Assembly (NCBI RefSeq): GCF_030682515.1
Contig: NZ_JAUXOD010000061.1
Span: forward strand, 1 to 34,784
Reading direction: 5' to 3'
From: Hoeflea sp.
Lineage (GTDB): Bacteria; Pseudomonadota; Alphaproteobacteria; Rhizobiales; Rhizobiaceae
DNA length: 34,784 nt
Under the pieces are notes generated by a model. That model saw only the letters and a list, made by a program, of their open reading frames with translations, was not told the origin of the DNA and did not search any database. Within the stretch, counting starts at the first letter, position 1; every line of letters starts with the position of its first letter. This document shows positions 1 to 34,784 of this stretch, one piece after another. The translations under genes were made by a program, and so were the position numbers.

Positions 1-369
1 GTTCAGATCCGCGAGCGCACTGCGGAAGAACACCGCCGCAAAGGCCAGAAAGATGACTTGTCCCAGCACGAACAGGCCCCGCCGCGCCCAGCCCTGCGTG
101 CGGTCATAGAGCAGGTTCACCCGTATGTGGGCATGGGTCGCAAGCGCATAGGGCATCCCCAGAAACACGGCGCTGACCAGCAGCAGCCCGGCCAGGTCCT
201 CGGTAAAGGCGAAAGGGGCGCCCACCGCATAGCGCATCACCACGGCCAGCACCGTGAGCACCGCCATGGCGGCGACGCAGGCCGCGCCGAGTGCGGCGAG
301 GACGCGGGTGACCCAGAGGATCACCCGGTCCAGTCTCTCTGGCAGCGTGCTCTCTGGGAGCGTGGCCAA
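1..369 (-). CDS. TRAP transporter small permease (DctQ-like), 3' end outside the window
   Basis: This is the small membrane subunit of a tripartite ATP-independent periplasmic (TRAP) carrier. Read on the minus strand, 123 codons lie in the window and the C-terminus is cut off at position 1. Hydrophobic segments fit three of the usual four DctQ helices: one around VILWVTRVLAALGAACVAAM, one around LAGLLLVSAVFLGMPYAL, and one around LFVLGQVIFLAFAAVFF. The loop ATHAHIRVNLLYDR after helix 2 is typical of the family. I chose a TTG start at 369, which sits just after an AAAGGCGGG ribosome-binding stretch that overlaps the stop of the upstream binding-protein gene. No ATG occurs nearby in frame, so the exact start is less certain than the identity. 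The large permease (DctM) should follow beyond the window. Confidence 0.8.
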   Translation of the reverse strand, partial: MATLPESTLPERLDRVILWVTRVLAALGAACVAAMAVLTVLAVVMRYAVGAPFAFTEDLAGLLLVSAVFLGMPYALATHAHIRVNLLYDRTQGWARRGLFVLGQVIFLAFAAVFFRSALADLN

Positions 370-379
370 CGGCCCGCCT

Positions 380-1393
380 TTACTCGCCGATCAGCCCGAT
401 GATCTTGGCGCGGTAGCCGACTGCGGCCTCGCCGCCTTCCTCCGACAGCTTGAGCCAGGTCGCCGCGGCAGCCTCGCGGATGGCGGCAACGTCCGCCTCG
501 CTGAAGTCGGCAGACCATGTCACGCCTTCCTCGGTCAGGGCGGCGCGGGCGGCGGTCTCGGCTTCGGCGTCACCGTCGAACTGGAAGGACTCCTCCTTCA
601 GCGTGACAAGCGCCTTGTCCAGGGCAGCACGGTTCCCGGCGCTCAGGCCTTCCAGCGTGGCCTTGTGGGCGACGATGGCATAGGGCGCGGGCGGGAACGG
701 GAAGCCGGTGAAGACCGCGTGCTTGGCGACTTCCTGCAGCGAGATCGACTTGGCGAAGCGCGCGGCATAGAGCGCGCAATCCACAACCCCGGTCTGCAGC
801 GCGGAATAGAGCTCGTTCTGCGGCACGATCTGCGCCGCCACGCCGAGCGCGGTAAAGGTTTCCACCTGCTCGCGCGAGCCGACGCGCAGCTTCTTGGTCT
901 TCAATTCGTCGAGCGTCTGCACCGGTTCGCGGCAGAACAGCGAGGCGTCGATCATCGGCAGCGCCATGAACCCCACCACAGGGATGTTGCGTTCGGCAAA
1001 GCCCGCGGTCAAAGCCTCTTCCACGGCCGGCAGGGCGCGCAGGTGCTCCTCCGCGGTCGAGACCGAGCCATAGACATAGAGGCTCGCCAGATCGGGCGCA
1101 TCGCGGCCGATGAAGGTGGGCCAGATGAAGGAAATCTCGGGCGTGCCGGTCTGCATCCAGCGCAGGGCGTCCGCATCCTTGAGGTTCATGCCGCCGCCCT
1201 CGATCACATTGATCGTGAAAGCGCCGCCGGAATTGGCAGCCACGTTCTCCGCGAAATTGCGGATATGGGCGGATTCGGGACGGGTCGGGGCGTAATTGTT
1301 GTTGAAACGCCAGGTCACGGTCTCGGCGGCCGCAACGGATGCGGTCACGCCAAGGAGAAGGGCAGTTGCAGCGGCGAGTATCGGAGCAGTCAT
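380..1393 (-). CDS. TRAP transporter substrate-binding protein (DctP family)
   Basis: This 337-residue periplasmic protein binds an organic acid and delivers it to the DctQM permease. The first 23 residues (MTAPILAAATALLLGVTASVAAA) form a Sec signal peptide. The mature part begins ETVTWRFNNNYAPTRPES, and the region KTKKLRVGSREQVETFTALGV followed by VPQNELYSALQTGVVDCA is the diagnostic DctP core, where a conserved Arg normally salt-bridges the ligand carboxylate. The start at 1393 was chosen because AGGAG lies seven bases upstream and because the signal peptide starts there; an upstream extension to 1567 has no such support. The small permease starts 10 bases downstream, so the two are co-transcribed. 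The substrate cannot be read from the sequence; a C4-dicarboxylate or another carboxylate is the family default. Confidence 0.9.
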   Translation of the reverse strand: MTAPILAAATALLLGVTASVAAAETVTWRFNNNYAPTRPESAHIRNFAENVAANSGGAFTINVIEGGGMNLKDADALRWMQTGTPEISFIWPTFIGRDAPDLASLYVYGSVSTAEEHLRALPAVEEALTAGFAERNIPVVGFMALPMIDASLFCREPVQTLDELKTKKLRVGSREQVETFTALGVAAQIVPQNELYSALQTGVVDCALYAARFAKSISLQEVAKHAVFTGFPFPPAPYAIVAHKATLEGLSAGNRAALDKALVTLKEESFQFDGDAEAETAARAALTEEGVTWSADFSEADVAAIREAAAATWLKLSEEGGEAAVGYRAKIIGLIGE

Positions 1394-1461
1394 CTCGATC
1401 TCCTGAGGGTCGGGTCGCGGGGGGCGGATTGTCGGGGCATAAACGGATGTCGCATCAGTTC

Positions 1462-1485
1462 TGATCGTAATGTCCGCCACGATCA
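1462..1485. promoter_or_regulatory. Inverted repeat upstream of the TRAP operon, possible operator
   Basis: A perfect 7-bp inverted repeat, TGATCGT and ACGATCA, is separated by 10 bases, placing the half-sites about 17 bp apart. It lies 69-92 bases upstream of the dctP start. This geometry suits a dimeric regulator, but no regulator gene lies next to it, so the function is an inference. Confidence 0.3.
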
Positions 1486-1596
1486 AGGCCAGGCCAGCCG
1501 ATTTCCACCAAGAATTCACTGAACCGCACAGCGAGCGCCGGCAGCGGAAATCCGCGCCCGGCAACAATTGGGAAGTTGGGAATTTTTTGAAAAAAC

Positions 1597-1673
1597 TGGT
1601 CGGAGTGAGAGGATTCGAACCTCCGACCCCGTCGTCCCGAACGACGTGCGCTACCAGGCTGCGCTACACTCCG
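1597..1673 (-). tRNA. tRNA-Pro (anticodon CGG)
   Basis: On the minus strand the sequence folds as a complete cloverleaf. The acceptor arms CGGAGTG and CACTCCG pair perfectly. The D arm is GCGCAGCCTGGTAGCGC, the anticodon arm is CGTCG-TTCGGGA-CGACG with CGG at positions 34-36, and the T arm is GGAGG-TTCGAAT-CCTCT. The discriminator A and the 3' CCA are encoded (1597-1600). The length of 77 nt with CCA is normal. No integration remnant was seen on either side. Confidence 0.97.
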
Positions 1674-1794
1674 TGACCAGCGGCTGGCTTATAGACCGGC
1701 TCCCTCGCCGCCACAAGCCCCCAAGAGCTGAAATCGGGGGCGGAAATCCGATGGTGACGCCCCTGCCCGCCGCGAAGATTTCCCGCGGCCTGGC

Positions 1795-2058
1795 CTATTT
1801 GCCATCATCGGGCTTGTTGTCCCCGGAGGACGCGGGCTGGTCGGCGTCGCCGGTTCCGGGCAGCGGCCCATCGGCCTGGCCGGAGATGAACAGCCCCCAG
1901 CCGACATAGACGGTGAGCAGCAGGAAGAAGGTGCTCCAGCCGGTGGAACCGGCCAGGAACTCGACCACCGTCCAGACCGCGAGCAGGCCAACGATCGCGA
2001 TCCGGCGAATCATCGGACGGAAGAACGGATGGCTAAAATCGATCAAGGCCCATCTCAT
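1795..2058 (-). CDS. Small membrane protein, DUF3329-like
   Basis: This 87-residue protein has two predicted membrane helices (about residues 17-37 and 43-60: RIAIVGLLAVWTVVEFLAG and WSTFFLLLTVYVGWGLFI) and a hydrophilic, probably disordered, Asp/Pro-rich C-terminal tail. The N-terminal DFSHPFFRPMIRR resembles small alphaproteobacterial membrane proteins annotated DUF3329; this is from memory of the family. AGGAG lies nine bases before the ATG at 2058. It stands alone, between the tRNA and the divergent aldolase gene. No function can be assigned. Confidence 0.75.
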   Translation of the reverse strand: MRWALIDFSHPFFRPMIRRIAIVGLLAVWTVVEFLAGSTGWSTFFLLLTVYVGWGLFISGQADGPLPGTGDADQPASSGDNKPDDGK

Positions 2059-2097
2059 GGGTTGTTTCTCCTCGGCAAAGACTGTTTCGCGCCCACC

Positions 2098-2122
2098 TGA
2101 CCCGACCGGTCCGGGCGGGTCA
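2098..2122. repeat. Intergenic hairpin between divergent genes
   Basis: TGACCCG and CGGGTCA form a perfect 7-bp inverted repeat with an 11-base spacer, in the gap between the small membrane protein gene and the aldolase gene. It may be an operator or part of a 5' leader. No T-tract follows, so it is not a convincing terminator. Confidence 0.3.
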
Positions 2123-2184
2123 AGCGGGGATCTGGTATTTCATCCCAACCTGGTTCAGGTATGGGGCACAACAGGGAGACGATC

Positions 2185-3348
2185 ATGACCGCGATCACCG
2201 ATCTTGAGGGGCTGGAAGTGGGCTTCGGTATACCTGCCCTTCCCGGCATGGACGAGAGCAGCATCGAGACGCCGTGCCTCGTTCTCGATCTCGACGCGCT
2301 CGAGCGCAACATCATCCGGATGGGCCAGGAGGCGCGGGCCATGGGCGTGCGGCTCAGGGTCCATGGCAAGATGCACAAATCGGTCGACGTGGCCAAGCTG
2401 CAGGCACGGCTTGGCGGGGCCGACGGCGTCTGCTGCCAGAAGGTCTCGGAGGCGGAAGCCTTCGCCCGCGGCGGGATCCGCGACATCCTCGTCTCCAATC
2501 AGGTACGCGGCGCTGCCAAGGTCGAGCGGCTGGCGCGGCTCACGCGGTTCGGCGCGCGGATCGGCTGCTGCGTCGATGATCCCGACAACATCCCCGAGCT
2601 GTCGGCGGCGGCCGTCCGGCAAGGCGCGACGATCTTCTGCCTGGTCGAACTCGACTGCGGCGCGGGGCGCTGCGGCGTGTCGACGGCGCGGGAGGCGGTC
2701 GATCTCGCCCGGGCGATCATCGCCGCCCCGGGCCTCGAATTTGATGGCATCCAGGCCTACCAGGGCGCGATGCAGCACCTCGAACGCCATGACGCGCGCA
2801 AGGCCAAGTTCGAGGTTGCGGTGGCGCTGGCGCGGGAAACCGTCGCCGCGCTCGGCGAAGCCGGCATCGCCTGCGCCACGGTCACCGGCGGCGGTACCGG
2901 CTCCTACCGCCTCGAAGGGGCCTCTGGCGTCTACACCGAGCTGCAGTGCGGCTCCTACGCCTTCATGGACGCCGATTACGGGCGGGTGCTGGGCGAGGAC
3001 GGCCGGCGTCTCGACGAGGCCGGGTTCGAAAACGCGCTGTTCCTCCTGACCTCGGTGATGAGCCATGTCAAAGCCGATCGGGCGATCTGCGACGCGGGCC
3101 TCAAGGTGATGTCGGTCGACAGCGGCCTGCCGGTGGTCTTCGGCCGCGACGACGTCACCTACACGCAATGTTCCGACGAGCACGGAACGCTCGCCGATCC
3201 CGATGGCGTGCTCAGGGTCGGCGACAGGCTGCGACTGGTGCCGGGCCATTGCGACCCGACCTGCAACCTGCATGACTGGTATGTCGGCGTGCGCGGCGGC
3301 AAGGTCGAGTGCCTGTGGCCAGTTTCGGCGCGCGGCAAGGCCTATTGA
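2185..3348 (+). CDS. bhcC: 3-hydroxy-D-aspartate aldolase (BhcC/DhaA type, DSD1 family)
   Basis: This PLP enzyme of the D-threonine aldolase / D-serine dehydratase-like fold cleaves 3-hydroxyaspartate to glycine and glyoxylate. The 387-residue sequence closely follows the Paracoccus denitrificans enzyme known to me as DhaA/BhcC. It shares the N-terminal EVGFGIPALPGMDESSIETP, the PLP-lysine motif HGKMHKS (Lys62), VCCQKVSEAEAFARGGI, LDCGAGRCGVST, TELQCGSYAFMDADY, and the metal-site motif PGHCDPTCNLHDWYVGV near the C-terminus. The start at 2185 has GGGAGA upstream and gives exactly the family length; an in-frame ATG at 2161 would add eight residues without a better RBS. In the beta-hydroxyaspartate cycle this enzyme works with an aminotransferase, a dehydratase and an iminosuccinate reductase. 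None of those is next to it here. The gene symbol is therefore by similarity. Confidence 0.88.
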   Translation: MTAITDLEGLEVGFGIPALPGMDESSIETPCLVLDLDALERNIIRMGQEARAMGVRLRVHGKMHKSVDVAKLQARLGGADGVCCQKVSEAEAFARGGIRDILVSNQVRGAAKVERLARLTRFGARIGCCVDDPDNIPELSAAAVRQGATIFCLVELDCGAGRCGVSTAREAVDLARAIIAAPGLEFDGIQAYQGAMQHLERHDARKAKFEVAVALARETVAALGEAGIACATVTGGGTGSYRLEGASGVYTELQCGSYAFMDADYGRVLGEDGRRLDEAGFENALFLLTSVMSHVKADRAICDAGLKVMSVDSGLPVVFGRDDVTYTQCSDEHGTLADPDGVLRVGDRLRLVPGHCDPTCNLHDWYVGVRGGKVECLWPVSARGKAY

Positions 3349-3407
3349 GGCCCTGCATCACGATGAGATCGCCACCCGGTCCGTGCGCCAGAACCCGGGA
3401 CCTCGGC

Positions 3408-4148
3408 TTACAATCCCATGGCTTTCAGTTCCTGCAGCGGCGGGATGGTCTCGAACATATGCGGATCGAGGCGATCCCAAATGATCCCGCATGTCGGCTT
3501 GTGCGGATCGGCAACACTGATCGTGCGCGTGGGCGTGAAGATGACGTCGGCGACGGTGTCGTAGACATCGGGCGTCAACGTCTCGTCCAGAACCTGGCAA
3601 TCATGGACGACGGCAGCCGACGGCGTGGCGGCCGTGATGCGTCCGATCTGGTAGAGCATGCCCCATTCGGCATCGAAGAAGCCGTGCCCCTTGCCGAAGC
3701 GGACGCCCTCGTGATTGATCGCGCCGGTGCCCGTGACCATGTAGTCGATGGGCGGCATCTGGCTGATCTCCCTCAGGCTGACCGGCCTTGCGATCCTCTC
3801 CATGCCGTCCAGCGTCGAGGCGTAAAGATAGAGTTCCGGCGCGATGGTTTTCGGATCGAGGACCCAGAAGCCGCGCTTGATCGAATAGGTGGTCATCAGG
3901 ATGGTCTTGCCGTCGATCAGCGCCTGCAGGCGCAGGCGGTCGAGACAATTGTCCGGGGTAATGAAGATGAATTTCGAATTCCGGTAGAAGCTGTGCTCGG
4001 TCAGCCGTGCGACCGCTGCCTCGCCGCCCTCGAAATCGGCGATGAACTCGCCGAAATCGAAATGGAAACGACTGTCAGGAACGGCCACCTTGCGCAATTC
4101 GCTCCAGACGCGCTCGCGCACCGACGCCTTGTGATCGACGATATCCAT
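3408..4148 (-). CDS. 5-formyltetrahydrofolate cyclo-ligase-like protein, copy 1
   Basis: This 246-residue protein belongs to the 5-formyl-THF cyclo-ligase (MTHFS, COG0212) superfamily. The signature nucleotide/folate loop is visible at residues 148-159 as GVRFGKGHGFFD, matching the family GxGxGYYD pattern. Other family-like stretches are SKFIFITPDNCLDRLR, KRGFWVLDPK and AVVHDCQVLDE, followed by VADVIFTPTRTI. It is the last gene of the operon, starting 12 bases after the permease stop with GGGAG as RBS. It is clearly paralogous to the first gene of the same operon (7501-8238). A house-keeping cyclo-ligase is normally about 190-200 residues and not found with transporters, so this is more likely a specialised paralog. 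Members of COG0212 have been linked to thiamin metabolism by comparative genomics (from memory). The actual reaction is unknown. Confidence 0.8.
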   Translation of the reverse strand: MDIVDHKASVRERVWSELRKVAVPDSRFHFDFGEFIADFEGGEAAVARLTEHSFYRNSKFIFITPDNCLDRLRLQALIDGKTILMTTYSIKRGFWVLDPKTIAPELYLYASTLDGMERIARPVSLREISQMPPIDYMVTGTGAINHEGVRFGKGHGFFDAEWGMLYQIGRITAATPSAAVVHDCQVLDETLTPDVYDTVADVIFTPTRTISVADPHKPTCGIIWDRLDPHMFETIPPLQELKAMGL

Positions 4149-4160
4149 GATTGAACTCCC

Positions 4161-5735
4161 TTATTGAGCAGCGCGCATGCCACGGCGGGCAAGCACCGGC
4201 CGTTCGATCAGAACGACGCATTGATAGAAGACGACGGACAGAAGCACGGACACGACGGCGACGGCCCAGATCATTCCGTAGTCGAGATAGCCGCGGGACT
4301 GATTGAGCAGATTGCCCAGGCCTGTCCCGGTCGCCAGCCATTCGGCGATCATGACGCCCAGCAGCGCGCGCGGCACGGCGAGCCGGGTGGCGGCGAACAG
4401 ATAGGGCAGCGAAGCGGGAACCGAGACCAGCCGCAGTTGGGTGAACAGGCTGGCGCCATAGGCGCGCGGCACGTCGAGCGCGGCCCTGGGGACCATCGAC
4501 AGCCCCTGCGCCATGGTCACGAATGCGGGAAAGAAGGTGACCGAAATGGTGATCCAGAGGATGAGCGAGGGCCCTCGACCGAGGATAAGGACCAGTAGCG
4601 GGGTGAGCGCCACCAGCGGCATGGTCTGGGTGACCAGCGCCACCGGCATGAAGCCGCGGATGATGCCGGGCCTGAGCACCGACATCAGCGCAAGGCCGAA
4701 GGCAAAGGCGATCCCGAGCGCCATGCCGGCGATGGTCAGCGGCAGTGTCTGGCCCAGCGCCGCGAGCAGCTTCATCTGGGAGGCTTGCGAATTGGGCTGA
4801 AGAAACAGGTATTCAAACAGGCCAAGCGGCGTCTTGGCGATCATCGCCGGCGTGCCCATGGCGATGAGAAGCAGCCACCACAGGGCGATGGGGATGACGA
4901 CCGAGCCCGTGGACAGAAGAAGACGCAGCCAGAGCGGCCAGGACATGGTTGCGCCGCCCGGGGCGGTGGCCGGAACGGTCACGGCCTTGGTTGCTCCGGT
5001 AAAGCGCAGGGCGATCAGTGAAAAGACGGCATAGGCGAGGCCGGCGATCAGGGTTGCGGCCAGACCGATGCCCCAGAGCCTGTCCGGCTCGGCGCGTCCG
5101 AGCGAGCCGATCAGATAGACGCCCAGGCCATACCGCCCGCCGCCGCCGAATTCCGCAAGGATCGAGCCGAGTACCGCGTTGGGCGCGGCAATCCTGAGGC
5201 CTGAAAGGATCGCCGGCAGCGCCGAGCGCATCTGCGCCAGAACGAGGATCTTCCAGCGGCCGCCGCCATAGGCGCGGATGACTTCGATCATGCGCTGATC
5301 GGTCTGCGATATGCCGGTCACCGTCGACGACATGGTGACAAAATAGCAGCCGATGGCCGCCAGGATGATGCGCGGCGTCATGTCGGAGAATGTCAGGACG
5401 AGAAGCGGCGAGATGGCGATGGCGGGCAGTGCGAACAGTGCGATGTTGACGCCCCGCCCGAGCCTTGCCGCCATCGGAAACAGGGCAAACAGCACGCCGG
5501 CGGCGACCGCGATGCCATTGCCGATCAGGAAGCCGACCCCCGCCCCTTCCAGCGTCGCCAGAATGTGCGGCGGATAATCGGCGCGGTCGATCCACAGACG
5601 CATCAGGATGCTCGACGGCGCGGGCAACGCGCCGCTGGCGATCAACTGCAGCCGGCCGCAGATTTCCCAGATGATCAGCAGAACGAGCCAGGTGCGCAGG
5701 CTCGAACCGCGGGCCGCGATCGTCTCAGTGGCCAT
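4161..5735 (-). CDS. ABC transporter permease, tandem fusion of two BPD_transp_1 domains
   Basis: This 524-residue inner-membrane protein contains two SsuC/TauC-like permease domains in one chain. Each domain carries its own coupling (EAA) loop: residues 152-185 around VIRAYGGGRWKILV and residues 422-455 around VPRAYGASLFTQLRL. A short hydrophilic linker with ATAPGG lies near residues 255-265. Usual members of the family are about 250-280 residues and dimerise, so here both halves of the pore come from one gene. The start at 5735 overlaps the end of the ATPase gene by 11 bases, which suggests translational coupling. The operon also supplies one ATPase (5725-6495), one NMT1-type binding protein and two cyclo-ligase-like proteins. 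The substrate is unknown; a pyrimidine or thiamin-precursor type ligand is a hypothesis from the neighbours. Confidence 0.9.
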   Translation of the reverse strand: MATETIAARGSSLRTWLVLLIIWEICGRLQLIASGALPAPSSILMRLWIDRADYPPHILATLEGAGVGFLIGNGIAVAAGVLFALFPMAARLGRGVNIALFALPAIAISPLLVLTFSDMTPRIILAAIGCYFVTMSSTVTGISQTDQRMIEVIRAYGGGRWKILVLAQMRSALPAILSGLRIAAPNAVLGSILAEFGGGGRYGLGVYLIGSLGRAEPDRLWGIGLAATLIAGLAYAVFSLIALRFTGATKAVTVPATAPGGATMSWPLWLRLLLSTGSVVIPIALWWLLLIAMGTPAMIAKTPLGLFEYLFLQPNSQASQMKLLAALGQTLPLTIAGMALGIAFAFGLALMSVLRPGIIRGFMPVALVTQTMPLVALTPLLVLILGRGPSLILWITISVTFFPAFVTMAQGLSMVPRAALDVPRAYGASLFTQLRLVSVPASLPYLFAATRLAVPRALLGVMIAEWLATGTGLGNLLNQSRGYLDYGMIWAVAVVSVLLSVVFYQCVVLIERPVLARRGMRAAQ

Positions 5736-6495
5736 TGAGCGCCCCGGCGATTTCGTCCTCGAGCCGGTGAAATTCTGCACTGGTGAAGACGTCCGGTCCG
5801 CGAGGACGCATCAGGGGAATGTCGATGATCCGGGTGATCCGCCCCGGTTTGCTCTGCATGACGGCGACACGGTCGGCCAGAAACACCGCTTCATCGATGC
5901 CATGGGTGACGAGCAGCGTGGTGGCGCGGCTGGCTATCCAGATGCGCTGCAACTCGACATTCATCTGGCGGCGCAGGATCTGATCGAGCGCGCCGAATGG
6001 CTCGTCAAGAAACAGCACTTGCGGATTGGTCACCAGCGAACGGGCGATGGCGACACGCTGGCGCATGCCGCCGGACAGCTCGCCCGGCAAGGCCTTCTCG
6101 AAGCCCGCGAGGCCGACAAGGTCGATGAGGCTCGCGATCTTGGCGGCATTGTCCCGGCGCGGCTGACCCAGCACATCGAGCGGGAGAGCTATATTGTCCT
6201 CGACGCTGCGCCAGGGCATGAGCGCCGCATCCTGAAAGGCAACCCCGGTCATGCCGGCCCTTGCCGCGTCCATCGGCGCCAGCCCGGCAATCGAGACCTC
6301 CCCGGAATCGGCCTGGTCGAGCCCCAGCGCCAGCCGCAGCAGGGTGGATTTGCCGCAGCCGGAGGGACCGATCAGCGCGGTGAACGAACCCGCCGGGCAA
6401 TCCAGCGAGACATTGTCGAGCGCCTGCACGGTCGTGCCGCGCCCCTTGAAGGAGCGCGACACGGTGTCAAGCCTGATCCCGGATGGACCGGTCAT
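5725..6495 (-). CDS. ABC transporter ATPase (SsuB/TauB/ThiZ-like)
   Basis: This 256-residue cytoplasmic ATPase powers the uptake system of this operon. Walker A is GPSGCGKST (residues 43-51), the Q-loop lies in VAFQDAALMPWRS, the ABC signature is LSGGMRQRVAIAR from about residue 140, Walker B is VLFLDEPFGALD from about residue 160, and the switch His is in LLVTHGIDEA. The MPWRSV and HGIDEAVFLADRV stretches place it with the nitrate/sulfonate/taurine-type importers. It starts inside the stop of the binding-protein gene (ATGA overlap, 6492-6495) and its end overlaps the permease start, so the three genes are tightly coupled. As the permease is a fused pseudo-dimer, two copies of this single ATPase must serve two non-identical coupling loops. 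Confidence 0.93.
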   Translation of the reverse strand: MTGPSGIRLDTVSRSFKGRGTTVQALDNVSLDCPAGSFTALIGPSGCGKSTLLRLALGLDQADSGEVSIAGLAPMDAARAGMTGVAFQDAALMPWRSVEDNIALPLDVLGQPRRDNAAKIASLIDLVGLAGFEKALPGELSGGMRQRVAIARSLVTNPQVLFLDEPFGALDQILRRQMNVELQRIWIASRATTLLVTHGIDEAVFLADRVAVMQSKPGRITRIIDIPLMRPRGPDVFTSAEFHRLEDEIAGALNGH

Positions 6496-7466
6496 CCGAT
6501 TTCTTCGAGGACGGTGGTGTCGAAATGCTCGCGCTTGGCAGCAATGCCGACCGCCGCCAGCGCCTTGATATTGGCTGCGATGGCCTCCTCGCTCATCGAG
6601 AAGAACCCGCCATCGGTTTCCATCAGCGGCTGCTGCGCCGTGTTGAAATAGACTTCATTCTCGATGGAGCGGCCGGTGCCCTTGAACCAGGTGTCGGCGA
6701 GCGTTGCCGGATAGCCGGTCGGGTCCTTGAAATTCTCGATCCAGCCCTTGCGGCTGGCCTTGAGAAAGCCTGCGATTTCCTTGCGCTTGGTCTTCAGCGC
6801 CTCTTCGGTGACGACCACGGTGTCGTTGAAGATGGTGAAGCCGAAATCATAGAGCAGGAAGGACACGGCCTCGGCGCCGGACTGCTGGATGGTGAAGGGT
6901 ACGTTGGTGGTGAAGTCCAGGGAGGCGTCGATCTCCCCCTTGATCAGCGGCGTCGGGTCATAGGCGTAGGGCACGATGTTGACCTGGGCGCGGTCAACGC
7001 CCGAGATCTTGAGCATCGCCTCGACCGAAATGACGTTGACCGGCGGCACGGCCAGCGTCTTGCCGATCAGGTCTTTGGGTTCCATGATCGGATTCTTGGC
7101 CAGCGACACGATGCCGATCGGGTTCTTCTGGTACTGCGCGCCGATGATCTTGAACGGTGCGCCCTGCTCGACAATCGCCTTGATCGTGGTGTCGGGGGTT
7201 GTCAGCGTCAGGTCCGCCTTGCCGGTGATGATGGTGCTTTCGGGGATCACATCCGGGCCGCCGGAGAAGTAGGTGACGTCCAGCCCTTCGTCCTTGTAGT
7301 AGCCTTTGTCGATGGCGAGAAAATACCCCATGAATTCGGCGTCGTTGATCCAGGCTGCCTGGAAATTGAAAGGCGTTGCGGCATGGGCATGGCGGCCCAT
7401 CGCCGGAAAGGCGGCTGTCGCCCCCAGGAGCCCGAGGAAGCGGCGTCTGTCGATGGTGAGGTTCAT
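6492..7466 (-). CDS. ABC transporter substrate-binding protein, NMT1/THI5-like, Tat-exported
   Basis: This 324-residue periplasmic binding protein has a twin-arginine signal: DRRRFLGLLG at residues 6-15, followed by a hydrophobic stretch and a probable cleavage after HAHA. The mature protein begins ATPFNFQAAWINDAEFMGYF, and AIDKGYYKDEGLDVTYFSGG is the characteristic start of the NMT1/THI5 / SsuA-like fold. The ITGKADLTLTTPDTTIKAIVEQGAPFKIIG region follows the same pattern as pyrimidine-, sulfonate- and nitrate-binding relatives. It lies 34 bases after the first cyclo-ligase-like gene and overlaps the ATPase gene by four bases. The fold is shared by binders of thiamin pyrimidines (ThiY), sulfonates and aromatic compounds, so the ligand is not settled by sequence alone. 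Confidence 0.9.
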   Translation of the reverse strand: MNLTIDRRRFLGLLGATAAFPAMGRHAHAATPFNFQAAWINDAEFMGYFLAIDKGYYKDEGLDVTYFSGGPDVIPESTIITGKADLTLTTPDTTIKAIVEQGAPFKIIGAQYQKNPIGIVSLAKNPIMEPKDLIGKTLAVPPVNVISVEAMLKISGVDRAQVNIVPYAYDPTPLIKGEIDASLDFTTNVPFTIQQSGAEAVSFLLYDFGFTIFNDTVVVTEEALKTKRKEIAGFLKASRKGWIENFKDPTGYPATLADTWFKGTGRSIENEVYFNTAQQPLMETDGGFFSMSEEAIAANIKALAAVGIAAKREHFDTTVLEEIG

Positions 7467-7500
7467 TGGTTCGTTCCCTGTTTATGGTGGTGGCAATGGT

Positions 7501-8238
7501 TCATGCGACTCCGCGCATGCGGGCAAGCTCCCGCAAGGGCGGCATTTCCTGAATTTCCTGGGCCGTCAGGAGATCCCACTTCATGCCGCGCGGGCGGCGC
7601 TCCTGGCGCTCGACCCGGATCAGGCGGCTTGGCGTGGCGATGAAATCGACGGGAATGTCGGTGGCGTTCATCTGCAGATGATCCTCGACGACCTGCACAT
7701 CATGAACGATCGCGGCGACCGGGGTCGTGTCCATGGCAAGGCCCAGATCGGTGAACATGCCCCATTCCAGATCGAAGAACCCGTGACCCTTGCCGAAGCG
7801 GACCCCATCTGCCGACACCGCCGAGGCCCCGGTCGCCATCAGGTCGAAACGTCCGAGACCGGCGATCTCTTCAAGCGTGACCGGCCGGGCGAAATGCTCG
7901 ATCCCGTCAAGCCAGGCTGCATAATGCTCTGCCCCCTCGGGCACCGCATCCGGCGCGATATAGAGAAAGCCGCGCTGGATGTTGTAGGTGGCCGTCACCA
8001 GCGGCACCCGCTGGACGATCAGCCGACGGCGCAGCTCCGTCATCGAATTGTCGGGCGTGACGAAGGCGAGCTGGCAGGCCTGATAGGCAGGCAGCGCGCA
8101 GATGCGGTCTGTCGCAGCCTCCACGCCCTCGAAATCCGGAATAAAGTCGGCAAACTGCATGTGAAAGCGCGTGTCGGGCCGCGCGACATTTTTCAACCGG
8201 TCCCAGATGCGTTGGCGTGTGAGGCGAGAAGTGGACAT
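7501..8238 (-). CDS. 5-formyltetrahydrofolate cyclo-ligase-like protein, copy 2
   Basis: This 245-residue paralog of the protein at 3408-4148 is the first gene of the operon. The two align over their whole length: RPDTRFHMQFADFIPDFEG here matches VPDSRFHFDFGEFIADFEG there, and both share TPDN, the FGKGHGFFD loop (residues 145-156 here) and a C-terminal MPPLRELARM / IPPLQELKAM segment. This copy has SVSADGVRFGKG-type conservation around the loop but differs in the middle (MATYNIQRGFLYIAP-like region). The start at 8238 is the first ATG and has no strong RBS. It lies directly behind the palindromic operator at 8251-8286, so it is expressed first from the operon promoter. Function is unknown beyond the superfamily. 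Confidence 0.8.
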   Translation of the reverse strand: MSTSRLTRQRIWDRLKNVARPDTRFHMQFADFIPDFEGVEAATDRICALPAYQACQLAFVTPDNSMTELRRRLIVQRVPLVTATYNIQRGFLYIAPDAVPEGAEHYAAWLDGIEHFARPVTLEEIAGLGRFDLMATGASAVSADGVRFGKGHGFFDLEWGMFTDLGLAMDTTPVAAIVHDVQVVEDHLQMNATDIPVDFIATPSRLIRVERQERRPRGMKWDLLTAQEIQEMPPLRELARMRGVA

Positions 8239-8250
8239 GCGGCAGCCCGA

Positions 8251-8286
8251 GTTTCACAGTTTCATAACGATGAAACATATGTTTCA
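8251..8286. promoter_or_regulatory. Palindromic GTTTCA/TGAAAC operator, probably for the RpiR regulator
   Basis: The 105-base gap between the divergent operon and the RpiR gene holds a perfect 16-bp palindrome, TGAAACATATGTTTCA (8271-8286). A second inverted pair overlaps it: GTTTCAT (8259-8265) and ATGAAAC (8270-8276). A further GTTTCA stands at 8251. Four half-sites of the same sequence at this position fit a cooperatively bound RpiR-family operator controlling both directions. The link to this regulator is inferred from position. Confidence 0.65.
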
Positions 8287-8343
8287 CTATTGCAAGAGGC
8301 ATGCTAGTCTTTTTTATGGGGACGGACGGGAATCGAAGGACAC

Positions 8344-9192
8344 ATGGCGTCACGACTGGTTTTGCGCATTCAGGAGCGGTACGAGAAGCTCACGTCGGGC
8401 GAGCAGAAGCTTGCCCAGCTGATCCTTGACCGCCAGGACGATATCCTGACCCATTCGGCGACCGAGATCGCCGACATGGCGGGCGTGTCCAAGGCGACGG
8501 CCGCACGCTTCTTCCAGCATCTGGGCTATTCGGATTTCAACGAGGTCAAGCTGCAGGCGCGCGAGGAGCGCAACAGGACCGAGCCCTATGAATATTCGGT
8601 GACCAATTCCGAACAGATCGCCATGGGCCGGACCATCGGCGCCCATCTCGAACTCGAACTCAAGAACCTGATCAAGACATTCGAGGAACTGCGCTCGGAC
8701 AAGGTTCGTGACGCGGCGGAGCTGATTGCCGCCGCGCCGCGCGTGTGGGTGCTGGGCTTCGGCCCGGAGGAAGGGTTCGCCCGCTACGCGCGGCTGCTGT
8801 TCTCGCGGCTCAGGCACAGCGTGATGATTCTCGGCATCAACCAGGGCTCCTGGGCCGAGGACCTTGCCATGACCGGTCCCAAGGACGTGCTGCTGCTGAT
8901 CACGCTGCCGCCGCACCAGACCCTGCTGAAGCCGATCATCAATTACGCCACCACCAGCCGGCTCAACGTCATCACCATCACCGACCGCACCTCTATGCTC
9001 GAGGCGCAGCGCTATTCCCGCATCGTGCTGCCCTGCCACGTCTCGAGCTTCGCGCTCGGCCCGTCCCACACGGCGGTCAGCAGCGCCATCCGGCTGCTCG
9101 CCGTCACCTATGCCGCGCAGGCCGGCAAGCCCGCCCAGCAGCGCGCCGAAATTGTCGCCAGCATTCACGAGGAACTGGGCGACATAGACTAA
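8344..9192 (+). CDS. MurR/RpiR-family transcriptional regulator
   Basis: This 282-residue protein has the two-domain plan of the RpiR family. The N-terminal helix-turn-helix domain (residues 1-77) begins MASRLVLRIQERYEKLTSGEQ and contains SATEIADMAGVSKATAARFFQHLG, the family recognition region. The SIS ligand domain starts near residue 133 (RVWVLGFGPEEGFARYARLL) and continues through DVLLLITLPPHQTLLKPI and VITITDRTSMLEAQRYS. GAAGGA lies before the ATG at 8344. It is transcribed away from the cyclo-ligase/ABC operon, with palindromic half-sites in between, and so probably controls it and itself. SIS domains of this family often sense phosphosugars, but here the effector is unknown. Confidence 0.92.
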   Translation: MASRLVLRIQERYEKLTSGEQKLAQLILDRQDDILTHSATEIADMAGVSKATAARFFQHLGYSDFNEVKLQAREERNRTEPYEYSVTNSEQIAMGRTIGAHLELELKNLIKTFEELRSDKVRDAAELIAAAPRVWVLGFGPEEGFARYARLLFSRLRHSVMILGINQGSWAEDLAMTGPKDVLLLITLPPHQTLLKPIINYATTSRLNVITITDRTSMLEAQRYSRIVLPCHVSSFALGPSHTAVSSAIRLLAVTYAAQAGKPAQQRAEIVASIHEELGDID

Positions 9193-9203
9193 ATCCCTTG
9201 TGC

Positions 9204-9246
9204 GGGCAGGCGCTGCCCCGGTCCTGCCCCCTGCCCCTGCCCCTGA
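9204..9246 (+). terminator. Weak hairpin and CTGCCC tandem repeats after the RpiR gene
   Basis: GGGCAG and CTGCCC (9204-9218) form a short hairpin with a 3-base loop just after the regulator stop. It is followed by three to four copies of a CTGCCCC-type unit up to about 9246. There is no T-tract, so this may be a weak terminator or merely a low-complexity stretch. Confidence 0.25.
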
Positions 9247-9311
9247 GTGCAAGCATGGCGCAAGTTTGGTCTGACAGGGTCGGGCCAGGACGTCGCGCAT
9301 GAAAGCCCAAC

Positions 9312-10511
9312 ATGGTTCACCTGACAATCTGCCTGCCGACGCGCAATCGTCAGGCCTATTGCATCAAGACCATCGCGGCGCTGGCGGAAGCCGGCGGCTC
9401 GGATTTCGAGGTGCTGGTCGGCGACAATTCCGACGATCCGGCGCCGCTGGCCGACTTTTTCACCATATTCACCGATAGAAGGTTCCGGCTGGTGCCGCCC
9501 GGCCCGGCCGTGCTGCCGATGATCGGCAACTGGGAGCGTCTCGTTGACCTGGCCCAGGGACGCTGGATCTCGGTCATCGGCGATGACGACCACATCGATC
9601 CGCGGGTCACCGGGCTGATCCGGCGCTGCGAGGTGCTGCACCGCGACGTGGACGCGATCAGCTGGGATCCGATGAGTTTCCACTGGCCGGACAACCGGCC
9701 GGTTCCGACGCTCGCCAGCATACCGATGACGAGCGGCATCATGGTCCGGCAGAAGACCGTGCTCGCCGATCGGCTGTACCGCTGGAGCGAGGGCAAGCGC
9801 CGGCCGGCGGTGGGTGTCGGGCTCTATCACGGCGCGGTGCGCAAATCGCTGATGGAGCGCATCCGGCAGGCCTATGGCGGGCGCTATTTCGAGCATCCCG
9901 TCGTCGATTGGGAAAACACCTGCAAGGTGGTGGCCCAAGCCGGCAAGATCGTCCATTGCGAGCGGCCGTTCTCGGTGCTGGGCGCCTGTGCGGCGTCGAA
10001 CTCGGCCTCCACCCTGTCGCGGGAAACGATGAAGGCCCGGCTCGACACCTTCGAGCGCGAGAATGAAGGCGGCATCCATCTCGACCGGCCGTCGTTCCCG
10101 TTCTCGCTGTCTGATCCGGGCGTGTCGCTGTGCCTGAGCATCGCCACGACGATCACCTGGTTCTGCCAGACCCATGGCGTCAACCAGTCCGGCTTCGGCG
10201 CGAATTTCGCCCAGGCGGCGATGGACGAATGCCGCTATTGCGCGACACGCGAGGAATATGACGCCAAGGTTCGCTGTTTCGCGCGCGGCTTCGCGCTCTG
10301 GGAGGACGGCTACTGGGCCGGGCATTTCCGCCCCGCGCCGTTCACCCCGCCCAAGACCATCAACCAGCTGTCGGGGCTCAGCAACGACACGCTGCATATC
10401 CGCGAGGCCGGCATCAAGCCCGCCACGCCGGCGGAGTTCTACCGCTTTGGCGAACACGCGATCCTGCCGGTGGACGCGCTGTTGAGCGGCGCCAGGGTGT
10501 TCGCGCCATGA
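9312..10511 (+). CDS. GT2-like glycosyltransferase
   Basis: This 399-residue protein begins with a family 2 glycosyltransferase (GT-A fold) nucleotide-binding half: MVHLTICLPTRNRQ, then DFEVLVGDNSDDP, then GRWISVIGDDDHIDP. The DDD at residues 91-93 matches the DxD metal-binding motif, so this copy looks catalytically competent. The C-terminal half (from about residue 130) shows no further motif I recognise; it holds WHGAV-type sequence YHGAVRKSLMERIRQ and a WENTCK stretch. The start at 9312 has only a weak GAAAGC upstream. Its stop overlaps the next gene by four bases, and that gene is a divergent paralog. No polysaccharide export or sugar-nucleotide gene lies nearby, so the acceptor is unknown. 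Confidence 0.75.
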   Translation: MVHLTICLPTRNRQAYCIKTIAALAEAGGSDFEVLVGDNSDDPAPLADFFTIFTDRRFRLVPPGPAVLPMIGNWERLVDLAQGRWISVIGDDDHIDPRVTGLIRRCEVLHRDVDAISWDPMSFHWPDNRPVPTLASIPMTSGIMVRQKTVLADRLYRWSEGKRRPAVGVGLYHGAVRKSLMERIRQAYGGRYFEHPVVDWENTCKVVAQAGKIVHCERPFSVLGACAASNSASTLSRETMKARLDTFERENEGGIHLDRPSFPFSLSDPGVSLCLSIATTITWFCQTHGVNQSGFGANFAQAAMDECRYCATREEYDAKVRCFARGFALWEDGYWAGHFRPAPFTPPKTINQLSGLSNDTLHIREAGIKPATPAEFYRFGEHAILPVDALLSGARVFAP

Positions 10512-11641
10512 CGCTGCTGTCGATCTGCATCCCCGTCTCAACTCCCGAGACTGCGCTCACGGGCACCGTCCGGGAGATGCTCGCAAGCGCGCGCAGCGAT
10601 TTCGAGCTGGTGGTCGGCGATTTTACCGGCGGCAGGCTCGCAGACCTATCCCGGCTCGCGGGAGAGCTGCATGACGCGCGCTTGCGGGTGATCGCGCCCG
10701 ACGTCCCTGCCGAGCCTTCCCAGGAGATGAGCGCCTGCTGGAACGCGATGATCCCGCTGGCGCGCGGCGCCTGGATCAGCGTCATCGGCGCCCAGGACCA
10801 TCTCGATCCGGAGCTCGCGGCGGTCATCGAGGCTGTGGTCAAACGCGTGCCCGACGCCGACGCGCTTGCCTGGGGCCGTGCCCGCTATGTCCCGCCGGCG
10901 CTCCGGCAGGGCCAGGAGATCGCGCGGATCGCGACCGGCAGCCGCATGATCCTGCCCGAGCAGAAGGACCTGATGCGGGGCCGGTTCTACTGGGACCATG
11001 CAACGGGGCTTGGCGACTGCCATCCGGGTCTCTGGCACGGCGCGGTGCGGCGCGACCTCGTGGAGCGGATCCGCGCGGGGTTTTCCGGCGTCGATGTCGA
11101 GGGGCCGGCGCCTGCCATCGACAGCGCCTGCAAGACCATCATGCTCGCCCGCCGCCCGGTCTTCTGGGAGCGGCCGCTGTCGGTGCAGGGCGCCGCGACC
11201 GCATCGTCCGGGCCGGACGCCGGGGACACGGATCCGCCTTTCGCGGACTTTCCGTTTTCGGCCTCCACCGGAGCCGCGGCTGCCGCGGCGCTCGCCGTCG
11301 AGGCGTTCAAGCGGCGCTACGGCATCGAGCTTGACGGCTGGGAAGACAATTTCATCCAGGCCTGCGTGCGCGACTGCGAGACAGCAGATTCGGGCGAGCG
11401 GTTTCACGCCCGGAAGACAGCCTATTCCCAGGCGATCCTGGCCTGGCGGGGCAAGCGCGGGCTCGCGGCCTTCAAGCCCGAGTTCAAGCGCAAGCCCGGC
11501 ATCCCCAGGTTCCAGGGCGTCCGGGACCATCATCTGCATTTCGACATGGCGATGGACGACACCCAGACGGAAGCGGATTTCTACCGGCTGATCGACGCCC
11601 TGCTGTTTCCGGTGCAGCTGCTCGACGACAAGCTCGCCTGA
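10508..11641 (+). CDS. GT2-like glycosyltransferase paralog lacking the DxD motif
   Basis: This 377-residue protein is a paralog of the preceding gene: ARGAWISVIGAQDHLDP (here) aligns with AQGRWISVIGDDDHIDP, and LWHGAVRRDLVERIRAGFSG with LYHGAVRKSLMERIRQAYGG. The metal-binding DDD has become AQD (residues 95-97) and the nucleotide-contact GDNSDDP has become GDFTGG. These changes suggest loss of normal GT-A catalysis, or a partner role. The frame is intact over its full length, with no stop or frameshift, so it is not a simple pseudogene. It starts in an ATGA overlap with its neighbour, implying co-expression and perhaps complex formation. The activity is unknown. Confidence 0.7.
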   Translation: MTLLSICIPVSTPETALTGTVREMLASARSDFELVVGDFTGGRLADLSRLAGELHDARLRVIAPDVPAEPSQEMSACWNAMIPLARGAWISVIGAQDHLDPELAAVIEAVVKRVPDADALAWGRARYVPPALRQGQEIARIATGSRMILPEQKDLMRGRFYWDHATGLGDCHPGLWHGAVRRDLVERIRAGFSGVDVEGPAPAIDSACKTIMLARRPVFWERPLSVQGAATASSGPDAGDTDPPFADFPFSASTGAAAAAALAVEAFKRRYGIELDGWEDNFIQACVRDCETADSGERFHARKTAYSQAILAWRGKRGLAAFKPEFKRKPGIPRFQGVRDHHLHFDMAMDDTQTEADFYRLIDALLFPVQLLDDKLA

Positions 11642-11692
11642 GCGCGCGGCCTGCGGACGCCCTGTCGCGTCCAATTATTTTATATTTGCGAT

Positions 11693-11717
11693 CTTATATA
11701 TAAGCGCCTATATAGGC
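11693..11717. promoter_or_regulatory. Two adjacent perfect 12-bp palindromes before the RND genes
   Basis: CTTATATATAAG (11693-11704) and GCCTATATAGGC (11706-11717) are each perfect palindromes, one base apart, in an AT-rich patch of otherwise GC-rich DNA. They lie about 100 bases before the efflux adaptor start. TATATA-centred palindromes suit TetR- or ArsR-family repressors, but no such gene is adjacent, so the regulator would be encoded elsewhere. Confidence 0.5.
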
Positions 11718-11819
11718 TGCAACCGGATTCCCCGTGACTGATCTCGCGCAAAGACACCGCGCGGCAACAAGATCAAACTCGGTCTGGCGTCCACTCAAAC
11801 CCTTGTTGCGAGGCAACCC

Positions 11820-12788
11820 ATGAAAATTTCGAGCTTTGCCCTTCTTGTCCTGGCCTCCACCAGCTTCGCGCAGGCAGAGACCTTGACGCTTTCGCTCACG
11901 GAAATCACCGAATGGAAGGCAGTGCAGGCGCGCGTCGAATCCCGCGATGTCGTGCCCGCGCGCGCGCGCATCGGCGGGGTGATCGAGGAGCTGACGATCA
12001 GCGAGGGCGACCTGGTGACGGCGGGGCAGCAGCTCGGCCTCGTCAAGGACGACAAGATCGCCTTCCAGATCGCGGCGCAGGACGCGCAGCTCGCCGCCTA
12101 TGCGGCCCAGCTCGCAACCGCGGAGGCCGAACTCCAGCGCGGCGAGACGCTGGTGACCCAGGGCGTGGTGACGCGGCAGCGGCTGGCGCAACTGTCCACC
12201 GATGTCGAGGTGATCCGCAACCAGATCGCCGCCACGCAGGCGAGCCGCGCCGTGCTGACCCAGCAGGAAACCGAAGGCGCGGTCATTGCGCCGGCCGACG
12301 GCCGCGTGCTCACCGTGCCCGCCACCCGCGGCTCGGTGATCATGCCGGGCGAACCGGTGGCGACCATCGGCTCGGGCGGCTTTTTCCTGAGGCTTGCGGT
12401 GCCCGAGCGCTTCGCCGGCGACCTGCAGGCCGGCGCGGAGATCCGCATCGCCACCGAAGGCGGCGAAGCCGCGGGGCGGCTCGCCAAACTCTATCCGCAG
12501 ATCGACAATGGCAGGGTGATCGCCGATGTCGAGGTCGACACGCTCGACACCGCCTTCGTCAACGCCCGCATCCTGGTCGAGGTGCCGATCGGCAAGCGCT
12601 CGGCCCTGCTGGCGCCGGCGGGCGCGGTCAGCACCCGGCACGGCATCGATTTCATCTCGGTCGAAGGCGCCAACGGAGAAGTCGTGGAGCGAACCGTCAT
12701 TCTGGGGGCGCCGCAGGATGGCGGCAATGAAGGGATGATCGAGATCATCAGCGGGCTCAAGGCCGGCGACAAGGTGGTGCTGCCATGA
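11820..12788 (+). CDS. RND efflux periplasmic adaptor (membrane fusion protein)
   Basis: This 322-residue adaptor links an RND pump to an outer-membrane channel. Residues 1-19 (MKISSFALLVLASTSFAQA) form a Sec signal peptide; no lipobox Cys is seen, unlike AcrA. A lipoyl-like half (RARIGGVIEELTISEGDLVTAGQQLGLV), a coiled-coil hairpin (about residues 75-145, AQLATAEAELQRGETLVTQG), the second lipoyl half (EGAVIAPADGRVLTVPATRGSVIMPGE) and a beta-barrel/membrane-proximal part follow in order. Its stop overlaps the RND transporter start by four bases. No outer-membrane factor gene lies in the window, so a TolC-like protein from elsewhere must be used. Twin palindromes upstream suggest repressor control. 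Confidence 0.9.
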   Translation: MKISSFALLVLASTSFAQAETLTLSLTEITEWKAVQARVESRDVVPARARIGGVIEELTISEGDLVTAGQQLGLVKDDKIAFQIAAQDAQLAAYAAQLATAEAELQRGETLVTQGVVTRQRLAQLSTDVEVIRNQIAATQASRAVLTQQETEGAVIAPADGRVLTVPATRGSVIMPGEPVATIGSGGFFLRLAVPERFAGDLQAGAEIRIATEGGEAAGRLAKLYPQIDNGRVIADVEVDTLDTAFVNARILVEVPIGKRSALLAPAGAVSTRHGIDFISVEGANGEVVERTVILGAPQDGGNEGMIEIISGLKAGDKVVLP

Positions 12789-15700
12789 GCGCGACACCCG
12801 GATTGGGGATTGCGGGCAAGCTGACCCGCAGCTTCATCGTCTCTCCGCTCACGCCGCTGTTCCTGCTCGCGGCCTTCGCCTTCGGGGTGGTGGCGTTGTT
12901 GACGCTGCCGCGCGAGGAAGAGCCGCAGATCTCCGTGCCGATGGTCGACATCATGCTGAGCGCGCCGGGCCTCAAGGCCGAGGACGCGGTCAAGCTCGTC
13001 TCCGAGCCGCTCGAGACCATCGTCAAGAGCATCGACGGCGTCGAGCACGTCTACTCGCAGACCTCGGACAACAAGGTGCTGGTCACCGCCCGCTTCATTG
13101 TCGGCACCGAGACCGATTCGGCGATCCTGAGGGTGCATGACAAGGTCCGCGCCAATCTCGACCGGATCCCCGTGGGCATTCCCGAACCGATGATCGTCGG
13201 CCGCGGCATCGACGATGTCGCCATCGTCTCGCTGACGCTGACCCCTTCGGCGGAGGCCGGGGACAGCGTCAGCGCCAATGACCTGACGCGCGTCGCCCGC
13301 GAACTCAGGACCGAGCTCTCCAAGATCGACGATGTGGGGCTCACCTATCTGGTGGGCGACACCGACGAGATCATCCGCATCGCGCCCGATCCCAAGCGCC
13401 TGGCGCTCAACGGAGTGACGCTGCAGCAGCTGGCGGGCAAGGTGTCGGGCGCCAACCGCGCCTTCCCCGCAGGCCAGGTGACCGTCGACGGCCAGTCGGC
13501 GGACCTGATGGTCGGCGAGACGCTCTACGCTCCCGCCGAGATCGGAAACCTGCTGGTCACGACGCGCGACGGGCGGCCGGTCTATGTCCGCGACCTCGCC
13601 GATATCTCGCTGGCCTCCGACTCGACCGCGCGGATCGTCGCAACGGTCACGCGCGGCGACAATGGCGGCGTCGAGCGCAAGCCCGCCGTCACCCTGGCGC
13701 TGGCCAAGCGCGCCGGCGCCAATGCGGTGCTGGTGGCCGAACAGATCCTCGAGCGCACCGAGGCGCTCGAAGGCTCGCTCATCCCGCATTCGATGGCGAT
13801 CGAGGTGACGCGCGACTATGGCGAGACCGCCAACGAGAAGGCCAACGAGCTGCTCTATCACCTTGGTCTCGCCACGGTCTCGATCATCCTGCTGGTGTGG
13901 CTCGCGATCGGCTGGCGCGAGGCGCTGGTGGTGGCGATCGTCATCCCGGTAACGATCCTGCTCACGCTGTTTGCCTCCCGCGTGATGGGTTACACGCTCA
14001 ACCGCGTGTCGCTGTTCGCGCTCATTTTTTCCATCGGCATCCTGGTCGACGACGCCATCGTGGTGATCGAGAACATCGCCCGGCACTGGGGCATGGGCGA
14101 CGGGCGCGACCGCAAGCAGGCGGCGATCGAGGCCGTCGCCGAAGTCGGCAACCCGACGATCGTCGCCACATTGACCGTGGTCGCGGCGCTGCTGCCGATG
14201 CTGTTCGTTTCGGGCATGATGGGCCCCTACATGAGCCCGATCCCGGCCAATGCCTCGGCGGCGATGGTGTTCTCGTTCTTCGTCGCCGTCATGGTCACGC
14301 CCTGGCTGATGCTCAAGATCGCCGGCCGCGCTCCGATGCATCATGGTCACGCAGACGGGGTGGCGTCGGGCGGCGCGCTCGGCAAGCTCTACCGCGCGGT
14401 GGCGCGGCCGATCCTTGCGAGCAAGACAAGCTCCTGGATCTTCCTGCTGGTGGTCGGCGCCCTGACGCTCGGCTCGCTGTCGCTGTTCTACACCAAACAC
14501 GTGACCGTCAAGCTCCTGCCGTTCGACAACAAGAGCGAACTGTCGGTGGTGATCGACATGCCCGAGGGCACGTCGGTGGAAGCCACCGATGCCGTCGCCC
14601 AGGCGATCGCCCGCGAGGTGCTCAAGCTCGAGGAGGTGAAATCCACCCAGACCCATGCCGGCACCGCGGCGCCCTTCAACTTCAACGGCCTGGTGCGGCA
14701 CTCCTTCCTGCGCTCGGAAACCCAGATGGGCGACGTCGCGCTCAATCTGACTCCCAAGGGCGAGCGCGACCGGTCGAGCCACGAGATCGCGCTCGACATC
14801 CGCACCCGGATTTCGGCCATTCCGCTGCCCGAGGGCGCGAGCCTCAAAGTGGTCGAGCCGCCGCCGGGACCGCCGGTGATGGCGACTCTGCTCGCCGAAA
14901 TCTACGGTCCGGACGCCGAGACGCGCCGCGCTGTCGCCGCCCGCGTGGAAGAGGCGTTCCGCTCGGCCGCCTTCATCGTCGACATCGACAATTCCTGGGG
15001 GCAGCCGGCGGAGCGCGTCCGGGTCAGGATCTCCACCGACGACCTCGAGTTCTTCAAGGTCGAGGAACAGGACGTGTTCGACACGATCTCGATCCTGAAC
15101 TCGGGCCAGACGGTGGGCTATTCCCATCGCGGCGGGGGGCGGACGCCGATCGCGATCCGGCTCGAACGGCCGAGATCCGACCGGCTGGTCGACGAGAGCT
15201 TCCTGACCACGCCGATCCCGGCCAACGTGCTGCCGGGCGACCGCAGCGTGGTGGAACTGGGCGACGTGGTGACCGTCGAGAGGGAGACATCCTCCTTCCC
15301 GGTGTTCCGCCACAATGGCCGCGCCGCCGAAATGGTGATGGCGGAACTGGCCGGCGACTACGAGGCGCCGCTCTACGGCATGCTGGCGGTGCAGGAGGCG
15401 CTCGACGCAATGGACTGGACCGGGCTTGAAAAGCCGGTGATCGCGCTCAACGGGCAGCCGGCGGACGAGCAGGTCTCGACGCTCCTGTGGGACGGCGAGT
15501 GGGAAGTGACCTGGGTCACCTTCCGCGACATGGGCGCCGCCTTCGGCGTGGCGCTGCTCGGGATCTACATCCTGGTGGTGGCGCAGTTCGGCTCGTTCAA
15601 GGCGCCGCTGGTGATCCTGACGCCGGTGCCGCTCACCTTCATCGGGATCCTGACCGGCCACTGGCTGTTCGGCGCGCCGTTCTCGGCCACCTCGATGATC

Positions 15701-15991
15701 GGCTTCATCGCGCTCGCCGGCATCATCGTGCGCAACTCGATCCTGCTCGTGGACTTCATCCGCCATGCGCATGTGCCGGGCACGCCGCTAACGCCGGTGC
15801 TGATCGAGGCGGGCGCTATCCGCTTCAAGCCGATCATCCTGACGGCGCTCGCGGCGATGATCGGCGCGGCAGTGATCCTGACCGATCCGATCTTCCAGGG
15901 ACTGGCGATCTCGCTCCTGTTCGGGCTCGCCTCCTCGACGGCGCTCACGGTGCTGGTGATCCCGGCGATCTACCGGGTGCTCCGGACCTGA
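12785..15991 (+). CDS. RND-family efflux transporter permease (AcrB-like)
   Basis: This 1068-residue inner-membrane pump has the full RND length and layout: TM1 near the N-terminus (LTPLFLLAAFAFGVVALLTLP), a large porter domain, a helix bundle, then the duplicate half. The proton-relay Asp pair is present in GILVDDAIVVIENIARHW (helix 4 region). FMALPREEEPQISVP-like sequence after TM1 (LPREEEPQISVPMVDIML) is the usual start of the first porter loop. The C-terminal half includes FGSFKAPLVILTPVPLTFIG and GIIVRNSILLVDFIRH. It overlaps the adaptor gene by four bases. The substrate cannot be read from sequence; the family covers drugs, solvents and metals. A long open frame on the opposite strand across this gene is only a codon-bias shadow. 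Confidence 0.95.
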   Translation: MSATPGLGIAGKLTRSFIVSPLTPLFLLAAFAFGVVALLTLPREEEPQISVPMVDIMLSAPGLKAEDAVKLVSEPLETIVKSIDGVEHVYSQTSDNKVLVTARFIVGTETDSAILRVHDKVRANLDRIPVGIPEPMIVGRGIDDVAIVSLTLTPSAEAGDSVSANDLTRVARELRTELSKIDDVGLTYLVGDTDEIIRIAPDPKRLALNGVTLQQLAGKVSGANRAFPAGQVTVDGQSADLMVGETLYAPAEIGNLLVTTRDGRPVYVRDLADISLASDSTARIVATVTRGDNGGVERKPAVTLALAKRAGANAVLVAEQILERTEALEGSLIPHSMAIEVTRDYGETANEKANELLYHLGLATVSIILLVWLAIGWREALVVAIVIPVTILLTLFASRVMGYTLNRVSLFALIFSIGILVDDAIVVIENIARHWGMGDGRDRKQAAIEAVAEVGNPTIVATLTVVAALLPMLFVSGMMGPYMSPIPANASAAMVFSFFVAVMVTPWLMLKIAGRAPMHHGHADGVASGGALGKLYRAVARPILASKTSSWIFLLVVGALTLGSLSLFYTKHVTVKLLPFDNKSELSVVIDMPEGTSVEATDAVAQAIAREVLKLEEVKSTQTHAGTAAPFNFNGLVRHSFLRSETQMGDVALNLTPKGERDRSSHEIALDIRTRISAIPLPEGASLKVVEPPPGPPVMATLLAEIYGPDAETRRAVAARVEEAFRSAAFIVDIDNSWGQPAERVRVRISTDDLEFFKVEEQDVFDTISILNSGQTVGYSHRGGGRTPIAIRLERPRSDRLVDESFLTTPIPANVLPGDRSVVELGDVVTVERETSSFPVFRHNGRAAEMVMAELAGDYEAPLYGMLAVQEALDAMDWTGLEKPVIALNGQPADEQVSTLLWDGEWEVTWVTFRDMGAAFGVALLGIYILVVAQFGSFKAPLVILTPVPLTFIGILTGHWLFGAPFSATSMIGFIALAGIIVRNSILLVDFIRHAHVPGTPLTPVLIEAGAIRFKPIILTALAAMIGAAVILTDPIFQGLAISLLFGLASSTALTVLVIPAIYRVLRT

Positions 15992-16027
15992 ACCTGAGCT
16001 TCACGGCTTCCGTCTGAACCTTGCTTT

Positions 16028-16048
16028 CGCCCGTCACTTCGACGGGCG
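16028..16048. terminator. Hairpin between the convergent RND and mogA genes
   Basis: CGCCCGTC and GACGGGCG form a perfect 8-bp stem with a 5-base loop. It overlaps the mogA stop codon and lies 37 bases after the RND pump stop. No T-tract follows on either strand, so termination may be weak or factor-assisted. Confidence 0.4.
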
Positions 16049-16561
16049 GAACGCTTTCAGGATCTCGTCCCGGGTGTCGATCCGCCCTGCGCCGATCAAA
16101 TCGAGGCAGAAGGGGATGGCCGGGAACACGGCCGTCAGGCAGATGTCGATCGAGCCGGGCTTGCCCGGCAGGTTGACGATCAGGGTCTTGCCCCGCGTGC
16201 CGGCGGTCTGGCGCGACAGGATGGCGGTCGGCACCTGCTCGAGGCTCACCTTGCGCATCAACTCGCCGAAGCCCGGCAGTTCCTTCTCAAGAACCTCTTT
16301 CATCGCCTCGGGGGTCAGATCGCGCGGGCTGGGGCCGGTGCCGCCGGTGGTCAGCACCAGATCGACGCCGTCCTCGTCGCAAAGCCGGACCAGTGTGTCG
16401 CGCACGCTTTCGATCCCGTCGGGGATGACGTGGATGGCGATCTCTGCGGGGCTCGAGATCACCCGTTCGAGCCAGGCCTTGGCCGCCGGCCCGCCCAGAT
16501 CCTCGTACTCGCCGCGGCTGGCGCGGTCGGACACGGTGAGGACGGCGATGCGAACGGTCAT
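16034..16561 (-). CDS. mogA: Molybdopterin adenylyltransferase (MogA/MoaB family)
   Basis: This 175-residue cytoplasmic enzyme activates molybdopterin by adenylation before molybdenum insertion. The family motifs are clear: VRIAVLTVSDRASRGEYEDLGG at the N-terminus and TTGGTGPSPRDLTPEA at residues 71-86, the phosphate-binding loop. NLPGKPGSIDICLTAVFPAI fits the C-terminal MPT_G region. The start at 16561 has GGAGC before it; an in-frame extension to 16606 lacks this. The gene stands behind the GMC oxidoreductase with a 96-base gap. No molybdoenzyme gene is in the window. MoaB, a close paralog family, cannot be fully ruled out. Confidence 0.88.
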   Translation of the reverse strand: MTVRIAVLTVSDRASRGEYEDLGGPAAKAWLERVISSPAEIAIHVIPDGIESVRDTLVRLCDEDGVDLVLTTGGTGPSPRDLTPEAMKEVLEKELPGFGELMRKVSLEQVPTAILSRQTAGTRGKTLIVNLPGKPGSIDICLTAVFPAIPFCLDLIGAGRIDTRDEILKAFRPSK

Positions 16562-16657
16562 GGGAAGCTCCGGAAGGTCATGAAAGACTGCGACCTGTCC
16601 TAGCAAGCAGCGGGATGGCCAGCAACAGGACGCGTCATCGCCGGTCTCATGTCCCTC

Positions 16658-18271
16658 TCAGGCTCTGCCGGCGGCGAGGATCATGTCGGCCGCCTTCTCG
16701 GCGATCATGACGGTCGGGGCATTGGTGTTGCCGCCGATCAGGGTCGGCATGACCGAGGCGTCGACGACGCGCAGGCCACCGATCCCTTGCACCCGGAGCT
16801 CGGGGTCGGTCACCGCCATCGGATCGCGGCCCATGCGGCAGGTGCCGACGGGATGGTAGATCGTGTCGGCGCGGGCGCGGATGTGGCCCATCAGCTCCGC
16901 GTCGTCCATGCCCTCGCGGGTATACACCTCGCTCAGGCGGTACTTGCGCAGCGACGGCGCGTTCATGATCGCCCGCGTGATCCGGGCGCCCTTGAGCATC
17001 AGCGCCGCGTCGCGCGCGTCGGAGAGGTATTTCGGGTCGATCCGCGGCGCGCGCAGCGGGTCGGGGCTGTCGAGCCCGACCTCGCCGCGCGAATGGGGCC
17101 TCAGGACGCAGACATGGCAGGAGTAGCCGTAGCCCCAATGCAGTTTCCTGGAATGGTCGTCGACCAGCGCCGCGACGAAATGCAGTTGCAGGTCGGGCCG
17201 GTCGAGGCCCGGCTCGGACTTCAGGAACGCGCCGCCCTCCGCCCCCGGCGAGGCCACGAGACCCGAGCCGTCGCGGCGCCAGTCGAGGATGTGGCGGATG
17301 AGCTTGTAGGCGCCGACCAGGCCCAGGCCCAGGACGTCGGTGTCGCGGGTCCTGGCTGCGTAGATGTAGTCGAGATGGTCCTGCAGGTTCTGGCCGACGC
17401 CGGGAAGGTCCTTGAGCACGTCGACGCCGCGGGCGCGCAGGTGCTCGCCCGGGCCGATCCCCGACAGCATCAAGAGTTGCGGCGAGTTGAAGGCGCCGCC
17501 CGAGAGGATCACCTCCGCGCGGGCGCGGACCTCGTGATCGCTCCCGCCCTGCCGATACCGCACGCCGGTGGCGCGAAATCCGTCCATCAGCACCTTGGTG
17601 GCATGGGCGCCGGTGATCACGCGAAGGTTGGGCCGGCCCATCACCGGATGCAGATAGGCGGCCGCCACCGAGCAGCGCTCGCCCTGCTTGCCGTCGCGCC
17701 AGAACTGGGTGACCTGGTAGAGGCCTGCGCCCTCCTGGTCCGGGCCGTTGAAATCGTCATTGCGGCGGATCTGGACTTCGGCGGCGGCGTCGATGAAGGC
17801 GCGGCTGATCTTTCGGGGGGTGCGCTGCTCGGCCACTTCGAGCGGACCGGAGGCGCCGTGCCAGTCATCCGCACCGCGGACATTGCGCTCGGAGCGGCGG
17901 AACACCGGCAGCACGTCGGACCAGCCCCAGCCGTCGCAGCCGGCGCGGGCCCAATCGTCGTAGTCGGAGGGATGGCCGCGGACATAGAGCATGGCGTTGA
18001 GCGCGCTGGAGCCGCCGAGCGCCCGGCCGCGCGGCTGGTAGCCGCGCCGCCCGTTCAAGCCCGGCTGCGGGACCGTTTCGAAAGCCCAGTTGTTGATTTT
18101 CGGCCTGCCGGGCAGCATGGCGATGATGCCGAGCGGTGCGCGCACGAGAATGCCCCTGCCGTCACCGCCCGCTTCCAGCAGGCAGACCGCGACCGAGGGG
18201 TCTTCGCTCAGCCGCGCGGCCAGCACGGACCCGGCGGACCCGCCGCCGACGATGACATAATCAAACTCCAT
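16658..18271 (-). CDS. GMC-family FAD oxidoreductase (choline/alcohol dehydrogenase-like)
   Basis: This 537-residue flavoprotein oxidises an alcohol. The FAD-binding motif is at the N-terminus ([20 protein letters not shown], with the ribose Glu in LLEAGG). GMC signature 1 appears as [18 protein letters not shown] (about residues 83-100) and signature 2 as [18 protein letters not shown]. The C-terminal catalytic region includes [12 protein letters not shown] and [29 protein letters not shown] precedes the ATG at 18271. It is not beside betaine-aldehyde dehydrogenase or betI, so choline is not specially supported; polyethylene glycol or other alcohols are equally possible in this family. Confidence 0.92.
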
Positions 18272-18423
18272 CCCAGCCCCTCCCCTTGGCTCATCCCAAA
18301 GGCCTTCCCGAGGAGGAACCTAGACCAGAAGCGGCGGGTTGAAAACAGGATTGACGTGCAAGAGAGCTGCGTAAGAACAGCCCCGCGATACAGGCGGACC
18401 GGGCGCTTGCAGCGCGACAGGCA

Positions 18424-19149
18424 TCACATGCCGGCGCGATCCGAGAGGCGGGCGATGTCCGGAACCTCGACATGGCGGTTGTTGACGATCCGGATGACGC
18501 CGTCCACCCGCAGCTTGGTCAGTTGGCGGCTGACGGTTTCCATGGTCAGGCCGAGGAAATCGGCTATGTCCATCCGGCTCATCGGCAGATCGAACTCCAC
18601 CGACTCAGCCTCGTTCTCAGGAAAGGCATGGGTGGAGATCAGCAGCAGAAAGCTCGCCACTTTCTCGCCGGCGGTCTTGCGCCCGAGCGTCAGCATCCAG
18701 TCGCGGGCTTCATCGAGCTCGTTGAGCGTCTGCTCGAGCAGCTTGTGCTCGAGCTCCGGCATTTCGCCGATCATCCGTTCGATGACATTCTTGGGGAACG
18801 AGCAGACCTTGACGCCGGTCGCCGCCTCCGCGCTCACCCCGTTTTCCTCACGGAACGGCCGGCCCAGGAAATCCGGCGCGAACTGCAGCCCGACGATCTG
18901 CTGACGGCCATCGGCCATCATCTTCGACAGTTTGACCACGCCCGAAATGATGTTGGAATAGGTCTTCGTCTGGATGCTTTCGCCTGCCAGTTCGGCCCCC
19001 GGCTCAAGCGTGCGCCGGGTTGAATATTTGCTCAATTGCAGCAGCTGGTCGGGGGTGAGTGCTCCGCATACGCCGCGATGACGGCTTTCGCATGCCTGGC
19101 ACAGCACCGGCAACTCCGAATTGTGAACGTCTTTGCGATGAATATCCAT
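18424..19149 (-). CDS. Oxygen-responsive FNR-type regulator (FnrN/FnrL group)
   Basis: This 241-residue Crp/Fnr protein carries the cysteines for an oxygen-labile [4Fe-4S] cluster: C17, C20 and C28 (CQACESRHRGVC, spacing C-x2-C-x7-C as in rhizobial FnrN) and C116 (KVCSF). A cyclic-nucleotide-type barrel, the dimer helix (about residues 130-165) and the HTH follow; the recognition helix ETVSRQLTKL has the E..SR residues that read TTGAT half-sites. The start at 19149 was chosen over 19167 because AAGGAG lies seven bases upstream. It faces an ABC exporter operon, with an FNR-like box between them, and the copper/cytochrome cluster lies beyond. It probably switches genes in low oxygen and may control itself. 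Confidence 0.92.
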   Translation of the reverse strand: MDIHRKDVHNSELPVLCQACESRHRGVCGALTPDQLLQLSKYSTRRTLEPGAELAGESIQTKTYSNIISGVVKLSKMMADGRQQIVGLQFAPDFLGRPFREENGVSAEAATGVKVCSFPKNVIERMIGEMPELEHKLLEQTLNELDEARDWMLTLGRKTAGEKVASFLLLISTHAFPENEAESVEFDLPMSRMDIADFLGLTMETVSRQLTKLRVDGVIRIVNNRHVEVPDIARLSDRAGM

Positions 19150-19290
19150 GGTGCTCCTTGGAGTCACTCTATACTAAATCAAGCAGGAAGGTTGCCATAG
19201 TTGCATGATGTCGCAGTTTTCAGAAAAAATACCGGATAACCTTTTCACGAGGCCCAGGAATTTGCAGTCCCCGCCTTCCAGTCGATCGGA

Positions 19291-19304
19291 TTGACGGGAA
19301 TCAA
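19291..19304. promoter_or_regulatory. FNR/FixK-type box between fnr and the ABC exporter operon
   Basis: TTGACGGGAATCAA matches the FNR consensus TTGAT-N4-ATCAA at nine of ten defined positions. It lies in the gap between the FNR-type regulator and the divergent exporter genes, 34 bases before the ATPase ATG at 19339 and 142 bases before the regulator ATG. If the exporter is activated from -41.5, transcription would begin almost at that ATG. Confidence 0.6.
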
Positions 19305-19338
19305 AGACATCGAAATGGAAGGCGCTAAGGTCCCCGCC

Positions 19339-20067
19339 ATGAGATCCGAACCCATAGCTCCCGCCCCCCCGATCTTCGCCGTCTCTGGCCTGACCAAGGT
19401 CTATCGCACCGGGGATGTCGAGGTGCGCGCGCTCAACGGCGTCGACCTGACGCTGGAGGCCGGCGAGATGACGGTGATGCTCGGACCGTCGGGCAGCGGA
19501 AAATCCACCCTTCTCAACATCGTCGGAGGCCTCGACCGGCCGACCGAGGGATCTGTCAAGTTCAGGGGCATGGAGCTGTCGGGCGCCAGCGACCGCCAGC
19601 TCACCGCCTTTCGCCGCGACCATGTCGGCTTCGTGTTCCAGTTCTACAATCTGATCCCGAGCCTTACGGCCTGGGAGAACGTGGCGCTGATCACCGAGGT
19701 CGCCGCCAATCCGATGGCGCCCGGCGACGCGCTGGCGCTGGTGGGGCTCGAAAGCCGCATGAGCCACTTTCCGGCACAGCTGTCGGGCGGCGAGCAGCAG
19801 CGGGTGGCGATTGCCCGGGCGATCGCCAAGCGGCCCGACGTTCTCCTCTGCGACGAGCCGACCGGCGCGCTCGATTCGGCCACCGGCATCATCGTGCTCG
19901 AGGCGCTGGCTCGGGTGAACGAGGAGACCGGCGCCACCACCGCCATCATCACCCACAATGCCGGAATCAGGAAGATCGCCCACCGGGTGTTCTCGTTTCT
20001 CGATGGCCGGATTGCGTCCTGCGAGGTCAACGAGACCCGGGTCAAGCCGTCGGAGGTGAGCTGGTGA
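19339..20067 (+). CDS. MacB/LolD-type ABC exporter ATPase
   Basis: This 242-residue ATPase drives a mechanotransmission-type ABC system. Walker A is GPSGSGKST, the Q-loop stretch is [17 protein letters not shown], the signature is [15 protein letters not shown], and Walker B is [31 protein letters not shown] is the typical N-terminal lead-in of the LolD/MacB group. The ATG at 19339 follows TAAGG; earlier in-frame starts (19291 TTG, 19315 ATG) would place the FNR-like box inside or against the coding region. Its stop overlaps the permease GTG start by four bases. With the following FtsX-like permease and HlyD-like adaptor it forms a three-gene tripartite exporter. Confidence 0.92.
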
Positions 20068-22439
20068 TCAGTCTCAGCATGCTCGACCGCAAGCTTGTCC
20101 GCGACCTGGCGCGGCTGTGGGCGCAGTCGCTTGCCATCGCGCTGGTCATGGCCTGCGGGGTGATGACGCTGATCCTGGCGATGGGGGCGACGCGGGCGCT
20201 CGAGGACACCCGCGCGGCGTTCTATGACCGGACGCGGTTCGGCGACGTGTTCGCCACGGCGACGCGGGCGCCCGAAAGCCTCAAGGCCGAGATTGCGGCC
20301 ATCGACGGGGTTTCGGCCGTGGAGACTCGGATCGTCAACCCGGTCATCCTCGAGATCACCGGCATGGCCGAGCCCGCCACCGGCATGCTGATCTCGATCC
20401 CGGACCACGGCGAGCCCGCGGTCAACCGGCTCTATCTCAGGTCCGGCCGCCTGCCCGAACCCGGACGCCCGGACGAGGCCGCCATCATCGAAGCTTTCGC
20501 GGAGGCGCACGGGTTCCAGCCGGGCGACAGTTTCGGCGTGCTGATCAACGGCCGCAAGCGCCAGCTGACGGTCACCGGGATCACGCTGTCGCCGGAATAT
20601 GTCTACGCCATCGGACCCGGCGACATGGTGCCCGACCAGAAGCGGTTCGGCGTCATCCACATGCATCGCGCCGTGCTCGAAGGCGCCTATGACATGAAGG
20701 GGGCGTTCAACAACGTCTCGCTCACACTGTCGCGCAACGCCGACAAGGACGAGGTGATGGCGCGGCTCGACAGCCTCCTCAAGCCGCATGGCGGCACCGG
20801 GGCCTATGACCGCAAGGACCACATGTCGGACGCCTTCCTCGACACCGAGCTGACCCAGCTTCGGGGCATGGCGCAGGTGATCCCGCCGATCTTCCTGTTC
20901 ATCTCCGCCTTCCTCGTCAACATGATCCTGTCCCGGCTGATCGCGCTCGAACGCGAACAGATCGGCCTCTTGAAGGCCGTGGGATATTCGAACCTCACGA
21001 TTGCCTGGCATTACGCCAAGCTCACGCTCATGATATCGATCGTCGGCGTGGCGATCGGCGCAGTCGCCGGCACATGGCTCGGACAGGGCATGGCGGCGCT
21101 CTACGGCGAGTTCTACTCCTTCCCGTTCCTGGTGTTCTCGCAGAAGCCAGATCTCTATGCGATCTCGATGCTGGTGACCTTCGCCGCAGCACTTGCGGGC
21201 GCCGCCAATGCGATCAGCGGCGCGGTCCGCCTGCCGCCGGCGGTGGCGATGCGCCCGCCCGCGCCGACCGGCTATCACAGCCTGTTCAGCGGCTCCTCGC
21301 AGGGCTTCCGCCTGCCGTTCTCGCAGCTCACGATCATGGCGCTGCGTCACCTGGTGCGCTGGCCGCTGCGCACCGCGCTCACCACGCTCGGCACCGCCCT
21401 GCCGGTGGCGCTGCTGATCACGTCGCTGTTCGCCTTCGATTCCGTCGACCACATGATCGACACCGTCTGGTTCCGGGCCGACCGCCAGGATGCGACGCTG
21501 ACCTTCGCCGCCCAGGCATCGGAAGACGCCATAAGGGACGTGTCCCGCCTGCCCGGCGTGATGGCGGCGGAACCCTTCCGGGCGGAAGCCGCCACGCTCC
21601 GGCACGGGCACAGGTCGCGCACCATCCAGATCCTCGCCTCGGATCCCGACACCGACATCAGCCGGGTGCTTGACCGGAAGTTCGGCGCCATCCGCCTGCC
21701 GCCGGCGGGGTTGCTGCTCTCCGACCGGCTGGCCGAGCACCTCGGCCTCAAGCCGGGGGACCAGGTCGAGGTGGAACTGAGCGATGGCCAGGGCCGCCGA
21801 GTGCTGGTGCCGCTGGTGGGCCTGACCAACAGCTATGTCGGGCTGACGGCGCATATGAGCCGCGAGGCGCTCGACCGGCTGTCTGGCCAGGGCGTGCGGA
21901 TTTCCGGCGCGCGGGTGCTCGTCGACGACAGCCGTCTCCGCGAGCTCTATGACGAAGTCAAGCGAACGCCCGCGATCGCCTCGGTGGCGCTGCAGGGCGT
22001 CTCGCGCGAGCGGTTCCAGGCGGTCATCGAGGAAAACATCGGCATCTCCATCACCATCTACGTGTCGCTGGCGGTGATCATCACCTTCGGCGTGATCTAC
22101 AATTCGGCGCGGATCCAGCTCTCCGAGCGCGCCCGCGAACTGGCAAGCCTGCGGGTGTTCGGCTTCACCAACGCCGAGGTGTCACGGGTGCTGCTGACCG
22201 AGCTCGGCGTCATGGTGGTGCTGGCGCAGCCGCTCGGATGGCTGATCGGGCGCGGCTTTGCCGAACTCGTCGCCAAGGGGTTCGAAAGCGATTTGTTCCG
22301 GATTCCGCTTATCATCAACCCGCCCACCTATGCCGTCTCCAGCCTGGTGGTGCTGGGCGCAGCACTGGTGTCGGCGCTGATCGTGCGCCGGCGCGTCGAC
22401 CGGCTCGACCTGATCCGTGTCTTGAAAACAAGGGACTGA
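20064..22439 (+). CDS. FtsX-like ABC exporter permease, two-domain
   Basis: This 791-residue inner-membrane protein has two FtsX halves. Helix 1 is near residues 10-35, and a periplasmic domain follows. Then come the first FtsX core ([57 protein letters not shown]), a central helix pair ([20 protein letters not shown]), a second periplasmic domain and a second core ([40 protein letters not shown]). The start is a GTG with GGAGG eight bases upstream, overlapping the ATPase stop (GTGA). MacB itself has four helices and about 380 non-ATPase residues, so this is a longer duplicated relative. What it exports, or whether it extracts lipids like LolCE, is not known. Confidence 0.9.
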
Positions 22440-22443
22440 AACC

Positions 22444-23655
22444 ATGGCCTCTGTGCTTGTCCGAAGCCTCGCAGGATTGGCGGTCGCAGCCGCGATCGGC
22501 GGGGCATTCTATGTCGCCTTCGGCGAAACCCCGATCCTCGTCGACCTGGCCACAGTGACGACGGCTCCCATGCAGGTGACGGTCAAGGAAGACGGGGTCA
22601 CCCGCATCCGCAATGTCTATGCGGTCTCCTCGCCCATCGCCGGGAACCTGGACCGGATCTCGTTCTCCGTCGGCGACCCGATCGGCGCCCGCGAGAGGAT
22701 TGCCCAGATCCACCCGCTTGATCCGCCGTTCCTGGATGTGAGGACGCGGACAGAACTGATGGCGGGGATCGATGCGGCGCGGTCGAGCGTGGCCGTGGCG
22801 GAAGTGGAGCTGGTCCGCGCCCGCACGGCGCGAAACCTGGTCCGCGCCACCCACACCAGGGCGTTGAAACTCGCCGCGACCAATTTCATCTCCGAGAGCG
22901 AACTGGAGCGGCTGATGGGCGAAGTGGACCTCGCCGAGGCGCAGGTGACCTCGGCCGAGGCTATGATCGCGCTCCGGCGCGCCGAGCTCGCCAGCGCCGA
23001 GGCGAGGCTCGCCCAACCCGGGCAGACACGCATCACCGCCACCAATGGCGAATGCTGCGTCGAGATCGTCTCGCCGATCACGGGCACCATCCTTGCGCTC
23101 AACGCCAAGAGCGAACAGGCGGTCAGCGTCGGCCAGATGATCGCCGAGATCGGCGACCCCTCCGATCTCGAGATCACCGCCGACCTGCTCTCGGCGGACG
23201 CGGTGAAGGTGCGCACGGGCAGCCCGGCGGTGATCAGCGACTGGGGCGGGACGGAAGAGTTGCAGGCGCGGGTCGAGCGCATCGAGCCCTCCGCCTTCAC
23301 CAAGGTCTCGGCGCTGGGGATCTCCGAGCAGCGGGTCAATGCCATCATCGCGCTGACCGCGCCGCCGCCCGAGGATCTCGGCCACGGCTTCAGGGTGATC
23401 GTCAACCTGATCACGTGGTCGGCGGACGCGGTCCTGCAGGTCCCGGTCAGCGCGCTCTACCGGGACGGCGGGGACTGGGCCGTATTCCGGATCGAGGACG
23501 GGCGGGCGCGCGTCGCGCGGATCGAGATCGGTCACATGACCGACCGCCATGCCGAGATCCTCTCCGGGCTCACGGATGGCGACCGGGTGGTTCTCTATCC
23601 CGGAGATGCGCTTGCGGATGGAAGCCTGATCGGCGACAGGGCTGCGGCACAGTGA
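22444..23655 (+). CDS. HlyD-family periplasmic adaptor of the ABC exporter
   Basis: This 403-residue membrane fusion protein begins with an N-terminal anchor (VRSLAGLAVAAAIGGAFYVAF). A first lipoyl half (VYAVSSPIAGNLDRISFSVGDPIGARERIAQI), a long coiled-coil (about residues 100-190, rich in Ala/Glu/Arg) and a second lipoyl half (IVSPITGTILALNAKSEQAVSVGQMIAEIGD) follow. C-terminal beta domains end with AEILSGLTDGDRVVLYPGD. A Cys pair (ECCVEI) between coil and lipoyl half is unusual. It starts four bases after the permease stop, so the three genes form one operon, which ends at the strong hairpin at 23659. The outer-membrane partner is not encoded here. Confidence 0.9.
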   Translation: MASVLVRSLAGLAVAAAIGGAFYVAFGETPILVDLATVTTAPMQVTVKEDGVTRIRNVYAVSSPIAGNLDRISFSVGDPIGARERIAQIHPLDPPFLDVRTRTELMAGIDAARSSVAVAEVELVRARTARNLVRATHTRALKLAATNFISESELERLMGEVDLAEAQVTSAEAMIALRRAELASAEARLAQPGQTRITATNGECCVEIVSPITGTILALNAKSEQAVSVGQMIAEIGDPSDLEITADLLSADAVKVRTGSPAVISDWGGTEELQARVERIEPSAFTKVSALGISEQRVNAIIALTAPPPEDLGHGFRVIVNLITWSADAVLQVPVSALYRDGGDWAVFRIEDGRARVARIEIGHMTDRHAEILSGLTDGDRVVLYPGDALADGSLIGDRAAAQ

Positions 23656-23658
23656 ACC

Positions 23659-23703
23659 CAGAGCGCAGTCCGCCCCATTGGACGCACTGCGCTCTGTCTT
23701 TGT
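23659..23703 (+). terminator. Hairpin terminator after the exporter operon
   Basis: CAGAGCGCAGT (23659-23669) and ACTGCGCTCTG (23686-23696) pair perfectly over 11 bp, with a further GTCC/GGAC pairing inside the loop. The stem starts three bases past the adaptor stop and is followed by the short T-rich stretch TCTTTGT. This is the best terminator in the window. Confidence 0.7.
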
Positions 23704-23708
23704 GGATG

Positions 23709-23760
23709 TAGAGCATCTTGTCCGCGACGATGCGTTTCCGCCTGATCGCGGGGTGCTCTA
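23709..23760. repeat. TAGAGCA...TGCTCTA palindromic repeat
   Basis: Outer arms TAGAGCA (23709-23715) and TGCTCTA (23754-23760) and inner arms CCGCGA and TCGCGG make a 52-base hairpin element. Short elements with TAGAGCAT ends are abundant between genes in rhizobial genomes (from memory). Its last three bases on the minus strand are the TAG stop of the SCO gene. Confidence 0.6.
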
Positions 23761-24369
23761 GCTGGAAGCACCGGTCAGTCGCCTGAGCTTGGCGATCGCG
23801 GTCTCGGCGCTCTCGCCATAGGCGATGGTACCCTTGAAGACGCCGTCCTTGTCGACGAGGAACACTGACGCTGTGTGGTCCATGGTGTAGTCGCCGTCCT
23901 CGGTCGGCACCTTGGCCGCATAGACATGCCAGGCGGCGACTACCCGCGCGATCTCATCGGGGTCGCCGGTGATGCCGACGACCCGGTCGGTGAAGGCCTG
24001 GGCATAGCCCTTCATGATCTCGGGCGTGTCGCGTTCCGGATCGACCGAGATGAAGAACGCCTGCAGCGCGCGACCCTCTTCCCCCAGTGCGTCGAGCCAG
24101 CCCGCCAACTCGTAGAGCGTTGTCGGGCAGACCTCCGGGCAGCGGGTGAAGCCGAAATAGAGAAGCGTCGGCCGGCCCTCGAACGCGGCCTCGGTGATCG
24201 GCGCGCCATCATGGTCGAGCAGCGTGAAATCGGTGCCGAGCGTCATGCCGGCGGTCAGGGACCGGTCGGTGCCCTGGACCGCGTATTGCCAGGCCAGGAA
24301 CCCGGCCGAGAGCAGGAACAGGGCGGCAATCGCCGCCCCTATCCCGGTTTTGATGCCGAGGCGCGGCAC
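23758..24369 (-). CDS. SCO1/SenC/PrrC-type copper chaperone
   Basis: This 203-residue, membrane-anchored thioredoxin-fold protein helps build the CuA (or CuB) site of cytochrome oxidase. An N-terminal helix (IGAAIAALFLLSAGFLAWQY) anchors it in the membrane. The copper-binding CxxxC is in GFTRCPEVCPTTL, and the third ligand His is in DYTMDHTASVFLVD. The start is a GTG at 24369, three bases after the stop of the PCu(A)C gene, so the two are co-translated. The pairing of SCO with PCu(A)C is the classical copper-delivery pair. Its stop codon is supplied by the end of the palindromic repeat at 23709-23760, so the original C-terminus may have been altered slightly by insertion of that element. Confidence 0.93.
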   Translation of the reverse strand: MPRLGIKTGIGAAIAALFLLSAGFLAWQYAVQGTDRSLTAGMTLGTDFTLLDHDGAPITEAAFEGRPTLLYFGFTRCPEVCPTTLYELAGWLDALGEEGRALQAFFISVDPERDTPEIMKGYAQAFTDRVVGITGDPDEIARVVAAWHVYAAKVPTEDGDYTMDHTASVFLVDKDGVFKGTIAYGESAETAIAKLRRLTGASS

Positions 24370-24372
24370 GGC

Positions 24373-24882
24373 TCAGCCGCCGTGCTTCATTTTGCCATGG
24401 TCCATCTTGCCATGGTCCATCTGGCCCTGCATGGCCTTGATGTCCTCCACCTGGAACTCAAGCTCGATCGTGCCCGCCTTCTCGAAGGTGATCGTTGCCT
24501 TGCGGATTTCGCCGTCCTTGAGCTGGCTGTCGATGCCGATGAACATGACATGGTAGCCGCCGGGCTTGAGCACGACCTCGCCGCCGGCAGGAATTTCCAG
24601 CCCGTCGGCGAGCTGGCGCATTTTCATGACGTCTCCGTCCATCGCCATTTCGTGGATTTCCATCCGTTCGGCGAAGGGCGCCTCGCCCGCGACCAGACGG
24701 TCGGCTTCCGCGCCGGTGTTGCGGATGGTCATGTAGCCGCCGGAGACTGGGGCGTTGGGCGGCGTGGCGCGCGCATAGGGGTGTTCGATCTCGAGCGAAC
24801 CGAGCTTGTAGTCATGGGCGCCGGCCGCTGCCGCGGAGAGGCCGAGGAGGGCTGCGGAGAGAAGAAGAGTGATGCGGTTCAT
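24373..24882 (-). CDS. PCu(A)C-family periplasmic copper chaperone
   Basis: This 169-residue protein delivers Cu(I) for cytochrome oxidase assembly. A Sec signal ends around AAAAGAHD. The family motif H(M)x10Mx21HxM is present in MEIHEMAMDGDVMKMRQL and GGYHVMFIGI. A His/Met-rich tail (MDHGKMDHGKMKHGG) provides extra metal ligands; the DNA under it is a perfect 15-base tandem repeat. The start at 24882 has AGAAGG upstream and begins the signal peptide; an in-frame extension to 24936 does not. It sits between the DUF2946-like gene and SCO, all on the minus strand. Confidence 0.93.
   Translation of the reverse strand: MNRITLLLSAALLGLSAAAAGAHDYKLGSLEIEHPYARATPPNAPVSGGYMTIRNTGAEADRLVAGEAPFAERMEIHEMAMDGDVMKMRQLADGLEIPAGGEVVLKPGGYHVMFIGIDSQLKDGEIRKATITFEKAGTIELEFQVEDIKAMQGQMDHGKMDHGKMKHGG
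24392..24421. repeat. 15-base tandem repeat coding for the His/Met tail
   Basis: TTGCCATGGTCCATC occurs twice in direct succession (24392-24406 and 24407-24421). On the minus strand it encodes the repeated DHGKM block of the copper chaperone, pointing to recent slippage or duplication. Confidence 0.8.
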
Positions 24883-25020
24883 GGTGTTTGCCTTCTGATG
24901 GGCCCGGGTGATCGGGCGCGGATGGATTGAATTCATGGAACGTGACTGGACGTCCGTGGCAGCCGGGAATTCGGGAAACCGGGGAATTCCGCCGATGGCG
25001 GTCTCCGGACACAGGATCAG

Positions 25021-25055
25021 AGCCGCGCAAGGCGCGGCTGCCCGCCCCTGGCGGG
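25021..25055. terminator. Twin hairpins between the DUF2946-like and PCu(A)C genes
   Basis: AGCCGCGC-AAG-GCGCGGCT (25021-25039) and CCCGCC-CCT-GGCGGG (25041-25055) are two perfect, adjacent GC-rich hairpins directly after the DUF2946-like stop. No T-tract follows, so they may attenuate read-through or protect mRNA ends rather than terminate. Confidence 0.4.
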
Positions 25056-25059
25056 ATAA

Positions 25060-25455
25060 TCAGGCCGTGAGGAAGGGAGGCGCGCGCGGTGACGCGCCGG
25101 GCAGCAGGACCGGATAGGCGAGCCTTGCGTCCTGGGGGACCGCAAGCCCGTCTGCGGCAATCCAGCGTGCGATCTCGAAGCCGTCAAAGGGGGACGGCAG
25201 ATCGACCGCGGAGACAATGCGGCAGGCTTCACAATGGGTGGCGGCGGAGTGGTCGGCGCCGTCGTCTCCGCCGGTCAGGCAGAGGTCGGGCAGCGTGCCA
25301 TCGGGCAGCACGTAGGCCGCCAGGTCTGCGGTCGAAATGGCAGGCGCCGACTCGACGGCGAGCGGACGATGGGCAAAGGCGACAAGCAGCAGCGACAGCG
25401 CGCACAGCATGCGCAGCCATCCATATCCGCCCTTGATGCGTCGTGATTTGCTCAT
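25060..25455 (-). CDS. DUF2946-like small exported protein
   Basis: This 131-residue protein has an N-terminal hydrophobic segment (WLRMLCALSLLLVAFA), then VLPDGTLPDLCLTGGDDGADHSAATHCEACRIV. The spaced CL...H...HCEAC pattern is typical of DUF2946-type proteins found next to copper genes. It suggests metal binding in the periplasm. I chose the ATG at 25455 because TGAGG precedes it and the basic N-terminus MSKSRRIKGG leads into the helix; 25476 and 25524 are alternatives. It lies between the cytochrome c and PCu(A)C genes. The function is not established. Confidence 0.65.
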   Translation of the reverse strand: MSKSRRIKGGYGWLRMLCALSLLLVAFAHRPLAVESAPAISTADLAAYVLPDGTLPDLCLTGGDDGADHSAATHCEACRIVSAVDLPSPFDGFEIARWIAADGLAVPQDARLAYPVLLPGASPRAPPFLTA

Positions 25456-25569
25456 GGCCTCAGCCCGGTACCTCATGCATGAAGCGTTATACATCCGCTG
25501 CGACGGCTGCAAGGGCCTTCGCATGGCCCTGCGTCAAGATGCGCGCGGGGGTCGCCATGCCGGAACCGT

Positions 25570-26004
25570 TCAGAAAATCCCGTTGGCGCGCTGGAGTTCG
25601 CGAACATAGGTCACGATCATCGCGATCCCGTCATCATCGACCCCTTCAACTGCAGGCATGTCGCCAAACGGCCAGTGATGGGCGCGCACGCCATTCCTGA
25701 CCGCCAGGTAAAACGCGGCGTCGGCATGATGGCCGGATTCATAGATCTTATGGACGAGCGGCGGCGCGACACCGTCCTTTCCGGCTGCATCGGCTCCATG
25801 GCAGATGGCGCAGCTGGTCTCGAACATGGCCTTGCCCGCCGCGGCGGTTGCGCTCAATGCCGGAACTGCGACCGACACCATCGGCGCGCCGGATGGATTC
25901 AGCGGTTGGCCGTGATCCGCACTCATGTTCCAGATCAATGCACCGCCCGGAATGGCCGCGGCTGCAACCAGAAGCAATGTTCGTCTCAATTTTCGCCCTT
26001 TCAT
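25570..26004 (-). CDS. Membrane-anchored class I cytochrome c
   Basis: This 144-residue protein has an N-terminal signal/anchor helix (RRTLLLVAAAAIPGGALIW). A single heme-binding CxxCH is present as CAICHG near residue 68, in TSCAICHGADAAGKDGVAPPLVHK. The probable Met axial ligand is in WPFGDMPAVEGVDDDGIAMIVTYVRELQ, near the C-terminus. This is the plan of small electron-transfer cytochromes that serve terminal oxidases. It is the first gene of the minus-strand copper cluster, with a 114-base gap to the next. Length and motif order are normal. Confidence 0.9.
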   Translation of the reverse strand: MKGRKLRRTLLLVAAAAIPGGALIWNMSADHGQPLNPSGAPMVSVAVPALSATAAAGKAMFETSCAICHGADAAGKDGVAPPLVHKIYESGHHADAAFYLAVRNGVRAHHWPFGDMPAVEGVDDDGIAMIVTYVRELQRANGIF

Positions 26005-26055
26005 GCCGATCCCGTCCGGCGGATCCGGTGTTTGTCCGCGGCCCGAAGGCCGATA

Positions 26056-26415
26056 TCAGGCCTTGCGGGTGATCACATAGGTCTTGCGCAGCTGCTCATG
26101 GATGGTCCACTCGCCTTCCCAGCCGAGCGGCAGCACCAGCAGGTCCCCCGCACCGATCCTGCGCGCGTCCGTGCCCTGTTTGCCCACAACCGTGGCCGAG
26201 CCGCTGAGCACATGGCAGATCTCGGAGGATTTGGTCCGGTCGGCGGAAAAGCGTCCGGGCGTGCATTCCCACACGCCGATCTTCATGAGCCCGTCGACCG
26301 AGGCCCAGAGTTCGCTCGACGCCTCGACCTGGCCTTCCGAGAAGCTTGTGGGCTTGGGGGCGAAGGCGCCCAGGTCCAGGGTGGAAAGGTCGCCGAAGCT
26401 CTTGAGGTCGATCAT
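26056..26415 (-). CDS. Cupin-domain protein (cupin_3 / DUF861 type)
   Basis: This 119-residue protein consists of one cupin barrel. KIGVWECTPGRFSADRTKSSEICHVLSGSATVVG and RIGAGDLLVLPLGWEGEWTIHEQLRKTYVI are the two cupin motifs in the pattern of the DUF861 group. In that group most members lack some metal-binding His residues, as here. The start at 26415 has AAGGAAG nine bases upstream. It stands upstream of, and in the same direction as, the cytochrome/copper cluster, but with a 51-base gap and no functional link. The activity is unknown. Confidence 0.85.
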   Translation of the reverse strand: MIDLKSFGDLSTLDLGAFAPKPTSFSEGQVEASSELWASVDGLMKIGVWECTPGRFSADRTKSSEICHVLSGSATVVGKQGTDARRIGAGDLLVLPLGWEGEWTIHEQLRKTYVITRKA

Positions 26416-26699
26416 GGGGTCTTCCTTGATGATGGCGCCCGCGCTGGAAGGCGGAGCCGTGCTGCTCTGGAGCCGGACCGCGCGCTCGACGTGAGGCCCG
26501 ACTGCCCGGCAAGCCACTCCTGGGCGACGACATCGCAACCGCCTGCATGGCGGGGTCGAAAAGTCAGGCCGCCCGGCGCCCATGCCGTTTCCGTACCCCG
26601 CCCTGGGCGGAGTGAACAGGACCAGTTTGAGAAATCAGAAGGACCATCCGACAAAGAATGAACTTCGGGGTTTGCCGTGACCGAAGCCCAATGGCCCCG
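26416..26699. other. Gap of 284 bases with no supported gene
   Basis: Short open frames cross this stretch on both strands, but none has a ribosome-binding site and a recognisable product. It separates the cupin gene from the 3' end of the acyl-CoA ligase remnant. No hairpin with a T-tract or repeat was seen. Confidence 0.5.
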
Positions 26700-27700
<1,001 letters not shown>

Positions 27701-27767
27701 CCCCTCCCGTTGTGTCTCGTCATCACGATAGAATGTCAATCCTTCTCGTGTCAACAGGCAAAATGGA

Positions 27768-27780
27768 TTGTACTGTGCAA
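27768..27780. promoter_or_regulatory. Near-palindrome upstream of the dehydratase/lyase operon
   Basis: TTGTACTGTGCAA is a 13-base palindrome with a single mismatched pair. It lies about 150 bases before the MBL gene start, in the gap left by the truncated ligase. Its form fits a GntR- or IclR-type operator. No regulator gene is adjacent. Confidence 0.35.
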
Positions 27781-27872
27781 TACGATATGCGGGATCCGGC
27801 CGCCTCTTCGCGCAGGATCGGCGCATCATAAAGGCCTCGGGTAATGTTATCTAATGAAACCATTTTTGCGTA

Positions 27873-27901
27873 TTGACACTCTTTGGCGGCTTGGATATCT
27901 C
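27873..27901 (+). promoter_or_regulatory. Candidate promoter of the MBL-LeuC-LeuD-lyase operon
   Basis: A perfect TTGACA (27873-27878) is followed after 17 bases by TATCTC (27896-27901), 29 bases before the ATG at 27931. The -35 match is complete and the -10 match is weak. Confidence 0.4.
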
Positions 27902-27930
27902 TTGAGAGAGGATACGGGGAGGAGAAAATC

Positions 27931-28857
27931 ATGACAACTTTCAAAGTTGGCAATGTCACCATCCGCCGGATCGAGGAAGTGCTGGAACTCGGGTATCCGC
28001 CCGAATTCATGCTTGTCGGCTTCGATCCCGCGATGCTGGCCCGCCACCCCGTCGCCGCCGACAGCCGGTTCTACGACAAGGCCAGCGGCCGCTCCTGGAG
28101 CAGCATTCATTCCTGGCTCCTCGAGATCGACGGCAAGAAAATCCTGATCGACACCTGCTCGGGCAACGGCAAGGCGCGGGCGCTGCCGATCTTCCAGCGC
28201 TTTCACATGCTCGACCTGCCCTATCTCGACAATCTCGCCGACGCGGGCGTCTCGCCGGAAGACATCGACATCGTCTTCTGCACGCATCTGCACATTGACC
28301 ATGTCGGCTGGAACACGCGCCGCGACGGCGACAACTGGGTGCCGACCTTCCCCAATGCGCGCTATATCTTCGGCCGCGGCGAATACGAGCACTGGACCGG
28401 CGACGGCAAGGGGCCCGTGGTGTTTCCCGACAACGCCGCCGTCATCGATGACAGCGTGGCTCCGATCGCCGATGCCGGCATGATGGAGCTGATCAATGCC
28501 GGCGAGGAGATCGTGCCGGGGCTTCGCGTCGAAGCCGCGCCGGGGCACACGATGGACCAGCTGATCGTCAAATATGACTCCGACGACGGCAGCTTCGTCA
28601 TCTCGGCCGATGTCCTGCACCATCCCGTCCAGGTCTACGAGCCGTTCATCACCAGCCGGTTCTGCGAGTATCCGGACCTGGCCGAAAAGACACGGCGCGA
28701 CCTGCTCGCCTATTGCGCCGACCGCGATGCGCTGCTGCTGCCGATGCATTTCGGCGCGCCGCATGCGGGCCGCGTGGCGCGCACTTCGACCGGATATGAA
28801 TTTGTGCCGGAAGCGGCAGACGAAGCACCTGCCAGCCTGAAAATGATGCGATCCTGA
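27931..28857 (+). CDS. MBL-fold metallo-hydrolase
   Basis: This 308-residue protein has the metallo-beta-lactamase fold. The metal motif HxHxDH is intact as THLHIDHVGW (His119, His121, Asp123, His124). Further ligands lie in EAAPGHTMDQLIV and SADVLHHP. The Cys-containing segment ILIDTCSGNG precedes the motif, as in lactonase-like members. GGAGGAG lies seven bases before the ATG at 27931; an earlier in-frame ATG (27883) has no RBS. It is the first gene of the operon with the aconitase-like pair and lyase. A role as a lactonase, or a thioesterase releasing an acid for the next enzyme, would fit; neither is shown by the sequence. Confidence 0.88.
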   Translation: MTTFKVGNVTIRRIEEVLELGYPPEFMLVGFDPAMLARHPVAADSRFYDKASGRSWSSIHSWLLEIDGKKILIDTCSGNGKARALPIFQRFHMLDLPYLDNLADAGVSPEDIDIVFCTHLHIDHVGWNTRRDGDNWVPTFPNARYIFGRGEYEHWTGDGKGPVVFPDNAAVIDDSVAPIADAGMMELINAGEEIVPGLRVEAAPGHTMDQLIVKYDSDDGSFVISADVLHHPVQVYEPFITSRFCEYPDLAEKTRRDLLAYCADRDALLLPMHFGAPHAGRVARTSTGYEFVPEAADEAPASLKMMRS

Positions 28858-28927
28858 CCGCGCCACGTGCCCAAAGCACCGTGCCGGACCGGGACGCAAG
28901 ACTGCCAAGATAAGGAAGCAAGAGACC

Positions 28928-30184
28928 ATGGGCTATACGATCACCGAGAAGATCCTCGCACGGGTATCGGGTCTTGACCATGTCAAGGCAGGCGACGAGG
29001 TCATGGCCAAGCCCGACTTCATCACGGCCTATGATTTCCCCGGCTACACCGACGTCTATTTCAAGCAGATGAAGGAGGATTTCGGCATCGAGCGCGTGGC
29101 CGAGCCCGAGCGTATCGCCATGTTCATCGATCACATGGTGCCCGCCGCCACGCCCAAGGAAGAAGAGCTGCATATCGTCACCCGCAAGTGGTGCGCGGAA
29201 AACAACGTGCCGCTGTTCGAGCGCAAGGGCATCGGCCACCAGGTGGCGTCCGAAGTGGGCTATGCTGTGCCCGGCGCCTTCGTGGTTCATTTTGATGGCC
29301 ACATCAGCCAGTTGGGCACCTTCGGGACGCTCGCGATGGGCATCCGCCGCAACCTGCTCGAGGCGCTGGTCAACGAGAAGATCTCGATCAAGGTGCCTCA
29401 TACGGTGCGCGTCAACCTGACCGGCACGCTGTCCAAGGGCGTGCTGGCGCGCGACGTATTCCACCATCTCGTCCGCGAGATGGGTCCGGCCTCATGCCGG
29501 TTCCAGGTGCTGGAACTGGGCGGCCCCGGCATGGCCCAGCTGACGACCGAGGGACTGCAGACCATCACCGGGCTTGCCATGTTCACCGGCGCCGTCACCG
29601 CGATAGTCAATCCGGACCAGGCGCGGCTCGACTACGCCCTGCCCCGCGCCCGCAAGAAGCTCGAGCCGGTCTACAGCGACGCGGATGCCGACTACGCCAA
29701 GGTCTACGAGATCGACCTCGACGCGCTCGAGCCTCTGATCGTGATCCCGCCGACGCCCGCCAACTCGCGCAATCTCAGCGAATATCTGGGGCTCGAGCTC
29801 ACCAACGGCTATCTCGGCTCCTGCGCCTCGGGGCGGCTCGAGGATCTCGAGATCGCCGCGCGGATCCTGCAGGGCAAGCAGGTGGCGCCGGGCTTCCAGC
29901 TCAACGTGGTGCCCACCAGCAACGAGATCATGGTGGCGGCCAGCCGCGCCGGCTATCTCGCCACCCTGACCGAAGCCGGGGCCTTTGTCTCGGCGCCGAG
30001 CTGCGACTATTGCTTCGGCCGCATGGGCGCCATGTCGGCCAACCAGCGCGCGGTGTCGACCGGCACGCTCAATGTGCGCGGCCGCATGGGCAGCCCGGAC
30101 TCCGAAATCTATCTGTGCAGCGCGGCCACGGTCGCTGCATCCGCGTTGGAAGGCAAGATCGCCGATCCACGCAAGTATCTGTGA
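28928..30184 (+). CDS. Aconitase/LeuC-like hydro-lyase, large subunit
   Basis: This 418-residue protein belongs to the [4Fe-4S] aconitase superfamily. The cluster Cys residues are C299 (GSCASGRLEDL) and C359/C362 (PSCDYCFGRMG). The GIGHQ motif (101-105) and the Asp/His pair D123/H125 (HFDGHISQLGTFGTLAMGI) are present, though LeuC proteins normally read GDSHTSTHGAFG there. It therefore looks catalytically able but is divergent from leucine biosynthesis enzymes. The small subunit gene follows after 10 bases, and a PEP-mutase-family lyase after that. The order matches the dimethylmaleate hydratase / dimethylmalate lyase pair of Eubacterium barkeri, so hydration of a substituted maleate is a reasonable hypothesis. 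True LeuC is unlikely. Confidence 0.82.
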   Translation: MGYTITEKILARVSGLDHVKAGDEVMAKPDFITAYDFPGYTDVYFKQMKEDFGIERVAEPERIAMFIDHMVPAATPKEEELHIVTRKWCAENNVPLFERKGIGHQVASEVGYAVPGAFVVHFDGHISQLGTFGTLAMGIRRNLLEALVNEKISIKVPHTVRVNLTGTLSKGVLARDVFHHLVREMGPASCRFQVLELGGPGMAQLTTEGLQTITGLAMFTGAVTAIVNPDQARLDYALPRARKKLEPVYSDADADYAKVYEIDLDALEPLIVIPPTPANSRNLSEYLGLELTNGYLGSCASGRLEDLEIAARILQGKQVAPGFQLNVVPTSNEIMVAASRAGYLATLTEAGAFVSAPSCDYCFGRMGAMSANQRAVSTGTLNVRGRMGSPDSEIYLCSAATVAASALEGKIADPRKYL

Positions 30185-30194
30185 GGATTTGGAC

Positions 30195-30710
30195 ATGGCG
30201 TTGGAAAACCTGCGCGGGCGCGTGGCCTTCATCTTCGAGGAAATCAATTTCGACGTGGATCAGATCGTCGGTGTGAAGAACATCAAGATCACCGACATCG
30301 ACGAACTCGCCGCCGCCGCCATGCAGTCCTACGATCCGGATTTCCGCAGTGTCGTGCGGCCGGGGGACCTGCTCGTGGGCGCCGACAATTTCGGCTACGG
30401 CCACCCGCATTACCCGCCGATGCGCGCCATGCGCCACATCGGCATCGCCGGCGTGCTGGCGGAATCATTTTCACCGGGATACTGGCGCGGCGAAATCTCG
30501 ATGGGATTCCCGCAGGCCACCTGCCCCGGGATCCTGGGCCTGGTCGAGCGCTGGGACGAGATCGAGATCGACTGGGCCGCCAACGAAGTGCGCAACCTCA
30601 CCAAGGGCGGCAGCCTGCCGATCGATCCGCTGTCGAACGCGGACCGCGCCATGCTCGATGCCGGCGGCCTGATTGGCTATCTCCAGGGCAAGCGGCAACC
30701 CGCGGCCTGA
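30195..30710 (+). CDS. LeuD-like hydro-lyase small subunit with altered active-site loop
   Basis: This 171-residue partner of the preceding large subunit has the swivel domain. GRVAFIFEEINFDVDQIVGVKNI matches the LeuD start (GxxxxFGDNVDTDxIIP), and RPGDLLVGADNFGYGHPHYPP (residues 56-75) matches the NFGxGSSREHAP loop. However, the Ser-Ser-Arg of that loop, which in aconitase includes the catalytic Ser and the Arg that binds the substrate carboxylate, is replaced by His-Pro-His. ESFSPGYWRGEISMGFPQATC follows the usual SFARIFYRNAINIGLP pattern. GAGG lies before the ATG at 30195. The loop change suggests a different substrate or mechanism. Confidence 0.82.
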   Translation: MALENLRGRVAFIFEEINFDVDQIVGVKNIKITDIDELAAAAMQSYDPDFRSVVRPGDLLVGADNFGYGHPHYPPMRAMRHIGIAGVLAESFSPGYWRGEISMGFPQATCPGILGLVERWDEIEIDWAANEVRNLTKGGSLPIDPLSNADRAMLDAGGLIGYLQGKRQPAA

Positions 30711-30735
30711 ATCCCCTCAAGAACAGGATTTCTCC

Positions 30736-31605
30736 ATGTCCCACGGACCAAGCAACGACTATCGCGACCGCGTTCTGGCGCAGCAGACCGTGTGGGCCGC
30801 CGGCGCCTATGACGCATTCTCAGCCAAGATGATCGAGCGCGCAGGGTTTGACGCGGTCATGACCAGCGGCTTTGGCGTGTCGGCGTCGCTGCTCGGCATG
30901 CCCGATGCCGAACTCTACACCATGACCGAGAATGCGGGTGTCGTCCGCAATGTCGCCAATGCGGTCAAGATCCCGGTGATCGCCGACATGGACACGGGCT
31001 ACGGCAATGCCATCAACGTCATGCGTTCGGTCCGGGAATTCGAGAGTGCCGGCACCTCGGCCATCATCATGGAAGACCAGATGGCGCCCAAGCGCTGCCC
31101 GATCTGCGTGAGCGGCGTGGAGACCATCGGCATGGAGGAAGCGGTCAAGAAGATCGAGGCGGCGGTGGAAGCGCGGCGCAACCCCAACATGCTGATCATC
31201 GCCCGCACCGATGTGGATACTGTCCCCGAAGCCATTCGTCGCGCCAAGGCCTATGTCGCCGCCGGCGCCGACGTGATCCAGCCGATCAGCAACACGTTCA
31301 AGGATCTCGACGGGCTGAAGACGCTGCGCAAGGAAACCGGCGTGCCGCTGTCGCTGCAGATTCTGGGCTGGCTCGAACGCGACCTGACGCCCGAGCAGAT
31401 CGCAAGCGTGGCCGGCATGGCGACCTTCGCCCTGGTGCCGCTGATGACGGCGGCCGCGGCGCTCGAGAAGAACCTCGCACAGCTGGCGCGCGACAAGACA
31501 TCAAGGAACCTCCCGCTCGAGCGCATGGATCATCACCAGTTCATCGACCTGATCGGCTTCCCCGAGATCGAGCAGCTGCAGCTCAGGTTCCTCGAGCAGG
31601 CGTGA
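30736..31605 (+). CDS. Isocitrate lyase/PEP mutase-family lyase (dimethylmalate lyase-like)
   Basis: This 289-residue (beta/alpha)8 enzyme of the PEP mutase/isocitrate lyase superfamily probably splits a 2-hydroxy-dicarboxylate. AAGAYDAFSAKMIERAGFDAV, the metal-site IADMDTGYGNAINVMRSVREFESAG (D84, D86), IIMEDQ (residues 110-115) and IIARTD are family hallmarks. The catalytic loop KRCGH of methylisocitrate and dimethylmalate lyases appears as KRCPI: Cys121 is kept, Gly-His is lost. AGGA precedes the ATG at 30736, 25 bases after the small-subunit gene. Products in the closest pathway model would be pyruvate and propionate (from 2,3-dimethylmalate). Oxaloacetate hydrolase or methylisocitrate lyase activity are alternatives. 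Confidence 0.83.
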   Translation: MSHGPSNDYRDRVLAQQTVWAAGAYDAFSAKMIERAGFDAVMTSGFGVSASLLGMPDAELYTMTENAGVVRNVANAVKIPVIADMDTGYGNAINVMRSVREFESAGTSAIIMEDQMAPKRCPICVSGVETIGMEEAVKKIEAAVEARRNPNMLIIARTDVDTVPEAIRRAKAYVAAGADVIQPISNTFKDLDGLKTLRKETGVPLSLQILGWLERDLTPEQIASVAGMATFALVPLMTAAAALEKNLAQLARDKTSRNLPLERMDHHQFIDLIGFPEIEQLQLRFLEQA

Positions 31606-31815
31606 TCTTGCCGGCGTTCGGAGCGGTCCGGTCGGCGCCAGGCCAGACGGACCGGCGCCGGTGACGTGAGGACGGCAACGCTCGTCTCCCGCTTCCGGCC
31701 GCAACCGCCCTGCAGGGTAGCCTCGCTGGCACGGGGCCATGGGACGAATAAGACTTGCCCGGAGCTCGCGGTATGGTAGTGACGCGCGGTCTGCTATCTC
31801 CATCAGGTCACAAGA
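31606..31815. other. Gap between the lyase and MFS genes
   Basis: This 210-base gap holds GC-rich partial inverted repeats (GGCGCC near 31634 and near 31653) but no T-tract terminator and no supported small gene. Whether the MFS gene belongs to the operon is therefore open. Confidence 0.4.
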
Positions 31816-32943
31816 ATGAAGCCGCACCAGAGGATTTTCTTTACTCAGTTCGCGGTGGCCGTCTGCCTGGCAGCACTTTTGGCGCGCCTGCCGGACATTC
31901 AAATCGACTTCGGATTGAGCGAAGGGCAACTCGGACTGCTGCTGCTTTGCCTGTCCGCGGGCGTGCTTTCGGGCCTCACCTTTTCAGTGCCGGTCATAGA
32001 GAGGCTCGGGGCCCGAACCTCAGCGTATCTGTCCGTTTTCGGAACGTCGATACTGCTGGCTTTCGTCCCCTCCATGCCCTCCGCCTCGCTCGCCGCCGTC
32101 CTGCTGTTCGGCTCGGGCCTCTTTCTCGGCATGTTCGAAGTCAACTCCAACATTGAGACGGACCGGCACGAGGCGGTGCTGGGTTACCGGATCATGAGCA
32201 GAGCCCACGGACTCTGGAGTGTCGGGTTCTTCCTGTCCGCACTGGCGGCCGCCGGGTTCCGGCACTTTGCGGTCAGCGTCGAACTCCACATGGCCATCGT
32301 CGTCCTCTCCATTCTGTCTGTTGCGGCGGTTATCTTCTCCAGGATCGAGAACGCGCCGTTGCGGGCGTACAGTCAGGTCGGCATCCAGCCGCTCATTGCG
32401 CTGCCGACTCTGGCCATGCTGCCGCTTTGCCTGATCGGCGCGGCACCGCTGTTTGCCGAAGGCGCGAGCGTGGATTGGTCGGCGATCTACATGCGCGACG
32501 TGTTCGCCGTAGCACCCTTCACCGGCGGTCTGGCGCCGGCCATTTTCTCGTTTTCCATTGCTGCCGGCCGGCTCCTCATGGACCCGGTGGTGGATCGCTA
32601 CAATTCGCAGAATGTCGCGGTCACGCTGTTGGCCGTGACGGCTGCGGGCCTGGTGATCGTCGCCACGGCGGCACATGAATATGTCGCGCTCGCCGGGTTC
32701 GGGCTGATCGGGATCGGATGCTCGTCGGTCTACCCGCTGGCCATTTCAGCCGCCGCCCAGCGGACTGACAGACCCGGCGCGATCAATGTCGCAGCGCTGA
32801 GCCAGACCACATTCGTCGTCTTCTTCCTGGGACCGCCACTTCTGGGGTTTGCGGCGGAACATTTCGGGGTTCGAACATCCTACTGGCTGGTCGTTCCCGT
32901 CGTGTTGTCGGCCATGCTGGTCACGAAGACCTTGAGCCGGTAG
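31816..32943 (+). CDS. MFS transporter (YbjJ-like)
   Basis: This 375-residue membrane protein shows about twelve hydrophobic helices in two bundles, as in the major facilitator superfamily. The N-terminal QFAVAVCLAALLARLPDIQIDFGLSEGQLGLLLL and VIERLGART loop follow the pattern of the YbjJ-like MFS group. The middle loop SRIENAPLRAYSQVG separates the halves. SVDWSAIYMRDVF and AAGRLLMDPVVDRYN are further group-typical stretches. No strong RBS precedes the ATG at 31816. It follows the dehydratase/lyase operon in the same direction and may move its substrate, but that is only inferred from position. Confidence 0.85.
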   Translation: MKPHQRIFFTQFAVAVCLAALLARLPDIQIDFGLSEGQLGLLLLCLSAGVLSGLTFSVPVIERLGARTSAYLSVFGTSILLAFVPSMPSASLAAVLLFGSGLFLGMFEVNSNIETDRHEAVLGYRIMSRAHGLWSVGFFLSALAAAGFRHFAVSVELHMAIVVLSILSVAAVIFSRIENAPLRAYSQVGIQPLIALPTLAMLPLCLIGAAPLFAEGASVDWSAIYMRDVFAVAPFTGGLAPAIFSFSIAAGRLLMDPVVDRYNSQNVAVTLLAVTAAGLVIVATAAHEYVALAGFGLIGIGCSSVYPLAISAAAQRTDRPGAINVAALSQTTFVVFFLGPPLLGFAAEHFGVRTSYWLVVPVVLSAMLVTKTLSR

Positions 32944-32972
32944 CTGCGCACGGTACCCGGCCCGGACGGCGG

Positions 32973-33668
32973 TCAGCCGAGATAGGCTGCGAGCACTTCC
33001 GGGTTTTCGCGCAGGGCCTGCGGGTTGCCCTCGACGACGATCTCGCCGCGCTTGATGACGTAGCCATAGTCGCAGACCGACAGCGCGATTGCCGCGTTCT
33101 GCTCGACCACGAGGATGGTCTGGCCCTGCTTGTTCAGCGCCACGATGGCCTCGAACACCACGTCGACAAGGGAGGGTGCGAGCCCCATCGACGGCTCGTC
33201 GAGCAGCAGCACCCGCGGCTCGGTCATCAGCGCCCGGCCGATCGCCAGCATCTGCTGTTCGCCGCCGCTGAGAAGGCCCGATGGCTGGGTGCGCCGTTCC
33301 TTGAGCCGCGGGAACAGGTCGAAGACGCGGGCGAGCGTGTCGCCGGTTCCCTTGCGGCCGGAAAACCGGCTCAGCATCAGGTTTTCCTCCACCGTCAGCG
33401 GCGCCACCACCATGCGGCCTTCCGGCACCAGCGCCAGGCCGGCCCTCACCACATTGTGCAGCGCGAGCTTGGAGATGTTCCTGCCGTCGAGCATCACGCT
33501 GCCGCCGATCGGGCGATGCAGGCCCGCGATGGAGCGCAGCGTGGTGGACTTGCCTGCGCCGTTCGACCCCAGGATGACGCTGAGCGAGCCAGATGCGACC
33601 GTCAGGTTGATACCCTGGACCGCGCGAATGGCGCCGTAGCTGGCGGTGAGATCAGTGACCGAGAGCAT
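32973..33668 (-). CDS. livF: Branched-chain amino-acid-type ABC transporter ATPase LivF
   Basis: This 231-residue ATPase is of the LivF type. Walker A is GSNGAGKST, the signature is LSGGEQQMLAIGRAL, and Walker B is RVLLLDEPSMGLAP. PEGRMVVAPLTVEENLML and LVVEQNAAIALSVCDYGYVI are characteristic of the group. The ATG at 33668 lies inside the end of livG (17-base overlap); the longer frame from 33701 is less likely. In this family the substrates range from leucine and amides to urea and aromatic acids, so the symbol is by family only. The binding-protein gene is not in the window. Confidence 0.92.
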   Translation of the reverse strand: MLSVTDLTASYGAIRAVQGINLTVASGSLSVILGSNGAGKSTTLRSIAGLHRPIGGSVMLDGRNISKLALHNVVRAGLALVPEGRMVVAPLTVEENLMLSRFSGRKGTGDTLARVFDLFPRLKERRTQPSGLLSGGEQQMLAIGRALMTEPRVLLLDEPSMGLAPSLVDVVFEAIVALNKQGQTILVVEQNAAIALSVCDYGYVIKRGEIVVEGNPQALRENPEVLAAYLG

Positions 33669-34446
33669 CGCGCTTCTTTCCGAAATAGGCAGTCTGGACA
33701 TCGGGATTGTCGATGCAGCTCCGGGGCGTGCCCTCGGCCAGCAGTTGCCCGAAATTGATGACGGTGCAGGTCTCGCAGAACTCGGTCACCAGGCTGATAT
33801 TGTGCTCGACCATCAGGATGGTCAGGCCGCTGTCGCGCAGCTCGTGCACCAGCTTGCCGATGTCGCTCGCCTCGGCGTGGTTCATGCCCGCCGTCGGCTC
33901 GTCGAGCAGCAGCAGCTTCGGATCGGAGCCGAGCGCGCGGGCGATCTCGATGCGCCGCTGCTCGCCATAGGAGAGCGTTTCCGCGAGCTCATTGGCGCGG
34001 TCGGCCATGCCGACGCGCTCGAGGAGATGCATCGCAGTGGCGCGCGAGGCCTTCCATTTCCGCCGCGCATCGGCGGTTCCCAGGAAGGAGGCGAACAGGC
34101 TGGTGCCCCGACCGAGATAGCAGCCGGTCAGCACCTGCTCGAGCACAGACATGCCGCTGAACAGCCGCACATTCTGGTAGGTCCGGCTGATGCCCAGGGC
34201 AGCGATCTGGTGCGGCTCGAGCGTGTCGGTGCGCTTGCCCTCGAACAGGATCTCGCCGCTCGACACATCGAACAGGCCGGTGATCAGGTTGATGACCGTG
34301 GTCTTGCCTGCGCCATTGGGGCCGATCAGGCCATGCACGGTGCCCTTGGTAACCGTCATCGACAGGTTGTTGACCGCGGTGACGCCGCCGAACTGCTTGA
34401 CCACGTTGCGGAGTTCGTGAAGCACGGTGCCTTCTGGACTAGTCAT
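33652..34446 (-). CDS. livG: Branched-chain amino-acid-type ABC transporter ATPase LivG
   Basis: This 264-residue partner ATPase has Walker A GPNGAGKTT, the LivG-typical GISRTYQNVRLFSGMSVLEQVLTG, the signature LSYGEQRRIEIARAL, Walker B LLLLDEPTAGMN and the switch region ILMVEHNISLV. It starts at 34446, overlapping the livM stop by eight bases, and ends inside livF. The three genes are thus one transcription unit running leftwards. The extra segment between LGRGTSLFASFLGTADARRK and the signature is normal for LivG. Confidence 0.93.
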   Translation of the reverse strand: MTSPEGTVLHELRNVVKQFGGVTAVNNLSMTVTKGTVHGLIGPNGAGKTTVINLITGLFDVSSGEILFEGKRTDTLEPHQIAALGISRTYQNVRLFSGMSVLEQVLTGCYLGRGTSLFASFLGTADARRKWKASRATAMHLLERVGMADRANELAETLSYGEQRRIEIARALGSDPKLLLLDEPTAGMNHAEASDIGKLVHELRDSGLTILMVEHNISLVTEFCETCTVINFGQLLAEGTPRSCIDNPDVQTAYFGKKRDALGH

Positions 34447-34784
34447 GGGCCTGTCCTGTCGTGGTGCGCGCATGCTTGTGCGCGGCGTCGAACTCCGCCT
34501 GCGCCGCCTGCTGGCGCTGGCGCGCGGCCTTGCGAAGCCCGCGAGCGCGCGGATCGATCAGCCCGCGCGGCAGATAGATCATGATCACCAGCAGAACGAT
34601 GCCCTTGGCGATGTCCTGGATCTCGGGCAGCACGGCCTGGGTGATGGTCGGCAGCGCCGTGAACACGAAGGCGCCGACGATCGGGCCGAACCAGAAGAAG
34701 GAGCCGCCGAGCACGGTCGAGGCGATCATGGTGAAGGCCACGCCAAGGTAGAACGTGTCGGCCGAGATATATTGCAGCGTCGTG
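34439..34784 (-). CDS. livM: Branched-chain amino-acid-type ABC permease LivM, 5' end outside the window
   Basis: The last 114 codons of a LivM-type inner-membrane permease are visible and the frame is open to the window edge. TLQYISADTFYLGVAFTMIASTVLGG and FGPIVGAFVFTALPTITQAVLPEIQDIAKGIVLLVIMIYLPRGLI are the conserved C-terminal helices. A long charged tail (about 40 residues, RKAARQRQQAAQAEFDAAHK) follows and is longer than usual. Its stop overlaps the livG start. Confidence 0.9.
   Translation of the reverse strand, partial: TTLQYISADTFYLGVAFTMIASTVLGGSFFWFGPIVGAFVFTALPTITQAVLPEIQDIAKGIVLLVIMIYLPRGLIDPRARGLRKAARQRQQAAQAEFDAAHKHARTTTGQAHD

Follow-up and report, generated by a model that had tools for sequence, protein, structure and literature searches.

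The gene unit described here is best explained as a two-subunit Fe-S hydro-lyase, which represents a separate subfamily within the aconitase/isopropylmalate-isomerase superfamily, accompanied by its own lyase of the PEP-mutase/isocitrate-lyase (ICL) type, a reading to which a probability of about 0.7 may be given. To judge from its sequence, this unit probably degrades an organic acid, which may arrive as a lactone. The window, i.e., the whole stretch of DNA that was analysed, comprises 34,784 nt of a Hoeflea sp. (assembly GCF_030682515.1, contig NZ_JAUXOD010000061.1), and the feature under study occupies positions 27931-32943. The genes of this region are as follows:

27931..28857, + strand: MBL-fold hydrolase, likely a lactonase or esterase (308 aa; Lactamase_B match)
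28928..30184, + strand: LeuC-like large subunit, aconitase-type hydro-lyase (418 aa; Aconitase match)
30195..30710, + strand: LeuD-like small subunit (171 aa; GHPHYP at residues 69-74)
30736..31605, + strand: PEP-mutase/isocitrate-lyase-type C-C lyase (289 aa; loop PKRCPICVSG)
31816..32943, + strand: MFS transporter, probably an insertion outside the unit (375 aa; MFS_1 match)
32973..33701, - strand: LivF-type ABC ATPase, convergent, in the conserved transporter (95% identity to its counterpart in Hoeflea marina, locus L043)
33652..34473, - strand: LivG-type ABC ATPase (92% identity to that of L043)
34439..34784, - strand: LivM permease, C-terminal part, interrupted by the contig end (the rest on contig C12)

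The MBL, LeuC-like, LeuD-like and lyase genes form a tight run, with intergenic gaps of 70, 10 and 25 bp. All five genes that a sequence-only reading had listed in order were recovered as open reading frames on the + strand, and the hydrolase-first arrangement that it described for an alphaproteobacterium also stands, the MBL gene preceding the LeuC-like gene. The same reading had counted the MFS transporter (MFS_1, 58.9 bits) in the operon, but relatives do not keep this gene together with the others, and it probably does not belong to the unit. Its membership was rejected on the basis of the 210 bp gap that follows the lyase gene, of H. marina L043, where no gene separates the lyase from LivF, and of the low identity (26-31%) of its best homologues in the three other carriers of the same genus.

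The transporter that accompanies the unit consistently in close relatives is instead a Liv-type ABC system. When one genome per species was scanned, 257 loci were found; the best 80 were retained for reading, and 38 of these contain LivF/LivG at 58% identity or higher. In the Hoeflea sp. genome, the end of contig C12 carries the start of LivM together with LivH, LivK, an IclR regulator and a flavoprotein, which are 89.5-93.6% identical to their H. marina counterparts. In close relatives, the unit extends into the convergent Liv-type transporter, the IclR regulator and the GlcD-like flavoprotein.

The LeuC-like protein matches the Aconitase family with 214.6 bits. The isopropylmalate isomerase equivalog models were missed by both subunits (LEU2, 289.5 bits against a cut-off of 610.65; leud, 71.7 against 245.85), as were PRK00402 by the large subunit (360.9 bits, cut-off 385) and LEUD_arch by the small one (96.8 bits, cut-off 108.95), for which a Pfam scan at 1e-3 gave no family. 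The solved isopropylmalate and citramalate isomerases (4nqy and 4kp1 for the large subunit, 3vba for the small) share with the present pair the fold family, the division into subunits, an alignment over nearly the full length, the three cluster cysteines and the Asp-His motifs. They differ in that GSSRE is here GHPHYP, DSH is DGH, the N and E of NMxxE are G and F, and NR is TL.

The cysteines, in SCAS and SCDYC, align with those of mitochondrial aconitase (alignment to 4nqy, 4kp2 and 1b0k), from which a [4Fe-4S] cluster is predicted. Of the 20 active-site residues of mitochondrial aconitase (mAcn), around 10 are retained (D100, H101, H147, D165, H167, C358, C421, C424, R452 and D568), the positions of Q72 and R580 being uncertain in the alignment. 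This is below the more than 15 of 20 that PMC8184944 gives as the criterion for the classical mechanism. In aconitase and its characterised relatives, the general base sits in the Ser-Ser-Arg loop (PMC8184944). In the small subunit, both the serine and the arginine of this loop are lost, as read from an alignment to 3vba, 1v7l and 2pkp that runs across the loop without gaps. The six residues that replace them, G69, H70, P71, H72, Y73 and P74, are constant in 31 aligned sequences, and GHPHYP, which lacks a counterpart of the classical catalytic Ser642, was found in 103 of the 103 small subunits of the clade examined, whereas 12 of the 16 LeuD-like proteins outside the clade in that table have GSSRE. 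Aconitase X, which acts as cis-3-hydroxyproline or phosphomevalonate dehydratase, is another branch of the superfamily whose chemistry departs from the classical one, but it retains the catalytic serine that the clade has lost (Ser70 of AtAcnX; PMC8184944). The loss of the serine could also signal a role other than hydration.

The partner lyase belongs to the PEP-mutase/ICL superfamily (PEP_mutase, 151.2 bits, cut-off 31.5), with PDB matches to 5unc (6.8e-39) and 3eoo (5.6e-38), and it has in common with PrpB the barrel family and the motifs DMDTGYG, EDQ and KRC; its translation also contains ARTD. On the other hand, it reaches 178 bits with the prpB model, whose equivalog cut-off is 354.4, and its loop reads PKRCPICVSG, i.e., KRCP, where the canonical sequence is PKRCGH, so that it lacks the KRCGH expected of a methylisocitrate lyase.

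The order hydratase-then-lyase, for which a search of other genomes had been proposed, recurs widely. Among the best 80 of the 257 loci, LeuD directly follows LeuC in every one, and the lyase comes next after LeuD in 73; it lies elsewhere in the stretch in four more, is cut or missed by a contig end in two (L096 and L107), and was not found within the stretch of one (L092). This association exceeds chance, and the unit is under purifying selection, with dN/dS values relative to H. marina of 0.043 for LeuC, 0.046 for LeuD, 0.054 for the lyase and 0.13 for the MBL hydrolase. In a quick tree without bootstrap, a single branch separates the clade, with its 102 rows, from the other sequences (SH-aLRT 98-99). 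Its DGH count is in part a matter of construction, because VHFDGH[IV]S was one of the search patterns of the scan.

The hydratase and lyase types match along this tree. The lyase loop is of the KRCP type (KRCP, KSCP or KRCA) in 90 of the 102 clade rows, GGKHT in eight, KKCG in one (L082, where it is paired with a GHPHYP small subunit) and absent in three, and the 12 GSSRE rows have KRCG in eight cases and none in four, within the stretch read. The nine rows with DPH in place of DGH form a single nested group, eight of them with GGKHT; the GGKHT swap is a single event, and this weighs against the preferred reading, as do the KKCG lyase of L082 and the absence of a lyase in L092.

The MBL hydrolase matches Lactamase_B (70.7 bits), contains the HLHIDH motif, and has PDB matches to the organophosphorus hydrolase 4le6 (1.5e-19) and to 5hif, a dihydrocoumarin-hydrolase/lactonase ancestor (1.4e-15); its score with the YtnP lactonase model (60.2 bits) is far under the cut-off of 425. 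The gene was found in 33 of the best 80 loci, and at the threshold used it is absent from 47, some of which may be short contigs. The flavoprotein occurs in 29 of these 80, 28 of them also with the MBL gene. Lactonase-type genes recur across the loci, for example, a different MBL gene ahead of LeuC in L100 and an SMP-30 gene that adjoins the lyase in L103. The neighbourhood of other branches contains TRAP, TTT, Dpp-like ABC or MFS transporters, in contrast with the Liv system, and the lactone entry may apply to one branch only, given these other transporters and the 47 loci without the MBL gene. Three Pseudomonas loci come with a CoA-ligase set, and L063 with Hyu and Rieske genes. As the neighbours disagree between branches, reading a substrate from them was discarded.

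The unit may instead encode an enzyme that dehydrates a polyhydroxy (sugar-type) mono-acid freed from a lactone, with the lyase acting as an aldolase, which is possible though rather unlikely. The loss of aconitase residues that bind carboxylates would fit, as would the GlcD-like flavoproteins, the SMP-30 gene of L103 and an FAH-family protein of L039, which scores 442 bits with the didehydro-deoxy-rhamnonate hydrolase model (cut-off 500). However, the TRAP and TTT transporters rather suggest other carboxylates, and a sugar-acid gene set was not recognised.

The sequence-only reading had likened the unit to the dimethylmaleate module of Eubacterium barkeri, in which dimethylmaleate hydratase and 2,3-dimethylmalate lyase reportedly act in succession; here, a 2,3-dialkylmaleate would be hydrated to a dialkylmalate and split into two acids, e.g., propionate and pyruvate. 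This analogy is fair in outline only. The succession of a hydratase and an ICL-type lyase, with a hydrolase in front, stands, and the two superfamilies are indeed adjacent, but the Ser-Ser-Arg loop, several residues of the classical site in LeuC and KRCGH are lost, so that both loops are unlike the canonical type. Canonical GSSRE/KRCGH modules, which would suit the dimethylmaleate model better, exist in the same bacterial order as the host (8 of the 12 GSSRE rows). Hyu-type genes (cyclic-amide hydrolase/carboxylase) lie in the stretch of seven of the best 80 loci, and seven of these 80 carry in the same stretch a protein without family assignment, for which Pfam, NCBIfam and PDB sequence searches gave no match. 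Its AlphaFold model is of low confidence (mean pLDDT 49.7), and its eight Foldseek matches at E <=0.001 comprise only 2,5-dihydroxypyridine dioxygenase and M29 aminopeptidases, at TM ~0.3 and rmsd >10. Both kinds of gene would suit maleate-like products of N-heterocycles, and they point to N-heterocycles over lactones in other branches. The link of the unassigned protein to the clade is nonetheless loose, given its pattern in three of 289 class genomes: one has a clade small subunit (G580), one a match of only 90 bits (G361), and one is absent among the matches listed (G400). The dimethylmaleate model is, on balance, unlikely.

That the pair hydrates maleate or a substituted maleate, as HbzIJ does in the gentisate route, with the lyase as an add-on, appears improbable. 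In L038 and L092, FAH-family genes stand immediately upstream of LeuC, and in L039 they lie close to it; LeuD of L092 is followed by a gene whose best matches, under the cut-offs, are models of aromatic-acid transporters. However, neither the annotated products nor the few proteins scanned at these loci included a recognisable gentisate dioxygenase. A housekeeping enzyme mistaken for a catabolic one (isopropylmalate isomerase, citramalate isomerase or the methylcitrate route) is very improbable: although the nearest solved relatives are isopropylmalate/citramalate isomerase subunits, prpB is the lyase's best NCBIfam model, and the window lyase is the sole host match to itself at 1e-20, the curated cut-offs of all NCBIfam models were missed, the host has LeuC-, LeuD- and aconitase-type genes elsewhere and two other PEP_mutase-family matches above the cut-off, and the unit's LeuC is found in only 4 of 18 genomes of the genus.

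Under the preferred reading of a distinct hydro-lyase with its own lyase, we infer the direction and chemistry of each step as follows. A small organic acid, or the lactone of one, would enter through the Liv-type transporter, the MBL hydrolase would open the lactone or ester, and the GlcD-like flavoprotein, encoded on contig C12 in the host, would oxidise a hydroxyl group. The LeuC/LeuD pair would then add, remove or move water, with the [4Fe-4S] cluster as the Lewis acid and with His70, His72 and Tyr73 of the small subunit in the places of aconitase Ser642, Arg644 and their neighbour, and the lyase would split the product, most likely into a 2-oxo acid and a smaller acid.

A more specific proposal has an even chance of being right, namely that the clade is a new branch of the superfamily, in which a His-Pro-His-Tyr loop supplants Ser-Ser-Arg and His or Tyr (or a metal held by His-x-His) abstracts the proton, and that a remodelled ICL-type lyase has co-evolved with it in an undescribed degradation route of alpha-, beta- and gammaproteobacteria and one Rhodococcus plasmid. 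A literature check at the level of titles and the beginnings of abstracts turned up no publication that deals with these genes as a set. In the plasmid records, the small subunit is annotated as '3-isopropylmalate dehydratase' in all five examined, a label that conceals its difference. If the proposal is true, the base thought to be common to aconitase-type enzymes is replaceable, and the pathway is widespread, with 257 candidate stretches (a count of stretches rather than species) in one scan.

The five genes that the sequence-only reading had placed here, encoding an MBL hydrolase, LeuC-like and LeuD-like subunits, a lyase and an MFS protein, are borne out as open reading frames at 27931-32943 of the window, which, at 34784 bases, makes up the entire contig C19 of a host genome of 4.67 Mb:

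27931-28857, MBL hydrolase
28928-30184, LeuC-like subunit
30195-30710, LeuD-like subunit
30736-31605, PEP-mutase/ICL-type lyase
31816-32943, MFS

The first four are tightly spaced, with gaps of 70, 10 and 25 bp, and 210 bp separate the lyase from the MFS gene. In a one-genome-per-species collection, LeuC has its nearest relatives in Hoeflea (98% and 97%), which places the host, an alphaproteobacterium, within or close to this genus. The low dN/dS values against Hoeflea marina (LeuC 0.043, LeuD 0.046, lyase 0.054, MBL 0.13) indicate that all four genes are under purifying selection. Directly upstream of the MBL gene, on the minus strand, lies a remnant of an AMP-forming acyl-CoA ligase (26700-27829, two overlapping frames), with its N-terminal part apparently missing. 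Elsewhere in the window (2161-8238, read by eye), two similar proteins of 245-246 aa, presumably resembling 5-formyltetrahydrofolate cyclo-ligase, flank NitT/TauT-like ABC genes and an alanine racemase/threonine aldolase-like gene.

The unit extends beyond these genes. In H. marina, MBL, LeuC, LeuD and lyase are followed on the opposite strand by LivF, LivG, LivM, LivH, LivK and IclR, and then by a flavoprotein, with no MFS gene between lyase and LivF; the proteins most similar to the window's MFS in the three other carriers of the genus are only 26-31% identical to it. LivM is cut by the end of the window, and given that the end of another host contig, C12, supplies the flavoprotein, IclR, LivK, LivH and the start of LivM, 194 codons long (89.5-93.6% identical to their H. 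marina counterparts), the full gene set is present in the host. The set forms a single run on two plasmids from Azospirillum and one from Variovorax, in the order divergent IclR, MBL, flavoprotein, LeuC, LeuD, lyase and Liv genes. On a Polaromonas plasmid (L038, 9001-10255), LeuC is split over two frames and LeuD is intact.

A small subunit of at least 66% identity occurs in 16 of 297 genomes of the host's order, the next matches reaching at most 36%; in its class 8 of 385 genomes carry one, with the score then dropping from 239 to 108 bits; within the genus, 4 of 18 genomes are carriers and five others have only a distant LeuC. The unit is therefore accessory. A scan with two peptide patterns returned 257 stretches encoding a relative, and among the best 80 of these LeuC precedes LeuD in all and LeuD precedes the lyase in 73. 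In four the lyase lies elsewhere in the stretch (L072, L106, L118, L119); in L096 the contig end cuts it, in L107 it falls past that end, and in the L092 stretch none was found. In the same 80, short contigs included, MBL was counted in 33, the flavoprotein in 29 (28 with both), IclR in 50 and closely related LivF/LivG in 38. One genome has a second clade copy, adjoining a Dpp-like ABC transporter (L144, 6662-9375).

Aligned with solved relatives and outgroups, the hydratase keeps the three cluster cysteines, the IDH Asp-His pair, the GIGH histidine, the DxH aspartate and histidine, and one arginine (GRMG). About 10 of a presumed list of 20 aconitase active-site residues are kept here, the positions of Gln72 and Arg580 being uncertain. 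In the large subunit DSH has become DGH, the NMxxE stretch has G and F where N and E are usual, and NR has become TL; in the small subunit GSSRE is replaced by GHPHYP. One study (PMC8184944) gives the serine of the GSSRE-type loop as the general base of mitochondrial aconitase, has AcnX employ the corresponding serine, and reports that six family members share over 15 of 20 active-site residues. All 103 small subunits of the clade that were examined have GHPHYP; the order search contributed 16 of them, plasmids 7 and the scan 80, with some duplicates or near-duplicates, and class-search members were left out. The 16 other LeuD-like proteins have GSSRE (12), GSGRP (1), HHNHVE (2, Roseomonas) or HHSHPHA (1). 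In a quick tree, which has long branches on some rows including L041, a branch with SH-aLRT 98-99 separates the clade from the rest. The HHNHVE and HHSHPHA proteins, which also lack the catalytic serine, are at L122 (7001-7534), L123 (7001-7540) and L030 (1459-1977); the two from Roseomonas follow an aconitase-family large subunit with the three cysteines kept and EGN at the usual DSH, upstream of which lies a tripartite tricarboxylate transporter gene.

The lyase varies alongside this site. The GSSRE rows, 12 in number, all belong to the host's order; in the stretch read, eight of them have a KRCG or KKCG lyase and four have no lyase; the 102 clade rows comprise 90 with KRCP-type loops (KRCP, or the variants KRCA and KSCP), eight with GGKHT, one with KKCG (L082) and three with none. 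Nine clade rows, one nested group, have DPH for DGH, and eight of them carry GGKHT, the ninth being L092, which is without a lyase. A shared substrate would give such a lyase swap accompanying a change in the hydratase site, here as a single event only.

The window's MBL is related to lactonases and organophosphorus hydrolases, an SMP-30 gene adjoins the lyase in L103, and a different MBL gene precedes LeuC in L100, which together point to a lactone or ester. The proposed order of hydrolase, hydratase and lyase is plausible in outline, and the likeness to the dimethylmaleate module of Eubacterium barkeri appears to be one of outline only. The dimethylmaleate reading is judged improbable. The flavoprotein has a FAD_binding_4 domain and a divergent C-terminus, scoring 92 bits as GlcD-like against a cut-off of 568. 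In other branches the unit is accompanied by TRAP or TTT transporters, by Hyu-type genes (in 7 of the best 80 of 257 stretches), by oxygenases of the Rieske or TauD kind, or by a CoA-ligase set. A highly conserved protein of 477-541 aa (L101, 3750-5204, with homologues in L076, L079, L097, L112, L114 and L117; 7 of 80 loci) has no Pfam or NCBIfam match; its structural model, a poor one, resembles those of 2,5-dihydroxypyridine dioxygenase and of M29 aminopeptidases, pointing to a putative NicX/M29 fold.

Hydratase and lyase form the shared core, with front ends that differ between branches, and what sets the unit apart is the remodelled aconitase-type site together with its coupling to a remodelled lyase.
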